NCBI RefSeq assembly: GCF_000166135.1
Contig: NC_014666.1
Coordinates: 8,508,601-8,572,600, forward strand
DNA from: Pseudofrankia inefficax
GTDB taxonomy: Bacteria; Actinomycetota; Actinomycetes; Frankiales; Frankiaceae
Direction: 5' to 3'
Length of the DNA: 64,000 nt
Part shown: positions 1 through 64,000 of the stretch, one piece after another
Layout: every line of letters starts with the position of its first letter
Position numbering within the stretch: the first letter of the stretch is position 1
Position numbers and translations under genes: made by a program
The notes under the pieces: generated by a model
Database searches by the model: none
Seen by the model: the letters and a program-made list of their open reading frames with translations, nothing else
What the model was told of the DNA's origin: nothing

Positions 1-213
1 CGCCTCACGCAAAACGGTCTCGTACATCCGGGCCAGCCGACCCTGGCTGGCCAGGTCATAACGGCCCGAACCTGACCAGTCCAGCCACCGGTCCAGGACG
101 ACCACTCCAGCGGTCGGGCCATGAAGATCGTCGAGGGAGTCAGCCACGGCGTATGGACGCACGTCGGCGTACCGCGACCCAGGCGGCGGGCCTCCGGACG
201 ACGAGCCACTCAT
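1..213 (-). CDS. Hypothetical protein, possible AbiEi-like partner (5' part only)
   Basis: The first 71 codons of a leftward gene start at ATG 213 and stay open to the window edge. The N-terminus is Ser/Gly/Pro-rich, followed by a region with DLHGPTAGVVVLDRWLDWSG and a YDLASQGRLARMYETVL segment. From memory, this type of short protein is common in actinobacteria just upstream of AbiEii-type nucleotidyltransferase toxin genes. That link is recollection and inference, because the next gene lies outside the window. The gene sits on the element side of the tRNA fragment at 632-673, which fits accessory cargo. Confidence 0.6.
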   Translation of the reverse strand, partial: MSGSSSGGPPPGSRYADVRPYAVADSLDDLHGPTAGVVVLDRWLDWSGSGRYDLASQGRLARMYETVLREA

Positions 214-631
214 CTCCGACACCGCCTTCCCTGCCTAATTCCTGACGCACAGTGCACCATCCCGTCCTTACGGTAGACCAGGCCTCGCCGGCCCCCAAGT
301 GCGGAAGGCGACTTGGTCATCGCGCGCTGAACGGCAGATCCACCGCAGGGGGTCAGGAGCGACCTGAGCCGATCTCGCGGCTGCGGTGACGACGATCTTG
401 CCATCCTTCCGGTCGAACTCGATCCAGGTCGCACAGACAACGGCGCGGCTCAGAGCAGCCCCCGCCGAGCAGCAAGATCATTGTGGGCGTGGTGTGGGCG
501 TGGACACTCCGGCATCGCTCGGCACGGCCCGGCACCTGACGACGCGACGCGCTCCCAAAACCGCTGGAAACACAGGAAAACTCGACACCTACCGACACCG
601 TTTGAGACAGCACGACACCTATTTAGGTTCG
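214..631. other. Intergenic stretch next to the tRNA fragment
   Basis: No convincing gene is seen. A leftward frame from about 460 to 250 reads like protein for some 30 codons (WIEFDRKDGKIVV) but has no start codon or ribosome site and is probably a remnant. Near the right side the sequence CGACACCTA recurs at about 582 and 613. Such short repeats are common beside integrase attachment sites, but no integrase gene is present here. Confidence 0.4.
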
Positions 632-673
632 CTTTTAACCGGCGAGTTCAGGGTTCGAGTCCCTGACGGCCCA
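632..673 (+). other. 3' half of tRNA-Lys(UUU), candidate attachment site
   Basis: The sequence reads as the right half of a tRNA: anticodon loop CTTTTAA (anticodon TTT), CCGGC as the 3' anticodon stem, a short variable region, a perfect T-arm CAGGG-TTCGAGT-CCCTG at 649-665, acceptor strand ACGGCCC and discriminator A. The bases to the left (AGGTTCG) do not pair with CCGGC, so there is no 5' half and the gene is broken exactly at the anticodon loop. That is the usual crossover point for tyrosine integrases. The left flank would then be element DNA and the right flank chromosome. Confidence 0.7.
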
Positions 674-777
674 CCCGTTCACAGGTCCGCCGGCTGGACC
701 GTACCGCCCCGCCGGCACCTGATGATCTAGACAATCGAAGGCCAGCATCGTCGATGGGCACAGGATGGGCAGGCAGG

Positions 778-999
778 TCATCCGCCCGCGTCGTCCTCGG
801 CCTCCCAGCGCAGCAGGTCGCCCGGCTGGCACTTGAGTACCTCGCAGAGCGCGGCGAGCGTCGCGAAGCGCACCGCCTTGGCGCGGCCGTTCTTGAGCAC
901 CGCCAGGTTGGCGGGCGTGATCCCTACGCGGTCCGCGAGCTCCCCCACGGACATCTTCCGCCTGGCCAGCATCACGTCGATGTCGACGGCGATCGGCAT
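778..999 (-). CDS. Cro/C1-type helix-turn-helix regulator (YozG-like)
   Basis: This 73-residue DNA-binding protein is almost entirely one HTH_26/YozG-type domain. It starts MPIAVDIDVMLARRKMSVGE and continues with a helix-turn-helix around residues 17-45 (ELADRVGITPANLAVLKNG) and the typical CQPGDLL ending. ATG 999 overlaps the stop codon of the DUF2975 gene by one base, so the two are translationally coupled. YozG-like regulators are commonly paired with DUF2975 membrane proteins. The protein probably autoregulates the pair through the palindrome at 1523-1539, which is an inference from position. Confidence 0.85.
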   Translation of the reverse strand: MPIAVDIDVMLARRKMSVGELADRVGITPANLAVLKNGRAKAVRFATLAALCEVLKCQPGDLLRWEAEDDAGG

Positions 1000-1490
1000 C
1001 AGATCACCTCGTCCAGCTCGGCCTGCAGCTCCGCCGCTTCGGCGTCGCGCGCGACGGCCTGGGCGAGCAGCGTCCGCAGCACGAGCACGAGGAGCGCGAC
1101 CCCCAGAATGGCCACGCCGACCCCGCCCATGATGAGGGTGACACCCGGGTCTGCCCGCTGGCCCGGCGCGTTGATGACCGTGACCGCGAACCACACGAGG
1201 GCGGCCGCCACGATCGCGCCGATCACGACGTCCACGTACCGGAAGGCGTCGTGGGAGAACACGGTTCCGCGCCGCACCATCGTCACCAGGCGCCATACGC
1301 AGACCAGGGCAACCTGAACCGACACCATGCCCAGGATCGTGATCACACGCAGCGGGGTCAGCGGGAGCGATCCGTCCTCCGGGTCGCTCCCGCTGACCAA
1401 CGCCCAGACCATCCCTGTCTGGACGAACACGGTCCCGGCGAGGACCACCACGAGCACGGTGCGCAGCGCGCGTACGGTCAGCTGTCCCAC
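999..1490 (-). CDS. DUF2975 family membrane protein
   Basis: This protein of about 163 residues has four hydrophobic segments: near residues 8-28, 45-65, 90-110 and 120-145. They are spaced as in DUF2975 proteins and are followed by a charged C-terminal tail rich in Ala and Glu. GTG 1490 is preferred as the start because GGGAGG lies seven bases upstream. An in-frame ATG at 1505 is the alternative but has no ribosome site. The gene is first in a two-gene operon with the HTH regulator. The family's biochemical role is unknown; such pairs may sense membrane or stress signals. Confidence 0.8.
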   Translation of the reverse strand: MGQLTVRALRTVLVVVLAGTVFVQTGMVWALVSGSDPEDGSLPLTPLRVITILGMVSVQVALVCVWRLVTMVRRGTVFSHDAFRYVDVVIGAIVAAALVWFAVTVINAPGQRADPGVTLIMGGVGVAILGVALLVLVLRTLLAQAVARDAEAAELQAELDEVI

Positions 1491-1522
1491 GGCCCATCCT
1501 CCCATCGATTCGCGATGGGAAT

Positions 1523-1539
1523 CTATCGAGATTCGATAG
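1523..1539. promoter_or_regulatory. Palindromic candidate operator of the DUF2975/HTH pair
   Basis: CTATCGA-GAT-TCGATAG is a perfect 7-bp inverted repeat with a 3-base centre, 33 bases before the chosen DUF2975 start. A second, looser palindrome (CCCATCG/CGATGGG) lies beside it at about 1501-1519. HTH regulators of this class bind short palindromes at their own promoters, so this is the natural operator candidate. Confidence 0.45.
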
Positions 1540-2082
1540 GTGAGGCAAGAGTCGGACCTGCCATTCCCACCGACGCACCCTCACCTCGGGCAGGTCGACC
1601 ACCGACTTCAACGAAAGCCACGAACAGTTCGCTGGCCTGGACACCCCACGCGAGCCGATCCGCGCCGTCCCGTCGCGACATCAAGCACGACAGACGCACC
1701 GGACCCGAGCCCACCGCCGACGGCTGCCACGCCCACGCGAGTCCCGGACGCACCGCGGACAGCGACGCAGAACCCCGGGACACCGACGCCGTCTCCCACT
1801 CAGACGCCGTTCGTTGATCCCACCGCCGGGGCGCCCTGTGACCCTTGGGCCGGTGAGGGAACGCTTTACACCGGCTCAGACGGACGCACCGCCGTCAATT
1901 GGCGGCTCGTCTGCCACAACGGCGTCTGGGACGACGTACCGCCCACTCCCACCCCGAGCGCCACCTCGATCCTGGGGCCGGAATGCGACGGAGGAGTCAA
2001 GCTCGTCTCCTTCGCGGGCGACCAATGGGTCGAACGTTGCGACGACGGCAGGTGGACGCTCGACCACCGGTACAGGCCCTGA
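1540..2082 (+). CDS. Hypothetical Pro/Thr-rich protein, possibly a 5'-truncated remnant
   Basis: The frame encodes up to 180 residues from GTG 1540. The first 45 residues do not look like protein. From about residue 50 there is a Pro/Thr/Ser-rich linker, followed by two small Cys-containing segments (CDPWAGEGTLYTGSDG with LVCHNGVWDD, and ECDGGVKLV with ERCDDGRWTLD). These resemble the extracellular tails of actinobacterial membrane proteins, yet there is no signal peptide or membrane segment. A likely reading is a gene that lost its 5' part where it abuts the DUF2975 promoter. The function is unknown. Confidence 0.4.
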   Translation: MRQESDLPFPPTHPHLGQVDHRLQRKPRTVRWPGHPTRADPRRPVATSSTTDAPDPSPPPTAATPTRVPDAPRTATQNPGTPTPSPTQTPFVDPTAGAPCDPWAGEGTLYTGSDGRTAVNWRLVCHNGVWDDVPPTPTPSATSILGPECDGGVKLVSFAGDQWVERCDDGRWTLDHRYRP

Positions 2083-2246
2083 TCTTGACGGTGTGGTCGA
2101 AGACGCCCATCCACGTCGTGCTCTCGCCCCAGACGGCTGTCCCACGAGATTCCCTTGACCCCCGCGCCACCCGTGATCAGACAGGCTCAGACCCCGAACA
2201 TTCAAGATCTGTAGCTGCCGTAACCGATAGACCCGCAGGTCCACCC

Positions 2247-2990
2247 TTACTGGAGGGCCACGAGCACAGGGATCAGGCCCCGGCCCGCCTGAAGCGCACC
2301 GAGCGCCTTGCCGATCACCGACCCGAAGGAAAGCTCACGGTCGGTGGCTCGCATCGCGTGTCCGGGCGTCGACGACGTGGTCAGCAGGTCGCCCACGTCC
2401 AGCGCTCCGCAATCGGCATCGACCTTGCACCAGACCTTGCCGCTGAGCGCGAGCGGACGGCGGTCAGAACCAGACTTCCTGTCGAGGATCAAGGCCGGTC
2501 TCAGGTCTCCGGCGCCGGAGACCACACCAGCCACGCGCCGGTCATAGGGCCGATCGCTGACCTGGACCGTGTCACCGCCGGCCAGCACCACGACGGTTCC
2601 CGGGTCGGCATCGATGCCGCCTACGACGTCGAACTCCTCGGCCAGGTCAGCACCACCGACCAGCTTGATGTCGCCCAGGACGTTGATGTCGAAGTTGACG
2701 TTGAGGTCTCCGTTCACGCCGACCTTGCCCTGAAAGAATCCGGCGAATCCCGGGCCGGAGTTCGTGGCCCGCAGCGCGGTGGTCTCCGGGGGCGGGAGCC
2801 CCTTGAGCGGAATTCCAACAACGTCGAGCGTGGCATCGGGTTTCGATGTGTTTATGCCGACCCGCCCGAAGGGCGCGATCCGCATGGCCTCATGGCCGCG
2901 CGTCCCGATGATCAACGGCTGATTGTCGGTCGTACCCAGGAACGTGCTGGACGGGTCCGTACCACCGTTCCCGTTGAGTTCCCATGACAT
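2247..2990 (-). CDS. Tail-fibre-like protein with C-terminal appendage-type domain
   Basis: This protein has 247 residues. The start at ATG 2990 is supported by AAAGGAAAG ten bases upstream. The N-terminal half contains FGRVGINTSKPDATLDV, the VGI-x-T-x-P-x-x-LDV pattern of phage tail-fibre and S74-peptidase shafts, followed by beta-rich NGDLNVNFDINVLGDIKL. The C-terminal half (DLAEEFDVV..., VAGVVSG, GDLLTTSSTPGHAM, GKALGAL) resembles a conserved domain found at the ends of bacterial fibre or appendage proteins and recalls the Peptidase_G2-like class. It follows two paralogous genes in the same direction after a 52-base gap. No phage structural genes are nearby, so the actual role is unknown. 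Confidence 0.65.
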   Translation of the reverse strand: MSWELNGNGGTDPSSTFLGTTDNQPLIIGTRGHEAMRIAPFGRVGINTSKPDATLDVVGIPLKGLPPPETTALRATNSGPGFAGFFQGKVGVNGDLNVNFDINVLGDIKLVGGADLAEEFDVVGGIDADPGTVVVLAGGDTVQVSDRPYDRRVAGVVSGAGDLRPALILDRKSGSDRRPLALSGKVWCKVDADCGALDVGDLLTTSSTPGHAMRATDRELSFGSVIGKALGALQAGRGLIPVLVALQ

Positions 2991-3042
2991 CTTGTTCGCT
3001 TTCCTTTCTCGATCCGAGCCGTGGTGCGTGATGCCAGCGGGC

Positions 3043-3585
3043 TCAGAGATGGAATATGACTTCTCCGGCCGCCGCGCCGGCCAGCACCGCCCCGAACAGA
3101 GATGACACGACCTCGAACGCACCCGTACTCGCGCCGAAGTCGGTCCTGGCGTGTTCTGTCGCGGCTCGGAACGACCACCAGTCACTGGCCGCCTCGGACG
3201 AGAATCCTTGTAAATCCCAGTCATCGCGACGCTTGTCGAGTCCGACCGTGCCGCCTGCGCTGGACTGATGTGCGATCAGCACGGGCACGGTCAAAGTCGG
3301 TATACTGGTGATGACCATGTAACGGGCATCCAGCACGCCGCCATTATGTACGTGGCCGCTGTAGCTGACCCTGCCGTCATGAGATATGACTATGCTGCAG
3401 GAACCTTCACAGCTGGCATCATGGAAAGAAGACTGTAAGTTGATCGGTTCCAGCCCCGCTACGACGTCCTGAATCCTTATCGGCCGCGGAATACGAAAGG
3501 CCTCGAGGACGACGTTCACAGATAGGTTCGCCGACGGTTCTGACTTCACCGCCGTGGCCAGTGTCTCTCGAAGGCGAATGTCCAC
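3043..3585 (-). CDS. Hypothetical protein, paralogue of its upstream neighbour
   Basis: This 180-residue protein starts at GTG 3585, three bases after the stop of the upstream gene. Its central part (CSIVISHDGRVSYSGHVHNG, then GVLDARYMVITSI) matches the upstream protein's CSYMVTLYNSGRWFVTADFH and GGILGDAFVLEF, so the two share a beta-rich module of about 60 residues. The C-terminus ends in a short hydrophobic stretch (LFGAVLAGAAAGEVIFHL) that may be a membrane anchor. I do not recognise the family. The tight spacing indicates co-expression and perhaps a hetero-oligomer with the neighbour. Confidence 0.7.
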   Translation of the reverse strand: MDIRLRETLATAVKSEPSANLSVNVVLEAFRIPRPIRIQDVVAGLEPINLQSSFHDASCEGSCSIVISHDGRVSYSGHVHNGGVLDARYMVITSIPTLTVPVLIAHQSSAGGTVGLDKRRDDWDLQGFSSEAASDWWSFRAATEHARTDFGASTGAFEVVSSLFGAVLAGAAAGEVIFHL

Positions 3586-3588
3586 GAC

Positions 3589-4218
3589 TCACCCGGTTAT
3601 CGTCGACGACCCGGGATCGCCTTCCGAGACATGTCGAAACTGCAGGCATTGACCGTGATCGCCTGGAAGCTGGTTCGCACAGGGGCCTACCACCGTTTTC
3701 CCATCCGACGAAACAAACTTGCCGGCGGCGATTACGGACCCAATCGCCAAGATCCCGACAAAGATCCCGACGACGAGAGTCATGATGTCGGGAGAGACGA
3801 ACAGCTTTGCCGTCAGCGGGGTGTCACGGATGGCCGGCCAATGCTCACGGATGAATGGGTCCAGGCCATCGTCGTTCATCCGGAGGGTATCGCCGGCGCC
3901 CAGCGCCGAAGTCCCGTGGTCGAGCCGGATTCCCCGACCACCGGCCACCGGGAACTCCAGCACGAAGGCATCGCCGAGGATGCCACCATTGTCATGGAAG
4001 TCCGCGGTGACGAACCACCTGCCCGAGTTGTAGAGCGTCACCATGTAGGAGCAGTCCACATCCCCGGACGAGATCTGGCCGTCGAATTCCCGACTCTCGG
4101 CGCTGGCCATTTCTCGAACGCTCACAGGGAATGGGCGATGTTCCAGACGAGCCACCGCGACCAGACTGAACGGTGACGCTCCCGTGAATCGACGGGACGC
4201 CCTGACCGAGATCACCAC
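3589..4218 (-). CDS. Hypothetical protein with C-terminal membrane segment
   Basis: This 209-residue protein starts at GTG 4218, with AAAGGTGAC as a good ribosome site. It has the same beta-rich module as the downstream gene (about residues 50-95), then a linker, then a hydrophobic segment of about 22 residues (IMTLVVGIFVGILAIGSVIA) near residue 145, and a short tail ending in STITG. It is the first gene of a leftward trio. No signal peptide is visible, so the soluble module would lie on one side of a single-pass protein. The family is not recognised. Confidence 0.7.
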   Translation of the reverse strand: MVISVRASRRFTGASPFSLVAVARLEHRPFPVSVREMASAESREFDGQISSGDVDCSYMVTLYNSGRWFVTADFHDNGGILGDAFVLEFPVAGGRGIRLDHGTSALGAGDTLRMNDDGLDPFIREHWPAIRDTPLTAKLFVSPDIMTLVVGIFVGILAIGSVIAAGKFVSSDGKTVVGPCANQLPGDHGQCLQFRHVSEGDPGSSTITG

Positions 4219-4301
4219 AACGTCACCTTTCTATGGGTCGAATGGCGCGGACAATAGTCCTCGGGGGCACGAGCGGGTCGCCGGGCGGAGGCGGGATGGG
4301 G

Positions 4302-4658
4302 CTAGGCCGCAGCGGGCTTCGTCCGGCGCAAACCTGGGGTCGTCAGCCAGATACCGGCGATCGTCAGCGCGAACATGGCCGCGACGACGGTCAAGTACCA
4401 GGCCGGGGTGTCCACGAACCAGCACGGGATGCCGAGCGCGGTATCGATGACGCGGACGGCAACCGCGACCTGTAGGCCCGTCCGACTGCCGCGGGACGCG
4501 GCCGCGGCGGCGACAACCGTCGCCAGGCCGAGGCCGGCGGTAAGGAAGATGATGCCGACCGGACCCCCAGTGGCGAGGCCGATGAGCGCGGAAAGGTCCA
4601 GCACCCCGGCCGAGCCGAGGGCCGCGAGGCCGAGCGTTCGGCGTCGAGAAGTCGTCAT
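4302..4658 (-). CDS. Small four-helix membrane protein
   Basis: This 118-residue protein is almost wholly hydrophobic, with four predicted membrane helices around residues 8-28, 32-52, 60-82 and 84-106, and basic ends (MTTSRRRTLG and RRTKPAAA). The start is supported by GAGAGGAAC about six bases upstream of ATG 4658. It lies just upstream of the divergent sigma-factor operon. No known family is recognised and no catalytic motif is visible. Confidence 0.7.
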   Translation of the reverse strand: MTTSRRRTLGLAALGSAGVLDLSALIGLATGGPVGIIFLTAGLGLATVVAAAAASRGSRTGLQVAVAVRVIDTALGIPCWFVDTPAWYLTVVAAMFALTIAGIWLTTPGLRRTKPAAA

Positions 4659-4866
4659 CGCAGTTCCTCTCCCGCAGGGGTTACCGGTAGGCCCCGGTGG
4701 GGGCTTGGGCGCACGCGGCGCGGGGTCGTTTGTCGGGTCACTGTTCGCTCCTAATCACTCGGGCGGGTGACTTGCGCCGGCTACAGTCCCCTTGTCGCAT
4801 GGGCATGGCGGAAAGGATTCAGCGGCGGGTGAGTCTTTTTCAGGCCGTCGGCGCGACAGTCAGGTC

Positions 4867-5409
4867 ATGACGGACGTCGGGAGCGATGCGGCCCTGCTGG
4901 CCGCGGTCGGCGCCGGCGATCTGGACGCGCTCCGGGAGCTGTACGACCGGCACGCGCCGTGGTTGTCGGTGCGGCTGGCCCGGCGCTGCAACGACGGTGA
5001 GGTCGTCGCCGACGCGCTACAGGACACGTTCGTCGCGATCTGGCGCAAGCCCGCCGGGTTCCACGGTGACGGGGAGGTCGCCGCCTGGATCTGGGGCATC
5101 GCGGTCCGACGGCTGGTCAGCCGGCTGCGCAGCCGGCGGGACGTGATCGTCGTCCCGGAGCCGCCGGAGCCGGGCTCGGTGCCCGCCGCCGAGGAGCAGG
5201 TTCTGGTCGCGGTCGAGTACGGCGACGTGGGGCAGGCGATGGCCCGGCTCTCGCCGCAGATGCGGGCGGTGATCCAGGCGGTCGTGCTCGACGGGTTGAC
5301 CGCGAAGGAGGCCGCCCGGCTGCTGCGCGTCCCGGAGAGCACGGTCAAGACCCGCCTGTCGCGGGCCAAAGCCCAGCTGCGGGCGACGCTGGCGGAAGGA
5401 GTCGCATGA
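4867..5409 (+). CDS. ECF-type RNA polymerase sigma factor
   Basis: This 180-residue protein has sigma region 2 at about residues 20-90 (YDRHAPWLSVRLARR... ALQDTFVAIWRKP) and region 4 at about 115-175 (LSPQMRAVIQAVVLDGLT, then PESTVKTRLSRAKAQLR). There is no extra C-terminal domain. It should direct RNA polymerase to a small regulon, probably including its own operon. ATG 4867 is chosen because the sigma homology begins there; an in-frame ATG at 4792 adds unrelated residues. Its stop overlaps the start of the anti-sigma gene (ATGA). Confidence 0.9.
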   Translation: MTDVGSDAALLAAVGAGDLDALRELYDRHAPWLSVRLARRCNDGEVVADALQDTFVAIWRKPAGFHGDGEVAAWIWGIAVRRLVSRLRSRRDVIVVPEPPEPGSVPAAEEQVLVAVEYGDVGQAMARLSPQMRAVIQAVVLDGLTAKEAARLLRVPESTVKTRLSRAKAQLRATLAEGVA

Positions 5410-6260
5410 GCGCCTGGCACGTGGACGATGACGCGCTGGCGCGGTGGGTGGATGGAACTGAGACCTTCGCCCAGGCCGCGTCGAGCGAAGCGCATCTGCT
5501 GGTCTGCGCGCCCTGCCGGGCCCGGGTCGCAGGGGCGGTGCGGGCCCGGCCCAGCCTGGCTGAGCGGGCCGAACTGCCCGAGCTGGACGCGGTGTGGATG
5601 AACGTCCGCGACGTGATCGAGCTGCCCGAAGTCCCGGCCTTCGAGCGGCTGCTGCGACGGGTCGGCCTGCCGCCGGCGGACGCCCGGCTGGTAACCCTGG
5701 CCCCGGCGTTCCGAGTCCCGTGGCTGGCCGGGATCCTGCTGGTGCTGGCGTTCGCCCTGATAGCGACCCAGTTCGCCCACGGCCGCGGCCAGGTGGTCTT
5801 CCTGATGGTCGCGCCGCTCCTGCCCTGCGTCGCCGTGGCGCTCAGCTACGACCCAAGCATCGAGCCGGCGGTCGAGACCGAGCTGGCAACGCCGTACCCG
5901 GCCCTGCGCCTGGTGCTGCTGCGCTGCCTCGCCGTGCTGGGCGTCGGGCTCCCGGCCGCCGTCGTGGTCAGCGCGTTCCTGCCCGGCAACATCTCCTACC
6001 TGTGGCTGCTGCCGTCGCTCGGTTTCGTCGGCTGCGTCCTGGCCGCCTCGACCTGGACGACCCCGCTGAGCGCGGCCGCCGGGATCAGCGTGGTCTGGTT
6101 CCTGATCACGCTGGGGACGGCGCTCGCCGGCTCGGCCCGCGCCGTGCTGCGGCCGGCGTACCTGGGTGGCTATCTCGCGCTGGCAGTCGTGTCGGTCGTG
6201 GTTCTGCTGGCTCGACACCGGCACTTGCGTCAGCCACGAGCGGGAGGGGGTTGGGTATGA
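5406..6260 (+). CDS. Zinc-binding (ZAS) anti-sigma factor with multi-pass membrane domain
   Basis: This 284-residue protein has a short cytoplasmic domain carrying the ZAS signature H30-x3-C34-x2-C37 (HLLVCAPC). From about residue 107 there are six hydrophobic helices. It should hold the ECF sigma factor at the membrane until a signal arrives. Most ZAS proteins have a single membrane helix, so six is unusual and suggests a built-in sensing domain. It overlaps the sigma gene and the ATPase gene by four bases each, which gives fixed stoichiometry. Confidence 0.85.
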   Translation: MSAWHVDDDALARWVDGTETFAQAASSEAHLLVCAPCRARVAGAVRARPSLAERAELPELDAVWMNVRDVIELPEVPAFERLLRRVGLPPADARLVTLAPAFRVPWLAGILLVLAFALIATQFAHGRGQVVFLMVAPLLPCVAVALSYDPSIEPAVETELATPYPALRLVLLRCLAVLGVGLPAAVVVSAFLPGNISYLWLLPSLGFVGCVLAASTWTTPLSAAAGISVVWFLITLGTALAGSARAVLRPAYLGGYLALAVVSVVVLLARHRHLRQPRAGGGWV

Positions 6261-7123
6261 CCGCGACAGTCGAGCTCGACGAGGTCGGTCGCAGATACGG
6301 CGCTACCTGGGCGGTGGACGCGGTGTCGCTCACGCTGGAGCCAGGAGTCGTCGGCCTGCTGGGCCCCAACGGCGCGGGCAAGACGACCCTGCTGCGGATG
6401 ATCGCGACCGCGCTGGCGCCGAGCCGGGGCCGGCTGTCGGTGTTCGGCCTCGACCCGGCGCTCCCGCGGCAGCGGACCGAGATCCGGCGGCGGCTCGGCT
6501 ACCTCCCCCAGGAGGTCGGATTCCCCCGCGGCTTCACGGCGTTCGCGTTCGTGGACTATGTGGCGGTCCTGAAGGAGTGGACGGCTCCCGGGCCCCGGCA
6601 CGCCGAGGTGCGTCGGGTGCTCGAGGCGGTGAACCTCGGCGGGCTCGGTGGGAAGCGCGTCCGGGCCCTGTCCGGTGGTCAGCGCCGGCGGCTGGGGCTG
6701 GCTCAGGCGCTGCTCGGCTCGCCGGGTCTGCTGGTCCTGGACGAGCCGACCGCCGGGCTCGACCCGGAGCAGCGGGCGGCGCTGCGGACGGTGTTGGCCG
6801 AGCTGGGCCGGACCGCCCTCGTCGTCCTGTCGACCCATCAGACCGACGACGTCGCCGCCCTGTGCGAGCGGGTCGTCGTCCTCGACGGCGGCCGGATCCG
6901 GTACGACGGCGGCGTGACCCAGCTTGTCGAGCGGGCCGCCGGCCGGGTGTGGCTGGCCGACCAGCCCGATCCGGACGCGCCCGTCTCGTGGCGGACCGGC
7001 ACCGGCCGGTACCGCAACCTCGCCGAGCACGCCCCGGCCGGCGCCGAGCTGGTCGAGCCGTCGCTGGAGGACGCCTACCTCCTTCTGCGCGGTCAGAGCG
7101 CGGCACCGGCGAGGATGTCATGA
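6257..7123 (+). CDS. ABC transporter ATP-binding protein
   Basis: This 288-residue ATPase has Walker A GPNGAGKTT (36-44), Q-loop LPQEVG (83-88), signature LSGGQ (138-142), Walker B LLVLDEP (158-164) and the switch histidine in STHQTDD. It belongs to the ABC-2/drug-exporter class (CcmA-like) and should power the two downstream membrane proteins. ATG 6257 overlaps the anti-sigma stop, and the end overlaps the next gene (ATGA). The substrate is not evident. Cell-envelope stress response or peptide/lipid export is plausible because the operon begins with a sigma/anti-sigma pair. Confidence 0.92.
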   Translation: MTATVELDEVGRRYGATWAVDAVSLTLEPGVVGLLGPNGAGKTTLLRMIATALAPSRGRLSVFGLDPALPRQRTEIRRRLGYLPQEVGFPRGFTAFAFVDYVAVLKEWTAPGPRHAEVRRVLEAVNLGGLGGKRVRALSGGQRRRLGLAQALLGSPGLLVLDEPTAGLDPEQRAALRTVLAELGRTALVVLSTHQTDDVAALCERVVVLDGGRIRYDGGVTQLVERAAGRVWLADQPDPDAPVSWRTGTGRYRNLAEHAPAGAELVEPSLEDAYLLLRGQSAAPARMS

Positions 7124-8079
7124 CCGCGCCCGCGGCTGACACTGTCGACCGAGGCGGCACCGGCGGCGAGTGGGCCGGCAGGCGCGAAGGCACCCCGTAC
7201 GGGGCCTCCCGCCGCTCGACGTCCGTTCGCGTACTCGCGGCGTTGGCCTGGCTGGAGGCCCGGCGTTACGTGTCGAACCCGCTGTTCGTCGTTGGCCTGG
7301 CCCTGACCGGGCTGATGATGTACTCGACGCTGCGCCACCCGATAAGCGACCTGAACGGCCTTCACAGCGCTCCGGCGATGTTCCTCGGGGTTTTCGGCAT
7401 CGCGATTGGCTTCCGGCTGAGCCAGGCACTCGACAGGACAGCCGAGACGCTGGCGGTGACGCCGACGCCGGCCCCCGTGCGGACGGCCGCGATGAGCCTG
7501 GCCGCGCTCGTGCCGTTCGTCTTCGGCGTTGGAAGCCTGCTGGCCCTCGTCGTCATGGAGCGACTGCGCGGCCCGGCCTTCGGCGTGTTCGGCCCGGCGG
7601 ACCAGGTCACCATCCTGGCCGGGCAGGTCGCGGTCTCGGCTTTGGGCGGCCCGCTGCTGGGCATCGCGGTCGCGCGCTGGGCCCGCACCCTGTGGGTTCT
7701 GCCCGTGGTGGTCGTCGCGATCGGCGTCTGGATCTTTGTGGTCACCGGGCTCGCCTACGCCTACCCGGGCTCGCTCCTGGTCGCCGCGCTGCGCCTGTTC
7801 GCGCCGTACGCCTACTTCTTCGACTCCCCCGGCGGCGAGGGGCAGGTCACGACCTGGCGGGGCTCGCCCGAGTACTTCCTCGGCTGGCAGCTCGCCCTGT
7901 GCGGCCTGACGTTTCTGACCGGGCTCGTGCGCGGCGCGACCGGCCCGGCCCGCCGCCGGCTGCTGGGCGCGCTGGGCGTCCTGCTCCTGACCGCGGCCGC
8001 GCTGTTCATCCTGGCCTTCACCGGCGGGCTGGGCCACGCGCTGGTCACGTACCCGGACGGGCACACCCGACCGTGGTGA
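7120..8079 (+). CDS. ABC-2-type transporter permease
   Basis: This 319-residue protein has a cytoplasmic N-terminus of about 40 residues followed by six predicted membrane helices (for example LFVVGLALTGLMMYSTL, FLGVFGIAIGFRL, LWVLPVVVVAIGVWIFVV, LLGALGVLLLTAAALFILAF). No ATPase motif is present. It is coupled to the ATPase by an ATGA overlap and is the obvious membrane partner. Sequence similarity to known permeases is low to the eye, so the assignment rests mainly on topology and gene order. Confidence 0.8.
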   Translation: MTAPAADTVDRGGTGGEWAGRREGTPYGASRRSTSVRVLAALAWLEARRYVSNPLFVVGLALTGLMMYSTLRHPISDLNGLHSAPAMFLGVFGIAIGFRLSQALDRTAETLAVTPTPAPVRTAAMSLAALVPFVFGVGSLLALVVMERLRGPAFGVFGPADQVTILAGQVAVSALGGPLLGIAVARWARTLWVLPVVVVAIGVWIFVVTGLAYAYPGSLLVAALRLFAPYAYFFDSPGGEGQVTTWRGSPEYFLGWQLALCGLTFLTGLVRGATGPARRRLLGALGVLLLTAAALFILAFTGGLGHALVTYPDGHTRPW

Positions 8080-8759
8080 CGACCGATGACCCGCCCGACG
8101 ACCGGCTTGCCGGCAGGCGCCGCGGGCGGTCCGGCGCCGGTCGGCTCCCGCAGCGCCCGGCGCTGGTCCTCCTGCGCGCCGTGCCGTGGCCGGCGATCGG
8201 GGCCGTCACCATCCTGGCGCTGACGCTCGGGATGGCCGGGGTCGCGCTGGCCCACGCGCCGTCCGGCCCCGCCCTTCTCGCCGCCGCCAGCGCGCTGTTC
8301 GCCGCCGCGGCCGCCTTCGCGCTGGACGAACCGGCCAGCGCCGTCGTGGACGTGACCCCGACCCGGCCGGCCCGCCTGGCCGGAGTCCGCGCCGCGGCCC
8401 TCATCCCATCGGCGACGGCCGCCTTTCTGCTGATCACCGCAATGGCCCTGCGGCATCCTGGCCTGTCCACACCGGCGATGGGCCTGGCCATGCTGGGAAA
8501 TCTGGTGCTGGGCTTCGCCGTCGCCGTCACTGCCCGCCGGCGCACCGGTGAGCCCGGCCCCGTGGCGGCGACGGCGCTGGCCCTGGCCCTGGTCGCGCTG
8601 CCGCGGGTGGGCCCGATCGGCCGACATGTGGAGACGTTCCCGGCAACCATCACCGAGCCGGGTGCCGTCTCGTCGAACGTCTGGTGGGCGACGGTCGGTG
8701 TGACCAGCCTGATGGCCATCGCGACGTCGCTGCGCGGGCTGGCGCGGTGGGCGGGATGA
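8076..8759 (+). CDS. Second membrane component of the sigma-linked ABC system
   Basis: This 227-residue protein starts at GTG 8076, inside the stop of the preceding permease (GTGA). A basic N-terminal tail of about 30 residues precedes six hydrophobic helices. Its C-terminal half has a conserved-looking loop around VETFPATITEPGAVSSNVWW. As the last gene of the five-gene operon, it is best read as the second half of a heterodimeric permease or an accessory membrane subunit. No family is recognised beyond that. Confidence 0.75.
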   Translation: MTTDDPPDDRLAGRRRGRSGAGRLPQRPALVLLRAVPWPAIGAVTILALTLGMAGVALAHAPSGPALLAAASALFAAAAAFALDEPASAVVDVTPTRPARLAGVRAAALIPSATAAFLLITAMALRHPGLSTPAMGLAMLGNLVLGFAVAVTARRRTGEPGPVAATALALALVALPRVGPIGRHVETFPATITEPGAVSSNVWWATVGVTSLMAIATSLRGLARWAG

Positions 8760-8907
8760 AGACGTCGCAGGACACGGCCGTGTCCACGACCATCCGGCAC
8801 TGACGCTGGGTTAGCACCGCAACGGCACGTGCGTGGCCACGTTCTTTGCTGTGAGCCGTGGCCTGCGCCGCCGGAATGCGTGGCGGGGCGGAGCTCTTGC
8901 TACGGAC
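8760..8907. other. Short spacer after the sigma-ABC operon
   Basis: This 148-base spacer contains no gene and no clear terminator. The start of the downstream PPOX gene at 8908 lacks an obvious ribosome site, so the promoter may lie here, but no -35/-10 pair stands out. Confidence 0.3.
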
Positions 8908-9339
8908 ATGACTGGCACGCCATTCGACCCGCACGAACTGCTCGCCGAAAGCCGGCTCGGTGTCCTCGCGACGATCAGGTCGGACGGCCGCCCGCAGCTT
9001 TCTCCCGTCCTGCCCTTCTACGACCGGGGGTCCGGCGTCCTCTATGTCTCGATGACCGAGGGACGTGCCAAGACGGCGAACCTGCGGCGGGACCCGCGAG
9101 CCGCGCTGGAGGTCACCCGTCCCGACGGCCGGGCCTGGGCCACCGCGGAAGGCGCGGTGACGCTCGTCGGGCCGGGTGCCGACCCGCACGGTTCCGAGGT
9201 CCAGGCGCTCGTCGACTACTACCGCGCCGCGGCGGGCGAGCACCCGGACTGGGACGAGTACCGGTCCGTGATGGTCGCCGACCGCAGGGTCCTCATGCGC
9301 ATGACGGTCGACCACGTGTACGGCGCCAACCTCGGCTGA
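8908..9339 (+). CDS. PPOX-class F420/FMN-dependent flavin-type protein
   Basis: This 143-residue, single-domain split-barrel protein is of the pyridoxamine-phosphate-oxidase-like class. The N-terminal LLAESRLGVLATIRSDGRPQ and following SPVLPFYD are typical of the F420-dependent TIGR03618-like group, as are RAKTANLRRDPRAALEV and the final DHVYGANLG. These proteins bind F420 or flavin and reduce small molecules such as quinones. ATG 8908 is chosen because homology begins there. It is convergent with the epoxide hydrolase and shares the terminator between them. Confidence 0.85.
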   Translation: MTGTPFDPHELLAESRLGVLATIRSDGRPQLSPVLPFYDRGSGVLYVSMTEGRAKTANLRRDPRAALEVTRPDGRAWATAEGAVTLVGPGADPHGSEVQALVDYYRAAAGEHPDWDEYRSVMVADRRVLMRMTVDHVYGANLG

Positions 9340-9357
9340 GAAGGCTCCGCCCCGCTG

Positions 9358-9375
9358 GACCAGTGGTCACTGGTC
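9358..9375. terminator. Short palindrome between convergent genes
   Basis: GACCAGTG-GT-CACTGGTC is a perfect 8-bp inverted repeat lying between the ends of the PPOX gene and the epoxide hydrolase gene. It could terminate both transcripts. There is no T-run, as is common in GC-rich genomes. Confidence 0.4.
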
Positions 9376-9391
9376 GGCTCGCGGAAGCGGG

Positions 9392-10504
9392 TCACCGCAG
9401 CGGCCGGAAGAATGCCCGAACGTCCTCCACGAAGAGGTCCGGCACTTCCATCGCGGGGAAGTGCCCCCCGCGGGAGAGTTCGGACCAGTGCACGATGTTG
9501 AAGAACCGCTCGGCGTGCGGCCGGAGTGACCGGACCAGTTCTCCCGGGTAGTTGGCCACTCCGGTCGGCACCAGGACCCGTCGCCGCGGCACCATCGTCT
9601 CCGGGGCCTGACGTCGTTCCCAGTACAGACGGGCCGAAGACGCTCCGGTGCGTGTCACCCAGTAGACCATCACGTTGGTCAGCATCTGGTCCTCCGTGAG
9701 GACGAGGCTGCCGCCGGACCGGTCGGTCCATTCGTAGAACTTCTCGATGATCCAGGCCGCCAGCCCGGCCGGCGAGTCGTCGAGCAGGTAGCCGATCGTC
9801 TGTGGCCTGGTCCCCTGAATCAGGTCGTAGCCACCGCCAGCGCGTCCCATCCGCCGCGCCCACGCGGTGGGGGGAGCGGCTGCCTCGCCGCTGGGCGGCG
9901 GCACGTTCATCAGGTTGACATGCAAGCCGAGGACGCGTTCTGGCCGGAGCTCGGCCATGTTGTAGGAGACGATCGCGCCCCAGTCCCCACCCTGGACGCC
10001 ATAGCGCTGGTAGCCGAGCCGGTCGGCGATCTCACCGAAGGCCGCGGCGATCCGCCTGGGGTTCCAGCCGGCCTGCGTGGTCGGACCGGAGAACCCGTAT
10101 CCGGGCAGCGAAGGCACCACCAGGTGGAACGCGTCGGCAGGGTCGGCCGGATCGGAGAGCGCGTCGAGCACGTCGAGAAACTCGACTACGGAGCCAGGCC
10201 AGCCGTGGGTCAGGAACAACGGGACAGCCGACGCGTGGCGCGACCGAATGTGCAGAAAGTGGAAACGCTGTCCCTCGACCGTCGTGGTGAACTGCTCGTA
10301 GCGGTTCAGCCGGGCTTCGTGGACCCGCCAGTCATAGGAGTCCAGCCAGTAGCGAATGATCTCCTGGAGCACCTCCGCGGGGAGCCCCTGCTCCCAGCCG
10401 ATGCCCGGTATCGCATTCGGCAGCCGGGCCCGCCGCAGGCGCTCGGCCAGGTCGGTGAGGACATCGTCCGGCACGTCGACCCGGAATGGATCTAGCGCTG
10501 TCAC
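9392..10504 (-). CDS. Epoxide hydrolase, alpha/beta-hydrolase fold with EHN domain
   Basis: This 370-residue enzyme should open epoxides to diols. An epoxide-hydrolase N-terminal (EHN) domain spans about residues 1-95 (FRVDVPDDVLTDLAERLRRA). The hydrolase core follows, with the oxyanion motif HGWPGS (100-105), nucleophile D174 in GGDWGA and catalytic His348 in RGGHF. Length and motif order match microsomal-type bacterial epoxide hydrolases. GTG 10504 is chosen because the family's N-terminus begins there; GTG 10528 is an in-frame alternative. It is monocistronic. Confidence 0.9.
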   Translation of the reverse strand: MTALDPFRVDVPDDVLTDLAERLRRARLPNAIPGIGWEQGLPAEVLQEIIRYWLDSYDWRVHEARLNRYEQFTTTVEGQRFHFLHIRSRHASAVPLFLTHGWPGSVVEFLDVLDALSDPADPADAFHLVVPSLPGYGFSGPTTQAGWNPRRIAAAFGEIADRLGYQRYGVQGGDWGAIVSYNMAELRPERVLGLHVNLMNVPPPSGEAAAPPTAWARRMGRAGGGYDLIQGTRPQTIGYLLDDSPAGLAAWIIEKFYEWTDRSGGSLVLTEDQMLTNVMVYWVTRTGASSARLYWERRQAPETMVPRRRVLVPTGVANYPGELVRSLRPHAERFFNIVHWSELSRGGHFPAMEVPDLFVEDVRAFFRPLR

Positions 10505-10609
10505 GCGCGCGATGCTACCGAAGACCACTGAGCTCAGGTCACGCCGACGATCTGGCCACAGATGGCTACCGCCGCCCCGGCCGGGCACGCGCCACCACCT
10601 CGATGCCGG

Positions 10610-10684
10610 TGATCGCCGTTTGCGCCCTCCAGTGGTTGCGGAAACGCCCTGATCACGACCACCCGAGGGCGAAAACCGCGATCA
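10610..10684. repeat. 75-bp imperfect palindromic repeat, copy 1
   Basis: The arms TGATCGCCGTTTGCGCCCTC and, on the other strand, TGATCGCGGTTTTCGCCCTC are near-identical and run inward for about 32 bases each. The same 75-bp element occurs at 26282-26356 and 39425-39499. It can fold into a long cruciform or RNA hairpin. All copies lie outside recognised conserved genes. Confidence 0.75.
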
Positions 10685-10844
10685 AGGGCCACCCGCCAGG
10701 GGCGAGGCCGGCCGCCAGAGCCGTGGGGATCTCGGCGCCTCGGCTCCAGTCCGGGTCCGTGCGGTGCCGGTTCTCCTCGAACCGGCACCGCCAACGCTCG
10801 AATGCATGAGTCGTCGAGGTGTCGAGCACGAGCCAAGGCTGCAT
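10653..10844 (-). CDS. Doubtful small protein ending inside the palindromic repeat
   Basis: A 63-codon leftward frame from ATG 10844 has codon use like real genes and reads WLVLDTSTTHAFERWRCRFE in its first part. No ribosome site is seen and no family is recognised. Its last ten codons (IAVFALGWS and stop) are supplied by the 75-bp repeat, so it may be a degraded gene end captured by the repeat. Confidence 0.25.
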   Translation of the reverse strand: MQPWLVLDTSTTHAFERWRCRFEENRHRTDPDWSRGAEIPTALAAGLAPGGWPLIAVFALGWS

Positions 10845-10896
10845 GGCGACGCGCCGCGCACACCCGGCCTGTCGGATTGACGACCCGGAACGCAAA

Positions 10897-10928
10897 CGGG
10901 GTTCGGGCGCCGTGGCGCCCGAACCCCG
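10897..10928 (-). terminator. Strong hairpin terminator after the DUF11 protein gene
   Basis: CGGGGTTCGGGCGCC pairs perfectly with GGCGCCCGAACCCCG across a 2-base centre. The 15-bp stem lies eight bases beyond the stop codon of the leftward surface-protein gene. Confidence 0.85.
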
Positions 10929-10935
10929 CCGCGAA

Positions 10936-13182
10936 TCAGCCGCCGCTGTTGGTCGTCGTGAAGGTCACCGACGAGCTCACGGACTGCTGAACGTAGTTGC
11001 TATCTCCGTTCGAGACGAATGTCGCGGTAATGGTGTAGACGTCGATCTGGAGATCGCTGATTTTCAACGTCAGCACCGTCAGGTTCGCCGTCGGGTCGAA
11101 CGCCGGGACGAACGGGCAGGGGTTACCACTCTGCGTCTGACAGGCCCAGACGACCACGCCGGTAGGCGCTGGGGCCGACGCGTTGTCGGCGTTGGCGAAG
11201 AACGCAGTCCAGCTCAGGTTGCCCGGGTCGCCGAGGTCGACGTTGTCGGACGGGGGGTTGTTGGGGTCAGGGCTGATCACGACCGTGACCGGCGCCGGCT
11301 GCGAGGTCTCGACCGCCTGTGCCGCGTAGGAGGCGGAGGACGCGTTCGTGGCGGTCGCCGCGACGTTGACCGTCTGCGCACCAGCGGAGACATTCCCGGC
11401 CAGGGCACTGACCGTGAGCGTCGCGCTGGCGCCAGGTGCCAGGTCACCGATCGTCCAGGTGCTCGTCCCCTGGTCGAAAGCCGTCGAGCTTGACGGCGTC
11501 ACCGTCGGCGACACCAGGCCGGTCGGAACGTCGACGCTGGCGGAAACGCCCGTCGCGGTGATGGCGCTGGTGTTCTTCACCGTCGCCGTGAACGTGACGT
11601 CGGTGTAGTAGGCCGGCGAGCTGTTGCTGACCGACACCGCGACCGCGAGGTCGGACTTCGTCGGCGGCGGAGGCGTGTACGTGGGCGTGAAGGTGCTGAC
11701 CGCGCTCGCCACGTCCTGGACGTAGTTGCCGTTCGCGGGGTCGGGGGTGAAGAACGCGTACAGAGTGGTCTCGCTGATCGGCAGCCCAGTGGTCGAGAGT
11801 GACAGCGTCGGGCCGTCGAACGAGGCGATTCCGCAGGGCTCGCCGTTGGCGCCGATGCAGCTCCAGCGGAACGTCCCGGCCGGTGCCGGCGCCGCGGGGT
11901 TGGCGGCGTTGGCGGCCGAAGCGCTCCAGCTGACCGTGCCGGGAACGCCGACGTCGATCGGGTCGGGGTTGGCCGGGTTCGGGGTGATGGTGACCGCGAT
12001 CGCTGCCGGCTTGGGGATCTCGGTCGCCGACGCCGTGTTGTTCGCCGGGTTCGGGTCGGTCGTCGTCGAGGTGACGGTGGCGTTGACGGTCTGAGCGCCG
12101 AGGGCGACGTCACCCGCGAGGCCGCTGATCGTCAGGGTGGCGCTGGCACCGGCGGCCAGGCTCCCGACCGTCCAGGTACCGGACGCCTGGTTGTAGGTGG
12201 TGGAACCGGACGGGGTCCCGACGGGTGACCCGACCCCGGCGGGGACCGCGACGTGCACGGCGACGCCGGTCGCCGCGGCCGTGGCGCTGGTGTTCGTCAC
12301 CGTGGTCGTGAAGGACACGCTCGTGTAGTAGGTCGGCGTGGCGGTGGAGACGATCTCCGTGACGGCCAGGTCGGCGCTGGTCTGCGTCGTCCCGCCGACG
12401 GTCAGTGTCGCCGTCGCCTTGATCTTGCCGCTGGTCGCCGTGACGGTGTGGGCGCCGGCCTTGCTCGCGGTGCAGACCGCGCCGGTGCACTTGCCATCCG
12501 GGGTGATCCCGAAGGTGACCTTGCCCAGGGCGGCGGAGCTGAGCGCGTTGCCGGCCGCGTCATACCCCGCGACGGTGTACGCCTGGCTCCCACCAGCGGC
12601 GATCGTCGCCGTCGCCGGGCTGATCTTCAGGGTGGCCAGCGGGCCAGGCTTGATCTGGACCGTGTCGGCCCCGGTGAAGGCGACCGGAGACGAGCCCGTC
12701 GGCGTGAAGGTGGCCGGGAACTCGTACACGCCCACCGGGCCAGGCACGGTGACGTTGGTCATGAGAATGGCCCCGACCTTGCCCGCCGCGCAGTTCGTGG
12801 CGATGGACAGGATGGTCGAGCCGTTGGCCTGGGACGCCGTACCGGAAACGCTGAAACGTGCGCAGGTCGAGGCCGTGAGCACATTCCCCGGCGCCGTCAG
12901 CGCGCCGGTCCGCGGCGCGGAGAAGCCCTTCGGGACGACGATCTTGATCGTGCCGGTCACGGAGGCCTTCGCGGGCGCCGCGTAGGACCAGCCCAGCGCG
13001 ACGCCGTGGGCGCCGCTGTCGGCCTGCCCGGTCACGAGCTTCAGAGTCCCGGGACTGGCCGGCGCGGCGACCGCGGCACCTCCGACCAGGGCGGTGATCC
13101 CGACCGCGGCACCCGCGACCACGGCCCCCCGTTTGAGCCAGCCGACCCCCCGCGGCCGGCCACGCGCGAAACTAATGCCCAT
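10936..13182 (-). CDS. Secreted surface protein with tandem DUF11 and Ig-like modules
   Basis: This 748-residue protein has a basic N-terminus and hydrophobic signal peptide (KRGAVVAGAAVGITALVGGA, likely cleaved after AVAA-PA), and is Thr/Ala/Ser-rich thereafter. Two copies of a DUF11/CARDB-type module begin with SDLAVTEI near residue 270 and SDLAVAVS near 515. Each is followed by an Ig-like domain with paired cysteines. There is no LPxTG motif or C-terminal membrane helix, so it is probably secreted or loosely held. The start at ATG 13182 is preferred because GGGGGAAAG lies six bases upstream; ATG 13200 is the alternative. Confidence 0.85.
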   Translation of the reverse strand: MGISFARGRPRGVGWLKRGAVVAGAAVGITALVGGAAVAAPASPGTLKLVTGQADSGAHGVALGWSYAAPAKASVTGTIKIVVPKGFSAPRTGALTAPGNVLTASTCARFSVSGTASQANGSTILSIATNCAAGKVGAILMTNVTVPGPVGVYEFPATFTPTGSSPVAFTGADTVQIKPGPLATLKISPATATIAAGGSQAYTVAGYDAAGNALSSAALGKVTFGITPDGKCTGAVCTASKAGAHTVTATSGKIKATATLTVGGTTQTSADLAVTEIVSTATPTYYTSVSFTTTVTNTSATAAATGVAVHVAVPAGVGSPVGTPSGSTTYNQASGTWTVGSLAAGASATLTISGLAGDVALGAQTVNATVTSTTTDPNPANNTASATEIPKPAAIAVTITPNPANPDPIDVGVPGTVSWSASAANAANPAAPAPAGTFRWSCIGANGEPCGIASFDGPTLSLSTTGLPISETTLYAFFTPDPANGNYVQDVASAVSTFTPTYTPPPPTKSDLAVAVSVSNSSPAYYTDVTFTATVKNTSAITATGVSASVDVPTGLVSPTVTPSSSTAFDQGTSTWTIGDLAPGASATLTVSALAGNVSAGAQTVNVAATATNASSASYAAQAVETSQPAPVTVVISPDPNNPPSDNVDLGDPGNLSWTAFFANADNASAPAPTGVVVWACQTQSGNPCPFVPAFDPTANLTVLTLKISDLQIDVYTITATFVSNGDSNYVQQSVSSSVTFTTTNSGG

Positions 13183-13303
13183 TTGCTTTCCCCCAGCCAT
13201 ATGTGACACCGACCGCCAACCGTATCGGAACGGCGACAAGCCAGAGTGCTATCCGGATGGCCAGCACGGGAAGCTCTGGGCGGCGCCCAAACCCCAGACA
13301 ACG

Positions 13304-13327
13304 CCTGACCCCCAGTTGGGGGTCAGG
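13304..13327 (-). terminator. Hairpin terminator after the lipoprotein gene
   Basis: CCTGACCCCC-AGTT-GGGGGTCAGG is a perfect 10-bp stem with a tetraloop, about 60 bases beyond the stop of the leftward substrate-binding lipoprotein gene and upstream of the surface protein gene. Confidence 0.75.
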
Positions 13328-13389
13328 GAAATGGGAGCAGCCGCACGACTTCTCTCCGGATCACTCCGTGCACGCCGCGCCGGGCCCGG

Positions 13390-14661
13390 CTATTGAGTTG
13401 GGACGACCTGGCCGCACCAGAATCCGTCGTGTTCGAGGGCGGCCGGCGGGGGGACCGCGGTAAAGCTGCGGCCGGTGGGGTCGGCCTTGACGAAGTTCTC
13501 GCAGAGCTGGGGCTCTTTGGGCTTGGAAAGGTCCACGGGTGGCATCAGGCCGCTGCCGGTGAAGTCCGTGACCTGGCGCAGCCTGTCGATGAAGGTGGCG
13601 CGGGTCGGGCAGGGGCCAGCCAGCTGGAGGCCCTTGATCATCTCGTCGGCCGCCACGTAGGAGGCGATCGCGATCTCGTCGCTCGGGTCTCTCAGCTCGG
13701 GCGAGTAGGTGGCCATCGCGTTGCTGTACGTCTTCATCGCGGGGGACGTCGGGGCCGCGAAGGTCGAGATGGTCGACAGCCCAGCCATCTTGGAGCCGAA
13801 GGTCGTGAGGAGGGAGGCGCTGAAACCGCCCGCGTTGAGAGCGACCTTGATCGGGATCCCGAGGCTCATCGCCTGGGAGTAGATGTCGACGAAGTCGGCG
13901 CCCTGCGCGGTGCCGACCAGCGCGTCGGCTCCCGACTGCTGTAGTTCGGCGGCGATGTTCGAGGCGCTGCTCATCCCGTGGGTGAACTTGACCTGGTCGA
14001 CCACCTGGACGCCGCGGCTCTGCAGACTGGCGGCAAGCGCCGCGATCAGGTTCGGTGACGTGGCCGCGCTCGGGTCGATGACGATGACGGCTTTTGTGCC
14101 GCCCTCGGCTTTCACATAGTCGCCGTACGTCGAGACGGTCCCTTTGTTGAACAGGTTGCCGAAGTGGAAGACGTTGGGGAAGTCGCTCCAGTCCGCGCTG
14201 GAGGCGAACCCGGTGACCGGGACGTTCTTCGACTGCAGCCAGGTCGCCGCACCGTCGAGGACCACCGTCAGCGCGACCAGGCCGAAGACCTGTTGGGTGT
14301 CGACGAGGTCGTGCGCCGCCAGCGAGAATCCCGACGGGGTGGTCTGGTCGTCACCCCAGACGAGGTCGATCCTGCGGCCGTTGACACCGCCGTGGGCGTT
14401 CTGCAGGTCGACACGGGCCTGGACCGCGCTGCGCGACCCGCCGAACATGTCCGCGATCTCGGCGGGGCCGGTGTCGGGCTGGATCAGGCCGATCTTGATA
14501 GCGTTCGCCGTCACGCCCGGTGCCTGGGTGGTGCAGTGGTTCACGCTCTGGTTGGCCGCGACGGGCGACCCACCGCACCCGGCGAGCGCGGTGGACACGA
14601 TCGCGATCACTGCGGCAAGAGCGACGGCGACCCTACGGCCGTGTAATCGAGGCAGGTCCAT
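13390..14661 (-). CDS. ABC transporter substrate-binding lipoprotein (branched-chain amino acid type)
   Basis: This 423-residue protein carries a lipoprotein signal with the lipobox LAGC (Cys29) and then a Peripla_BP_6-type (LivJ-like) fold: IKIGLIQPDTGP at the mature start, DLQNAHGGVNGRRIDLVWGD, and later VFGLVALTVV. It should bind a small ligand outside the membrane. No permease or ATPase genes flank it, so it is an orphan binding protein that may share a transporter or act as a sensor. ATG 14661 has GGGAGG ten bases upstream. A terminator follows the gene. Confidence 0.85.
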   Translation of the reverse strand: MDLPRLHGRRVAVALAAVIAIVSTALAGCGGSPVAANQSVNHCTTQAPGVTANAIKIGLIQPDTGPAEIADMFGGSRSAVQARVDLQNAHGGVNGRRIDLVWGDDQTTPSGFSLAAHDLVDTQQVFGLVALTVVLDGAATWLQSKNVPVTGFASSADWSDFPNVFHFGNLFNKGTVSTYGDYVKAEGGTKAVIVIDPSAATSPNLIAALAASLQSRGVQVVDQVKFTHGMSSASNIAAELQQSGADALVGTAQGADFVDIYSQAMSLGIPIKVALNAGGFSASLLTTFGSKMAGLSTISTFAAPTSPAMKTYSNAMATYSPELRDPSDEIAIASYVAADEMIKGLQLAGPCPTRATFIDRLRQVTDFTGSGLMPPVDLSKPKEPQLCENFVKADPTGRSFTAVPPPAALEHDGFWCGQVVPTQ

Positions 14662-14969
14662 GAAGTGGTGCCTCCCATCGTTACGCGAATGATCTCTTCG
14701 CGCTCTCGGTTCAGGCTGGATCCGGTGTGGCCGAGCCGCGAGCCGGGCGGCATGCAGCGGCGTGGCCCCGGGCGACCCAACGGGCCGGCGACGTCGTGAC
14801 ATCGCCGACTCAGCGGCGCGGGTTGCGCGGCACGACGACCCGGACCGCCCCACACGCCGTGTCCCCTACGTCGTGTCGTTTGGCAGTCGCCTAAGTGATG
14901 CTGGACGCAATGTGTAACACGCGGCCGGGCGGGCCGGCAAGGCCCGGCGCCGAGGCGGGCCGGCGGCGG
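14662..14969. other. Intergenic region upstream of the lipoprotein gene
   Basis: These 308 bases lie between the lipoprotein start and the end of the TetR gene. No gene is supported. The lipoprotein promoter must lie here, but no clear -35/-10 pair is recognised. Confidence 0.4.
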
Positions 14970-15599
14970 TTATTTCGCGCGCGGGGAGGACTTCTTTCGC
15001 CCGGCTCGGTCGCCGGCCTCGGCCCGCGCGGAGTCCGTCAGGGCGAGCAGCATGCGCTCGGCGGCCTCCAGCGCCTCGCTCGGATCGGCCTCGTCCGGCC
15101 GGACCTCGCTCAGGGCGGTGAGCACCCCGTCCATCGCGCCGCCGACCAGCGCGACCACGACGTCGTCGGGCGAGCGACCGAGATCCCGGGCGAGTGAGAG
15201 GACGGTGGCCCGCCGCCCCTCCAGGCTCTCGGCGCTCTGGGCACCGCGCAGCGTCGGATTGGCCCGAACCATGGCGTGGTGCAGGCTGCGCACCTCGCCA
15301 TGGGTACCGATCTCGTCCTCCAGCCAGCGGCGGAAGACGTCCAGCGTCGTGTCGCCGTCCTGGCGCTCGGCCAGGGTGTCGTTGAACCGCTTGGCGGCGT
15401 CGGCCTGGTAGGCGAGCGCGAGGTCACGCTTGGAGGCGAAGTACAGCGACACGGTGCGGGGGGAGACCTCCGCGTCGTCGGCGATCTGGGCGATGGGCGT
15501 GGACTCGTAGCCCTGCTCCGCGAAGAGCCGCAGGGCGCTGAGCACGACCGCCGCGCGCCGCTTCGCGCGGGTCCGGTCCCGCAAAGTCAGCTCGCTCAT
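14970..15599 (-). CDS. TetR-family transcriptional repressor
   Basis: This 209-residue protein has an N-terminal TetR DNA-binding domain at about residues 12-58 (AALRLFAEQGYESTPIAQIA... VSPRTVSLYFASKRDL) and a helical ligand-binding part ending in a basic tail (GRKKSSPRAK). It is divergent from the amidohydrolase gene, with two matching palindromes between them, so it very likely represses both itself and the amidohydrolase/acyl-CoA dehydrogenase genes. A TAGGTT -10 box six bases before ATG 15599 suggests a leaderless transcript. Confidence 0.9.
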   Translation of the reverse strand: MSELTLRDRTRAKRRAAVVLSALRLFAEQGYESTPIAQIADDAEVSPRTVSLYFASKRDLALAYQADAAKRFNDTLAERQDGDTTLDVFRRWLEDEIGTHGEVRSLHHAMVRANPTLRGAQSAESLEGRRATVLSLARDLGRSPDDVVVALVGGAMDGVLTALSEVRPDEADPSEALEAAERMLLALTDSARAEAGDRAGRKKSSPRAK

Positions 15600-15636
15600 G
15601 CTGCAAACCTACCGTCCCAAGCATGACTGCAGTCCA

Positions 15637-15650
15637 CGGTAACTTTACCG
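15637..15650. promoter_or_regulatory. TetR operator 1
   Basis: CGGTAA-CT-TTACCG is a perfect 6-bp inverted repeat. It shares both arms with operator 2, 34 bases away, in the divergent region between the TetR gene and the amidohydrolase gene. Confidence 0.75.
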
Positions 15651-15666
15651 AGGACAGTGGTTACAG

Positions 15667-15697
15667 TTGACGGTAAGGTTACCGTTGGCCGTATCAT
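15667..15697 (+). promoter_or_regulatory. Promoter of the amidohydrolase gene, likely leaderless
   Basis: TTGACG (15667-15672) and TATCAT (15692-15697) form a -35/-10 pair with a 19-base spacer. The -10 ends six bases before ATG 15704 and no ribosome site is present, which predicts a leaderless message. Operator 2 occupies the spacer, so bound repressor would block polymerase. Confidence 0.6.
15671..15684. promoter_or_regulatory. TetR operator 2
   Basis: CGGTAA-GG-TTACCG is a perfect 6-bp inverted repeat with the same arms as operator 1. It lies between the -35 and -10 boxes of the amidohydrolase promoter. Confidence 0.8.
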
Positions 15698-15703
15698 CGG
15701 CCC

Positions 15704-16891
15704 ATGGCTGAGTACTCCGTCTTCGACTGCGACAACCACTTCTACGAGACCGCCGACGCGCTCACGAAGTTCCTGCCGGAGCGCTACAAGAGCGTCATCA
15801 CGTTCGTCGAGGTGAACGGTCGCACCAAGATCGCGGTCAAGGGCCAGATCAGCGACTACATCCCGAACCCGACCTTCGCGGTGGTCGCCAGGCCCGGAGC
15901 CCAGGAGGACTACTACCGGAAGGGCAACCCCGAGGGCCGGAGCTACCGCGAGATCGTCGGCAAGCCGATGCGCTCCCTCCCGGCCTTCCAGGAGCCGGCC
16001 GCCCGGATCGAGCTCATGGACGAGCAGGGGCTGGACCGCGCGCTGATGTTCCCGACGCTGGCCAGCCTCGTCGAGGAGCGGCTGCGCGACGACGTCGGGG
16101 CGATGCACGCGGTCATCCACGCGCTCAACGAGTGGATGTACGAGACGTGGCAGTTCAACTACAACGGCCTGGACCGGATCTTCAGCACTCCGGTGATCAC
16201 GCTTCCCAACGTCGAGAAGGCGATCGCGGAGCTGGACTGGGTCGTCGAGCGCGGCGCGAAGGTCGTCCTGATCCGGCCGGCGCCGGTGCCGGACATCCGT
16301 GGCTCGCGGTCGTTCGGCCTGCCGGAGTTCGATCCCTTCTGGGAGCGAGTCGTCCAGCACGACGTCCTGGTCGCGATGCACTCCTCCGACAGCGGCTACC
16401 AGCGCTACGTCGACGACTGGATCGGCATCAACAACGAGTACACGCCGTTCGCGAACCAGAGCGCGTTCGGGCTGATCGGGCTGTGGCGCCCGATCGAGGA
16501 CTCGGTGGCGTCGCTGATCTGCCACGGTGCGCTGTCGCGCTTCCCAGCGCTCAAGATCGCCGTCATCGAGAACGGCAGCAGCTGGGTCGAACCGCTGCTG
16601 AAGTCGCTGAAGAACGCCTACAAGAAGATGCCGCAGACGTTCCTGGAGAACCCCATCGAGGTCTTCAAGCGCAACGTCCACGTCAGCCCGTTCTGGGAGG
16701 ACGACCTGCCGGCGCTCGCCGAGATGATCGGTGAGGACAACGTGCTCTTCGGGTCGGACTACCCCCACCCCGAGGGCCTGGCCAGCCCGGTCAGCTACGT
16801 CAAGGAGCTCGAAGGGGCGCCCGAGGAGACCATCCGCAAGATCATGGGTGGGAACCTCGCCCGGCTCATGGGTGTCAGCGTCTCCGTCTGA
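15704..16891 (+). CDS. Amidohydrolase 2 family metal-dependent hydrolase
   Basis: This 395-residue TIM-barrel protein is of the COG2159/amidohydrolase-2 type, related to ACMSD-like decarboxylases and hydrolases. It begins FDCDNHFYE, with DNH in place of the classical HxH metal motif. It contains HSSDSGYQRY and ends with the conserved FGSDYPHPEG carrying the metal-binding Asp. It probably acts on an aromatic or cyclic acid intermediate feeding the two acyl-CoA dehydrogenases downstream, which is an inference from order. A close paralogue with the same motifs lies at 29692-30885. Regulation is by the divergent TetR. Confidence 0.88.
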   Translation: MAEYSVFDCDNHFYETADALTKFLPERYKSVITFVEVNGRTKIAVKGQISDYIPNPTFAVVARPGAQEDYYRKGNPEGRSYREIVGKPMRSLPAFQEPAARIELMDEQGLDRALMFPTLASLVEERLRDDVGAMHAVIHALNEWMYETWQFNYNGLDRIFSTPVITLPNVEKAIAELDWVVERGAKVVLIRPAPVPDIRGSRSFGLPEFDPFWERVVQHDVLVAMHSSDSGYQRYVDDWIGINNEYTPFANQSAFGLIGLWRPIEDSVASLICHGALSRFPALKIAVIENGSSWVEPLLKSLKNAYKKMPQTFLENPIEVFKRNVHVSPFWEDDLPALAEMIGEDNVLFGSDYPHPEGLASPVSYVKELEGAPEETIRKIMGGNLARLMGVSVSV

Positions 16892-16958
16892 GGCGCCCGC
16901 CGGCCCGCGTGGCCCATCCTGGCGGAACTGGATGCCTGATGGACGTGGAGGGAAAGAC

Positions 16959-18116
16959 GTGAAGTCAGGCCTGACGGCTGACGAGGAGCTTTTCGTCGGG
17001 ACAACCCGGAGGTTCCTGCAGGACGCGGTACCGACCAGCGTGTTGCGCGAGCTTCGGGACGCGCCGGAGGGCTACGAGCCGGGTTACTGGAAGACCGGTG
17101 CCGAGCTGGGCTGGACGTCGATGCTGGTGACCGAGGAGCACGGCGGCGGAAGCATCAGCGGCAACGGGCTGGGCGATCTGGCGCTGGTGGCCCACGAGTT
17201 CGGCCGGGCGGCGGCCCCTGGCCCGCTGCTGTCGACGAACGTCGTCGCCTCCGCGTTGTCGCGCGTCGGCGGGGAGTCTGCGACCGAGGCGCTGGGCGCG
17301 TTGTGCGCCGGCGAGGCGGTCGCCTCGTGGTGCTGGAGCGAGCCGCGTCCGCACTCCGGGCTGGGCGACATCGCCGCCGTCGCCGAGCGGTCGGGCACCG
17401 GCTGGGTGCTCTCCGGGGTCAAGTCCCCCGTGGAGCACGGCGCGCAGGCCGGCCTGTTCCTGGTGACCGCACGCGCCGAGGGCGGCCTGGTGCAGCTGCT
17501 CGTGCCCGCCACGCAGGAGGGGGTGACGGTCACCCAGCTGCGGTCGATCGACGTGACCCGCCGTTTCGCCCGGGTCGCCTTCGACGGGGTTCAGGTGCCG
17601 GCGACGGCGGTCCTCGGCGAGCCCGGTCACGCGGCCGCCGAGGCGGAGCGGCAGCTGTGCGAGGCGCTGGTCATCCAGGTGGCCGAGATGGCCGGGGCAA
17701 TGGACCGGGCCTTCGAGCTGACCGTCGCCTGGGCGGCGGACCGGTACTCCTTCGGCCGGCCGCTGGCCTCGTACCAGGCGCTCAAGCACCGGTTCGCCGA
17801 CATGAAGCTGTGGCTGGAGACCAGTCACGCGCTCGTCGACGCCGCGACCGAGGCAGCCGCGGGCGACGACGCCGACCGGGCCACCGAGCTCGCCAGCGTC
17901 GCGAAGTCCTACATCGGTGACCACGGCCCGGAGCTGTGCCAGGACTGCGTCCAGATGCACGGCGGCATCGGCCTCACGTTCGAGCACGACCTGCACTTCT
18001 CCCTGCGCCGGGTCGCGCTGGGACACGCGCTGATCGGGACGCCCCGCGAGCATCGGCTGCGGTTGACGAACCTCCTCGAACGGCGCAACCACGAGCGGAA
18101 GGCGACGGACCTGTGA
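16959..18116 (+). CDS. Acyl-CoA dehydrogenase family protein, subunit 1
   Basis: This 385-residue flavoprotein has the acyl-CoA dehydrogenase order: helical N-domain (LTADEELFVGTTRRFLQD), middle beta-domain and C-terminal helical domain (RYSFGRPLASYQALKHRFAD, MHGGIGLTFEHDLHF). It should oxidise an acyl-CoA, passing electrons to ETF. GTG 16959 follows GGAGGGAAAGAC, a strong ribosome site. The stop overlaps the next dehydrogenase (GTGA). Pairs of adjacent, unequal dehydrogenases in actinobacteria often form alpha2beta2 enzymes, as in steroid side-chain degradation, so a heteromer is likely. Confidence 0.9.
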   Translation: MKSGLTADEELFVGTTRRFLQDAVPTSVLRELRDAPEGYEPGYWKTGAELGWTSMLVTEEHGGGSISGNGLGDLALVAHEFGRAAAPGPLLSTNVVASALSRVGGESATEALGALCAGEAVASWCWSEPRPHSGLGDIAAVAERSGTGWVLSGVKSPVEHGAQAGLFLVTARAEGGLVQLLVPATQEGVTVTQLRSIDVTRRFARVAFDGVQVPATAVLGEPGHAAAEAERQLCEALVIQVAEMAGAMDRAFELTVAWAADRYSFGRPLASYQALKHRFADMKLWLETSHALVDAATEAAAGDDADRATELASVAKSYIGDHGPELCQDCVQMHGGIGLTFEHDLHFSLRRVALGHALIGTPREHRLRLTNLLERRNHERKATDL

Positions 18117-19381
18117 GCACCGGCGAGCTCGAACCGATCGAGGACTTCCGGCTGCGGGCCCGCGATTGGCTGCGCGAGAACATGCCCACCGTCCCGGCGG
18201 GCGGGGCGCGGCAGATGGCGACCCGTTCCGACGAGGAGGAGCTGGCCGAGGTCGCCGAGGAGCGGCGGCTGCAGCGGCTGCTGTTCGACGGCGGCTTCGC
18301 CGGGATCTGCTTCCCCAAGCAGTACGGGGGCCTCGGCCTCACTCCCGCCCACGCCGCCGTGTTCAACGAGGAGATGGCGGGTTACCGCTATCCCTGGCGG
18401 TTCCAGGTGCCCACGATGACCCCCTGCGCCGCCGTCATCCTGGAGTTCGGCACGCACGAGCAGAAGCTGGCCCACATTCCCGCGATCCTGCGCGGCGACG
18501 AGCTGTGGATGCAGTTCCTCTCGGAACCCGGCTCGGGGTCGGACCTGGCCGGCGTGCGCACGAGCGCGGTGCGCCAGGGCGACGACTGGGTGCTCAACGG
18601 ATCGAAGATCTGGACGACGGGCGCCTGGTGGTCCGACTGGGGCCTCTGCCTGGCCCGGACCAACTGGGACGTGCCCAAGCACCGCGGCCTCAGCGTCTTC
18701 ATGCTGCCAATCCACCAGGCGGGCATCGAGGTCTCCCGCATCGAAATGATCAACGGCAACCGGGAGTTCTGCCAGGAGTACCTCACCGACGTCGTGGTCC
18801 CGGACAGCGCCCGCGTCGGCGGCGTCGACGACGGCTGGACCGTGGCCACCCGGTGGCTGTTCTACGAGCGCACCTTCCACTCGTCGCCGCTCACCCTGCA
18901 CCCCACCGCGACCGCTGGCGGCCAGGCCGCCGACGGGCCGGCCGCCGGGCTGATGCACCTGGCCGAGGCCGCCGGCAGGCTGGACGACCCGGCCGCCCGG
19001 GATCTCATCGGGGAGGCTCACGCGCTGAGCGTCGCGATGCGCGAGCTGGATCACCGGGTCCACACGACGATCGCCACCGGCGGGGCCTCCGACCAGCTCG
19101 CCTCCCTCAGCCGGCTGATGCACGGCGTGGCCGCGGGGCGGTTCTCGGCGATCGGCTTCGAGCTCGCCGGCCCCGACGCCGTCGCCGCCTCCCTGGACGA
19201 TGAGACCGGGCAGCTGCTGGGCGACCAGGGCACGAGCTACCTGGTCCGCCAGCTGATGAGCATCGCGGGCGGCACCACCGAGATGGCCCGCAACGCCATC
19301 GCCGAACGCGTCCTCGGCATGCCCCGCGAGACCTCCCTCGACCGCGGGGTCCCGTTCCGCGACGTGCGCCACGGCTCGTAG
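18113..19381 (+). CDS. Acyl-CoA dehydrogenase family protein, subunit 2
   Basis: This 422-residue protein starts at GTG 18113 inside the stop of the first dehydrogenase. Typical segments are FPKQYGGLGLTPAHAAVFNE, LSEPGSGSDLAGVRTSAVRQ and GSKIWTTGAWWSDWGLCLAR, with the FAD-binding C-terminal IAGGTTEMARNAIAERVLG. The GSGSD motif and TTEMARN ending mark a true acyl-CoA dehydrogenase. It is predicted to pair with the preceding subunit. It is the last gene of the TetR-controlled block, and the KAP ATPase gene is convergent. Confidence 0.9.
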   Translation: MSTGELEPIEDFRLRARDWLRENMPTVPAGGARQMATRSDEEELAEVAEERRLQRLLFDGGFAGICFPKQYGGLGLTPAHAAVFNEEMAGYRYPWRFQVPTMTPCAAVILEFGTHEQKLAHIPAILRGDELWMQFLSEPGSGSDLAGVRTSAVRQGDDWVLNGSKIWTTGAWWSDWGLCLARTNWDVPKHRGLSVFMLPIHQAGIEVSRIEMINGNREFCQEYLTDVVVPDSARVGGVDDGWTVATRWLFYERTFHSSPLTLHPTATAGGQAADGPAAGLMHLAEAAGRLDDPAARDLIGEAHALSVAMRELDHRVHTTIATGGASDQLASLSRLMHGVAAGRFSAIGFELAGPDAVAASLDDETGQLLGDQGTSYLVRQLMSIAGGTTEMARNAIAERVLGMPRETSLDRGVPFRDVRHGS

Positions 19382-19438
19382 GCCGGGTCAGGCGTCGGGC
19401 GAGCGTCTCGGCGGTTGATCGGTTCTCAGGCCACCGCC

Positions 19439-22400
19439 CTACCGGTCGCGCGGGGCCGGCGTCCCTGGAGGGGAATCCGGAACGATCTGGAGGGGAGGCC
19501 GGGAGGCCGCGGCCAGCGCCGGTCGGGGCGGGCCGCCTGTCGGTGGAACGGCGTGGTGGATGAAGGCGAAACGGCCCACCCGCGGTGCCCAGCGCTGGTA
19601 GGGGTCGACATGGGTGACACTCACCCGCCGCCGGTCCCGCAAGGGCGCGAGCACCCGCGCCACGTCCTCGTAGGCGGCCAGGATGTCCCAGATCTCGTCG
19701 TCGGGCGCCGCGGTCCGCACGCTCTCGAAGACCGCGGCGGCCTCGGACGGCCGTCCGACCAGGATCCCGAGGAGCACGATCACGGCCTGGTACTCGTTGC
19801 CGCGGCCAGGCGTGAAACCGTCCCGTTCGTCGGGACGAACGGATACCCGCAGCATGCGGTAGATGTTGATCAGGCGTTTCGCGGATCGGGGGGTCGCCAC
19901 GGCCTCGCTCAGCTCGCCGAGCAACGACGCCTCGGCGGCGGAGATGAGCAGCGCCTCCGGGGGCGGAGGCGGCAGACCGGCCGGACGCGCATCCAGCTCG
20001 GGGTCGTCAGGTGGGGGCGTCGATGGCGGCGGTGTCGCACGGTCCCCAGGCGGCGACTCGTCGACAGGAGGCTCCGGGCCGGTCTGTCCGCGGCGATCCG
20101 ACTCGTCGTCCGAAGACCTGGCGGTGGCCACGGACCAGGCGGGGGATCTCTGCGCGACGAGATCGGCGATCAGGCTTCGGTAGTGGTCTGTCTCCATCGG
20201 GGGCAGCGCGAACGGGACCTGGAAGATCTTCTCCAGATAGTCGGAGGGCTCCTCGAGCAGTTCCGCGTAGTGAACGCGCAGGGAATGGGTGAGCCAGCGG
20301 CTGTCCACGCCGACCACGACGACGAACAGCTTGAACGCGAGCAGGAGGTGCACGGCCTGAAGCACCTCGACGACCGTGCCGTGCGAGCAGCGGTCGAGGT
20401 CGTCGATGTAGAGGAAGATCCGTCGTACCTGCCAGTCCGCCAGGTCCTCGACGGCGGCCTCGACCTCCCGCTGCTTCGCCCGCGCCGCCGCCTCCGTCGC
20501 CGGATCGGTCACGCGGACTGTGTCCACCGGGTCCGCGCCGGTCGGATCCCGGTCCGCTGGGCTCGTCACGACCGCGGGCCCGCCGACGGGTTGGACGTGG
20601 GGGCCGATCTCGATGAGCTCTGCCAGCTGCTCCAGGTCGCGGCGGAGCTTGGAAACGACCCCGAGCTGGTCGCGGTAGTCCGAGCTGGCCGCCCGGGCGC
20701 GGACGAACTGCCGTAGCCGCGCCCCCTTGTTCCGCTGCTCGGCCAGGCGGCGGTCGAGCAGCGCGACCCAGGCCTCGGCTTCCTCCTCCTCGACGCGAGC
20801 CCGCGCGGCCGCGTCCCGGGCCTGAAAGACTCTGAGCTCCCGTTGCTCTCTCGCCTCCCGAACGAGGCGCAGCAGGCGCGTCGCGGCCGTCACGCCGACG
20901 GCGGCCGGCGCGAGGAACGGGACGGCGAACGCCGCGACCTTCGCGCCGGGCGGCCAGCCGGTGAGCGCCGCCACGGCGCCCGCCGCGCCCAGGAGGACGA
21001 GCAGGCTGGCCAGCGTCAGCCACCGCCGCCGTGGCTGGCCCACCAGCTCCTCGGTGGCGAGCAGGCGGACAGCTCTGATCTTCCCGACGAGGTCCTCGAC
21101 CCCGCCGAGCGCGGCGATCGTCCGCTCGGCAGCCGCGTCCGTCTCGGTGTCCGCCCGGGGCACGCCGGCCTCGTCGCCGGTCGCCGCCCGGCCGAGCGCG
21201 CGCACCTGCTGCCACAGCTCGGGACGGTCCCGGAACTCACGGATGGCGATCCGCAGCGGCTCGGTCAGGACGGCTGTCACCCGTCCGGCCGCCCGCTCCG
21301 CCGCTCGCGCCTGCCAGTCCTTCTTCTCCCGCTCGGCCCGCTTCGCGGCGACGGTGTTCCGGGCCTTCTCGAGCTCGCCGGCGACCGCGGCGTCCTGCGC
21401 GGTGGCGTCTGCCCTGGTGGGCCGGACGAGGCCGTCGAACAGCGCCGTCGCCAAGCTGGCCCACAGGTTCGCGTCGGCGTAGTGCCACGCGTTGAACCTG
21501 ATCTGGCGGATTCTGCCGTGGAACGGCGTCTCCTCGTCCGCTTTCGCCGCCAACAGGGCGCCGGCCGCCAGCTCGTCGATCCGCTCCTGCAGCTGGGCCA
21601 TGAAGAAGCTCTTGCCGCTGCCCCACGAGCCGAACAGCCCGACGGCCAGCGGTGGCGGCGTGTCCTTCGCTACCAGGACCGAGGCGAGCATCTCGACGTA
21701 GTCCGCCGCCCCCAGCCGGTCCGCGTCCCGCAACCGCCCTTCCCCCGGCTCGGGCACGGTGTCGGCGCGGGCCCCGGCGAGCAGCATCGGTTGGTCGGCC
21801 GCGGCAGGCACGGGCTCGTCCCAGCCGTCGATCCCGTCGGCGCGCACGCCCCGCCCGGCCAGCGCGTGGACGAGCGTGCACCCGTCGACGGACAGCAGGC
21901 CGTGCAGCAGGTACCGGCTCCGGACGACCTCCGAACCGATCGCGTCGGCGACCCGGAAGGCGTGCTCCCACGCCTCGGCGGCGTGGCTGGACAGGGGTGG
22001 CACCTCGTCAAGCCGCCGGGGCGACGACGTCTCGGGCAGCCGATGCCCGCTCGTCTCGCCGAGCAGCGCGGTGAGGTCGTCCGCTTCCAGGTGGGCTCGG
22101 CTCAGCAGCCGCAGGGCCGAGCCGGTGCCCGCCCGTTGCAGACCGGCCATCAGGTGATCGGTGTGCACGTGTTGCGCGCCCGCGTCGAGTCGAAGCGCCT
22201 CCGCGTGGCCGAACGCGCGGCGCGCGGCCGGAGTGAGTTGGGCGAGCGACCGTGCCGGCGAGCCGTTCAACCGGTCGGCTGCCCGTCGGCCGCGGGCGGT
22301 CAGCGAAGCCTGGAACTCGCCGCCAGGCTGGCCGTCGTAGTGAAGCTCACCGATCAGCTCGTCGAAGAAAACCCGGCCCAGCCGGCCGGCCAGGCTCGGG

Positions 22401-23146
22401 TCGAGAAGGCAGAGCCCGACGACGACAAACCGGCCGCGCAGAAGACGCACCAGGCCGGGCCTGAACAGGGCCCGGACATGCCCGAGCCAGCGAACCGCGC
22501 GAAAGCGCACCTCGGCTGGTTCGGTGGCAAACGTGACCTCGCTGGCACGACCACCGGCGTAATGGGGATGGTCCCGCAGAATCGTCCGGGCCAGGCCAGA
22601 AGGGCTGACCGGCTCGTCCCCGACAGCCTGCAGGACCGAGGCCACCGAAGGGGTCAGACCGAGCCGCCGCTCCGTCAACGCCGCCAGGGTGCGCGGCCCG
22701 ACGATGCCATCGGCGCCGAGGCCGTGAACGAGCTGAAATCGACGTACGGCGCGGGCCGTCATCGGCCCGTAAACAGCATCGATTGGTCCCGGGTCGAAAC
22801 CCGCGGAGCTCAGCCCCTCCTGAACTCGCCGGACGTCGTCTCCCGCGACCGCCCCGGCGATGGTCACCCGCAGCGGCCGGCCGGCGAGCGGCGAATTCGG
22901 CTCGGCCGCCAGAGCTTCCCAGGTCGCCGGCCCGACAATGCCGTCCTGGGCGATACCGCGGACCCCTTGGTAGCGGCGAACCGCGGAAGCGGTCAAGGGT
23001 CCGTAGATACCGTCCAGCCGGCCCGGGTCATAGCCGACCGCCGCCAGAGCGTCCTGGAGCAGCTCGACGTCGGGCCCCCCGACGGCGCCGTGCAGCAGCC
23101 GTATCGATCGAGCCGGTCGCTCCGTCGCGCTCTGACTCGCAGCCAT
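19439..23146 (-). CDS. KAP-family P-loop NTPase with peptidoglycan-binding and Clp-N-like domains
   Basis: This 1,235-residue protein has two PG_binding_1 domains at about residues 15-80 and 92-160 (GYDPGRLDGIYGPLTASAV, GFDPGPIDAVYGPMTARAV). Clp-N-like helical repeats lie at about 280-365 and 385-435 (HVHTDHLMAGLQRAGTGSA). A KAP NTPase follows: Walker A GLFGSWGSGKS (504-513), two membrane helices (about 708-758), a charged coiled coil (760-845) and Walker B FLYIDDLDR (911-919). Membrane helices inserted between Walker A and B are a KAP hallmark. KAP ATPases occur in membrane-linked signalling and phage-defence settings. ATG 23146 is chosen; GTG 23149 is adjacent. No partner gene is evident. 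Confidence 0.88.
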   Translation of the reverse strand: MAASQSATERPARSIRLLHGAVGGPDVELLQDALAAVGYDPGRLDGIYGPLTASAVRRYQGVRGIAQDGIVGPATWEALAAEPNSPLAGRPLRVTIAGAVAGDDVRRVQEGLSSAGFDPGPIDAVYGPMTARAVRRFQLVHGLGADGIVGPRTLAALTERRLGLTPSVASVLQAVGDEPVSPSGLARTILRDHPHYAGGRASEVTFATEPAEVRFRAVRWLGHVRALFRPGLVRLLRGRFVVVGLCLLDPSLAGRLGRVFFDELIGELHYDGQPGGEFQASLTARGRRAADRLNGSPARSLAQLTPAARRAFGHAEALRLDAGAQHVHTDHLMAGLQRAGTGSALRLLSRAHLEADDLTALLGETSGHRLPETSSPRRLDEVPPLSSHAAEAWEHAFRVADAIGSEVVRSRYLLHGLLSVDGCTLVHALAGRGVRADGIDGWDEPVPAAADQPMLLAGARADTVPEPGEGRLRDADRLGAADYVEMLASVLVAKDTPPPLAVGLFGSWGSGKSFFMAQLQERIDELAAGALLAAKADEETPFHGRIRQIRFNAWHYADANLWASLATALFDGLVRPTRADATAQDAAVAGELEKARNTVAAKRAEREKKDWQARAAERAAGRVTAVLTEPLRIAIREFRDRPELWQQVRALGRAATGDEAGVPRADTETDAAAERTIAALGGVEDLVGKIRAVRLLATEELVGQPRRRWLTLASLLVLLGAAGAVAALTGWPPGAKVAAFAVPFLAPAAVGVTAATRLLRLVREAREQRELRVFQARDAAARARVEEEEAEAWVALLDRRLAEQRNKGARLRQFVRARAASSDYRDQLGVVSKLRRDLEQLAELIEIGPHVQPVGGPAVVTSPADRDPTGADPVDTVRVTDPATEAAARAKQREVEAAVEDLADWQVRRIFLYIDDLDRCSHGTVVEVLQAVHLLLAFKLFVVVVGVDSRWLTHSLRVHYAELLEEPSDYLEKIFQVPFALPPMETDHYRSLIADLVAQRSPAWSVATARSSDDESDRRGQTGPEPPVDESPPGDRATPPPSTPPPDDPELDARPAGLPPPPPEALLISAAEASLLGELSEAVATPRSAKRLINIYRMLRVSVRPDERDGFTPGRGNEYQAVIVLLGILVGRPSEAAAVFESVRTAAPDDEIWDILAAYEDVARVLAPLRDRRRVSVTHVDPYQRWAPRVGRFAFIHHAVPPTGGPPRPALAAASRPPLQIVPDSPPGTPAPRDR

Positions 23147-23256
23147 CACGCAGTGATTGTCCGCTGGCCGATCAGCCGAATCCAGCCCGGGTCACGGGGC
23201 CGCAGGCCAGCGCATCTGGCGACCGGTCACCCAGCCCCGCGGCAGTGCCCGATCGG

Positions 23257-23871
23257 TCAGCCCGGTTTCGAGGCGATGCCCTCGTAGGCGAAGCCGAGCA
23301 GCGCCGTCCCGCCCATCGGATACGTCTGGACCGACTTCAGGGTCAGTCCGGATTGCTCCACCAGCTCGTCGATCTGACGGTTGAGGTGGCAGCCTCCGGC
23401 GAACCGGCCCCAGGCCGGATTGAGCCGGTTCTGCCAGCGGGCGGCTCTCGGACTGGGCGAGCGGCCATGCTCGGTGAAGTGCATCGTGCCGCCAGGTCGC
23501 AGCACTCGGTAGATCTCGCGCAGTGCCTGTTCGGCGTCGGGGATGGTGCACAGCGTCCAGGTCGAGAGCACGTGGTCGACCGACGCGTCCGCCACGGGCA
23601 GCGCCTGGCCGTCGTCGCCGATGAACTCGACCGGGAAGGACACCGCGGCGATGCGCGGCGCCGCGAGAGCGCGTCCGACGGCGGCGGGCTCGACCACGAG
23701 CAGGCGCGTCACGGCCGCCGGAAGATGGGGAAGATTGCGTCCCGAGCCAAAACCGATCTCCAGGACCTCGCCGGCCAGCCCGGCCGTCACGCGGGCGCGG
23801 ATTTCCTCCATCGGCCGGCCGAGGGCTACATCGGTAAGGCGGGGCACCACCTGGTCGTCGTAGAAGCCCAT
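23257..23871 (-). CDS. Class I SAM-dependent methyltransferase
   Basis: This 204-residue protein has a Rossmann methyltransferase core: motif I VLEIGFGSGRNLPHL (about 37-51), acidic motif II VVEPAA, motif III around ALPVADASVDHVLSTWTLC and post-motif REIYRVLRPGGTMHFTEHG. It resembles UbiE/Methyltransf_11 proteins with small-molecule or quinone-like substrates. ATG 23871 overlaps the stop of the upstream oxidoreductase by one base and follows GAGGAG, so the two are coupled. The substrate is unknown. Confidence 0.88.
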   Translation of the reverse strand: MGFYDDQVVPRLTDVALGRPMEEIRARVTAGLAGEVLEIGFGSGRNLPHLPAAVTRLLVVEPAAVGRALAAPRIAAVSFPVEFIGDDGQALPVADASVDHVLSTWTLCTIPDAEQALREIYRVLRPGGTMHFTEHGRSPSPRAARWQNRLNPAWGRFAGGCHLNRQIDELVEQSGLTLKSVQTYPMGGTALLGFAYEGIASKPG

Positions 23872-24923
23872 CACGTCTCCTCAGCGAGAACCCGCGCGGA
23901 ACGAGGGTCAGGCCGGGCGGTGTCCGGGCCGGTCGGCGGGGCCGCGGCTACGAGGGTGGCCTCGATGGTGGGCCACGGCAGGCCGGGTGGCAGCAGGATG
24001 GTGACGCTGTCGGCCGCCTGGTCCCACGCCTTGAGCTGCTCGCCGACCTCGTCGCCAGTCCCGTACGCGGCGAGCTGGTCGAGCACCGGCCACGCGGCGG
24101 GCGGGATCGTGGCTCGGCGCGGGCTCGGCCGTGGGTTGGCCGCCACGATCGCGTCAACCTGGGTGGCGAAGCCCTGGTTGGACACCGACCGGGCGTAGAC
24201 ACCGCCCATCGCGGTCAGGTACCAGGCAGTACAGGCGGCGGCGATGGCCCGCGCGGTCTCGGGGTTCTCGTCGGCGACGGTGATCGGTCCGGCGGCCACC
24301 GTGAGAGCCGGCCGCTGGGGAGCGACGGCCGCGCGTAGCCGGTGGAGCCGGTCCGCCGACGCGGCGAGGTGATCCCGGGCCATCAGCGCGGGGATCCAGC
24401 CGTCGCCGACCTGAGCGGCCACCTCGGTGGTACGCGGGCCGAGCGCCGCCACCCAGATGGGCACCTCGGCGGCGGGCCGCTGGCCCAGTCGCAGCGGGTG
24501 CGCGCCCGGGAGGCGGCGCAGCTGGGCCGGCTCACCGGCCAGCAGCGCGCGGACCTGGGTGACCACGTCGCACAGCTTGGCAGCCGGATGCTCGAACGGG
24601 GTGTCGTGAAACCCTTCGACCAGCGCCTTCGTGCTGGCGCCGAGGCCCAGCACATACCGGCCCGCGCAGATCTCCTGCAGGGTGGCGGCGGTCATCGCCA
24701 GCGTCGCCGGGCTGCGCCCCCACACCGACAGGACGGCTGACGCGAGCCGGATCCGGCTGGTGCGCAGCGCGATCTCGGTCAGGATCGGGGTGGAGTCCAG
24801 CCCCCATCCCTCGGGTACCGCGAAGGCCTCGTAGCCCAGCTCCTCGGCCAGCACCGCTGCTTTGACGATGACATCTCGCCGGGTCTCCATCGGCGTGAGT
24901 CCCACGCCGCGCCGGATGGTCAT
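23871..24923 (-). CDS. LLM-class F420-dependent oxidoreductase
   Basis: This 350-residue luciferase-like TIM-barrel protein shows typical segments: AEELGYEAFAVPEGWGLDST, IRLASAVLSVWGRSPATLAM, GRYVLGLGAS and VPIWVAALGPRTTEVAAQVG. Actinobacterial members mostly use F420 rather than FMN to reduce or oxidise small metabolites. It is the first gene of a pair with the methyltransferase, its stop overlapping that gene's ATG. The upstream alpha/beta hydrolase-LuxR fusion points the same way and may control it. Confidence 0.88.
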   Translation of the reverse strand: MTIRRGVGLTPMETRRDVIVKAAVLAEELGYEAFAVPEGWGLDSTPILTEIALRTSRIRLASAVLSVWGRSPATLAMTAATLQEICAGRYVLGLGASTKALVEGFHDTPFEHPAAKLCDVVTQVRALLAGEPAQLRRLPGAHPLRLGQRPAAEVPIWVAALGPRTTEVAAQVGDGWIPALMARDHLAASADRLHRLRAAVAPQRPALTVAAGPITVADENPETARAIAAACTAWYLTAMGGVYARSVSNQGFATQVDAIVAANPRPSPRRATIPPAAWPVLDQLAAYGTGDEVGEQLKAWDQAADSVTILLPPGLPWPTIEATLVAAAPPTGPDTARPDPRSARVLAEET

Positions 24924-25105
24924 GAGGCCTCCGGAGTGGCCAGGTACGGGAGGTGGGCGCCGCAGTGCGCCGATGCGTGGGACATGGGTTTGACGCTAGG
25001 ACCGCGGCACCGGGCCAACCATCGGGTGAACTACCGGCCCAGAACCACACCGTTCCCGGCCTGAGCCGGCCCACGGGCCCTGGCATCGGGCGTTCGACCG
25101 ATCCG

Positions 25106-26122
25106 TCAGAAGCTCTGGCGCAGCCGTTGTTCGGTGGTCCAGGCCGCGATCTGGGCCCGGGAACTGACCTGCAGCTTGCGACGGATGTTCTCCACGTGCG
25201 TCTCGACCGTTCGCGGCGCCAGCGACAGGCGCCCGGCGATCGCATGGTTGGTGAGACCCTCGGTGACCAGCTCGGCCACCTCGAGCTCGCGGGCGGTCAG
25301 CCGTTGCCCACCGCGCGAAGGCTGCTTCAGAAACGCGAGCACCGCGTCCAGGACCGCCTGCCAGTCACCGTGGTAGTAGAGGTGGCTTGAGCCCAGCAGC
25401 GGGACCAGGACCGCCCCGGGAACACGGGCGGCGACCTCGCGGCCCAGCTCGAACCCGGTCCCTCGGTCGTCTTCGCGGTGCAGGACCGCGGTCGGCGTCC
25501 GCACCTCCGCGAGCAGCGCTCGGATGTCCGTGTCGTAGTAGACCTCCAGCAGCCGGGCCGCCGCCGTGGCGGAGGCACTCGCCCGCTGGAACCGGGCGAA
25601 AGCCGCCACATCCTCAGCGGTGGGGTCGGCCACGAACGCACGGGCCAGCGCTTGGAGCCCCATCCCCCAGTGCGCCCGTACCAGCGCGACGACCGAGGTC
25701 CTGACGTCGGCCGGGGCCAGATCCCGACCGCTGGCGCACATTCCGTAGACCACCAGTGCCTCGACGCGTTCCGGGTGCCTCGCCGCGATCGCGGCGGCGA
25801 GCTGGCCCCCCTGCGAGGCACCGAACAACCGGAAGCGGCGTGCGCCGGCCGCGTCGGCGACCGCCAGCGCCGCGGCGACCTGCCCGTCGAACGAAAGATC
25901 GACACCGTCCCGGTCCGAAAGGCCGCATCCGGGCTTGTCGAAACGAATCACCGAGAAATGCTGGGCCAGACCTTCCACAAACGCACCGAAAGAAAACAGG
26001 TCCAGCTGACCGCGAAGATGGGTGATCCAGCCCGAGTCGCACAACAAGGCCGGACCCGAACCCATCGTCGAATAGGCGACGCGGCCGGCCGGCGTCGCAC
26101 AGTATCTGATCAGCGCCCGCAC
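25106..26122 (-). CDS. Alpha/beta hydrolase fused to a LuxR-type DNA-binding domain
   Basis: In this 338-residue protein, residues 1-270 form an alpha/beta-hydrolase fold with nucleophile S103 in GASQGG and a late His in SSHLYYHG. Residues 275-335 form a GerE/LuxR helix-turn-helix (LTARELEVAELVTEGLTNHA, then VETHVENIRRKLQ). Such fusions can act as transcription factors in which the hydrolase domain binds or cleaves a ligand. It lies 182 bases upstream of the oxidoreductase gene on the same strand and could activate it, which is an inference. Confidence 0.88.
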   Translation of the reverse strand: MRALIRYCATPAGRVAYSTMGSGPALLCDSGWITHLRGQLDLFSFGAFVEGLAQHFSVIRFDKPGCGLSDRDGVDLSFDGQVAAALAVADAAGARRFRLFGASQGGQLAAAIAARHPERVEALVVYGMCASGRDLAPADVRTSVVALVRAHWGMGLQALARAFVADPTAEDVAAFARFQRASASATAAARLLEVYYDTDIRALLAEVRTPTAVLHREDDRGTGFELGREVAARVPGAVLVPLLGSSHLYYHGDWQAVLDAVLAFLKQPSRGGQRLTARELEVAELVTEGLTNHAIAGRLSLAPRTVETHVENIRRKLQVSSRAQIAAWTTEQRLRQSF

Positions 26123-26281
26123 GCCTCCAAGCTGACAGGTCCAGCCGGCCCGGTAAAGCTGCCCGTCCGGGACACGACTCCCTCTCCAAGCGGGGCGATC
26201 ATGGCCGGCCGCAGGGCCGGTCGGTCGTCCGCCCGATCGCGCGACCTCCTGACAAGGCCCGCCCGCTCCGCGCCGTGATCA

Positions 26282-26356
26282 TGATCGCGAGTTTGGCCCT
26301 CAAGCGGTTGCGACCAGGCCCGATTCACGACCATTCGAGGGCGAAAACGGCGATCA
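26282..26356. repeat. 75-bp imperfect palindromic repeat, copy 2
   Basis: This is the same element as at 10610-10684. The arms are TGATCGCGAGTTTGGCCCTC and, on the other strand, TGATCGCCGTTTTCGCCCTC. It lies just past the end of the leftward TetR gene (26389) and upstream of the leftward hydrolase-LuxR gene, so it could also serve as a terminator. Confidence 0.75.
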
Positions 26357-26388
26357 CTCCGCCGGGCCGACCTTCGCGATCCCGCGGC

Positions 26389-27027
26389 CTAGCCGGTCGT
26401 CGGCGTCGACAGGCAGAACCGCAGGAGGCGGTCCTTCTCCTCGGGAGTGGCCCGTGTGTGCGCTCGCAGATGGCCGGCCACCCGTCCCAGGACGGCATGG
26501 GTGACGAGCTCGGCGTCGAGGGCCGGGGTGGTGCTGCCGAGCAGCGCGAACGGCTCGTGCAGCAGCTCGGCGAACGGGACCGTCGCGGCTTGGTCGCCGG
26601 TGGGGATCGACGAGTTGAGGGTGCTGCTGTTCCACAGGACCGCGGTGGTCCTCGCCGCCGGAGACTCGTCGGCCAGGGCGAGCGTCCCGTCGACCCAGAC
26701 ACGGATCTTGCCCTCGATCGAGGGCTCCCGCGCCATCCGCCGGTCGAGGGTCACGGCGACGCGCTCGGCGCCGTCCTCGATGAGCGCCGCCACCAGCGCG
26801 TCCTTCGACGCGAAGTGCCGGTAGAACGCGTCGTTCGACAACCCGGCCAGCGCGACGATGTCGGCCACGCGGGCCTTGGCCGTGGTCCCGGTCGCCTCGA
26901 TGACCTTCCGGGCCGCCTCGATCAGCGCGGACACCTCGCCCGCGTAGTCCGGCCGGCGACGTTCGGCGGCGGTCTGAGCCGCGATGCGGGCCGCGACCCG
27001 GCTCGGCCGACCGATTGCGTTCTCCAT
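26389..27027 (-). CDS. TetR-family transcriptional regulator
   Basis: This 212-residue protein has a DNA-binding domain at about residues 30-78 (ALIEAARKVIEATGTTAKAR, IVALAGLSNDAFYRHFASKD). Its ligand domain includes WNSSTLNSSIP and ends CLSTPTTG. It is divergent from the oxidoreductase/acyl-CoA ligase/amidohydrolase genes at 27226-30885 and probably controls them. The 198-base divergent region has an AT-rich patch at about 27031-27065 with AGAATTCT and GATATC, a weak operator candidate. Confidence 0.88.
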   Translation of the reverse strand: MENAIGRPSRVAARIAAQTAAERRRPDYAGEVSALIEAARKVIEATGTTAKARVADIVALAGLSNDAFYRHFASKDALVAALIEDGAERVAVTLDRRMAREPSIEGKIRVWVDGTLALADESPAARTTAVLWNSSTLNSSIPTGDQAATVPFAELLHEPFALLGSTTPALDAELVTHAVLGRVAGHLRAHTRATPEEKDRLLRFCLSTPTTG

Positions 27028-27225
27028 GACAGAATTCTAAGGTGATATCCAGAATGATCTAGAAAGTCCGGAACGGCAAGGCGCAACATCAGTGCAGGAC
27101 GGCGCGGCGAGCCTGCGCGATGTGGATGTAGGAGTCTGGGTGAAGATCGATCGCAGTCCGCGGCACGACGCGGCAGAGGCGCACGGCCGCGGAGCAGCGA
27201 AGATGCACGGCCGCGGGGTGCCGGC

Positions 27226-28092
27226 GTGAGCGGCACCCCGCCGACCGGCGTCGGCCTGTGGGCCGGCTTCCTCGACCGGATGGCTCCCGCCGAGGCGATC
27301 AGCGCCGTCCGCGACATCGAGGCGGCCGGCCTTACGACGATCTGGCTGCAGGAGTACAGCGGCGTCGACCCGTTCATCCGCGCCGCGCTGTACCTGCAGG
27401 CCACCGACCGGCTCACCGTCGCGCTCGGGGTCGCCACGATCCACGCCCGCGACCCCGAGGCGATGGTCGCGGCCGCGTCCACGCTGCACCAGGCCTTCCC
27501 CGGACGGTTCGCCCTCGGGCTCGGCGCCAGCCACCGCCATCTCGCCGAGAGCCGCGGCGGCACCTACGCCAAACCGCTGACCGCGATGCGCGACTACCTC
27601 GGTGCCATGGACGCCGTCGTCGGGCCCAGGGTTCTGCCGCCGCGGTTCCTCGGCGCGCTCGGCCCGAAGATGGTCGAGCTCGCCGGCGAGGCCACCGACG
27701 GCCTGCACACCTACTTCTGCCCGGTCGCGCACACGGCCGCCGCCCGCGAGGCCGTCGGCGCTGGCCCGTGGATCGCCCCGTCCCAGATGGTCGCGGTCGG
27801 GAACACCGGCACCGGGTGGAGCGACGACCTGCGCCGCTACCTCGGGCTCTGCCTGGGGATGCCGAACTACCGGCAGAACCTGCACCGGTGGGGGTTCTCC
27901 GCGGCCGACCTCGCGCAGACGAGCGACGCCCTCGTCGACGCGCTCGTCGTCCCGGACGAGCCGACCGCGCTGCGCGCCCGCCTCGACGCACAGCGAGCGG
28001 CCGGCGCCGATCACCTCGCGCTGCAACTCGTCCCGCCGCCCTCGTCGGCGCGGGTACTCGATCGGGTCGCCGCCGGCCTGGAGGTGCTGTGA
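27226..28092 (+). CDS. LLM-class F420-dependent oxidoreductase
   Basis: This 288-residue luciferase-like protein contains GVGLWAGFLDRMAPAEAIS, LTVALGVATIHARDPEAMVA and FPGRFALGLGASHRHL. It matches the TIGR03620-like class of F420-dependent enzymes in length and motifs. It starts at GTG 27226 after a GGGG-containing leader. Its stop overlaps the GTG of the acyl-CoA ligase (GTGA), so the two products are made together. It probably oxidises the substrate before or after CoA activation. Confidence 0.88.
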   Translation: MSGTPPTGVGLWAGFLDRMAPAEAISAVRDIEAAGLTTIWLQEYSGVDPFIRAALYLQATDRLTVALGVATIHARDPEAMVAAASTLHQAFPGRFALGLGASHRHLAESRGGTYAKPLTAMRDYLGAMDAVVGPRVLPPRFLGALGPKMVELAGEATDGLHTYFCPVAHTAAAREAVGAGPWIAPSQMVAVGNTGTGWSDDLRRYLGLCLGMPNYRQNLHRWGFSAADLAQTSDALVDALVVPDEPTALRARLDAQRAAGADHLALQLVPPPSSARVLDRVAAGLEVL

Positions 28093-29660
28093 GCGCAGGT
28101 GCCAGGGTCGCCGCCCGGGCCGGAGAACCGCTGCTCGACCGCACGATCGGTGACCAGCTGCGCGCTCAGGCGGCGGCCCGTCCCGACCGTCCGGCGTTGC
28201 GCTGGGCGGTGGACGACGATCCCGCCGCCCTCCAGACGCTCACCTACCGCGAGCTGTTACTCGCCGCCGAGGCGGCCGCGGCCGACATCGCCAGCCGCGC
28301 CCGGCCGGGGCAGCGCGTCGCCGTGTGGGCCGCGAACGGGCCGGAATGGGTGATCGTCGAGTACGCCAGCGCGCTCGCCGGAACCATCCTCACTCCGTTC
28401 AACACCGCGTGGACCGACGACGAGGTCGCCCACGCGCTCGCGCTCGTCTCGCCCAGGCTGCTGTTCGCGGGCTCCGACAGCCGCGGGGTCGACCTGCGGG
28501 CCCGCGCGGCCGGCCTCGTCAGCCGCACCCCGCGGTGCGACCCGGTCGACCTCGACACCGTCGCCACTCGGCCGCGGCCGGTCGTGTGGGAGCCCCCGGA
28601 CGTCCGGCCCTACGACCCGTTCCTGATCCAGTTCACCTCGGGCACCACCGGCCGGCCCAAGGGCGCGACCCTCAGCCATCGAGCCGCGCTCAACGCCGGG
28701 CAGGTCCGCGCCCTGACCTTCCACGCCGACGAGCACGACGTCTGGCTCAACCCCGTGCCGTTGCACCACGTCGGCGGGTCGGTGGTCGTCGTGCTGGCCG
28801 CCCTCGCCTCCGGCGCCAGCTACGTGACGATGTCCCGCTTCCACCCGGCCGACCAGGTCGCCCTCATGCGCGCGACCGGCGCGACCCGCACCGGCGGCGT
28901 GCCGACGATGTTCCGCGCGCTGCTGGACATCCCGGGCTTCGACGAGGCGCTGGCCAGCGTCAGGTCGGTCGGGCTCGGCGGGACCAGCGTGCCTCCCTCG
29001 CTCGTCGAACGGCTCCAGGCCCACGGGGCGACGGTCTCCGTCGCCTACGCCCAGTCGGAATGTCCGATGATCACCCAGTCCGACCCGGCGGGCGACGCCG
29101 TCCACGTCGCGACCACCGTCGGCCGCGCGGCCCCGTTCACCGAGCTGCGCGTCGTCGGCGCGGCCGGCGACACCGCCGCTCGCGGCGAGGTCGGCGAGGT
29201 ACTGGTCCGCTCGCCACTGACGATGATCGGCTACTGGGACATGCCGGCCGCCACCGACGAGGTCCTGGACGCCGAGGGGTTCCTGCACACCGGCGATCTC
29301 GGCTCCCTTGACGAGCACGGCGTGGTCCGCATCCACGGCCGCGCCCGCGAGGTCGTCATCCGCGGCGGCGAGAACGTCTACCCCATCGAGGTCGAGGACG
29401 TCCTCCTACGACATCCGGCGGTCGCCGCCGTCGCCGTCCTCGCCGCGCCCAGCGACCACTGGGGTGAGGAGGTCGCCGCGGTCGTGCGCCTCGCCACGCC
29501 GACGTCGGCGACCGCCGACGACCTGGCCGGGTTCGCGGCGAAGAGCCTGGCGCATTTCAAGATCCCCAGCCAGTGGCGATTCGTCGAGGACTTCCCCATG
29601 ACCGCCGCCGGGAAGATCCGAAAGGCCGAGCTCCTCGCGCTGTTCTCGCCCGACAGCTGA
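28089..29660 (+). CDS. AMP-binding acyl-CoA ligase (ANL superfamily)
   Basis: This 523-residue protein should activate a carboxylic acid with ATP and CoA. Key motifs are the P-loop FTSGTTGRPKGATLSH, an A5-type YAQSECPMITQSD, the A7-type GFLHTGDLGSLDEHG, the hinge GRAREVVIRGGENVYP and the catalytic lysine near the end in TAAGKIRKAE. It starts at GTG 28089 inside the stop of the oxidoreductase gene. The substrate is unknown; the context with an amidohydrolase paralogue suggests an aromatic or fatty acid. Confidence 0.92.
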   Translation: MSAGARVAARAGEPLLDRTIGDQLRAQAAARPDRPALRWAVDDDPAALQTLTYRELLLAAEAAAADIASRARPGQRVAVWAANGPEWVIVEYASALAGTILTPFNTAWTDDEVAHALALVSPRLLFAGSDSRGVDLRARAAGLVSRTPRCDPVDLDTVATRPRPVVWEPPDVRPYDPFLIQFTSGTTGRPKGATLSHRAALNAGQVRALTFHADEHDVWLNPVPLHHVGGSVVVVLAALASGASYVTMSRFHPADQVALMRATGATRTGGVPTMFRALLDIPGFDEALASVRSVGLGGTSVPPSLVERLQAHGATVSVAYAQSECPMITQSDPAGDAVHVATTVGRAAPFTELRVVGAAGDTAARGEVGEVLVRSPLTMIGYWDMPAATDEVLDAEGFLHTGDLGSLDEHGVVRIHGRAREVVIRGGENVYPIEVEDVLLRHPAVAAVAVLAAPSDHWGEEVAAVVRLATPTSATADDLAGFAAKSLAHFKIPSQWRFVEDFPMTAAGKIRKAELLALFSPDS

Positions 29661-29691
29661 CTGTCCGTCGCTCACACGAAAGGCCCCTGCC

Positions 29692-30885
29692 ATGCCGTCC
29701 CGCTCGCTCAGCTATCCCGTGTTCGACGCCGACAACCACCTGTACGAGACGACCGACTCGTTCACCCGCCATCTGCCCCGCGAGTACGACGGTCTGATCA
29801 AGTACGTCGAGGTCGCCGGCCGCACCAAGATCGCCATCCGCAACGTCATCTCCGACTACATCCCGAACCCGACCTTCGAGGTCGTCGCGGCGCCGGGAGC
29901 GCAGGAGGAGTACTTCCGCAGCGGGAACCAGGACGGCAAGTCCTACCGGGAGATCCTCGGCAAGCCGATCAGGGCCCTGGCGGGCTTCCGGGACCCGGCC
30001 GAGCGCATCAAGATCATGGACGACCTGGGGCTGGACGGGGCGCTCATGTGGCCCACGCTCGCGAGCCTGCTGGAGGAGCGGCTCAGCGACGACCCGGTGG
30101 CGACGCACGCCGTCATCCACGCGCTGAACCAGTGGATGCACGACGACTGGACCTTCAACTACCAGAACCGCATCTTCCCGACCCCGGTCATCAACCTCGG
30201 CATCGTCGAGGAAGGAATCAAGGAACTGGAGTGGGTGCTGGAGCGCGGCGCGCGCGTCGTCCTCATCCGCCCGGCGCCCGTGCCCGGCCTGCACGGCAAG
30301 CGGTCGTTCGCGCTGCCGGAGTTCGACCCGTTCTGGGCCAAGGTCGCGGAGGCTGACATCCTCGTCGGCCTGCACGCCTCCGACAGCGGTTACCAGCGTT
30401 ACGTGAACGAATGGGAGGGCATCGGCGACGGCGAGATGCTGCCCTTCAAGGGCGCCACGGCCTTCTCCCAGATCATGCGCCACTTCTCCCGCCCGATCGT
30501 GGACACCATGACCTCCGTGATCGCCCACGGACTGTGCACGCGATTCCCCACCCTGAAGTTCGCGCCGATCGAGAACGGCAGCAACTGGGTCCGCCCCGTC
30601 CTCGAGGCACTCGAGTTCGCCTATTCCTTCTCGCCCCGCGCGTTCGACGAGGACCCGGTAGAGGTGTTCAAGCGGAACATCTACGTGCACCCGTTCCACG
30701 AGGAGAACCCGGTCGGGCTGTGCGAGCTCATCGGCTCCGACCGCGTCCTGTTCGGCTCGGACTGGCCGCACCCCGAAGGCCTCGCCGACCCGATCACCTT
30801 CGTCGACGACCTCAAGGGCCTGCCGGACGACGACGTCCGCAAGGTGATGGGCGGAAACCTCGCCGGCCTGCTCCACGTCGCCTGA
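29692..30885 (+). CDS. Amidohydrolase 2 family metal-dependent hydrolase (paralogue)
   Basis: This 397-residue protein is closely similar along its whole length to the product of 15704-16891. Shared segments include FDADNHLYE, GRTKIAIRNVISDYIPNPTF, HASDSGYQRY, NGSNWVRPVLEAL and FGSDWPHPEG. The metal ligands are equally conserved in both. It follows the ligase after 31 bases, with AAAGG as the ribosome site. Having two paralogues in separate TetR-flanked blocks suggests duplication for related substrates. A strong terminator follows. Confidence 0.88.
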   Translation: MPSRSLSYPVFDADNHLYETTDSFTRHLPREYDGLIKYVEVAGRTKIAIRNVISDYIPNPTFEVVAAPGAQEEYFRSGNQDGKSYREILGKPIRALAGFRDPAERIKIMDDLGLDGALMWPTLASLLEERLSDDPVATHAVIHALNQWMHDDWTFNYQNRIFPTPVINLGIVEEGIKELEWVLERGARVVLIRPAPVPGLHGKRSFALPEFDPFWAKVAEADILVGLHASDSGYQRYVNEWEGIGDGEMLPFKGATAFSQIMRHFSRPIVDTMTSVIAHGLCTRFPTLKFAPIENGSNWVRPVLEALEFAYSFSPRAFDEDPVEVFKRNIYVHPFHEENPVGLCELIGSDRVLFGSDWPHPEGLADPITFVDDLKGLPDDDVRKVMGGNLAGLLHVA

Positions 30886-30931
30886 GACCCTGTCGTCTGG
30901 CGCTCTGTCGCCTGAGACCCTGTCGTCTGGC
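30878..30931. repeat. 30-bp-spaced direct repeat at the gene end
   Basis: GTCGCCTGAGACCCTGTCGT and the next few bases occur twice, 30 bases apart. The first copy includes the last codons and stop of the amidohydrolase gene, so the duplication has copied the gene's end into the spacer. Confidence 0.7.
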
Positions 30932-30937
30932 ACCTTG

Positions 30938-30971
30938 TCCGTCCGGGTGCGGCCGGCCGCACCCGGACGGA
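30938..30971. terminator. Strong bidirectional hairpin terminator
   Basis: TCCGTCCGGGTGCGGCC is followed directly by its reverse complement, giving a 17-bp perfect palindrome between the convergent amidohydrolase and VOC genes. Confidence 0.85.
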
Positions 30972-30988
30972 CGGCGGCGACGGGTTCG

Positions 30989-31357
30989 TTACTGGCCGGG
31001 CGGGGGTTCCCACAGCTCGAATCGGGTTCCCTCCGGATCCACGGCCCAGCCGAACCGTCCGTACTCGGATTCGGCGACGTCGTCGATCACCTCGACGCCC
31101 TCGGCCCGTAGCTGGGCGAGCATCCCGTCCAGACTGGTCACCCGGAAGTTGACCATGAACGCCTGGTCGGGCCGGCCGAAGTAGTCGGTGTCCGCGTCGA
31201 AGATCGCCCAGGTGGTCGAGCCACCCGGTCCCCAGGCAAACTGGGTGCCGCCGAATTCAGCCAGGTCGACGCCGAGGTGCTTCGCGTACCAGTCCCGAAG
31301 ACTCGCGGTTCCGCCTGCTCGCTGGAAAACTCCGCCGATGCCCGTCACCCGTTCCAT
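30989..31357 (-). CDS. VOC-family (glyoxalase/bleomycin-resistance fold) protein
   Basis: This 122-residue, single-domain VOC protein contains IGGVFQRAGGTASLRDWYAK at the start, VNFRVTSLDGMLAQLRAEGV in the second half and the typical ending GWAVDPEGTRFELWEPP. The fold usually binds a metal and a small ligand, as in glyoxalases, dioxygenases and drug-binding proteins. The final Glu in FELWEPP is the expected metal ligand. The substrate is unknown. It is a single gene, convergent with the amidohydrolase. Confidence 0.85.
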   Translation of the reverse strand: MERVTGIGGVFQRAGGTASLRDWYAKHLGVDLAEFGGTQFAWGPGGSTTWAIFDADTDYFGRPDQAFMVNFRVTSLDGMLAQLRAEGVEVIDDVAESEYGRFGWAVDPEGTRFELWEPPPGQ

Positions 31358-31412
31358 CCGCCAACACTAACCCGGGGCTTTCCCCGCGGAGATTGCCTGG
31401 TCGCCGTGTCGG

Positions 31413-31444
31413 AGCGGCTGCTAGGAATAGCGGCTGCTAGGAAT
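31413..31444 (+). repeat. 16-bp tandem duplication carrying a -10-like box
   Basis: AGCGGCTGCTAGGAAT occurs twice in tandem. Each copy contains TAGGAA; in the second copy it ends six bases before GTG 31450. That is the spacing of a leaderless promoter, so the duplication may have copied a -10 element. Confidence 0.6.
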
Positions 31445-31449
31445 ACGGT

Positions 31450-32277
31450 GTGATCAGGCTGACCGACGGTACGCAACTGTGGACCACGGCCAGCGGGGCC
31501 GGTCCGCCCATCGTGCTGTGTCATGGCGGCCCGGGGTTGTGGGACTACCTCGGGCCGCTGGCCGCGCTGCTGGATGACGCGTTCACGGTGATCCGGTTCG
31601 ATCAGCGCGGGTGCGGACGTTCCACCGACCGCGGCGGTGGGCGGTTCACGATCGCGCAGGCCGTGGACGACCTCGATCAGGTCCGGGCCGCCTACGGAGT
31701 GGACCGCTGGGGCGTGGTCGGGCATTCCTGGGGCGCAGAGCTGGCCCTGCGTTACGCCGTGCGTTCGCCAGACCGGGTGACAGGCGTCGCCTATGTCGCC
31801 GGCGTCGGCGCGGGCGACGGATTCCGCGACCGGTACATCGCCGAGCGGCAGCGCCGCCTGGGCGCGGACCTGTCCCGGTGGACGGAGCTCGCCGATCGCC
31901 GCCGCGGTCCGGCCGAGGAACGGGAGTGGTGCCTGCTGCAGTGGCGGCCCGACTTCTCCCCTGGTCCGGCCGCGGCCGGGCACGCGGCCGCGCTGTGGGC
32001 CACCCGTCCGCCGGACGCCGAGGTGAACGTCGCGGCCAGCCAACAGCTCTGGGCGGAACGCAGGTCGGAGGACCTGCTCACCCTCGCCGCCGGGCTGTTC
32101 CTGCCGGTCACCATGCTCCTCGGCGCCGACGATCCGCGCCCCTGGCAGGCGACAGATTCGCTGCTCGCCGCGTTGCCGCAGGGAGATCGGATCGTGTTCG
32201 ACGCGGCTGGGCACGCTCCGTGGGTCGAACAGCCAGCGGCGGTCCGCGACGCGATCCTGACGGCCCTCGCGCCGTAG
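31450..32277 (+). CDS. Alpha/beta hydrolase, proline-iminopeptidase-like
   Basis: This 275-residue hydrolase resembles the prolyl aminopeptidase/S33 group. It has the oxyanion motif HGGPGLWDYL (about 25-34), FDQRGCGRS, nucleophile Ser in GHSWGAELALRYA and a late catalytic His in AAGHAPWVEQP. The natural substrate may be a peptide or small ester. The start at GTG 31450 has no ribosome site but sits six bases after a TAGGAA box, suggesting a leaderless message. It is monocistronic. Confidence 0.87.
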   Translation: MIRLTDGTQLWTTASGAGPPIVLCHGGPGLWDYLGPLAALLDDAFTVIRFDQRGCGRSTDRGGGRFTIAQAVDDLDQVRAAYGVDRWGVVGHSWGAELALRYAVRSPDRVTGVAYVAGVGAGDGFRDRYIAERQRRLGADLSRWTELADRRRGPAEEREWCLLQWRPDFSPGPAAAGHAAALWATRPPDAEVNVAASQQLWAERRSEDLLTLAAGLFLPVTMLLGADDPRPWQATDSLLAALPQGDRIVFDAAGHAPWVEQPAAVRDAILTALAP

Positions 32278-32298
32278 CGGCAGACCAGCTCAACCGGG

Positions 32299-32371
32299 TT
32301 GGCACCATTCTGCTGCCATGGCGATGCCAAGACCCTTGCATCGGTGCCAAACTGGTGCCATGATGGTGCCA
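32299..32371 (+). promoter_or_regulatory. Phased TGCCA operator array of the RHH regulator gene
   Basis: TGCCA cores (fuller form TGGTGCCA) start at 32314, 32325, 32345, 32356 and 32367, mostly 11 bases apart, with a degenerate TTGCA at 32336 filling one interval. An inverted copy TTGGCACC lies at 32299. Eleven-base spacing puts every site on the same DNA face. The last copy includes the A of the start codon at 32371. Confidence 0.7.
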
Positions 32372-32874
32372 TGGAGCTCAGCAAGTATGTGGACAGGCTC
32401 GGACAGGAGCTCGTCACGTTGTTGGAGACCGGCGGCGACGACGTGCGCGAGCTGGTCGAGCGGCTGACGGGCGGGCTGGAGTCAGCGATCCGGCTGACGC
32501 TGCTGGAGACGTTGTCCGCGGCGGCGGACGAGATCACCCGGGACCTCGCGCCCGGGTCGGTGGAACTGCGGCTACGCGGGCGGGAGCCCGAGTTCGTCGT
32601 CGCGACGCCCCCGACGGACCAGCCGGTCGAGGAGCAGCCACCCGCGGCCAGGCCGGACCCCGTGTCGGAGGAAGGCGCGACGGCGCGGATCAACGTACGA
32701 CTGCCCGAACAGCTCAAGACCGCCGTCGAGGAGGCGGCCGCCAAGGAAGGCCGCTCGGTCAACGCCTGGCTCGTCCGCGCCGCCGCCGCCGCGCTGCGGC
32801 CGCCGCAGGAAACCACGGCGCGGCAGGCCACCGGGAAACGCGGTGCGCAACACGTCACCGGCTGGGTCCGCTAA
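32371..32874 (+). CDS. Ribbon-helix-helix (HicB/Arc-like) regulator
   Basis: This 167-residue protein has a helical N-terminal half (LSKYVDRLGQELVTLLETGG), a Pro/Glu-rich linker and a C-terminal RHH domain at about residues 108-145 (ARINVRLPEQLKTAVEEAAA, then EGRSVNAWLVRAAAAAL). Such proteins bind repeated short operators as dimers, and the phased TGCCA array over its own start codon fits autoregulation. In actinobacteria this HicB-like type commonly precedes a DUF4097 protein, as here, so a classical HicA toxin partner is not expected and none is seen. Confidence 0.85.
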   Translation: MELSKYVDRLGQELVTLLETGGDDVRELVERLTGGLESAIRLTLLETLSAAADEITRDLAPGSVELRLRGREPEFVVATPPTDQPVEEQPPAARPDPVSEEGATARINVRLPEQLKTAVEEAAAKEGRSVNAWLVRAAAAALRPPQETTARQATGKRGAQHVTGWVR

Positions 32875-32946
32875 CACCCACCTCTGGTCCGCCGGAACCC
32901 ATTCCGAGCACCCAAACAAACCATCGGCACATTTGTGAGGACAGCC

Positions 32947-33795
32947 ATGCCTATTTTCGACACGCCCGCCCCGATTCTGGCCACCCTGGAACTTTTCTGC
33001 GGCAGCGCGAGAATCATCGCGACCGACCGCGTGGACACCGTCGTCGAGGTCCGCCCGACCGACCCGGACGACGACTCCGACGTCGAGGCCGCCAAGCAGA
33101 CCCGCGTCGAATACGCGGACGGCGCACTGCTGGTGCGGGCGCCCCGGGCCCGGACCCTTGCCTTCTCTCGCCGCACCAGGTCGGTCGACGTGACCATCGA
33201 GCTCCCGGCCACCTCGCAGGTGGACTTCGAGGCGTCCGTCGCCGACGTGACCAGCTCCGGCGAGCTGGGCGAATGCCGGGTCAAGACGACCATGGGCACC
33301 ATCCGGTTGGAGCATTGCGGATCCGTCCGGCTGAGCAGCGGGGCCGGGCCCATCACCGTCGACCGCGTGGCCGGCGACGCGGACGTCAAGACCGGGACCG
33401 GCGCGGTGCGGATCGGCGCGGTTGACGGAGACGCGGAGGTCCGTAACTCCAACGGAGCCACCCGGGTCGGAGCGGTGACCGGGGAGGTCCGGGTCCGCAA
33501 CTCCAACGGAGAGATCGTCATCGACCGCGCGGTCGCCGGCGTCGACGCACGGACGGCGAACGGCGCCATCCAGGTGGGCGGGGTCGTCAGCGGCGCCGTC
33601 TCGCTGCGGACGGCCGCGGGCAACCTCGAGGTGGGCATCGCCGCGGGGACCGCGGCGTGGCTGGACGTCCACACCGCCCACGGCCTCGTGCGCAACGAAC
33701 TCGACAATGTGACCGAGGAGCCCGGCGAGGCCGAGCACAAGGTCGAGGTCCGCGCGCAGACCTCCTTCGGCGACATCCGGGTGCACCGTGCCTGA
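32947..33795 (+). CDS. DUF4097 beta-strand-repeat protein
   Basis: This 282-residue protein lacks a signal peptide or membrane helix. From about residue 85 it is a chain of short beta repeats of the DUF4097/DUF4098 type (VKTTMGTIRLEHCGSVRLSS, GDADVKTGTGAVRIGAV, GDAEVRNSNGATRVGAVTGE). It is expected to form a right-handed beta-helix. It follows the RHH gene after 72 bases with GAGGA as ribosome site, and a strong hairpin follows. Its function is unknown; conserved linkage with the RHH regulator suggests both act in one response. Confidence 0.85.
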   Translation: MPIFDTPAPILATLELFCGSARIIATDRVDTVVEVRPTDPDDDSDVEAAKQTRVEYADGALLVRAPRARTLAFSRRTRSVDVTIELPATSQVDFEASVADVTSSGELGECRVKTTMGTIRLEHCGSVRLSSGAGPITVDRVAGDADVKTGTGAVRIGAVDGDAEVRNSNGATRVGAVTGEVRVRNSNGEIVIDRAVAGVDARTANGAIQVGGVVSGAVSLRTAAGNLEVGIAAGTAAWLDVHTAHGLVRNELDNVTEEPGEAEHKVEVRAQTSFGDIRVHRA

Positions 33796-33859
33796 CCACG
33801 GCTGAGGGCCGCTGACGAGGACGATCGATGAGCGGAAACCAGCCCGCTGGCGGCTCACG

Positions 33860-33907
33860 CCGATCCCCGACCCACTCCGGCGGAAGCCGGGCCGGGTCGG
33901 GGATCGG
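33860..33907 (+). terminator. Nested hairpin terminator after DUF4097
   Basis: CCGATCCCCGACCC pairs perfectly with GGGTCGGGGATCGG. The 20-base loop itself contains CCGGC-GGAA-GCCGG, making a two-level hairpin 65 bases beyond the stop codon. Confidence 0.75.
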
Positions 33908-33943
33908 ATAGTCCAACGGTGATGGCTGGGCCGGCAACAGCGC

Positions 33944-33975
33944 GAACGAGCGAAGCGTGGAACGAGCGAAGCGTG
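33944..33975. repeat. 16-bp tandem duplication before the NUDIX gene
   Basis: GAACGAGCGAAGCGTG occurs twice in direct tandem, ending 17 bases before the chosen GTG start of the NUDIX gene. It lies just upstream of the ribosome site. Confidence 0.75.
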
Positions 33976-33992
33976 GATCAGGGGGAGCGTCC

Positions 33993-34439
33993 GTGGCCGG
34001 ACAACAAGCCAGTGATGCGGTCCGCCTCGCCGCGCGGGTGGTACTTCTGCACACCAGCGGCGCGGTACTCCTCCAGCTTCACGGCGGGCCGCATGAGCCA
34101 CACTGGGCCTGCCCCGGCGGCGGGATCGAGCCCGGCGAGGATCCCCGCGCCGCGGCCCGCCGAGAACTCCTGGAGGAAACCGGGCGCGACGACGAACCCG
34201 GCGACCAGCTCTGGGAATGGCGCCACAGTTTCCCCTTCGCCGGCGAACCCGTCACCCAGCGCGAGACGTATTTCCTGGCCCGCACCGGAAGCCGGCACAT
34301 CCCCCGACATCTTCCGGACCCTGAGGACGGGATCATCCTGCGGGCGTGGCAGACAACAAACGAAATCCGCCGCCTCACCGAACCGGTCTGGCCCCCGAAC
34401 CTCGCCGACCTCGTCGACCTCATCGACCGACTCGGCTGA
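33993..34439 (+). CDS. NUDIX hydrolase
   Basis: This 148-residue protein carries a complete Nudix box, GGGIEPGEDPRAAARRELLE followed by ETG, at about residues 42-64, with the REL-x-EE catalytic core intact. It should hydrolyse a nucleoside-diphosphate-linked compound using Mg2+. GTG 33993 is preferred because GGGGGAG lies six bases upstream; an in-frame ATG at 33957 starts inside the tandem duplication. The substrate cannot be told from sequence. It is a lone gene. Confidence 0.87.
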   Translation: MAGQQASDAVRLAARVVLLHTSGAVLLQLHGGPHEPHWACPGGGIEPGEDPRAAARRELLEETGRDDEPGDQLWEWRHSFPFAGEPVTQRETYFLARTGSRHIPRHLPDPEDGIILRAWQTTNEIRRLTEPVWPPNLADLVDLIDRLG

Positions 34440-34645
34440 GCCAAAGGCGAATGTCGCACCCCGTGAGCCCGACGTCGATGCCCGGCCGGGTCGCGGAGGC
34501 GACAGCGCCATCGGATTGTCTCGCCTGGGCGAGCATGCGACATTTCGGGCGTGATTTCGGATCTTGAGGACGCGCTCAAGAGGGATTCCCGGCCAGGACC
34601 CCCCGCCGGGGCGGAACCGTGCCGACCTTTCGAGGTGCCGACGCG
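34440..34645. other. Spacer with a long-range inverted repeat
   Basis: CGAATGTCGCA near 34447 is matched by TGCGACATTTCG near 34533, an 11-base inverted repeat with about 75 bases between the arms. No gene is supported. It could form an RNA structure upstream of the DUF2207-like gene, but no known riboswitch is recognised. Confidence 0.3.
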
Positions 34646-36415
34646 ATGATCGTGCTGGGCATCGAGGCAGGGTCGGTGGACGTCGCCACGGCGGCGGCGC
34701 TCCTCGCCTGGGCAGCGGTGACCGCCGTGGTGGCGCTGACGCGGTTCGGGATCAGGCGGGAGCTGCGGCACGAGGGACGGCCGGTCGCGGCGGGGCCGGA
34801 ACCGGCGTTGGCCGCCGCCCTGGTCGCCGAACCCGCGGCCGTGCCGTCGACGGCGGTGGCGACCATCGTTCTCGACCTCGCCCGGCGCGGGCTCGTCGAC
34901 ATCTGGCGCGATGACCGGTTCGGCGTGCTGGTCCAGGCCCGGCCGGAGCGAGCACGGTCCGCGGGCCTCGGACCGACGCCTGCCTGGTCGAACCGGGTCG
35001 AGCAGGCCGGCGACGGGCCCGCGGACGGCGCCGGCGATCCACCGCTCGCCGTGCACGAGATCGCGGTATTACGCCTCGTGACAGTCCGCACGACGCCGGG
35101 ACCGCTGCCAGCCGGAGCGCTGTTCCAGGAGGCGGCACCGTCGCCGGCGCTCTGGCGGGACGAGTTGGTGGCGGAGGCTGAACGCGCCGCCACCCGGTTC
35201 CAGACCCCACGGCGGCGCCGAGTGCGCCACCTCACCACGGCCAGTGTCTTCCTGATCCTGGCCGCCTCGATGCTCGCTGGGTTCACGGCCTCGCGCCGCT
35301 TTGTGAAGCCAGAGATCGAGACCGAAGGCAGCATCAACAGCCCCGCCGAGCAGTGGTTCTTCGTCTTCTTCCTCGTCCTGCTGGCCACCGTCACGATCTC
35401 GATGATCGTGACCGGTGGCGCGCGCAAGGAGGATGACGGGCGCCGGCGTGGACGCTGGCGACGAGCCAGCTCGGGCCTGGCCGCGGATCCCGACCTCGCG
35501 GCGGCCGGACCTGAGGCGATCAGCGTCCTAGGTCATCGGCTCGTGTATGCGGCGGCGCTGGGGCACGCCCCCGCGGCGGTCGAGCCGTTCACCCCGGACG
35601 AGTCACCAGCGGCGACGGCCTGGACCGCCCGAAGCGGGACGCCACGACCGATCGTCATTCGGCTCGACCCGGCGATCGACACCGACACTCACGGCGGGCC
35701 GCGAGGTGCCGGCAGCGACGGCGTCGTCCATGGCCGCCGCGGGTACGACGGCGGTTTCGGCGATCCGCCCGGCGAGCGGCTCGCCGTCGGGGAGGTGGTG
35801 CGCGCCCGCCGCACACCGGCCGGCGCCTGGTGGATCGCCGTCCACGACGGCGCCTCCAACTACGCGGTCGCGCGCCGGATCGAGCTGAATGACGCGGATC
35901 GCGCCCCCGGCGTCGGGGCGATCGTGCGGCTCGCCCGGGACGCCGACGCGCGTACCTGGTCGGTTGACGTCCTGGAACCGGCAGCGGCGCAGGCCGTCGT
36001 CGCGGCCCGGCCGGATCCGACGGCCCTCCTCGACATCGCGGACCTGCGGCAGGTGTTTCCAGGAAGCCAGATCGAGGCCCTGCCGCCGACACTCAGGCAG
36101 ATCAGAATCTTTCGCGTCCGTCGAGCGGGCAGCCCCAAGCTGACCATCCAGTGCCTGGTGTTCACCGCCGGCCCGCTGAGGACGTTGCTGATGGCCAGGT
36201 CGCGCCGACGGCGGCTACCCGTGCCCGGCGAGGTCTACCTACGCGGCCGCGTCCGAGCGGTGATCCTCGTCGGCGATCTCGCCGTCGCCGTTGACATCAC
36301 CGGGCGCCACGTCGAAAACCGGCGCGATCTGCTCACCGCGCTGGCCCGCGTCGTGGTGGCCCGTCTCGGCGTCCCCGTCGGCAATCCCGCGCCGCGGCCC
36401 CCAGCCCGCCTGTAG
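34646..36415 (+). CDS. DUF2207-like multi-domain membrane protein
   Basis: This 589-residue protein has an N-terminal membrane helix (ATAAALLAWAAVTAVVALTRF). A DUF2207-type cytoplasmic segment follows (TAVATIVLDLARRGLVDIWR), then two further helices (about 200-222 and 240-262) and a soluble C-terminal half of beta-rich character (GEVVRARRTPAGAWWIAVHD). DUF2207 proteins are uncharacterised membrane proteins. The second half is not recognised. ATG 34646 with GAGGTG upstream is preferred over GTG 34619. It is a single gene; a weak hairpin (36443-36462) follows. Confidence 0.75.
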   Translation: MIVLGIEAGSVDVATAAALLAWAAVTAVVALTRFGIRRELRHEGRPVAAGPEPALAAALVAEPAAVPSTAVATIVLDLARRGLVDIWRDDRFGVLVQARPERARSAGLGPTPAWSNRVEQAGDGPADGAGDPPLAVHEIAVLRLVTVRTTPGPLPAGALFQEAAPSPALWRDELVAEAERAATRFQTPRRRRVRHLTTASVFLILAASMLAGFTASRRFVKPEIETEGSINSPAEQWFFVFFLVLLATVTISMIVTGGARKEDDGRRRGRWRRASSGLAADPDLAAAGPEAISVLGHRLVYAAALGHAPAAVEPFTPDESPAATAWTARSGTPRPIVIRLDPAIDTDTHGGPRGAGSDGVVHGRRGYDGGFGDPPGERLAVGEVVRARRTPAGAWWIAVHDGASNYAVARRIELNDADRAPGVGAIVRLARDADARTWSVDVLEPAAAQAVVAARPDPTALLDIADLRQVFPGSQIEALPPTLRQIRIFRVRRAGSPKLTIQCLVFTAGPLRTLLMARSRRRRLPVPGEVYLRGRVRAVILVGDLAVAVDITGRHVENRRDLLTALARVVVARLGVPVGNPAPRPPARL

Positions 36416-36839
36416 ACGGGGCATCCGAAGCCGGGCGGGCCGGGAGGCGCCTGGCCGCCTCCGGGTCGGTGCCATCCCACCGGACCCCAGGCCCTGCGCG
36501 TCAGGCCGAAAAATCGATCTTTAAACGGTCTCGCATCGATACACGGCAAGATGACCAGTGCGGCTACGGGTGCCCGGGTGCGATCCAGTGCGATCGGCTA
36601 GGCGAATTTCGCTCCCCGCCAGCACGCTGGCGGTCTTCCTTGTTGTCTGTGGTCCCAGAAAGGAAAGTGGTCCCTGTACCACGGCAGAATGCTCGTCGTC
36701 GGCCATGGCCACATCTCTGCCTCCCCGGTTGGCCGTGCGCCACGAGTAGCGCAAGGCGAGAGGCTAGGCTCGCTCCTTGGGTTCGCGCGTCCGTCCGCAG
36801 CTCGGGAATGTGTTGGCCGCGGCCAGGCCCGCATCGAGT
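36416..36839. other. Intergenic region, 424 bases
   Basis: It contains a 7-bp hairpin GGAGGCG/CGCCTCC at 36443-36462, a possible terminator of the preceding gene. No protein-coding frame with family resemblance, no tRNA and no clear promoter is seen. It is convergent space before the end of the HNH pseudogene. Confidence 0.4.
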
Positions 36840-37949
36840 TTAGAAACGGCATGGCTCATCACTGGGAGTCCTCTGATGGGGCAGGGGGTGGCGGGTGATA
36901 CTCGTCCTTTCCGGATTGAGTGTCGTGGTTGGCCCGGTGCGATAGCCCTCGCCAGGGATAGGTCCCTCCTCGTCATTCTTGTGGGTGTCGGTGGTGTAGG
37001 TCCGGCCGGTCGGGGCGGTCCAGGTGAACACGCCGGGCCGTGGTTGGTGCAGCTTCCAACCGCCGCGATGTTTTGCGGTGTGATGCCGTCTGCAGAGGAG
37101 CCCGAGATTGTCCAGCGCGGTGCGGCCGCCGTGGGAGTGGGCGGTGGTGTGGTCGAGGTCGGTGTGGGTGGCGGGCATGCCGCAGCCGGGGAACACGCAG
37201 CGGGTTTGTTGGTGGCGGACGAGGCGGGCGAGGGCTGGGGTGGGTGTTCGGCGGTGGCCGAGGTCGAGGACGGTGCCGGTCGCGGGGTCGGTCAGGACGC
37301 GTCGCCAGCGGGCGTCGGCGGCCAGTGCCCGGCCGACCTCGGCGGGGATCGGGCCGTAGCCGACGAGTTCGGCGGGGTTGTCGTCCAGGCCGGCCAGTGT
37401 GCCGACGGGGGCGATGACCTGAAGCTCGACGCTGACGTGCTCACGGCGGTTGCCCAGGAGCAGGGCGGTCAGGACGTCGGCGCGGCGGGCGTCGATCGGC
37501 CGGACGTCTCCGTCGGTGTGAAGGTCGGTGTGGGCGTCGGTCCTGGCGATGTGGTTGATCCGGTCGTAGATCGCCTGGGCGTCCTCGGCGGCGAGGATCG
37601 CGGTCAGGCAGGCCGTGCCGTCCTGCAGGGACTGGATGGCGATGCCGCGTTGGGTGTGGGCGTGGCGGCGGCGTTTCGCCGCGGCGTCCGGGTCGAGCCG
37701 GGCGACGAGGCGGTGGATCTTGCGACGCCACCGGGGTGGGGACGCCAACCGGCTACCAGCGAGCATCGCCGCCTCAACGACCGCGCGCTGCCCGTCGGTG
37801 TGGCAGGTCGTGAGCTGGTGCAGCGCGGCCAGCCGGGTGTGATCAAGCATCCCCGCGGTCAGGTCGGCGAGCGCCTGGCAGGTGGTCGGGCCGGATGCCA
37901 ACATCGCGCGCCGTGGCACCAGGATCCGATCGGCGAACCGACCGTGTCC
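36840..37949 (-). pseudogene. DUF222/HNH endonuclease (13E12-type), 5'-truncated
   Basis: About 370 residues match the C-terminal three quarters of DUF222/HNH proteins: FADRILVPRRAMLASG, WRRKIHRLVARLDPDAAAKR, YDRINHIARTDAH and the HNH part with CVFPGCGMPATHTDLDHTTA and DNLGLLCRRHHTAKHRGGW. The HNH ligands are intact. About the first 100 residues of the family are missing. Upstream, the open frame simply runs on to 38306 through the tandem repeat array, which is not family sequence. ATG 37904 could give a shortened protein. These genes are common, often degraded and suspected to be mobile in actinobacteria. Confidence 0.8.
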
Positions 37950-38012
37950 GCGCCTCGCCGAGTTCGAAGGAACGGGCCACCCGAACCATGCCCCGATCGC
38001 TGGCCGAGGTCC

Positions 38013-38347
38013 GTTCCGCGGAACGCGGAGATCGCGGGTCCGCCCCGTGCTTCCTGCCTCGCCGGCGTTGCCGCGAAAGGACCAGGCCAGCCAAACCGGG
38101 CGCGGATTGAAGCCGTTCCGCGGAACGCGGAGATCCGGTCCACCCCGCGCCTTCCGACTCACCGGCGAGGCCGCAAAGGACCAGGCCAGCCGCCCAGCCG
38201 CGCCGAGCGTCGACGGGTCCGTTCCGCGGAACGCGAAGATCGCGGGTCCACCCCATGCCTCCCGCCTCGCCGGCGCCCCCGCACGCCAGCCGACTCCCAG
38301 CCACACCGGGCGCCGCGCGAAGCCGCGTTCCGCGGAACGCGAAGATC
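38013..38347. repeat. Tandem array of 102-106-bp units with GTTCCGCGGAAC core
   Basis: The sequence GTTCCGCGGAACGCGRAGAT begins at 38013, 38115, 38221 and 38327. Between cores the units share a CGGGTCCRCCCC block, a CCTCGCCGGCG block and, in two of them, AAAGGACCAGGCCAGCC. The last copy is cut short after the core. A degenerate partial unit lies to the left (about 37940-38012). On the minus strand the core encodes DLRVPRNG or FAFRGT. The core is a perfect 12-bp palindrome. Confidence 0.85.
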
Positions 38348-38467
38348 CGGTTGTTCTGGACTTGCCGCCTTGCGGGCATCGCCAGGCGAACGCCCCAGGT
38401 CGTCGTCACCATCACCCGCTCCGGAGAGGGACGCCACTTTGGGGTGAGAGTCGTCTGGCCGGACGGA

Positions 38468-39271
38468 TCAGACCGGTTCCCAGCGCCAGCCGTCGTTGTT
38501 CGCGCAGACGATCGCCTTGCCGTCGCCCGAAACGCCGTGCGCGCCATGGTCGGACTTGCGGCAGTACTCGCCCGGCTCGTAGCAATGGCCCTTGTCCGTC
38601 GTCGGCGTGCAGCCGCCGGCCGGGGATGTCGTGGCCGGTGTGGGCGGGGGCTCCGACGACGCCGGTGGCCAGGTCGTTGCCGGCGGCTGGGTCTCGGACG
38701 GGGGCGACGCATGGGCGGCCGGCGACGCAGGCGCCTTGTCCACAGCCGGCCGATTCGCCGCTGGCGCCGGCTCCTGGATCGCGGGCGGCTGGATCGCTGG
38801 CGGCTGCGACGTGGACGGCGCCGGTGGCCGAGACAACCGGGCCGACGACGCCACGGTCCCGGACAGTAGCGCCGGCGACTCCATCGGCCGGGACGACCGG
38901 GGCGGCGACGTCGCGGGGGTAGGCACCGCCCCGAACTCCGCCGCGGTGGCATCAACGGCGGCCGACGGCGATGGTGGCGCCACCGCCGGAGCCGAGGTCT
39001 CCGATGGTGCCGCTGCCGGCGAGCCTCCCGCCTGGACCACGGAGAGCGTGGGTGCCCCCGGTTTCGGGGCCGGAGCGAGGACCCCGACCAGGATGAAGAG
39101 GAATACCAGCACGCCGATACCCGCGCCGATGATCCACGGCCATCGTTCGCTCTTGCGCGGGCCGGCCGGAGCCCAGATCGGTCGAGACCGACCCACCACG
39201 AGGGCTCGTCGACGCCAGCGGGCCCGTGCCCGGCCCATCGCCCTCGCGGCGTCGCCCTTCCGGTAACCCAT
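38468..39271 (-). CDS. Single-pass membrane protein with Pro/Ala-rich stalk and Cys-rich tip
   Basis: In this 267-residue protein a basic N-terminus is followed by one membrane helix (about 45-68, WIIGAGIGVLVFLFILVGVL) and then a 140-residue extracellular Ala/Pro/Ser/Thr stalk with low-complexity repeats (AIQPPAIQEPAPAANRP). The C-terminal domain of about 45 residues has four cysteines in GHCYEPGEYCRKSDHG and AIVCANNDGWRWEP. Similar small tip domains occur in secreted actinobacterial proteins and are not characterised. A type II or N-in topology is likely from the basic start. The function is unknown. Confidence 0.8.
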   Translation of the reverse strand: MGYRKGDAARAMGRARARWRRRALVVGRSRPIWAPAGPRKSERWPWIIGAGIGVLVFLFILVGVLAPAPKPGAPTLSVVQAGGSPAAAPSETSAPAVAPPSPSAAVDATAAEFGAVPTPATSPPRSSRPMESPALLSGTVASSARLSRPPAPSTSQPPAIQPPAIQEPAPAANRPAVDKAPASPAAHASPPSETQPPATTWPPASSEPPPTPATTSPAGGCTPTTDKGHCYEPGEYCRKSDHGAHGVSGDGKAIVCANNDGWRWEPV

Positions 39272-39424
39272 ACTTCCCCTGACTTGACCTGCAATGATTA
39301 CCTAGAGTGATTGATGGTGGTCACCCTAAAGCGGTCGGATGCCCGTAGCGGGACGACACGCTGGGCATCGGCGGTCACGGTGCAAGTGCCGGCACCAGGC
39401 AAGGTTGCCGCTTCACCACGGGCC

Positions 39425-39499
39425 TGATCGCGGTTTCGACCCTCGGCTGGTTGTCGCCGGACCCCATTCGCGACCGCCATAGAGCGCAAAAGGCCGATT
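39425..39499. repeat. 75-bp imperfect palindromic repeat, copy 3 (diverged)
   Basis: Left arm TGATCGCGGTTTCGACCCTC and, on the other strand, ATCGGCCTTTTGCGCTCTAT match copies 1 and 2 at the same positions over the same 75 bases. It lies in the divergent space between the membrane-protein gene and the AraC-DinB gene. Confidence 0.6.
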
Positions 39500-39624
39500 T
39501 TCCCGACCGACCAGTCTTGGGGAAGATCAGCGCGCAGGGCTCAGGCCCCGGGATGGTTGGGATCTCCCTGCACCGCGCAAGATCGGTCGGGCGCGGGTGC
39601 GTGGGGCCTCGACACACTGAAGGG

Positions 39625-40596
39625 GTGTCAGAACCCAGGACGCGGGCAGGCCGCGATCGGCTCCGGGAGTTGCTTGATGTGGTGCTCGCGGGCGCCGACG
39701 ACGGGGAGCCGCGGTCACTGACCGAGATGGCCGGAGCGGCGTATTCGTCGCCGTTCCACTTCAGCCGGCTGTTGTCCCGGGGTACGGGCGAGCCACCGGT
39801 CGCCATGCGCCGCCGGGTCTTGCTGGAACGGGCGTCCTGGCAGCTGCGGCAGGGCTCATCTGTAACGGACGCGGCCTGGGCCGCGGGTTACGAGTCGGTC
39901 GAGGGGTTCGCTCGCGCCTTCACCCGTGCCTTCGGTCATCCACCGAGCACGCCCACCAGCGGGCACTGGCTGCCCGCACCGAACGGCATCCATTACCACC
40001 CGCCCATGTCACTGTGGGTGCACTCGACGGAGCCTGCGATGAACCCGCTCACCGAGCAGTTGGTCAGCCATGACCTGGACGACACCCGCGACCTGCTGGA
40101 ACTGGCGAAAGGTCTGACCGACGCCGCGTTCCGGGCCATCCGCCGGCCTGGCGCGACGGTGACGTCCTGGGAGGGCCTTGAGGAGTCGATCGCCGCGGTC
40201 CTGGAGCATCACATCTGGACCAAGGAGGTCTGGCTCGCGGCAATCGAGGGTCTCGACCTGCCGGACCGCAATGAGGACGATGACGCGGCCGGCCTGCTGG
40301 CCCGTCATGACGCGACCGCTCCACGGTGGCTCGCGGCCGTGCGGGACATCGACCGCCGCGGGGCCTGGGACGACCGCCTGATCGACGCGCTCTGCGACCC
40401 GCCGGAGAGCTTCGTGCTCAGCTCCGTGGTCGCGCACGTACTCACCTTCGCCGCACACCGCCGCCAGCTGACCCGGGAACTGCTGCGAGCCGCCGGCCAG
40501 CAGGTCGACGACGGCGACCCGATCATCTGGCTACGCACCGCCCGCGGCGAACCGACCGACGAGCCGACGAACGCTCCCGACGCCGGGGACGCCTGA
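39625..40596 (+). CDS. AraC-type DNA-binding domain fused to a DinB-like domain
   Basis: In this 323-residue protein, residues 1-110 hold an AraC helix-turn-helix pair (LTEMAGAAYSSPFHFSRLLS and VTDAAWAAGYESVEGFARAF). Residues 130-305 form a DinB/YfiT-like four-helix bundle with metal-type histidines in LVSHDLDDTRDLL, LEHHIWTKEVWL and VVAHVLTFAAHRRQL. DinB-fold proteins are often thiol-dependent, metal-binding transferases, so this may be a regulator that senses or is modified by a reactive compound. GTG 39625 begins where homology begins; no good ribosome site is seen. Confidence 0.85.
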   Translation: MSEPRTRAGRDRLRELLDVVLAGADDGEPRSLTEMAGAAYSSPFHFSRLLSRGTGEPPVAMRRRVLLERASWQLRQGSSVTDAAWAAGYESVEGFARAFTRAFGHPPSTPTSGHWLPAPNGIHYHPPMSLWVHSTEPAMNPLTEQLVSHDLDDTRDLLELAKGLTDAAFRAIRRPGATVTSWEGLEESIAAVLEHHIWTKEVWLAAIEGLDLPDRNEDDDAAGLLARHDATAPRWLAAVRDIDRRGAWDDRLIDALCDPPESFVLSSVVAHVLTFAAHRRQLTRELLRAAGQQVDDGDPIIWLRTARGEPTDEPTNAPDAGDA

Positions 40597-40964
40597 GCCT
40601 CGCACCCGCACAACGTCAGCCGGCACGGGCGCCGGCCTCTTGATCCATACATCTCCGTGGCCTTTTCGGGCCATCGCCAGCCACCGCGTATGACTCACAC
40701 GGTGGCTCGGCCCAGAAACTCCCTGGCGGGCAGCATCAAGAGGATGCCGCCCGCCGGAGCGAGGCGCTGGACCGCGACGCCCGGCCGGCGGCCGTGACGG
40801 CGTCGGCGGCCGGCCCGACCGCGGGCCCGGACGCCCGGTCCGCCCGAGGCCCAAGGCCCGAGGCCCAGGGCCCAGGGCCCAGGGCCCAGGGCCAAGCTGA
40901 GCCCGAGGCCCGGCTGAGCCCGAGGCCAAGGCCCGAACTCGAGGTCCGAGCTCGCTGACGCCGG
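40597..40964. other. Intergenic region with a 7-base repeat tract
   Basis: No gene is supported in these 368 bases. The right part (40841-40936) is a low-complexity tract built on GGCCCAG/GGCCCGA, listed separately. Confidence 0.5.
40841..40936. repeat. GGCCCAG heptamer repeat tract
   Basis: Four exact copies of GGCCCAG run from 40862 to 40889, followed by GGCCAAG and flanked by variants (GGCCCGA, GCCCGAG, GGCCAAG). The tract lies at the 3' side of the peroxiredoxin gene and is the kind of short repeat that changes length by slippage. Confidence 0.75.
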
Positions 40965-41624
40965 TCAGGCGCCAGGCTGCGGGACGATGCGCAGGTAGGG
41001 CTTCGGGGCCTGCCAGGTGCCGAAGAGCTCCTTGGCCTGCTCGTTGTTGACCGAGCCGGCGATGACGACGTCTTCGCCCTGCTTCCAGTTCACCGGGGTG
41101 GCGACCTTGTGCTTGGCGGTGAGCTGCAGGGAGTCGATGACCCGCAGGACCTCGTCGAAGTTGCGGCCGGTCGTCATCGGGTAGACGAGGATCAGCTTGA
41201 TCTTCTTGTCGGGGCCGATCACGAACACGTTGCGCACGGTCTGGTTGTCCGCCGCGGTGCGGTCCGACGGGTCACCGGAGACGTCGGCGCCGAGCATGCC
41301 GTACGCCTTGGAGATCGTGAAGTCCGAGTCGCCGATCAGTGGGTAGTTCGGCGCGGTGCCCTGGGTCTCCGCGATGTCCTTGGCCCAGCCCTCGTGCAGC
41401 TCGACCGGGTCCACGGACAAGCCGATGATCTTCACGCCGCGGCGGTCGAACTCGGGCTTGATCGAGGCGACGTAGCCGAGCTCGGTGGTGCAGATCGGCG
41501 TGAAGTTCTTGGGGTGCGAGAAGAGCACCGCCCACGAGTCACCAATCCACTCGTGAAAGTTGATCGTGCCCTCGGTGGTCGCGGCCACGAAGTCAGGGGC
41601 GGTGTCGCCGATCGTCAGAGTCAT
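40965..41624 (-). CDS. Peroxiredoxin, 1-Cys (Prx6) type
   Basis: This 219-residue thiol peroxidase has the peroxidatic Cys45 in FTPICTTELG, preceded by FSHPKNFTP. It also has the Prx6-type long C-terminal domain (VATPVNWKQGEDVVIAGSVN) and the ending KPYLRIVPQPG. There is no second conserved resolving cysteine, so it is expected to depend on external thiols. It reduces H2O2 and organic peroxides in the cytosol. ATG 41624 follows GGAGACAG; an upstream in-frame ATG at 41642 lacks a ribosome site. It is a single gene. Confidence 0.92.
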   Translation of the reverse strand: MTLTIGDTAPDFVAATTEGTINFHEWIGDSWAVLFSHPKNFTPICTTELGYVASIKPEFDRRGVKIIGLSVDPVELHEGWAKDIAETQGTAPNYPLIGDSDFTISKAYGMLGADVSGDPSDRTAADNQTVRNVFVIGPDKKIKLILVYPMTTGRNFDEVLRVIDSLQLTAKHKVATPVNWKQGEDVVIAGSVNNEQAKELFGTWQAPKPYLRIVPQPGA

Positions 41625-42034
41625 CGCTGTCTCCGTCAACAAGAGGTCCGGCGCGGGATCCGCCGGGTTCTGCGGTGGTCATCGAGGACTCTACGGATCC
41701 GCCGGGCGCTTGGCGGCTCTCAGCCACACGACCGTAACGACCCGGCCATCGCCGCCGGAGTCCTGCCGACCCGCCACGCGCGGACCAGGGACATCACCGA
41801 GACGACCAGAGCCGGCACCGAGCCGGTCACGGGCCGACCGGGGACGGCCGTCAGTGATCGCTTATGGGTCGTTTATCGTTCCAATGGCGCGAAACCAGGG
41901 CTTACGGCTGCTCCATGCCGATAAGCGCGAATAGCGACAGCGATGCGACGGATGGTGCACACGCGTGATCGGAGCCGAGCGGCAGCGCGCCGTGACGCAG
42001 TCATGATGGCCGACGTCGCACACTGCGAGCCCCG
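41625..42034. other. Divergent intergenic region, 410 bases
   Basis: It lies between the peroxiredoxin and the membrane glycosyltransferase and must hold both promoters. No gene, RNA motif or OxyR-like site was recognised with confidence. Confidence 0.4.
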
Positions 42035-44194
42035 ATGACCGTCGATGTGTCATCGCCCGAGACGACGGTTCCACTCCGGCTCGGCCGGCGGCGACCAACC
42101 GGCCCCGGCTGGCGGCCGCACGCACCGACGACCGATTTCGGGGACTACGGCTGGCGTCTCTGGTTGGCCCGGATCGACGCGCCGACCCGGGCCGTCCTGC
42201 TGATCGCGGTCTGCTCGTTCGTCGGGAGCCTCCTGCTGCAGACCGGCTTCTACCGGGAGGGCTCCGGCGACGCCGACGAGGCCGCCTACGTCCTGCAGGC
42301 ACGGATGCTGCTGGACGGACGGCTCACCCTCGATTCCAGAGTCGTGGAGCCGTTCTTCCAGCCATGGCTGACCGGCATGCACGGCACCGAGGTGTTCACC
42401 AAGTACCTGCCGGGCTGGCCCGCGCTGCTCGCGGCCTCACAGGCTGTCTTCGGCACGATGGCCGTCGCTCCCGCGGCGATCGCGGCCTGCTGGGTCATCG
42501 GGACCTACCTGCTCACCCGCGAGCTGTTCGAGGACGGCTGGACGGCCGCCATCGCGGCCGGCCTCGTCGCGCTCTCCCCGCTTGTGCTGCTACACACCGC
42601 GCTTCCGCTGGCGTACGCCCCCTGCGCGGCCGTGCTCACGTTGGCCAGCGCCCTGCTGCTACGCGGGGTCCGGACCGGGACACGAGGCCCGCTGATTGGC
42701 GGTGGCGCGCTGGTCGGGTTCGCCCTGCTGATCCGGCCGTTCGACGCGGTTCTCGTCGTCGGGCCGCTCGTCCTGTTCGCGGCCACGCGGATGTGGCGAA
42801 CGCCGACGATCCTGCTGGCCCGCGCGGGCTGGGGCGTTCTCGGCGCGGCTCCGTTCGTCGGCCTGCTGCTGGCCTACTGCTCGCACGTGACGGGATCGCC
42901 GCTGCGGCTCCCGCAGACGGCGTCGGACCCGCTGGACACGTTCGGCTTCGGCCCGCGGCGCATCCTGCCGTCCGAGCCGACCTTCACCTTTACTCATCAC
43001 CTGGCCGTGCAAGCTCTGCAGGAGACGTTGAAGGCGGCGCCAAGCTGGTATTTCGGCGGCTTCGGCCTGATCGCGCTCGCCGTCGTCGGCCTGCTGGCTC
43101 CGCGGCGCCGCGCGGAACGCCTGCTGCTGGCCAGCACGACCGCGGCGATACTGATCGGCTACTTCTTCTGGTGGGGATCGGCCTTCGCCATGCCCGGGCT
43201 GCGCAACGGCCTCGGCCCGCACTACCACCTGGCGGGTTTCACTCCGATCGTGATCCTCGGGGCCGCCGGTGCCCGCTGGCTGTGGTCGCTGATTCCAGCG
43301 GAACAGCGCGGCAGGCGCCGGGCGCGTCAGGCGCGTCCGAAGCCGCTGGTCCGGGCCACCGCCCTGGTGCTCTCCTTCGCCGGGTTGACCGCCCTCACCG
43401 TGCCGACCCTTCAGGGCAGGATCGATGTCCAGCGCGGCGTGAACTCCGGCAACGCCTTCCTGGACGCGCTGATCCCCGATCACCTCCCGGGCCCGGCGCT
43501 GGTGGTCGTCACGCCGGCGATCCCGACCCACTACACCCAGCTTCCGTACCACACGCTGCGTAACTCGGCAGACCTGGACGGGCCGATCGTCTACGCGGCC
43601 GACATCGGCCCCGGCATCGCCGCGCTGCCCGACCGGATGCCCGATCGGACGATCTACCGCCTGCGGCCCAACGAGCTGGTCGACGCGGACGTCCCCGGCA
43701 GCTACCGGGGCTCGTTCGTCCAGCTGCACCAGGTCCAGGGCACCAGCATCCAGATCCGGGTGACCGTCCGGCCGCCGGCCGCCGGGACCGCGGGCATCCC
43801 CGCCGGCGGCCTGGGGGCGGGCGCCCGGCTGTATGTACGGCTGGGCGATCAGACCCAGTCCCAGCGGCTACCGGCCGGCGGTGCCAGCACGTTTGTCCTG
43901 AATGGTGCCGGGTCCGCCGGGTCGGGCGAGCTCAGCGCCGCGACGCTCTCGGCACCGGCCGAGCTCGTCGTGGGCTTCACGACCGGCGACGGGGCCGGCG
44001 CCGCGAGCTGGGAGGAACGGTTCCCACTGATGCGGCACGCGACCGGTGACCTCACGCTGCTGGCACCCGGCCTCGGGTGGCGCCGGCTGACCGGCACCCT
44101 GGCCAGCACCGTGGCCAACAACGAGTCGCAGTGGCTCGCCGCCCGCGTCGAACCCACCCTCGACGTCGCCCTCACCGGATCGGATGCCCGCTGA
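42035..44194 (+). CDS. Membrane glycosyltransferase, GT-C/GT39-like
   Basis: This 719-residue protein has about ten membrane helices between residues 50 and 450. The first extracellular loop holds GSGDADEAAYVLQARMLLDG, matching the acidic DE motif that GT-C enzymes use to bind polyprenyl-phosphate sugars. It also has FTKYLPGWPALLA and, later, GLGPHYHLAGFTP. The C-terminal 250 residues are soluble and beta-rich, presumably outside the membrane. It probably transfers a sugar from a lipid carrier to an exported acceptor. No pathway partner lies nearby. ATG 42035 is chosen. Confidence 0.8.
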   Translation: MTVDVSSPETTVPLRLGRRRPTGPGWRPHAPTTDFGDYGWRLWLARIDAPTRAVLLIAVCSFVGSLLLQTGFYREGSGDADEAAYVLQARMLLDGRLTLDSRVVEPFFQPWLTGMHGTEVFTKYLPGWPALLAASQAVFGTMAVAPAAIAACWVIGTYLLTRELFEDGWTAAIAAGLVALSPLVLLHTALPLAYAPCAAVLTLASALLLRGVRTGTRGPLIGGGALVGFALLIRPFDAVLVVGPLVLFAATRMWRTPTILLARAGWGVLGAAPFVGLLLAYCSHVTGSPLRLPQTASDPLDTFGFGPRRILPSEPTFTFTHHLAVQALQETLKAAPSWYFGGFGLIALAVVGLLAPRRRAERLLLASTTAAILIGYFFWWGSAFAMPGLRNGLGPHYHLAGFTPIVILGAAGARWLWSLIPAEQRGRRRARQARPKPLVRATALVLSFAGLTALTVPTLQGRIDVQRGVNSGNAFLDALIPDHLPGPALVVVTPAIPTHYTQLPYHTLRNSADLDGPIVYAADIGPGIAALPDRMPDRTIYRLRPNELVDADVPGSYRGSFVQLHQVQGTSIQIRVTVRPPAAGTAGIPAGGLGAGARLYVRLGDQTQSQRLPAGGASTFVLNGAGSAGSGELSAATLSAPAELVVGFTTGDGAGAASWEERFPLMRHATGDLTLLAPGLGWRRLTGTLASTVANNESQWLAARVEPTLDVALTGSDAR

Positions 44195-44253
44195 CGGACC
44201 CGCGACGGGCAGCCCCGGCCGGGCGGCCGGGAAGCTCGCCGGCCGAGCGCAAG

Positions 44254-44283
44254 TTGACACACGAAAGTGAGCGATCACATACT
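44254..44283 (+). promoter_or_regulatory. Promoter of the APH-type kinase gene, leaderless
   Basis: TTGACA (44254-44259) and CATACT (44278-44283) are separated by 18 bases, and ATG 44290 begins six bases after the -10 box. No ribosome site precedes the ATG, so translation probably starts at the first base of the message. Confidence 0.55.
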
Positions 44284-44289
44284 TAGTCG

Positions 44290-45375
44290 ATGACTGAGTC
44301 GACGCCCGACCGTTTACAGGTGCCCGCGGACTGGGCGGACGTGACCCCGGAGTGGATGACCGCCGCTCTCGCGGAACAGCACCCCGACGCGGTGGTCGGC
44401 GCGGTCACCCTGGTGGTCCGGGACGATGGCACCAACCGGCGGGCGCGGTTCGATCTCGACTATGCGTCCGGTTCGGGGCCCGGCCGGGTCTTCCTGAAGG
44501 CCGAGGGCGTGCACCGGGAGGTACACGCCAGGAACGGCAACCTGTTCAACGAGCCGGACCTGTTCGCCTCGGGGGTGCCGCTGCCCGTCGACCACCCGCA
44601 CTCCTACCGGGTCGTCATCGACCGCCCGGGCCTCGACTACGTGATCGTCATGGAGGACGTCACCCTCCGGGGGGCCGATCCGCGGGACTCGACCCGTCCG
44701 ATGACCGTCGACCAGGTCGCGAGTGGGCTGCGCGGGCTGGCCCGGCTGCACAGCCTGTACTGGGGGTTCACCGCCGCGACCCACCCCCGGCTCGGCTGGG
44801 TCCAGCCGTGGGCGCCGACCGAGGGCTTCCAGGCCGGCCTGCGCCGGTTCACCCCGATCGGCCTGGAACGCGGGGCCGACCACCTTCCCTCCGAGGTGAC
44901 GAAGTACGACGGCGACCAGATCGTGGACCTGTGGGTGCGCGACGTCGCGACCCTCGGCCGCGAGCCCGGGACGCTGCTGCACGCCGACGCCCACATCGGC
45001 AACACCTACGTCCTGCCCGGCGACGAGGTCGGCTTCCTCGACTGGCAGGTCGTGCGCCGCGGCCGGTGGGTTCAGGACGTCGGCTACTTCCTGGTCGGCT
45101 CGCTCACCATCGCCGACCGCCAGCGCGCCGAGGCCGACCTGCTGAAGGAGTACCTGGCCGCGCTCGACGTCCCGGCCGAGACGCGGCCGTCCTTCGAGGA
45201 CGCCTGGACGCACTACCGGGCCTCGGCCGCCTACGGGCTGGCGATCTGGCTGTCGACGCTGGGCACCGACGGCTACCAGCGGCGGGAGATCTCGCTCGCC
45301 CTCGCCGAACGGTACGGCGCCGCCTACGTCGACCTCGACTGCGAACTCGCCCTCGCGGACCTCGAACGGGCCTGA
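44290..45375 (+). CDS. Aminoglycoside-phosphotransferase-like small-molecule kinase
   Basis: This 361-residue protein of the APH/choline-kinase/EcKinase-like fold has lysine in RVFLKAEGVHREV, the catalytic loop LLHADAHIGN (H231, D233, N238) and the metal Asp251 in GFLDWQVVRRG. These are all the residues needed for phosphotransfer. The substrate is unknown. In actinobacteria such proteins often accompany acyl-CoA or secondary metabolism genes; none is adjacent here. The start is at ATG 44290 with a leaderless-type promoter. Confidence 0.85.
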   Translation: MTESTPDRLQVPADWADVTPEWMTAALAEQHPDAVVGAVTLVVRDDGTNRRARFDLDYASGSGPGRVFLKAEGVHREVHARNGNLFNEPDLFASGVPLPVDHPHSYRVVIDRPGLDYVIVMEDVTLRGADPRDSTRPMTVDQVASGLRGLARLHSLYWGFTAATHPRLGWVQPWAPTEGFQAGLRRFTPIGLERGADHLPSEVTKYDGDQIVDLWVRDVATLGREPGTLLHADAHIGNTYVLPGDEVGFLDWQVVRRGRWVQDVGYFLVGSLTIADRQRAEADLLKEYLAALDVPAETRPSFEDAWTHYRASAAYGLAIWLSTLGTDGYQRREISLALAERYGAAYVDLDCELALADLERA

Positions 45376-45423
45376 CCACCGAGCGGGCCTGCGCACCCGC
45401 CGTCGTCCAGACGTGGCCAGGGG

Positions 45424-46101
45424 TCACCCGGGCCGGACCCGCCGGGTCTCGTAGGCCCAGATGGCGATCTCGACGCGGTTCCTGGCGGCGAGTTTCGCCA
45501 TCAGGCTGGCGACGTGCGTCTTGACCGTGCTCAGCGTGATGTAGAGCTCGGCGGCGATCTCGTTGTTGGTCCGGCCGCGGGCCACCGCCGCGAGCACCTG
45601 CTCCTCGCGGCCCGTCAGGGGCTCGACGGGCTGACGCGGCGGGCGGCCCGGGCCGGCGTCGGCGAAGGCGGCCAAAAGCCGGGCCGTGACGGCCGGGGCG
45701 ATCAGCGCGTCACCGGACGCCGCGGCCTGGACGGCCTGGGCGAGCAGGTCCGGGCCGGCGTCCTTCAGCAGGAAGCCCCTGGCGCCGGCCCGCAGCGCGG
45801 CGTAGACGTACTCGTCGAGGTCGAACGTCGTGATCACGACGACGGCGACCGGGTCGGCCACGCCCGGGCCGGCGAGCCGGGCCGTCGCCTCGATGCCGTC
45901 CAGGCCCGGCATCCGGATGTCGAACAGGCACACGTCGGGGCGCAACCGGCGGGCGAGCTCGACGGCGGCCAGCCCGTCGGCGGCCTCCCCGACGACCTCG
46001 ATGCCCGGCTGGGCGTCGAGGATCATGCGCAGGCCGGTCCGGACGATCTCCTGGTCGTCGGCGACCAGCACCCGGACCGTCCGGCCCGCGGGGGCGGTCA
46101 T
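45424..46101 (-). CDS. NarL/FixJ-family response regulator
   Basis: This 225-residue protein has a receiver domain with acidic pocket DD 15-16, phospho-acceptor D61 (LFDIRMPGLDGIE) and the conserved Lys in GFLLKDAGPD. A LuxR-type helix-turn-helix follows at about residues 160-215 (LTGREEQVLAAVARGRTNNE, then LSTVKTHVASLMAKL). ATG 46101 overlaps the stop of the kinase gene by four bases, so the pair forms a two-component system. The target genes are unknown; the Rieske/FHA block divergent to the kinase is one possibility. Confidence 0.92.
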   Translation of the reverse strand: MTAPAGRTVRVLVADDQEIVRTGLRMILDAQPGIEVVGEAADGLAAVELARRLRPDVCLFDIRMPGLDGIEATARLAGPGVADPVAVVVITTFDLDEYVYAALRAGARGFLLKDAGPDLLAQAVQAAASGDALIAPAVTARLLAAFADAGPGRPPRQPVEPLTGREEQVLAAVARGRTNNEIAAELYITLSTVKTHVASLMAKLAARNRVEIAIWAYETRRVRPG

Positions 46102-47354
46102 GCCGGCTGCCCGGCGCCGGGCAGGACGGCGCGGACCGTCCAGCCGCCACCGGCACCGGGCCGCTGATCCGGCCCGGCCTCGAAGGTCCCACCGAGCAGG
46201 TGCACGCGCTCGCGCATGCCGAGCAGCCCGTACCCGGGCGTCGGGTTCGGCGAGGCCCCACTGGTGTCGCCGTCGTCGCGCACCCGCAGCCGGACCGCGC
46301 CGTCCTCGGCCGTCACCTCCACCTCGATGCCGGTCGCGCCGCGGGCGTGCCGTCGGGCGTTGGTCACCGCCTCCTGGGCGAGCCGGTAGACGGCGGTGGC
46401 CACCGGCGCCGCGACGTCGTCCACCGCGCCGGCGACGCGGACCGCGACGGGCAGCCCGGCCCGGTCGTCCGCCAGCCGGCTCAGGTCCGCGAGGCCCGGC
46501 GTCGGCGCGAGGTCCTCCGGCCGCGGCTCCAGTCCGGACAGCGGCTCCGGCCCGGACTGCGGTGGCGCCGAGGGCAGCGGTGGCGCCGAGGGCAGCGACG
46601 AGCCGGGGCCGGTCAGTGGCTGGTCGCGGCGCAGGACGCGGACCATCGCCCGCATCTCGGCCAGCGTGCGTCTCGCCTCGGTCTCGATCAGGCGCAGCGC
46701 GTCGGTGGCCGCCTCCGCGCTGGTCGGCGCCGTCGCGAGGCCCGCCTGCGCGCGGATCGCGATGGCCGAGACGTGGTGGGCGACGGTGTCATGCAGGTCA
46801 CGGGCAAGCCGCTCCCGCTCGACGAGCTTCACCTGCTCGAACTCACGCCACCGGGCCCAGGCTCGATAGCGCAGCGCGGCACCGAGCGCGGCGGACGTGG
46901 TCAGCACCGCGAGCCCACCCGCCGCGCTGCCCAGCGACACCGGGTCGGCGACGAACGACACGACGTCGGCGGCGACCGCGATCGAGAGCCCGGCCGGCAC
47001 CGCCCAGCCCTCGCCCCAGCGAGCCAGCGCGTACGGGAACAGCAGCAGATAGAACATCGAGTTCAGCTCGGGCGGCGGCCCGCTGGTCGCGAGCGAGACG
47101 ACGATGCCGACGCCGAACGCGATCGCCACCATCAGGAACGGCCTCGTCCGCCGCCACAGCAGCGTCGGCACCAGCCCGACGCCGATGACGAGCGCCACCG
47201 GCCGCAGGGGCAGATCCGGCCGCAGCAGCCCTTCGAGGAGGGCCATGGGCCCGAACACACCGACCAGAAGCCAGTCCCGCCAGACCCGGGCCGGCGGCTT
47301 CGGCCGGTCCGGATGGCCGCCGGCACGCCCGCGCCGACCGAGACCCGCCTCCAT
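46098..47354 (-). CDS. Sensor histidine kinase (HisKA_3 type)
   Basis: This 418-residue protein has an N-terminal domain of five or six membrane helices (about 28-165), then the HisKA_3 dimerisation helix with H188 in RDLHDTVAHHVSAIA. The HATPase domain carries the N box EAVTNARRHA, the G1 box RDDGD and GYGLLGMRERVHLLGG. A Pro/Ser-rich insert with a SAPPLPSAPPQ repeat separates the two halves. It should phosphorylate the coupled response regulator. ATG 47354 is used. The signal is probably sensed within the membrane. Confidence 0.92.
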   Translation of the reverse strand: MEAGLGRRGRAGGHPDRPKPPARVWRDWLLVGVFGPMALLEGLLRPDLPLRPVALVIGVGLVPTLLWRRTRPFLMVAIAFGVGIVVSLATSGPPPELNSMFYLLLFPYALARWGEGWAVPAGLSIAVAADVVSFVADPVSLGSAAGGLAVLTTSAALGAALRYRAWARWREFEQVKLVERERLARDLHDTVAHHVSAIAIRAQAGLATAPTSAEAATDALRLIETEARRTLAEMRAMVRVLRRDQPLTGPGSSLPSAPPLPSAPPQSGPEPLSGLEPRPEDLAPTPGLADLSRLADDRAGLPVAVRVAGAVDDVAAPVATAVYRLAQEAVTNARRHARGATGIEVEVTAEDGAVRLRVRDDGDTSGASPNPTPGYGLLGMRERVHLLGGTFEAGPDQRPGAGGGWTVRAVLPGAGQPA

Positions 47355-47754
47355 GAATCCTCACGGTACGGGAGCAGGCCCCACCCCGTGATCAGCCCTA
47401 AGTACGACCCGGCAATCCGCCTTCCGGCCGCCGGACCGGCCACCGAGCGGTTCCCCGCGGCCACAACGGCGGAGCGACCAGTGGCTGGTGCATCCCGGTC
47501 GCGGACCGGCCCCTATGCTGGGCGGTCGTCGGAATTCGACGGAAGGCCCCGGCCGAAATCCAGACCGCGCCATACCGCCCAAAGGCGCGCGCCGTTTGTA
47601 TCGGTGACGCAGGCCTGTCGTCAGAAAGCCGTCAGCCAGCTCTCCTTGACACGGCAGCCCACTTACGAGACAAATCATCAGGCATTCCGGCGGCGGGTCA
47701 GCCGACCGCGCGGAAACTGCCTGAGCCCGGCCGGGGGGCCGGAACGGAGGCGAT
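47355..47754. other. Divergent region before the Rieske block, 400 bases
   Basis: No gene is supported. TTGACA at 47646-47651 with a weak ACAAAT 18 bases on is a possible promoter for the DUF6529 gene. Nothing else was recognised. Confidence 0.35.
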
Positions 47755-48348
47755 ATGTCGATACCCGAGCCGACCGCGGGCACCGCCGCGCCACCGCGCC
47801 GGTCGATCCTCAGCGGGTCCACTGGGCTCGCCGGCGCCGTGCTCGTGGGCGCCGTCATCGCGGTCGCCCTCGGCGTGTACGGCCGGGAGCACGCGCCCGC
47901 CCGCCGACCGCTGTACACCCTCGGTTTCTCCAGCCCACTGCCGATGAAGGCGTGGCTGACGACAATCGTCCTCATCCTCGTCCTCGTGCAGCTCCTGACG
48001 GCGCTGTGGATGTGGGGGCGCCTGCCGGGCGTCAAATCCGCTGGACCGGTGGTTTCGATCGTGCACCGCTGGAGTGGGACGGCGGCTTTCGTCGTCTCCC
48101 TTCCGGTCGCATTCCACTGCCTGTGGGCCCTCGGATTCTCGACGGCGGATACAAGAGTCCTCGTGCACAGTGTCGCGGGGTGCACGTTCTATGGCGCCTA
48201 CGCGGCGAAGATGCTCGGCCTGCGGGTGAAATCCCTGCCCGGTTGGGCGCTGCCGGTACTCGGCGGGCTCGTCTTCTCGCTGCTCGTCCTGTTGTGGCTC
48301 ACCGCCGCATTGTGGTTCTTCACCCGCTCCGGCATCCCCCATGTCTGA
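47755..48348 (+). CDS. DUF6529-like membrane protein (cytochrome b561-like topology)
   Basis: This 197-residue protein has five predicted helices (about 25-43, 65-85, 103-122, 130-150 and 165-188). Histidines sit near helix ends (IVHRWSGTAAF, VAFHCLWAL, VLVHSVAGC), which could bind haem as in b561-type proteins. GGAGGC precedes ATG 47755. It heads a block with two Rieske proteins and an FHA protein, so a role in membrane electron transfer is likely. Haem binding is an inference. Confidence 0.78.
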   Translation: MSIPEPTAGTAAPPRRSILSGSTGLAGAVLVGAVIAVALGVYGREHAPARRPLYTLGFSSPLPMKAWLTTIVLILVLVQLLTALWMWGRLPGVKSAGPVVSIVHRWSGTAAFVVSLPVAFHCLWALGFSTADTRVLVHSVAGCTFYGAYAAKMLGLRVKSLPGWALPVLGGLVFSLLVLLWLTAALWFFTRSGIPHV

Positions 48349-48372
48349 TCCCCGCCCGAGGAAGGCGCTCAG

Positions 48373-48840
48373 ATGACGCAGGACGTCTCCACCCCGGACG
48401 GGGCGGGGTCACTCACCCGGCGGGCCATTCCCGCGGCGGTCGTGGTCGTCGGCGCGGCGGCCGGCGTCGGTGTCGCGTGGAACCACCGCGACGGTGCCGG
48501 ACCCGGCGCCAACGCGGCCGGCAGCGGCTATGCCGGCGGGTCGGCGGCGGCCAGCACACCGCTGGCGACGCTCGACCAGATCCCAGCCGGCGGCGGCCTG
48601 ATCCTCGACAAGGCCGCGGTCGTGCTGACCAAGGACCAGGCCGGCGACGTGAAGGCCTTCTCCGCGGTCTGCACGCACCAGGGCTGCACCGTGAGTGAGG
48701 TCTCCGGCGGCACGATCAACTGCCCGTGCCACGGCAGCAAGTTCGACGTGACGAGCGGCGCCCCGGTGGCCGGCCCGGCGTCGACCCCGCTGCCCCCGGT
48801 CCAGGTCAGCGTCCACGACAACGCCGTCTTCCCGGCCTGA
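48373..48840 (+). CDS. Rieske [2Fe-2S] protein with Tat-type N-terminus
   Basis: In this 155-residue protein, twin arginines (LTRRAIPAAVVVVGAAAGVG) and a hydrophobic stretch form a Tat-type signal anchor. The Rieske cluster ligands are C100/H102 in CTHQGC and C117/H120 in CPCHGS, with C105 and C119 as the disulphide pair. The cluster should sit on the outer face of the membrane and accept electrons from a quinol or haem partner. It lies 24 bases after the DUF6529 gene, probably in the same operon. Confidence 0.92.
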   Translation: MTQDVSTPDGAGSLTRRAIPAAVVVVGAAAGVGVAWNHRDGAGPGANAAGSGYAGGSAAASTPLATLDQIPAGGGLILDKAAVVLTKDQAGDVKAFSAVCTHQGCTVSEVSGGTINCPCHGSKFDVTSGAPVAGPASTPLPPVQVSVHDNAVFPA

Positions 48841-48854
48841 GAGAGAGGATCAGC

Positions 48855-49400
48855 GTGCCTCTCGTCGCGCTGCGCGTGCAGACCTCGACCACGCAGCTCA
48901 CGCTGCCCGGCGACCGCAAGGTCGTGGTCGGCCGGGCGTCGGACTCGGACATCGTCGTCAGCCACCCCAAGGTGTCCCGGCGGCACGTCGCGCTCGAGCC
49001 GTCCCCGGACGGCTGGACCGCCAGTGACCTCAGCGCCAACGGGATGTGGCACGACGGCCAGCGGGTCACCTCGGTCGCGGTCGGCGCCCAGCCGACCCTG
49101 CTGCGGCTCGGCGCCCTGGACGGCCCGGAGCTGACGCTGACGGCCATCGTCCCGGTCGACGTGCCCCCGGCGGCCCCGGCCGAGCCGGACGTCGACGAGG
49201 CCGAGACGCGGCTCGCCCCCGCCAGCGGCCCGCTGGCCCGCCCCGGCCACGCGGCGGCGCCGGCCGCGCAGCCGGCGCCCATCGCCAGCACTCCTGTCGT
49301 GACCCGGCGGCGCCCGCCGCGGTGGCTGAGCACGGTGCCCACGCTGATCTGGCTTTTCGCCGCCGCGTTCGCGCTGGGCGCGCTGGTCACGCTGTCCTGA
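48855..49400 (+). CDS. FHA-domain protein with C-terminal membrane anchor
   Basis: In this 181-residue protein, an FHA domain covers about residues 5-95 (VVVGRASDSDIVVSHP, then KVSRRHVALEPSPDG, DLSANGMWHDG) with the phosphothreonine-binding Arg and Ser-Arg-Arg-His. A Pro/Ala linker and one helix near the end (STVPTLIWLFAAAFALGALV) follow. It should recruit a phosphorylated protein to the inner membrane face. GTG 48855 has GAGAGAGGA upstream. It lies between two Rieske genes, so phosphorylation may regulate this electron-transfer module. Confidence 0.87.
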   Translation: MPLVALRVQTSTTQLTLPGDRKVVVGRASDSDIVVSHPKVSRRHVALEPSPDGWTASDLSANGMWHDGQRVTSVAVGAQPTLLRLGALDGPELTLTAIVPVDVPPAAPAEPDVDEAETRLAPASGPLARPGHAAAPAAQPAPIASTPVVTRRRPPRWLSTVPTLIWLFAAAFALGALVTLS

Positions 49401-49622
49401 CCAACCGGCACTGACAACCGCTGACAACCCCTGGCGGCGACGGACGGTAATTACGCCCGTCGAGCCGCCATTTCGCCGACTTCGTGCCGGCCGATATCCG
49501 GGGCCACGCCGCGGGCTCTCACCAGATCTTTAGAAGTTCGCGGCATGCCGCGACTCGGAAGGCCCTTCCGCACACCTACCGTCGGACGTGTGAGGCGATA
49601 CCCACTTCCAGGAGGGAATGCC

Positions 49623-50165
49623 ATGACGCTGGACGCCACGACCCAGGCGGAGCCGACGGAATCGCCGACGCCGTACCCCGGGCTGACCCGGCGAGTGACG
49701 GTTCCCCTCTTCGCCCTGGCCGCCGGCGCGGGCGGCTTCCTGGTGGCGGCGTGCGGCAGCTCGTCCGGCTCCGACACCACGAACGCCGCGACGGGCGCGC
49801 CCGCCTCGACCGACAGTGACCACGGCGCCGACGAGACCCCCAGCGGCGCCGCGCCGACGAGCGCCTCGGCCGACGACGCCAAGGAGCTCACCAGCCTCAG
49901 CAAGGTGCCGGTCGGCGGTGGCCTGGTCCTCGCCGACAAGAAGATCGTCGTCACCCGCGACTCCGGCGGCACCGTCCACGCCTTCTCCGCGATCTGCACC
50001 CACATGGGCTGCACGGTGGGCTCGGTCTCCAACGGCACGATCAACTGCCCGTGCCACGGCAGCAAGTTCGACGCCACGACCGGCAAGAACGTCGCCGGCC
50101 CGGCCCCTCGCCCGCTGTCCCCGGTCAACGTCACCGTCAAGGGCGACGACATCTACCAGGCCTGA
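49623..50165 (+). CDS. Rieske [2Fe-2S] lipoprotein
   Basis: In this 180-residue protein, a twin-arginine signal (LTRRVTVPLFALAAGAGGFL) ends in a lipobox with Cys44 (VAACGSS), so it is a Tat-exported lipoprotein. A Ser/Thr/Asp-rich linker precedes the Rieske domain with C125/H127 (CTHMGC) and C142/H145 (CPCHGS). It is a paralogue of the 48373 product, differing mainly in its anchoring. AGGAGG lies upstream of ATG 49623. A strong terminator follows. Confidence 0.92.
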   Translation: MTLDATTQAEPTESPTPYPGLTRRVTVPLFALAAGAGGFLVAACGSSSGSDTTNAATGAPASTDSDHGADETPSGAAPTSASADDAKELTSLSKVPVGGGLVLADKKIVVTRDSGGTVHAFSAICTHMGCTVGSVSNGTINCPCHGSKFDATTGKNVAGPAPRPLSPVNVTVKGDDIYQA

Positions 50166-50192
50166 CGCCAAAGATCAGAGTCACGCCGGTCC

Positions 50193-50232
50193 GAACGGGG
50201 TCGGCCCCACCGCGGTGGGGCCGGCCCCGTTC
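50193..50232 (+). terminator. Strong hairpin terminator after the second Rieske gene
   Basis: GAACGGGGTCGGCCCCACC pairs with GGTGGGGCCGGCCCCGTTC with a single G-T wobble and a 2-base centre, giving a 19-bp stem 28 bases beyond the stop codon. Confidence 0.85.
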
Positions 50233-50687
50233 GCCGTTCCAGCACGGTCGCCGCGCCGGGCCCCAAAAGAGCGTCACGTCGAGTAGCGGTCCGGGTACGC
50301 ATCTTTATCTGGACGGCCGCCCGCGGCCCGCCCGTCATGTTTCCGAAACAGCACGCAGGATTCAGCCGCACGAAACATGTTCGTCATCTCTCAACGCGTC
50401 CGAAATACATCGCCGCTCGGCGCGCATCCCGCCACGACGCACGCCGGCCGGACTCCGCACGGAAGCCCAACCGGGCATAATGTGACACAGGTCACACTTC
50501 GGTCGAGGTTTCGGATCCCTTGAGAATCCGCCTGCTGACGTGCGAACATTTCGGTCAACCCCCCGTTCTCAGGTGCCCGCGCCGACGCGGCGTACCGACG
50601 TCCGGTTACGGGTCAACCCAATTTTTCACGCGCCGACAGGCGTGTGTTCAACGCTGTATTCGTCATGGGCGGATGTCGACGGGTGGC
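50233..50687. other. Intergenic region before the glycosyltransferase, 455 bases
   Basis: The region is less GC-rich than its surroundings. It holds a perfect CRP-type site at 50481-50496 but no recognised gene. ATGTTTC/GAAACAT (about 50337 and 50379) also form an inverted pair. Confidence 0.45.
50481..50496. promoter_or_regulatory. CRP-type binding site
   Basis: TGTGACACAGGTCACA is a perfect match to the TGTGA-N6-TCACA consensus used by actinobacterial and enteric CRP proteins. It lies about 190-200 bases upstream of the glycosyltransferase start, so cAMP control of that gene is plausible. Confidence 0.6.
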
Positions 50688-52340
50688 ATGAACAAGGTAG
50701 AGGCTGTCGTCATTAACTGGAAACGTCCAGGCAATGTCGAGCGGATCGTGGACGCGCTGCAGGCGCAATCCGTGCCCTGCACGGTCACGGTATGTGACAC
50801 CCATATCGACGACCAATACACGCTGTCCCAGGCGACGCTGTCCAGCGCCGACCGGGTCTACCGCTGGGGCCACAACACCGGGCCGTACTCCAGGTTCGTG
50901 CCGCTGGCCGCCTACGACCACGAGTACACGTTCTTCGTCGACGACGACATGCTGCCCGGGACCCGCTGCGTCGAGCACTTCGTGAACACCGCCGAGTCGC
51001 TCCCCGGCTTCGGCTCGATCGGCCAGATGGGCCGGATCGTCCCGCCGGACGGGGTCTACACCGCCCGCAACGTCGGCCGGCTGCCGAAGGCGCGGGAGAT
51101 CGACATCCTGGTCCGCGGCTTCTTCGTCCGGACCCGCAACCTGCACCACATCGCCCAGCTCCGCTGGCTGATGAACTACATGGCGGAGCAGGTCCCCGAG
51201 GACGACATGCTGCTCTGCGTCGCGATGCGGCTGTGCGCCGGGCTGCGCAACTACCTGACGCCGAACGACCCCGACCCCGAGACGCTGATGAACCGCAGCG
51301 AACTGCCGGATCCGCACGCCCTGCATCGTCGGCCGGACCACATCCAGCGCCGGATCGACTTCATGCTCGCCGCCAGGGCCATCGGCTGGCTCTCGGTCAG
51401 CCCCCCGCCCGCCATCCCCAAGCAGCTCACCGCGGCCGACCTGAACGGAGCCAACGGCACCGGCAAGCGCGACGAGACGTCGGTCAAGCAACTGTCGGCG
51501 CCACCCCTCGACGTCTCCCTGAACGGCCATGGGCCGACGGCGCAGAACGGACTGGCGGCACAGAACGGCAGACCGGCCAGGCAGGGGGCGCGGCCCAGCA
51601 AGCCGGGCGCCAATCGCGGCGTCGTCTACCTCGCCCTGGGCGAGAGCTACGCCAACCTGGTCACGGACAGCGCGCGCACGCTGCGCCTGCACGGCTATGA
51701 CGGCCCGGTGCGGGTCATCACCGACGCGCCCAGCCACGAGCTGGTCGACCTGGAATGCGAGACCCTCGTCGTCGGCAGCCTTCCCGGCGGCTTCGCGTCC
51801 CGTTTCCACAAGACGCAGCTGAACCGCTGGTCGTTCGAGCGGACCCTGTTCCTGGACGCCGACACGATCGTCATCTCCTCGATCGACGAGGTCTGGGAGC
51901 TGCTCGCCGGCCGCGACATGGCGATGGCGCCGGACATGCACTCGTCGGTCGCCGACGTCATCGCGCGCAGCGTCAACGACCCGAGCCGGCGCGCACCCGA
52001 ATACCAGCTCATGCAGGAGCTCGGCCTGAGCGACCGGCGCTACTACAACAGCGGCGTCATGCTCTGGGACCAGAACGGCCGGGTGTCCAGGATGTTCAAC
52101 CGCTGGCACCAGGAGTGGAACCGGTTCGGTGGGGAGGACCAGCTCGCGCTCGTCCGCGCGATCGCCGCCACCGGGACGAAGGTCTCCACCCTGGACTCGG
52201 CCTGGAACCGCAGGCCGAAGGCGTTCTCCTCCATCGACGAGGCCCGCGGTGCCGGCGTCCGCATCCTGCACTTCCTGTCCCGCCAGCGCTCGCTGCTCAA
52301 CGACGCCTACCTCGGTGTCGTGGCGGAGTACCTGGGCTGA
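50688..52340 (+). CDS. Two-domain glycosyltransferase (GT2-like plus GT8-like)
   Basis: In this 550-residue protein, residues 1-240 form a GT-A domain with EAVVINWKRPGNVERIVDAL and the metal motif DDD 85-87 (FFVDDDMLPG). An Asn/Gly/Gln-rich linker covers about 250-308. Residues 310-550 form a second domain with LFLDADTIVISSIDEVWEL (DxD 390-392) and NSGVMLWD, typical of GT8/glycogenin enzymes. It probably adds two sugars in sequence to a glycan. ATG 50688 is used; ATG 50673 is an in-frame alternative. A CRP site lies upstream. The 3' end overlaps the convergent MFS gene by 34 bases. Confidence 0.85.
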   Translation: MNKVEAVVINWKRPGNVERIVDALQAQSVPCTVTVCDTHIDDQYTLSQATLSSADRVYRWGHNTGPYSRFVPLAAYDHEYTFFVDDDMLPGTRCVEHFVNTAESLPGFGSIGQMGRIVPPDGVYTARNVGRLPKAREIDILVRGFFVRTRNLHHIAQLRWLMNYMAEQVPEDDMLLCVAMRLCAGLRNYLTPNDPDPETLMNRSELPDPHALHRRPDHIQRRIDFMLAARAIGWLSVSPPPAIPKQLTAADLNGANGTGKRDETSVKQLSAPPLDVSLNGHGPTAQNGLAAQNGRPARQGARPSKPGANRGVVYLALGESYANLVTDSARTLRLHGYDGPVRVITDAPSHELVDLECETLVVGSLPGGFASRFHKTQLNRWSFERTLFLDADTIVISSIDEVWELLAGRDMAMAPDMHSSVADVIARSVNDPSRRAPEYQLMQELGLSDRRYYNSGVMLWDQNGRVSRMFNRWHQEWNRFGGEDQLALVRAIAATGTKVSTLDSAWNRRPKAFSSIDEARGAGVRILHFLSRQRSLLNDAYLGVVAEYLG

Positions 52341-53878
52341 CGGCCCGCGGCGCCCAGCGGGCAGTTGTCCGCGGTGGTCGCGACTGGCGTCGCGTCCAGG
52401 GCGCAGTGGGTGAAGTGCGCGGGGCGCAGGTGCCTGCGACGGGCCGCGCGCTGGTCCGGCCGGTTGCGGATGCTGGCGGCCGCGGTGAGACCGCCGACGG
52501 CGGCGATCGCGGCGGCCAACAGCATCGCGATCCGGAAGCCGTGGTCGAACGCGCCGGCCTGCAGGTAGGAGGCTCCGGAGAGACCGGCCACGGCGGGCAG
52601 GACGGCGACCGCGAGCAGCTGCGCGGTGCGGGCGACGTCGTTGTTCACCGCGGAGGCGACGCCGGCCTTCTCGACCGGCGCCGCGGCGAGCGCGGTGGAC
52701 GTCAACGGCGCGACGGTCGTCGCCAGCCCCAGGCCCAGCACGATCACCGCGGGCAGGACGTCACGCCAGTAGCCGTCGCCGTGGCCGGCGCGGGACAGCA
52801 GCGCGAGCCCGCCGCCGGCCACCAGCGGGCCGACGCTCATCTGCAGCCGGGGACCGATCCGCGCGGCCAGCGCCCCGGACCGCGCCGACAGCGTCAACAT
52901 GATGATCGTGATGGGCAGCAACGCGGTGCCCGCCTCGACCGGCGAGTAGCCGCCAACCTCCTGCAGCTCGATCGGGAGCAGGAACAACGCCCCACCGAGC
53001 CCGGCATAGACCACGAAGGTGACCAGGTTGGCGGCCGCGAACTGGCGGGACGCGAACAGGCTCGGCGGCAGCATCGGCTCGTGGGTGCGCCGTTCGGCGG
53101 TCACGAAGGCCACCAGCAGCGCGGCTCCCGCCACGAGCGGCACGATCACCGGACCCGACGTCCAGCCGCGTGACGGGCCCTCGATCAGCCCGTAGCAGAG
53201 CCCGACCAGGCCGAGCGTCCCGAGGGCCGCGCCGCGCAGGTCGATCCGCCGCGGCGCCGCCGGGTCCGTCGACTCGGGGACGTGCCGGGCCGCGATGAGG
53301 ATGACGGCGACGGCCAGCGGCAGGTTCAGGAAGAAGATCAGCCGCCACGACACGGCCGCCACCAGCCAGCCGCCGAGGAACGGCCCCACCGCGGTCGCGA
53401 CCCCGGACAGCCCGGACCACGCGCCGATCGCCCGGGACCGGTCCTGCGCGCCGAAGGAGGACTGGAGGATCGCGAGGCTGCCCGGGGTGAGCAGCGCGGC
53501 GCCGACCCCCTGCAGCGCCCGGGCGCCGATCAGCATGGACGCGTTCGGCGCGAGCCCGCACAGCAGCGAGGCGGTCGCGAACCAGACGACGCCGATCACG
53601 AAGACCTTGCGGCGGCCGTACCGATCGCCGAGCGAGCCGCCGACCAGCAGCAGTCCCGCGAGGGTGAGCGTGTAGGCGGTCACGACCCACTGCAGCGACG
53701 CGAGCCCGGTGCCGAAGTCGCGCCCGATCGAGGGCAGCGCGACCCCGACGGCGGTCGCGTCGATCGCGGCGAGTCCCGAGCCGAGCACGGTCGCGATCAG
53801 CACCCACCGACCCGGCGCGGACGAGAACACCAGCGCGGGCGCCAAGTCCGGCCCGGCCGGGACTGGTTGGGTCGACAT
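52307..53878 (-). CDS. MFS drug exporter, DHA2 (14-helix) family
   Basis: This 523-residue protein has 14 predicted helices, with antiporter motif A GGSLGDRYGRRKVFVIG after helix 2, AIDATAVGVALPSIGRDF in helix 1 and the motif C-like GPFLGGWLVAAVSWR in helix 5. It should export drugs or toxic metabolites using the proton gradient. The C-terminal 55 residues after the last helix are basic and non-conserved. The end overlaps the glycosyltransferase gene. A 53-residue membrane protein gene ends 10 bases upstream, which suggests coupled translation. Confidence 0.92.
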   Translation of the reverse strand: MSTQPVPAGPDLAPALVFSSAPGRWVLIATVLGSGLAAIDATAVGVALPSIGRDFGTGLASLQWVVTAYTLTLAGLLLVGGSLGDRYGRRKVFVIGVVWFATASLLCGLAPNASMLIGARALQGVGAALLTPGSLAILQSSFGAQDRSRAIGAWSGLSGVATAVGPFLGGWLVAAVSWRLIFFLNLPLAVAVILIAARHVPESTDPAAPRRIDLRGAALGTLGLVGLCYGLIEGPSRGWTSGPVIVPLVAGAALLVAFVTAERRTHEPMLPPSLFASRQFAAANLVTFVVYAGLGGALFLLPIELQEVGGYSPVEAGTALLPITIIMLTLSARSGALAARIGPRLQMSVGPLVAGGGLALLSRAGHGDGYWRDVLPAVIVLGLGLATTVAPLTSTALAAAPVEKAGVASAVNNDVARTAQLLAVAVLPAVAGLSGASYLQAGAFDHGFRIAMLLAAAIAAVGGLTAAASIRNRPDQRAARRRHLRPAHFTHCALDATPVATTADNCPLGAAGRQPRYSATTPR

Positions 53879-53888
53879 GGCCCGAACG

Positions 53889-54050
53889 CTACGCGTGCCG
53901 GTCCTCCTGCAGGGCTCGGATCGAGGCGGCCAGCCGGGTGTCAGCGAGGTCTCGCCGCTCCTCGAGCACCCGGAGCAGGACCAGCAGGAAGACGGTCCCC
54001 GACGCGAAGACCAGCGCCAGGATCAGTGTGAAGACGTAGAACTCCAGCAC
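53889..54050 (-). CDS. Small single-pass membrane protein upstream of the MFS exporter
   Basis: This 53-residue product of GTG 54050 begins MLEFYVFTLILALVFASGTV and continues with a helix up to LLRV, then a charged tail (EERRDLADTRLAASIRALQE). GGAGG lies six bases before the start and the gene ends 10 bases before the MFS ATG. Size, placement and topology suggest an accessory or regulatory subunit of the exporter. No family is recognised. Confidence 0.65.
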   Translation of the reverse strand: MLEFYVFTLILALVFASGTVFLLVLLRVLEERRDLADTRLAASIRALQEDRHA

Positions 54051-54139
54051 GGCGAACCTCCATGGGTTCGGTTCTTGCGCTGTCCACGCTGGCTGACCAC
54101 CCGGGTCAGGGGCGACCAGTGGCCGTGGACCTGTTCCGT

Positions 54140-55576
54140 TCAGTGCTTGTCACCGCTCCTGGGTCCGTGGGAGCGGATGGTGACCGGCGCGCCGCACACG
54201 TCGGCGACGACGTCCGGCCAGTCCGCCGGGCCGGGCGGGCACGGGTCGAGGACGGGCCGGGCCCGCGACAGCAGCCCGGTCAGCTCCGCCGCTCGCGCCA
54301 GGTCACCGGAGGGCCCGGGCACCAGGCGGTCGACCCGCCGCGAGCCGGCCGGCTCGGCATCCGCCGGTCCGGCCGGGTCACGCACGGCGCTCGCGTCCAT
54401 GTGGTCAGCGTCGCGCGCGACCGCCGGCCCAATGTCGTCACAGTCCGGGATGCCGGAGCGGCCGGGAGTCGGCTGCACGACTGTGCCGGCCGGGCTGACC
54501 TCGTACGAACGGCAGATTCCCAGCCGTTGGCGGCTGGGCGCGTCGAGGTGGGTGAGCGCCACCGCGTCGACCCCACCGGCGACGTCGACGGCGTACCGGT
54601 GCGCGACCGCGTCGAAATGGCCGACGCGAAACGCGCCCTGCCAGCGGCCGGTGCCGTTGTGCCGGTCCGGCAGCGCGGCGGCCAGCACGGCGTCCTCGGT
54701 CACCAGCGGGCCGGCGCCATGCCGGGTGGTGTAGGTCCGCACCACCCCCAGCCGACGGGCGTCGCCGGCGGGCACGCCCGCGTCGCACAGCAGCTTCTCC
54801 GCGTTCGCGAACGTCGTCGTCGACCAGGTCGTGTACGGGTGGAAGCCGTGCCACTCGTCGAGCAGCACGCCCTGCGCCCCCTCGAAGACCACCGGTCCGA
54901 CCCGGGCCAGCTCGGTGAGGTGCCGGTCGTCGACGAGCTGGACGGCCCGCGCGAACTGCCCGAACACCTCGACGCAGGCGTCCACCGGCGGCAGCTCGCC
55001 ACCGGCCCGAGCGGGTCCCGCCAGCGGGCCGAGCTCCGCCTCCAGGCGGTCCCGCAGCTCGGTCAGCAGCCGGCGCAGCCGGGCCGGCCTGGCGCAGTCG
55101 CGGGCCCGGGGCGCGTCGTCGGGGTGGGAGAGCGCGTAGGCGGCGGTCTCACCGATGCCCATCCCGCACGAGCCGTGCCGGCCGGCGCCGCGCGCCAGCT
55201 CCCTGGTCCGGTTCGCGGCGACGTGGTACGGGGTCGTGAGCAGGGCGTCCCCGTGCACCGTCAGCCGGGCGAACGGGTCGGGCACGCCGAGAGCCGCCAG
55301 GTGCGCCGCCTCGGCAGCGAGCGCCAGCGGGTCCACGAGGACGTACCGCGACAGGTGCGTCGGCACGCCGGTGAGCGTGCCCGAGCCGAACTGGGCGAAC
55401 GTGTGGTGCCGGCCGTCGTCGGTGACGACGTTGTGCGCCGCCTGCGCGCCGCCGTTGAACCGGACCACGGCCGCCACCGGCCGCCCGTCCGCCGCCGCGA
55501 CCCGGCAGAGGTGGTCGACGACCGTTCCCTTGCCGGCGTCGCCGAACCCGAGGTCGACGACGATCGTGTGCCGCAT
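54140..55576 (-). CDS. Adenylosuccinate synthetase homologue (divergent PurA-like)
   Basis: This 478-residue protein has PurA-like motifs in order: P-loop GDAGKG with the catalytic Asp13, a His48 region (RFNGGAQAAHNV), GMGIGET, VVFEGAQGVLLDEWHGFHPY and RHGAGPLVTED. True PurA has GDEGKG, GGHNAGH and a more conserved C-terminus, so this is a distant paralogue rather than the purine enzyme. It may join an amino acid to a nucleotide other than IMP, or form another GTP-dependent bond. It is the last gene of the NrtR-J/kinase-VWA operon. AGGAGGAG precedes ATG 55576. Confidence 0.8.
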   Translation of the reverse strand: MRHTIVVDLGFGDAGKGTVVDHLCRVAAADGRPVAAVVRFNGGAQAAHNVVTDDGRHHTFAQFGSGTLTGVPTHLSRYVLVDPLALAAEAAHLAALGVPDPFARLTVHGDALLTTPYHVAANRTRELARGAGRHGSCGMGIGETAAYALSHPDDAPRARDCARPARLRRLLTELRDRLEAELGPLAGPARAGGELPPVDACVEVFGQFARAVQLVDDRHLTELARVGPVVFEGAQGVLLDEWHGFHPYTTWSTTTFANAEKLLCDAGVPAGDARRLGVVRTYTTRHGAGPLVTEDAVLAAALPDRHNGTGRWQGAFRVGHFDAVAHRYAVDVAGGVDAVALTHLDAPSRQRLGICRSYEVSPAGTVVQPTPGRSGIPDCDDIGPAVARDADHMDASAVRDPAGPADAEPAGSRRVDRLVPGPSGDLARAAELTGLLSRARPVLDPCPPGPADWPDVVADVCGAPVTIRSHGPRSGDKH

Positions 55577-55642
55577 GAGAACTCCTCCTGGTCGACTGGC
55601 GTCGGGTCCGGGGGCGGCCCCGCTGGGCCCCGGACGGATGGG

Positions 55643-56641
55643 TCAGAGCCGGGCGATGCCGGTTCCGCCGCGCTGCGCGGGCGGCTGGCCGCTCGGGCCG
55701 GGGGTGATCTCGCGGCGGTCTGGGCCGCCGGGGCGCATCCGGGCGAGCGCCTTGCCGACCGGGGCGACGGCGGCACCGGCGCCGACGTCGCGCAGGTCGT
55801 CGAGGCCCTCGTCGAGGTCGATCGAGTCCTCCAGGATGCCGATCGTCAGCGCGATCGTCTCGCAGGCGAGCCCCAGGTCGTCGAGCTCGATCACCCGCTC
55901 GCCCAGCAGCTCCCGCCAGGTCGCGAGCACCTCGTGGTCCTGCGCGTGCGCGGTCCCGGCCGGGATGATGAAGAAGACGTTGTACGTCCGCTCCAGCTCC
56001 TCGATGATCTCCCTGGTCGGGATGGCGGCCCGCAGCTGGTCGCCGAGCAGGTCACGGACCTGGCCGGCGTCCACCTTCCGGTACGGCTTCTCGTCGCCGA
56101 TGACGAACAGGTAGCCCTTCTTGCCGCGCTTCTCGACACAGTCGAGCGCGGTGTGCCGGGCCATGAAGTACATCGCCAGCTCGTAGGACTCCATGACCTG
56201 GCCGCCGCCACCACCCTCCAGGATGATGTTGCCAAGCTGCTCGTCCATCCGGTTGTCCGACTCGAACTGGCCGACCTGCAGCGGCACCCGGTCGCACGTC
56301 GCGTCCCCGATGGCGCCGAACATGATCTGCGGGTGCTCGACGTAGCCCTTGCGCAGCAGCAGCCCGAACAGCGACGGCAGCTTGGCCTGCAGTTCCTTCG
56401 GCACCGAGCCCATCGAGCCGGTGACGTCGAAGAGCACCGAGATCGCCAGCGAGGTGGGGTGCTCGGCCGAGTCACGGCTCTCCCGCTTGCCCACGCCGAA
56501 CGGGTCCAGCTCCGGGTGCGCCTTCATCGCGCGACCGGCACCGCGCATCCGGTCGCTGTAGTCGAACGCGCTCGCGCCCGTGCTCGCGCGGTAGTTCGCG
56601 GCCGCGTCATAGACGTCCGTCGACCAGGCTCCGCCACCCAT
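55643..56641 (-). CDS. VWA-domain protein
   Basis: This 332-residue protein has an intact MIDAS motif, FDVTGSMG (D72, T74, S76), in a von Willebrand A fold covering about residues 62-260, with GAIGDATCD and LFVIGDEKPYRKVD as later strands. The N-terminal 60 residues are specific to this group (FDYSDRMRGAGRAMKAHPEL). No signal peptide is present, so it acts in the cytosol, probably as an Mg2+-dependent scaffold for its operon partners. GGAGGTCATC precedes ATG 56641. There is no MoxR ATPase nearby, unlike many VWA systems. Confidence 0.85.
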   Translation of the reverse strand: MGGGAWSTDVYDAAANYRASTGASAFDYSDRMRGAGRAMKAHPELDPFGVGKRESRDSAEHPTSLAISVLFDVTGSMGSVPKELQAKLPSLFGLLLRKGYVEHPQIMFGAIGDATCDRVPLQVGQFESDNRMDEQLGNIILEGGGGGQVMESYELAMYFMARHTALDCVEKRGKKGYLFVIGDEKPYRKVDAGQVRDLLGDQLRAAIPTREIIEELERTYNVFFIIPAGTAHAQDHEVLATWRELLGERVIELDDLGLACETIALTIGILEDSIDLDEGLDDLRDVGAGAAVAPVGKALARMRPGGPDRREITPGPSGQPPAQRGGTGIARL

Positions 56642-56708
56642 GATGACCTCCAGAAAACGAGAACGAACAGCCGAAAGAGAGAAGGGACGGTGACCTGCGC
56701 CTACGGGG

Positions 56709-57962
56709 TCAGGTCACGGGTGCCGGCATGGCGAACGGGCGGAAGCGCCGCGGGCCGTAGATCCGCCCGAGCAGGTCGTCGAGCTCGCCGAGCAGCCGCC
56801 AGGCGTCGTCCGGCCGCATCGCCGGCGCCGCCGGCAGGCAGCCGGTGAGGAACCGCCGGATCGGCGCCGGTACCGCCGCCGGCAGCCGGGCCGGGTCCTC
56901 GTCGCCGAGCAGGTAGGAGACGCACCGGCTGGCGAGCGCGATGTCGGTCGCCGCGGCCGGCGGCTCGCGGCGGGCCACCTCGGCCGGGTACCAGTCGGCG
57001 TAGGCGGCGACCAGCGCCGGAATCCGCCGGCTCGGGTCGTCCGGTCCGGCGGCGGGCCGGTAGGGGCCGACGACCGCGCCGTCCGCCGGCTCGGGAATCG
57101 CGCTGTAGCACCAGTCGACGAGGACCAGGCCGTGCTGGGCCGGATGGATGAGCACGTGTGGCGGCAGCACCGCGCCGTGCGCGACACCGGCGCGGTGCGC
57201 GTACCCGATCGCGACCAGCAGCCGTCGCCACATCCAGGCCGCGTCCCGCGGGTCGAGCCCGTCCGGGTAGGCGGCTCGCACCTCGGCCAGCGTGACGAAG
57301 CCGTCGAGCCGAGCCAGCACGTTCACCCGCCGGGCCGGGGCGGGCCCGCCGTCCGCCAGCCGGGCCGTGTCGACCAGCGTGGGCACGTAGGCGGCGTGCC
57401 TGCGGTCGCCGAGCCGGGCGATCCGTCGCAGGGCCGTCGCCTCCCGGGCGACCAGGTCGTCGTCGTCGGCCGACCGGGCGATCTTGCACAGCAGGGTGTC
57501 CGGCGCGGGGCGGCCGTCCGCCGGCTCGACGCGGTCGACCCGGTACAGGACGGCCAGGTCGCCCTTGGCGTACGGGTGGCCGACCGTGTAGGCGTGCCGG
57601 GCGCGGCCGGTGACGACCGCGCCCGTCGACCCATCCGCACCCGGGCTCGTCGGCGCCTCGGCCGTGCCGCCCTGGTAGGCGAACCACAGCTCGGTGAGCC
57701 GCGCGAAGGCGGCCGCGGCATCCGCGCGCCGGCCGGCGGGGGCGACGTCCGGGTGGACCTGGCGCGCCATGGTCCGGTAGGCGCGGCGCGCCGTGCGTGA
57801 GGCCTCCCGCGCCGGGGTGCCGGCCGGGTCGAGCGGGCCGAACAGCGCCGACGCGGGCAGGCCCCGCCGCAGCACCTGGTCCACGATCTCGTCGAACGTG
57901 TGCGGCGGTGGTGCCGTCGAGCCGGTCCCGGCGGCGCCGGGCGAGACGGCCTCTGTGATCAT
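56709..57962 (-). CDS. J-domain protein fused to a protein-kinase-like (pseudokinase) domain
   Basis: In this 417-residue protein, residues 25-98 form a J-domain with the HPD motif at 70-72 (ARQVHPDVAP). From about residue 120 a kinase-like domain follows: Lys160 in LLCKIA and Glu174 in AREATALRRI are retained. The catalytic loop, however, reads AHGAVLPPHVLI (HGA in place of HRD) and the metal motif is LVDWC in place of DFG. It therefore probably binds but does not phosphorylate. It overlaps the NUDIX regulator gene (ATGA) and has AGGAGG before ATG 57962. The J-domain implies DnaK recruitment. Confidence 0.82.
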   Translation of the reverse strand: MITEAVSPGAAGTGSTAPPPHTFDEIVDQVLRRGLPASALFGPLDPAGTPAREASRTARRAYRTMARQVHPDVAPAGRRADAAAAFARLTELWFAYQGGTAEAPTSPGADGSTGAVVTGRARHAYTVGHPYAKGDLAVLYRVDRVEPADGRPAPDTLLCKIARSADDDDLVAREATALRRIARLGDRRHAAYVPTLVDTARLADGGPAPARRVNVLARLDGFVTLAEVRAAYPDGLDPRDAAWMWRRLLVAIGYAHRAGVAHGAVLPPHVLIHPAQHGLVLVDWCYSAIPEPADGAVVGPYRPAAGPDDPSRRIPALVAAYADWYPAEVARREPPAAATDIALASRCVSYLLGDEDPARLPAAVPAPIRRFLTGCLPAAPAMRPDDAWRLLGELDDLLGRIYGPRRFRPFAMPAPVT

Positions 57963-58819
57963 CGGGGGTCCTCCTTTCCGGGACGCAGCAGTGCGGGGTG
58001 CAGCAGCCGAGCGGGACCGGCCCGGTAGAGCCGGGCCCGGCGGCCGCCCCGGGCGCCGCCGCTGGCGGTGGTGGCGCCGGTGTCCTCGACGAACCCCGGC
58101 GCGGAGAGCACCTTGCGGTGGAAGTTGGGCGCGTGCAGCGGCTGGCCCCAGACCGTCTCGTAGACGGCCCGCAGCTCGGTGACGGTGAACTCGGCGGCCA
58201 CGAACGCGGTGGCCAGCGGCGTGTACTCGAGCTTGGAGCTGGCTCGTTCCAGGCCGTCCGCCAGGATTCGCGCGTGGTCGAACGCCATCCCGTCCCGGTC
58301 GACCGACGTGACCGGAAGCCAGGCGGCCGAGGCCGCGTCGCCACCAGCGGTGGGATCAGGCAGGTCAGGCGCGAAGGCGAGGTAGGCGACCGAGATGACC
58401 CGCATTCTCGGGTCGCGCCCCGGAGTGCCGTAGGTCCCGAGCTGCTCCAGGTGGATCCGGTCGAGCCGGCGGTCGGCCGCTCGCCGGTCCGGTGACGCGG
58501 CCAGCCCGGTCTCCTCCGCGAGCTCCCGGACGGCGGCCGCGCCGAGGTCCTCCTCGACGCGCGCGCCGTCGGGCCCGACCGTCGTCCGGATGAAGCCCCC
58601 CGGCAGGGCCCACCGGCCCGCGAAGGGCGCCTGCCCGCGCCGCACCAGCAGCACGTGCAGGGTGGGCACGGCCTCCCCCGCCGGGTTCTCCACCAGCCGG
58701 ATGGTGAGCGCGACGACGTCGACGGTGACCGCGACCGGTTCGTAGTCGCGCGGGTCGTAGGACGCGAGGAACGCGGCCTCCTCCGCCGCGCCGCCACCGG
58801 CCTGGGTCCCGTCCGCCAT
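57959..58819 (-). CDS. NrtR-like NUDIX transcriptional regulator
   Basis: In this 286-residue protein, residues 25-165 form a NUDIX domain (HVLLVRRGQAPFAGRWALPG, then AAVRELAEETGL) with an insert in the Nudix box as in NrtR. A winged-helix part follows (FTVTELRAVYETVWGQPLHA, NFHRKVLSAPGFVED). NrtR proteins sense ADP-ribose or related nucleotides and repress NAD-linked genes. The REL-x-EE residues are intact, so catalysis is possible. ATG 58819 with GGAGAG upstream is preferred; starting at ATG 58876 would put the operator palindromes inside the gene. It heads the four-gene operon. Confidence 0.85.
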   Translation of the reverse strand: MADGTQAGGGAAEEAAFLASYDPRDYEPVAVTVDVVALTIRLVENPAGEAVPTLHVLLVRRGQAPFAGRWALPGGFIRTTVGPDGARVEEDLGAAAVRELAEETGLAASPDRRAADRRLDRIHLEQLGTYGTPGRDPRMRVISVAYLAFAPDLPDPTAGGDAASAAWLPVTSVDRDGMAFDHARILADGLERASSKLEYTPLATAFVAAEFTVTELRAVYETVWGQPLHAPNFHRKVLSAPGFVEDTGATTASGGARGGRRARLYRAGPARLLHPALLRPGKEDPR

Positions 58820-58866
58820 CGAGCTCTCCGTTCCGTCGTGAGCTGTCCTCGCCGAGCCGCTCATTC

Positions 58867-58897
58867 TTCTCGACATGAGAAATTCTTAGATTGAGAA
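58867..58897. promoter_or_regulatory. Paired palindromic operators upstream of the NrtR-like gene
   Basis: TTCTC-GACAT-GAGAA (58867-58881) and TTCTT-AGATT-GAGAA (58883-58897) are two 15-base palindromes with the same arms, 16 bases apart. They lie about 50-80 bases before ATG 58819 and are the natural binding sites for the NUDIX regulator. Confidence 0.65.
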
Positions 58898-59093
58898 GAA
58901 CGTAGGTGACGGATCGTCCGATGGCAAGAGGTGTCAGCGAACAGACATCGCCCGGCACCTTCCGGTGGAAGCACGAGGTTCCCGCCCCGGCCCGCGTCCC
59001 GACGGCCAGGAGCGGCCGGGGGACGGCGGGACGCGGACCGGTGGGAGCCCCGTCAGGACCTGGCAGGTCCCGGGTCCCGCCAGCGCGGGATTC

Positions 59094-59939
59094 TCAGGCG
59101 TCCGACCCTCGGCGGGACCGCAGCCGCAGCCACAGGGCCCCGACTGCCGCGGCGAACGCCGCGCCAGCACCTCCGGCGACGGCGGGGTGCCGCCGGACCT
59201 CCTGGCCGAGCTCGCGCGCGGTCTTCCCGCTGGACGCGACCGCCGCGGCACGTTCCGCCGCCGTGGCCACCCACGGGTGTTCGCCCGCCTGGGAGCGGAC
59301 CTTGCCGGCCGCGGTCTTCGTGCGCTCCGTCGCGGCGGCCACCTGCGGCGTCACCTTCTCGCGCGCGCTGGCGACGGCGGGGCCGACCTTGTCCTTCGCC
59401 GTGGAGACGGCTGGAGCGACCTTGTCCTTCGCCGTCGAGACCGCCGGGGCGACCAGGTCCTTCGCCGTCGAGACGGCCGGGCCGATCCTGGAGACGGCGG
59501 GCGCGACCTTCTCGCGGGCGGTCGCGACGGTGGGGCCGACCTTCGCGACCGCGGGACCGACCTTGTCCCGCACGGTGGCCACCGCCGGGCCGACCCGCTG
59601 GCGCGCGCCCGCGATCACCCCGGGACCGGCCTCGTCGTCGGCCGGCTCCACCGGCGCGTCCTCGCCCAGCTGTCCGGCCGACACCGGCTGTCCGGCCGCT
59701 GCCGGCTCTCCGGCCGGCACCGATTCGGCCGCCGGCTCGGCGCCGTCCACCGGGTGGTGCCCGTTCAGGCCGGACGCGCCGTTCAGGCCGGCGGTCAGGC
59801 TGCCGGGCGGCTCCTGGCTGGGGGTGGGGTAGTCGTTGACAGGTGCGATATCGGACAACGCGGAGTAGGGGGCCGGGGGCTCGGTGGCGCCCTCCGGCGC
59901 GGTCCCGGCGGACTCCGACGAGTTGTCTGGCTCGGTCAC
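59094..59939 (-). CDS. LEA-like repeat protein with C-terminal membrane segment
   Basis: In this 281-residue protein a disordered, acidic Pro/Ala/Glu-rich N-terminal half is followed (about 140-235) by eight or so 11-residue repeats of the type V-G/A-P-A-V-S-T-A-K-D-K. These form amphipathic helices as in LEA group 3 and apolipoprotein-like proteins. A hydrophobic segment (AGGAGAAFAAAVGALWLRL) near the end could anchor it. Such proteins protect membranes or proteins under drying or stress. GTG 59939 has AAGGGA upstream; the repeats are also visible as 33-base DNA repeats. Confidence 0.75.
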   Translation of the reverse strand: MTEPDNSSESAGTAPEGATEPPAPYSALSDIAPVNDYPTPSQEPPGSLTAGLNGASGLNGHHPVDGAEPAAESVPAGEPAAAGQPVSAGQLGEDAPVEPADDEAGPGVIAGARQRVGPAVATVRDKVGPAVAKVGPTVATAREKVAPAVSRIGPAVSTAKDLVAPAVSTAKDKVAPAVSTAKDKVGPAVASAREKVTPQVAAATERTKTAAGKVRSQAGEHPWVATAAERAAAVASSGKTARELGQEVRRHPAVAGGAGAAFAAAVGALWLRLRSRRGSDA

Positions 59940-60343
59940 CTCGATCCCTTCTTGGTGCTCCGGTCGGTGATGAATGATCGCCAGCGGGTGCGGGCCTGCC
60001 GCGGAGTGCTGCCGCGAACGACCGCCCCACATCTCCGGCCACACCCCGCAAGACGAGCCATGGTCGGCAAAATGCGCATTACTTGAGCTACCCGTGATGC
60101 TAAGGAGATAGTCCGTCGTTCTTCACCGCAAGGACACCCCAACAGGGGCGGCGTGACCGAAAGACCGCGCGGACCACGGCGAGGCATCCCACCCGCCCCA
60201 GCCCGACGTGGCCCGGCCGCCGGACCCCGAGCCGGCCGCCGCGCGGTGGAATCCGGCTGACCAGCGGGTTTCGGGCGAAGGGAGGGGCCGGGCGGCCCCC
60301 GTCGGCTACGGTTTTCCTGGGCAGCGGACTCGGGGAGGTCGGG
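59940..60343. other. Divergent intergenic region, 404 bases
   Basis: It separates the LEA-like gene from the amidase gene. TAAGGAG occurs near 60100 but does not precede a plausible gene. No RNA, operator or promoter was recognised. Confidence 0.35.
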
Positions 60344-61768
60344 GTGCGGGACGACCTGTTGGGCCTACGGGACCAGGCCACGGCGCTCGCCGGTGGTGCC
60401 GTCTCGTCGCGCGAGCTCGTCGGCGCCGCGCTCGATCGCATCCAGGCGACCCAGTCGACGCTCAACGCGTTCCGGCGGCTACGGCCGGAGGCCGCGCTCG
60501 CCGAGGCCGACGCGGCCGACCGGCGGATCGGTGCGGGGGAACGGCTACCCCTGCTGGGCGTGCCGATCGCGATCAAGGACGACACCGACCTGGCCGGCGA
60601 GCCGACGGCCTTCGGCGCGCGCGGCGAGTTCCCGCCGCAGCCGGCCGACAGCGAGATGGTGCGCAAGCTCAAGGCGGCCGGCGCGGTGATCGTCGGCAAG
60701 ACGAACACCCCCGAGTTCGGCCAGTGGCCGTTCACCGAGGGACCGGCGTTCGGGGTCACCCGCAACCCCTGGGACCTCGACCACACCCCCGGCGGCTCCT
60801 CGGGCGGGGCCGCGGCCGCGGTGGCCGCCGGTCTGGTCGCGGCGGCGGTCGGCTCGGACGGCGCCGGCTCGGTGCGGATCCCGGCGGCCTGGACGAACCT
60901 CGTCGGCATCAAGCCACAGCGCGGCCGGATCTCCAGCGCGCCGGTCTCCGAGCAGTTCAACGGCCTGACGACGTTCGGCCCGCTGGCGTTGACCGTCGGC
61001 GACGCGGCCCTGCTGCTGGACGTGCTGTCCGGCAGCGCGCCCGTCGACCGGGACCGCCCGCCGGCCCCGGAGGAACCGTTCGAGGCCGCGGCCGCCCGCG
61101 AGCCGCGCCGGCTGCGGATCGGGCTGTCCCTGAAGGTGCCCTACAGCGGCATGTCGGCCACTCTCGACCCGGCGGTGCGCGAAGCGGTCGAGAAGGTCGG
61201 CGCGGCGCTCGGGGAGCTCGGGCACGACGTCGTCCCGGCGGACCCGGCCTACGGCCTGCTGGGCGTGATCTTCCTGCCGCGCTCGTTGGAGGCGATCGAC
61301 GACTGGGCCCACCGGGTGCCCGATCCGGAGCTGCTGGACGGCCGCACCGTCGCCAACGCCCGCACCGGCCGGATGCTGCGCCCGCTGCTGCTCGCCGCGC
61401 GGGCCGCGGAGCCGATGTCCCGGTGGCGGATCGGGCGGGTGTTCCGGTCGGTCGACGTGCTGCTCGCGCCGACCACCGCCGTGCCGCCGCCACGGGTCGG
61501 CGAGCTCAACCGCCCGACGAACTGGGAGACCGACCACGCGATCGTCGCGGCCTGCCCGTTCACCTGGCCGTGGAACGTGCTCGGCTGGCCCGCGGTCAAC
61601 GTGCCCGCGGGGCTGACGGCCACCGGCCTGCCGCTCGGTGCGCAGCTCATGGGCCCGGCGAACAGTGAGAGCCTGCTGATCTCGCTCGCCGCCCAGTTGG
61701 AGCGGTCGCAGCGCTGGTACGAAAGGCGTCCGGGCCAGCGAGCGGGCGCGGCCCCGTCGGCGGCCTGA
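60344..61768 (+). CDS. Amidase (amidase-signature family)
   Basis: This 474-residue enzyme has the full Ser-Ser-Lys triad: K78 (PIAIKDDTD), cis-Ser S152 (PGGSSGGAAAAVAAG) and nucleophile S176 (GSDGAGSVRIPAAW). The residues TNLVGIKPQRGRIS follow. It hydrolyses amide bonds, but the substrate is not clear; GatA-type function is unlikely without GatB/C nearby. GTG 60344 is used, with GAGGTCGGG upstream. The SpoIIE phosphatase gene follows after 119 bases. Confidence 0.92.
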   Translation: MRDDLLGLRDQATALAGGAVSSRELVGAALDRIQATQSTLNAFRRLRPEAALAEADAADRRIGAGERLPLLGVPIAIKDDTDLAGEPTAFGARGEFPPQPADSEMVRKLKAAGAVIVGKTNTPEFGQWPFTEGPAFGVTRNPWDLDHTPGGSSGGAAAAVAAGLVAAAVGSDGAGSVRIPAAWTNLVGIKPQRGRISSAPVSEQFNGLTTFGPLALTVGDAALLLDVLSGSAPVDRDRPPAPEEPFEAAAAREPRRLRIGLSLKVPYSGMSATLDPAVREAVEKVGAALGELGHDVVPADPAYGLLGVIFLPRSLEAIDDWAHRVPDPELLDGRTVANARTGRMLRPLLLAARAAEPMSRWRIGRVFRSVDVLLAPTTAVPPPRVGELNRPTNWETDHAIVAACPFTWPWNVLGWPAVNVPAGLTATGLPLGAQLMGPANSESLLISLAAQLERSQRWYERRPGQRAGAAPSAA

Positions 61769-61887
61769 CCGGTCCAAGCCCGGTTCTGGGTGCGAATTTC
61801 CGGCCGAAGAGGCCACACGGCGTATATCGCCCCGATGAATCCGGCGGTACCTGCCCAGTGCCGGCAGGTGGACAGCGACAATGCCTC

Positions 61888-63246
61888 ATGCCCTGGAAGC
61901 TGGACCGGGCGCTGGCGCTCGGGCTGGCCGTGCTGTGCTGCGCGGTCGGCATCAGTCTGCTCACCAACGTGGCCATGGCCGGGTACTTCGGACTGGCCGC
62001 ACTGCTCGTCTCGGGTGCCCGCGGCCCGCGCCGCACCGCGGCGATGGGCTCGCTGGCGGTCGTCGTCGCCGTGCTGTCCGGGCTGTGGGACCACCGGTTC
62101 CTGAACTCCCAGCATCTGGCGGCGATTGGGCTGGTCGCGGCGCAGTCGGCGGTGGCGGTCTGGATCGCGATCCACCGGTCCCGCCGCGAGTCGGAGCTGC
62201 GCCACCGGGAGACCGAGCTCGTCCGGGTGCGCGCGGTCGCCGACGTCGCCCAGCGGGCGCTGCTGCCGGAGGTGCCGACGACGATCGACGGTGCCTGCTT
62301 CGCCGCCCGCTACCTGTCGGCCGCCGAGGAGGCCACGGTCGGCGGGGACCTCTACGAGGTCGTCGCCACCCGGCACACGATCCGGGTCATCATCGGCGAC
62401 GTTCGCGGCAAGGGCCTGCCCGCCGTCAGGCTCGCCTCCGTCGTCCTCGGCGCGTTCCGCGAGGCCGCGGTGACCTGGCTGGAGCCGGAGCAGGTGGCGG
62501 CGGCCTGCGCCGGGGCCGTGAACCGGGAGGCGGGCCCGGAGGACTTCGTCACCGCGCTGCTGGTGGACATCCACCCCGACGGCCGGCTCAGCCTCTGCTC
62601 GGCCGGTCATCACCCGCCCATGCTGCTGGTCCGGCCGTCCACGAAACCCGCGGACCCGGCCGACGACGACGCCGGCTCCGCCGTCGAACCGGCCGCCGGT
62701 CCCGGTCAGGTGCTGCTGAAGTCGCCGAGCCCGCCGCTGGGGCTCGCCGAGCGGTTCACCCCGTCGTCGGCCCGCTGGAGCATCGGCGACCGCCTGCTGC
62801 TGTTCACCGACGGGCTGATCGAGGCGCGGTCGCCGGACGGGGTGTTCTTCCCGCTGGAGGACCATCTCGACCTGCTGCTCGAGGGCACTCCCGAGCAGGC
62901 GCTCGACCGGCTGACCGAACGGGTCACCGAGCACGCCGGCGGGCACCTGCGTGACGACCTCGCCATGCTGCTCATCGAGCGCCGGCCGCTCGACACCGAG
63001 CCCGAGCCGACGGTCCCGCGCCAGCCGTCCGCGAGCCACGACGCCCAGCCGCGGCCGGTCCGCGTCGAGGAGCCGGCGCCCGACGCCGACCCCTACGACC
63101 TCGAGCCGGACGACGAGCCGGACGACGCCGAGCCGGAGCTGGATCAGCCCGTGGCCGGGCCCGGCGAGGTACCCGCGGTCCGGGTGGCCGGGGCGGCGGG
63201 CTCCGGCTGGCGCCGGCTACGGGTCGGCCGGGCTCACCGGGACTGA
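61888..63246 (+). CDS. SpoIIE-type PP2C-like serine phosphatase with membrane domain
   Basis: This 452-residue protein has three to four N-terminal helices (about 10-100), then a short linker helix, then a PP2C-SpoIIE domain (about 130-370) with GGDLYEVVA, IGDVRGKGLPAVRLA, LLLFTDGLIEARSPDG and DDLAMLLIE carrying the metal-binding aspartates. The C-terminal 80 residues are acidic and disordered. Such phosphatases usually act on anti-sigma antagonists of the partner-switching type; no anti-sigma pair lies nearby. ATG 61888 is chosen although its ribosome site is weak. Confidence 0.88.
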   Translation: MPWKLDRALALGLAVLCCAVGISLLTNVAMAGYFGLAALLVSGARGPRRTAAMGSLAVVVAVLSGLWDHRFLNSQHLAAIGLVAAQSAVAVWIAIHRSRRESELRHRETELVRVRAVADVAQRALLPEVPTTIDGACFAARYLSAAEEATVGGDLYEVVATRHTIRVIIGDVRGKGLPAVRLASVVLGAFREAAVTWLEPEQVAAACAGAVNREAGPEDFVTALLVDIHPDGRLSLCSAGHHPPMLLVRPSTKPADPADDDAGSAVEPAAGPGQVLLKSPSPPLGLAERFTPSSARWSIGDRLLLFTDGLIEARSPDGVFFPLEDHLDLLLEGTPEQALDRLTERVTEHAGGHLRDDLAMLLIERRPLDTEPEPTVPRQPSASHDAQPRPVRVEEPAPDADPYDLEPDDEPDDAEPELDQPVAGPGEVPAVRVAGAAGSGWRRLRVGRAHRD

Positions 63247-63467
63247 CCACGGCGAGCGCCACGACCGCCAGGCCGCACATCGCACGAGCACGAAACTCCC
63301 CGATCCCTCACCGGGGTACGAACCAGGCCACACCGGCGCGGTGGGCCGGCACCGGTCCGACTACGCTCGACGGCTAAAGATCCGTCGTCGCACCGGGCCG
63401 CGCCGGTCGACCGTCAGCCAGGCGACCGCGCCCAGCACGTGGGTCCGCCTGACCGGGAGGGCCGAAG

Positions 63468-64000
63468 ATGCGCAGGCACGCTCGGCTGACGGCCCTGCTG
63501 ACGGGCCTGCTGGTCGCCACCGCGGGGCTCGCCGGCTGCACGTCCGGGGCGGACAGGTCTCCGCGCGGCCAGCCCGCGGCCGTGACCTCACCGGCCGGCT
63601 ACACCGCGAACCCGGATGCGCCGCCGCCGGTGGTCGCCACGGCCGACGGCCGCATCAGCGGGCAGCGCACCGGAAAGATGGACCGCTATCACGGCATCCC
63701 GTTCGCCGCGCCGCCGGTCGGGACGCTGCGCTGGACCGCGCCGCGACAGCCGACGCCGTGGTCGGGCGTCCGGAACGGCGCCGTCGGCGGACCACCGTGC
63801 AAGCAGGACGGCGCCTTCGCCGCGATCTCCAGCGAGGACTGTCTCTACCTCTCGGTGGGCCGGCCGGCGGGGGCGCCGCTGACCGGTCGGCTGCCGGTGA
63901 TCCTCTGGATCCACGGCGGCGCGTTCGTCGGCGGCACCGGGGAGACCTTCGATCCGTCGGCGCTGGTGACCGGCGGCCCGGCGATCGTCGTGACGACGAA
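63468..64000 (+). CDS. Carboxylesterase type B lipoprotein (5' part)
   Basis: The first 177 codons lie in the window and the rest runs off the right edge. A lipoprotein signal (RLTALLTGLLVATAGLAGC) ends in lipobox LAGC. The esterase/lipase B fold then begins: YHGIPFAAPPVGTLRW, SEDCLYLSV and the oxyanion-hole motif WIHGGAFVGG. GGGAGG lies six bases before ATG 63468. The catalytic Ser, Glu and His are beyond the edge. It should hydrolyse esters at the cell surface. Confidence 0.9.
   Translation, partial: MRRHARLTALLTGLLVATAGLAGCTSGADRSPRGQPAAVTSPAGYTANPDAPPPVVATADGRISGQRTGKMDRYHGIPFAAPPVGTLRWTAPRQPTPWSGVRNGAVGGPPCKQDGAFAAISSEDCLYLSVGRPAGAPLTGRLPVILWIHGGAFVGGTGETFDPSALVTGGPAIVVTT

What the first reader, a model, noticed from the sequence alone, without database searches (positions are those of the whole stretch)
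54140..58819. Four-gene operon: NrtR-like regulator, J-domain/pseudokinase, VWA protein, divergent adenylosuccinate synthetase
The genes run in one direction with strong ribosome sites and a 4-base overlap. A nucleotide-sensing regulator, a chaperone-recruiting pseudokinase, a metal-dependent scaffold and a PurA paralogue do not form any pathway I know. Together they suggest a nucleotide-modifying or stress/defence module in which VWA and J/pseudokinase proteins organise a ligase. This is the best candidate in the window for an undescribed system. Motifs are seen directly; the joint role is inference.
Basis: partly seen in the sequence, partly recalled or inferred. Interest (0 to 1): 0.82.

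Follow-up and report, generated by a model that had tools for sequence, protein, structure and literature searches.

The report
Phage-derived purine-ligase module, NrtR-controlled
Four neighbouring bacterial genes (a metabolite-sensing switch, a chaperone-recruiting dead kinase, a metal-binding adaptor and an altered purine-making enzyme) form a conserved unit whose relatives are mostly in large phages; I found no published description of it, and it probably modifies a purine nucleotide or a protein in the contest over NAD and purines.

Summary
The genes are where stated (4-bp overlap, Shine-Dalgarno-like sites). Of 80 bacterial loci found with the VWA protein as bait, 69 hold all four genes in the same order. 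In 58 related genomes the VWA, the AdSS paralogue and the J-pseudokinase occur in exactly the same 14. All 80 kept viral contigs with the VWA carry the AdSS paralogue. The AdSS tree puts bacterial copies in at least two places within phage diversity.
The AdSS paralogue keeps PurA's catalytic residues (Asp13, Lys16, His41, Gln224: 241 of 241) but has a shorter, remade aspartate loop without Arg303. The VWA protein has a near-invariant start, M-G-x-[GS]-x-aromatic (Gly2 in 214 of 216). The Nudix protein is NrtR-type; its probable operator, a palindrome, occurs at one place in the 8.8-Mb genome. Some phages interleave the module with NAD-salvage genes.
Most likely: a VWA-AdSS complex doing AdSS-type chemistry with a non-aspartate amine. 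Substrate, complex and role are inferred.

The parts
57959..58819 (-). Nudix + winged-helix regulator (NrtR type), probable dedicated autoregulator of the operon
   Evidence: PF00293 58.1 bits, PF21906 NrtR_WHD 48.2 bits; NCBIfam NF050029 110.7 bits, far below its 400-bit cut-off; Nudix box REUXEE intact in 68 of 74 actinobacterial homologues, lost in 6 of 6 alphaproteobacterial/Rhodococcus/Tsukamurella ones. Start taken as ATG 58819; one search lists a longer ORF from 58876 whose start would lie inside the palindrome.
58867..58881 (.). 15-bp palindrome TTCTC-N5-GAGAA upstream of the Nudix gene, putative operator
   Evidence: At most 1 mismatch in 64 of 75 actinobacterial upstream regions (14 exact, 50 with one; 11 with two), spacer 5 in 62 of those 64; exact pattern at one place in the 8.8-Mb genome, reversed control 0. 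Binding not tested.
56709..57962 (-). J-domain (HPD) fused to a protein-kinase fold that has lost the catalytic Asp: J-domain pseudokinase
   Evidence: Complete HPD in 156 of 173; HRD Asp present in only 3 of 173, DFG Asp in 114, VAIK Lys in 130. AlphaFold pLDDT 87.1; Foldseek best VRK1 and PknB; phrog_3043 'kinase' 3e-46.
55643..56641 (-). VWA-fold protein with MIDAS (DVTGSMG) and near-invariant N-terminal M-G
   Evidence: No Pfam match, phrog_2971 5e-80; AlphaFold pLDDT 90.5; VIA-align best 9e8c_B integrin Z 16.7, rmsd 2.9, 192 aligned; Gly2 in 214 of 216, aromatic residue 6 in 213 of 216.
54140..55576 (-). Adenylosuccinate-synthetase paralogue with a remade amine-binding loop
   Evidence: PF00709 191.8 bits; phrog_1211 2.3e-72; catalytic residues kept and aspartate loop changed in a 241-sequence family; separate clade from canonical purA, support 100.

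Best explanation
The locus is a compact module that bacteria took over from large phages (inferred from the AdSS tree). Its core is the AdSS paralogue plus the VWA protein, most likely one complex (inferred from near-inseparable linkage). The enzyme phosphorylates the C6 oxygen of a 6-oxopurine with GTP, as PurA does (inferred from kept residues), and an amine other than free L-aspartate then displaces the phosphate (inferred from the remade loop). The purine substrate may also differ from IMP; an NAD- or ADP-ribose-related dinucleotide is one candidate (inferred, weak). The J-domain pseudokinase is a nucleotide-binding or chaperone-recruiting accessory, missing from some modules. In bacteria the operon is held off by its own NrtR-type repressor at TTCTC-N5-GAGAA and released by an NAD-derived ligand, probably ADP-ribose (inferred from characterised NrtR proteins). 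The likely role is in the contest over NAD and purine nucleotides during phage infection.
For: Linkage. Enzyme: D13, K16, H41, Q224 in 241 of 241, GTP-contact D333 in 239; V273 to His in 241; N38 to Gln in 239; T129 to Cys/Val in 230; R303 replaced (Gly in 227) and T301 aromatic in 221 in the MAFFT alignment. Regulation: palindrome; divergent Nudix gene in Acetobacter, Rhodovulum, Agrobacterium and Rhizobium. NAD link: NrtR-type Nudix, NAMPT, VWA, AdSS and J-kinase genes side by side in phage loci L119, L135 and L138; NAMPT within 5 kb in 6 of 10 records that have it (uniform placement P=0.00005), NADAR within 3 kb in 5 of 21 (P=0.002). M. smegmatis NrtR is an auto-repressor released from its palindrome by ADP-ribose (PMC6800001, passages). 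Phage origin.
Against: No activity, complex or ligand has been shown. The aspartate loop is one residue shorter and its register differs between alignments: T301 aligns with Gln and G302 is kept, G302 aligns with Gln; Arg317, conserved in 239 of 241, could stand in for R305. Arg143 is Arg in only 7 of 241 at the aligned column, but the stretch is gappy and 134 of 241 have some Arg in it, so its loss is not certain. NAMPT (10 of 50) and NADAR (21 of 50) are not more frequent in module-bearing phage records than printed rates for larger phages (NadV 22-33%, NADAR over 48%; PMC9503650); only position is unusual, NADAR within 1 kb is not significant (2 of 21, P=0.12), and NAD genes may cluster for other reasons. 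Only 3 of 80 viral loci have the Nudix regulator. Some NrtR relatives regulate arabinose genes (AraR_C also hits; PMC4666351, start of abstract). The ADP-ribose used on MsNrtR is printed as 50 mM. Inter-protein coupling gave no interpretable signal.
Confidence: 0.42

Rival explanations
1. Protein conjugation: the N-terminal Gly2 amine of the VWA protein (exposed after Met removal) replaces aspartate as nucleophile, so the AdSS paralogue attaches a purine nucleotide to the VWA N-terminus or tethers the VWA to a purine.
For: Gly2 in 214 of 216 and aromatic residue 6 in 213 of 216 at the translation start, kept when the start codon is GTG or TTG; remade amine loop in the enzyme; VWA and AdSS paralogue together in 80 of 80 viral contigs; an R2K ATP-grasp gene, a predicted peptide-ligase family, just downstream in 19 of 82 loci (PMC4431377 passages).
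Against: An invariant N-terminus can be purely structural; no precedent known to me; two loci lack the Gly2 start as called (L106, L142) and L157 has ATA there; a conserved Arg317 might still bind a carboxylate; coupling analysis uninformative.
Confidence: 0.13
2. A spare PurA or a PurZ-like enzyme: ordinary adenylosuccinate or succino-2-aminodeoxyadenylate synthesis for phage DNA, with VWA and kinase as unrelated neighbours.
For: Clear PF00709 homology; phage records name it PurA-like or '2-aminooxy adenylosuccinate synthetase'; catalytic residues kept; Arg317 conserved and loop register uncertain.
Against: R303 and both loop threonines replaced, V273 to His in 241 of 241; canonical purA also present in the bacterium; PurZ model 41.1 bits against a 300-bit cut-off; strict linkage to the VWA argues against unrelated neighbours.
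Confidence: 0.13
3. A bacterial anti-phage defence system sensing NAD breakdown, with the AdSS paralogue making a toxic or signalling nucleotide.
For: NrtR-type control; patchy distribution (14 of 58 relatives; 2 of 296 genomes across the phylum); VWA in 21 plasmid records.
Against: The AdSS branch is most diverse in phages and bacterial copies lie inside it; PADLOC matches only the kinase-fold protein, best 27.5 bits; no defence gene recurs beside it in 25 actinobacterial loci.
Confidence: 0.15
4. RNA or DNA end repair/modification: the module works with ligases, polynucleotide kinase and HAD phosphatases on nucleic-acid ends or bases.
For: Clusters within 8 kb in 82 loci: HAD_SAK_2 (14 loci), ATP-dependent DNA ligases (13 loci, whose representative is below the Pfam cut-off, and 9 loci), RNA ligase (7 loci); a PNKP-type HAD gene near it in phage LRRHood; a TROVE gene about 2.3 kb downstream of AdSS in Vibrio phage phiKT1024.
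Against: These neighbours belong to part of the phages, and such genes are common in large phages; none recurs in the 25 bacterial loci examined.
Confidence: 0.15

Closest known systems
PurA adenylosuccinate synthetase (PF00709)
   Same: Family, P-loop GD[AE]GKG, Asp13, Lys16, His41, Gln224, GTP-contact Asp333
   Different: Aspartate loop TTGRxRR one residue shorter and replaced by an aromatic-Gln-Gly-x-hydrophobic-Arg pattern without R303; V273 to His in all 241; N38 to Gln in 239; separate clade, support 100
PurZ of 2-aminoadenine phages
   Same: Phage AdSS homologue
   Different: PurZ model 41.1 bits against a 300-bit cut-off; the solved chain named PurZ (7odx) matches the family profile only weakly (35.2 bits)
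NrtR regulators of NAD metabolism
   Same: Nudix + NrtR winged helix; palindromic site in front of its own gene
   Different: Half-site differs from M. smegmatis GTTTTCGA-N7-TCGAAAAC; heads this module, not nad genes; Nudix box intact in 68 of 74 actinobacterial members
ARG-centred NrtR/vWA systems (PMC9503650, passages read)
   Same: Nudix-type transcription factor and a vWA predicted peptide-binding chaperone in one operon
   Different: No ADP-ribosylglycohydrolase or phosphatase among the four genes; AdSS paralogue and J-pseudokinase instead
Phage NAD salvage (NadV/NAMPT + NadM; NARP)
   Same: Interleaved with the module in a few phages
   Different: Separate enzymes; no NAMPT found in 40 of 50 module-bearing phage records, some of which may be fragments

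Membership tests
PurA (ordinary adenylosuccinate synthetase) | Catalytic Asp13/Lys16/His41 and base-binding Gln224 | tested here: met
   241 of 241 for each
PurA (ordinary adenylosuccinate synthetase) | L-aspartate loop TTGRxR with Arg303 (role recalled, not from a call) | tested here: not met
   R303 is Gly in 227 of 241 and Arg in 3; also replaced in the profile alignment. Loop register uncertain; Arg317 (239 of 241) might replace R305
PurA (ordinary adenylosuccinate synthetase) | 5'-phosphate Arg143 of the partner subunit (role recalled) | tested here: inconclusive
   Arg in 7 of 241 at the aligned column, but a gappy stretch; 134 of 241 have some Arg in it
PurA (ordinary adenylosuccinate synthetase) | Makes adenylosuccinate / complements purA | not testable with these tools
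   needs assay
PurZ | NCBIfam NF038379 over its cut-off | tested here: not met
   41.1 bits against 300
NrtR family | Nudix domain fused to NrtR winged helix | tested here: met
   PF00293 and PF21906 over cut-off
NrtR family | Palindromic operator in front of the regulated genes | tested here: met
   Sequence only: 64 of 75 regions at no more than 1 mismatch; one place in the genome. Binding not tested
NrtR family | ADP-ribose releases it from DNA | not testable with these tools
   needs gel shift
VWA domain | VWA fold with MIDAS DxTxS | tested here: met
   Z 16.7 to an integrin chain; all three MIDAS positions kept (Ser/Thr allowed) in 214 of 215
VWA domain | Pfam VWA model over cut-off | tested here: not met
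   no Pfam match at E up to 1; the fold stands on the model instead
J-domain protein | HPD motif between two helices | tested here: met
   HPD complete in 156 of 173; helices 51-68 and 76-98 flank it in the model; PF00226 itself below cut-off
Active protein kinase | HRD catalytic Asp | tested here: not met
   Asp in 3 of 173
Known anti-phage defence system | PADLOC models for the components of one system | tested here: not met
   hits only for the kinase-fold protein (best MkoA 27.5 bits, E 2.2e-07); none for the other three
ARG-centred NrtR/vWA system | ADP-ribosylglycohydrolase in the operon | tested here: not met
   none among the four genes; no widely shared further gene in 25 flanks

The most novel reading that the evidence does not exclude
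The AdSS paralogue no longer uses free aspartate but the N-terminal glycine amine of the VWA protein, joining a protein N-terminus to C6 of a purine nucleotide (perhaps NAD-derived): a new kind of protein-nucleotide conjugation, invented in phages and taken over at least twice by bacteria under NrtR control.
Probability: 0.13. Interest if true: 0.95.

Novelty: categorically new. Interest (0 to 1): 0.8.

Why it matters
It would be a widespread, compact phage and bacterial system in which a well-understood purine enzyme has been turned to a new amine and perhaps a new purine substrate, locked to a metal-site adaptor and a J-domain pseudokinase. The residues that changed, the invariant VWA N-terminus and a probable dedicated operator make the substrate, the conjugation idea and the inducer directly testable. 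C1 mycobacteriophages, grown on M. smegmatis, carry it naturally.

Tried and rejected
Ordinary PurA duplicate: held unlikely on the remade aspartate loop and strict VWA linkage, not excluded. PurZ: rejected on score. Chance neighbourhood: rejected. My first reading that catalytic His41 was lost was wrong (note, corrected): His41 is the second His of GGHNAGHT and is invariant. Gene fusions among the four families: none found in 819 matching ORFs. Sequence coupling between VWA and AdSS (mean-field DCA, 237 pairs, effective number 106 for 651 columns): dominated by a few columns, not interpretable. Extra conserved genes in actinobacterial flanks: 25 loci, largest cluster in 4. Kuttervirus adenylosuccinate synthase and VWA genes (PMC10892097, two passages of its gene table): ten rows apart, and no Salmonella- or Escherichia-named phage is among the VWA hits. 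The AdSS paralogue was not modelled by AlphaFold (both jobs went to VWA and J-kinase). Sigma-70/terminator scan: nothing found; tRNA scan of the window: none.

Literature: searches aimed at the combination or its enzyme; at Ter, NAD and NrtR background (open-licence PMC papers only). None listed a paper that by its title or abstract start describes the module. Of the listed papers I looked only at passages of PMC7824862, PMC4431377, PMC9503650, PMC6800001 and PMC10892097 (and one short section of PMC9503650); the passages found in the first three do not mention an AdSS-VWA-kinase module. The rest I saw as listings. Papers in subscription journals could exist.


Full report
WHAT IS THERE. The window lies at 8,508,601-8,572,600 of an 8,815,781-bp one-contig genome; from its size and its Frankia/Pseudofrankia relatives I take it to be Pseudofrankia inefficax EuI1c, which is recall, not a tool result. 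Pfam supports NUDIX + NrtR winged helix and adenylosuccinate synthetase; the J-domain is below the Pfam cut-off and the VWA protein matches no Pfam model. PHROGs matches all four to phage families: Nudix hydrolase, kinase, unknown, and '2-aminooxy adenylosuccinate synthetase'. The ordinary purA is elsewhere in the genome.

THE FOUR FAMILIES TRAVEL TOGETHER. With the VWA protein as bait, 80 loci from named genomes were kept of 139 confirmed. 69 of 80 hold Nudix, J-kinase, VWA and AdSS in that order; in five more the missing gene lies at a contig end (L019, L021, L059, L060, L062); four Catenulispora-type loci hold only VWA + AdSS, and two Hamadaea loci lack a detectable J-kinase. In 58 relatives the VWA occurs in 14, the AdSS paralogue (465 bits or more; next best 228) in the same 14, and the J-kinase (111 bits or more; next 59) in the same 14; in G023 VWA and AdSS lie on different contigs, and in G001 the VWA and J-kinase matches are partial. 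Across 296 phylum genomes the VWA is in 2 and the paralogue (over 500 bits; others at most 245) in the same 2. The module is also on Rhodococcus and Tsukamurella plasmids with the Nudix gene downstream, and in Acetobacter, Agrobacterium and Rhizobium with a divergent Nudix gene. Variovorax has J-kinase-VWA-AdSS without a detected Nudix gene; Rhodovulum has Nudix, J-kinase and VWA but no AdSS found; in Methylorubrum a shortened VWA and the AdSS were found.

IT IS CHIEFLY A PHAGE MODULE. In 50,697 phage records, 208 have the VWA: 189 Mycobacterium, 10 Rhizobium, 6 Vibrio, 3 others. The C1-type phage LRRHood has kinase-VWA-gp255-AdSS in order; a Vibrio and a Rhizobium phage were read. In IMG/VR, 261 contigs encode VWA relatives; of the 80 kept, 80 also have the AdSS paralogue, 66 the J-kinase and 3 a Nudix regulator (its tally also includes ten other loci, L098-L107, which I subtracted). 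VWA precedes AdSS on the same strand in 155 of 157 phage pairs, 116 of them within 300 bp (related contigs not removed). A tree of 73 module AdSS proteins and 9 canonical PurA separates the two (support 100); bacterial modules need at least two separate places inside phage diversity (quick method, 37 of 79 inner branches under 80% support).

THE ENZYME. Against canonical PurA (E. coli numbering transferred through; residue roles recalled), 241 family members keep D13, K16, H41 and Q224 without exception and the guanine contact D333 in 239. V273 is His in all 241, N38 is Gln in 239, T129 is Cys or Val in 230. The aspartate loop TTGRxRR is one residue shorter. In the MAFFT alignment T301 is W/F/Y in 221, G302 Gln in 230, R303 Gly in 227 and R305 hydrophobic; the profile alignment shifts the first part by one (T301 to Gln, G302 kept). 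In both, R303 and the loop threonines are replaced, but Arg317, present in 239 of 241, could stand in for R305. Arg143 is Arg in 7 of 241 at the aligned column, but the stretch is gappy and 134 of 241 have an Arg in it, so its loss is uncertain. This predicts kept GTP-dependent activation of a 6-oxopurine and a different amine; a different 5' environment is possible. No activity was tested.

THE VWA PROTEIN. The AlphaFold model (50 sequences, pLDDT 90.5) has the VWA fold (integrin beta chain, Z 16.7, rmsd 2.9, 192 aligned; Foldseek). MIDAS residues are kept in 214 of 215, and D113, E127, E151, D183 in 215 of 215. Unusually, the start itself is conserved: residue 2 is Gly in 214 of 216, residue 4 Gly/Ser in 202, residue 6 aromatic in 213; the start codon is ATG in 211. 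The seven loci with another start codon or residue 2 were inspected; two lack the Gly2 start as called (L106, L142), and L157 has ATA at the start. My start choice leaned towards the profile start, but the coding sequence carries the motif at that point, and five of these seven have an in-frame stop within 60 bases upstream. In two C1 phages an intein-like insert of about 250 residues sits before the invariant IGDE motif.

THE J-PSEUDOKINASE. The model (pLDDT 87.1) has J-type helices around HPD and a kinase fold (VRK1, PknB; the J part was not searched alone). HPD is complete in 156 of 173; the catalytic Asp of HRD is kept in 3, the VAIK Lys in 130, the DFG Asp in 114. So probably no phosphotransfer, possibly nucleotide binding in part of the family.

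CONTROL. Upstream of the Nudix gene, 64 of 75 actinobacterial regions hold TTCTC-N5-GAGAA with at most one mismatch, and the spacer is 5 in 62 of those although 3-8 was allowed. TTCTCA/TGAGAA occurs 11.8 times per kb there against 0.18 in whole loci; 34 of 75 regions have two or more, against 63 of 20,000 random stretches. The exact palindrome occurs at one place in the genome, window 58867-58881. I saw no such site in the six alphaproteobacterial/Rhodococcus/Tsukamurella upstream regions printed; their operator, if any, differs. M. smegmatis NrtR is an auto-repressor that ADP-ribose releases from GTTTTCGA-N7-TCGAAAAC (PMC6800001, passages). Ligand and binding are untested here.

NAD CONNECTION. 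In phage locus L119 the order is NrtR-type Nudix, VWA, a second Nudix protein that I read as NadM-like (Pfam gives NUDIX only), NAMPT, AdSS, J-kinase; in L135 and L138 it is NrtR-type Nudix, NAMPT, VWA, AdSS, J-kinase, then a nucleotidyltransferase-like protein (below the Pfam cut-off in L138). Among 50 viral records, NAMPT is in 10 and within 5 kb of the module in 6 (0.57 expected under uniform placement, P=0.00005); NADAR is in 21 and within 3 kb in 5 (1.02 expected, P=0.002), though within 1 kb only in 2 (P=0.12); five distance cuts were tried for each. Neither is more frequent than printed rates for larger phages. I chose the 50 by hand from 91 non-redundant loci, favouring long contigs. 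Other recurrent neighbours (R2K ATP-grasp, HAD_SAK_2, ligases) belong to part of the phages.

CONCLUSION. A real conserved module, best read as a phage-born AdSS-type ligase complex with a new amine, put under an NAD-metabolite switch in bacteria. The linkage, residue changes, folds and palindrome are shown; substrate, complex, ligand and biological role are inferred.

Noticed in passing
L280:2501-4282 and L281:2501-4285 (C1 mycobacteriophages Yassified and Fludd): The VWA gene carries an in-frame intein-like insert of about 250 residues before the invariant IGDE motif; one record therefore names the whole gene 'HNH endonuclease'.
   Followed up: partly
L104:9001-10026 (Rhodovulum sp. MB263 plasmid): The module looks decayed: the VWA gene is annotated as a TonB-dependent receptor with an unlike C-terminus, and no AdSS paralogue was detected in the locus.
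   Followed up: no
L142:7980-8912 and L106:8950-9651: The only two VWA loci of the 216 distinct ones without a Gly2 start as called; L106 looks truncated at its N-terminus.
   Followed up: partly
viral loci such as L139, L141, L144, L146, L151, L165, L177: Part of the phages add an R2K ATP-grasp gene directly after AdSS (19 of 82 loci) and a HAD_SAK_2 gene just before the J-kinase (14 of 82).
   Followed up: partly
window 59094-60044, minus strand: ORF with repeated VAPAVSTAKDK-like units beside the module; not studied.
   Followed up: no
L135:7699-7941: A short 81-aa ORF begins MGGGFWTDDFY, like a copy of the VWA N-terminus, directly before the full VWA gene.
   Followed up: no
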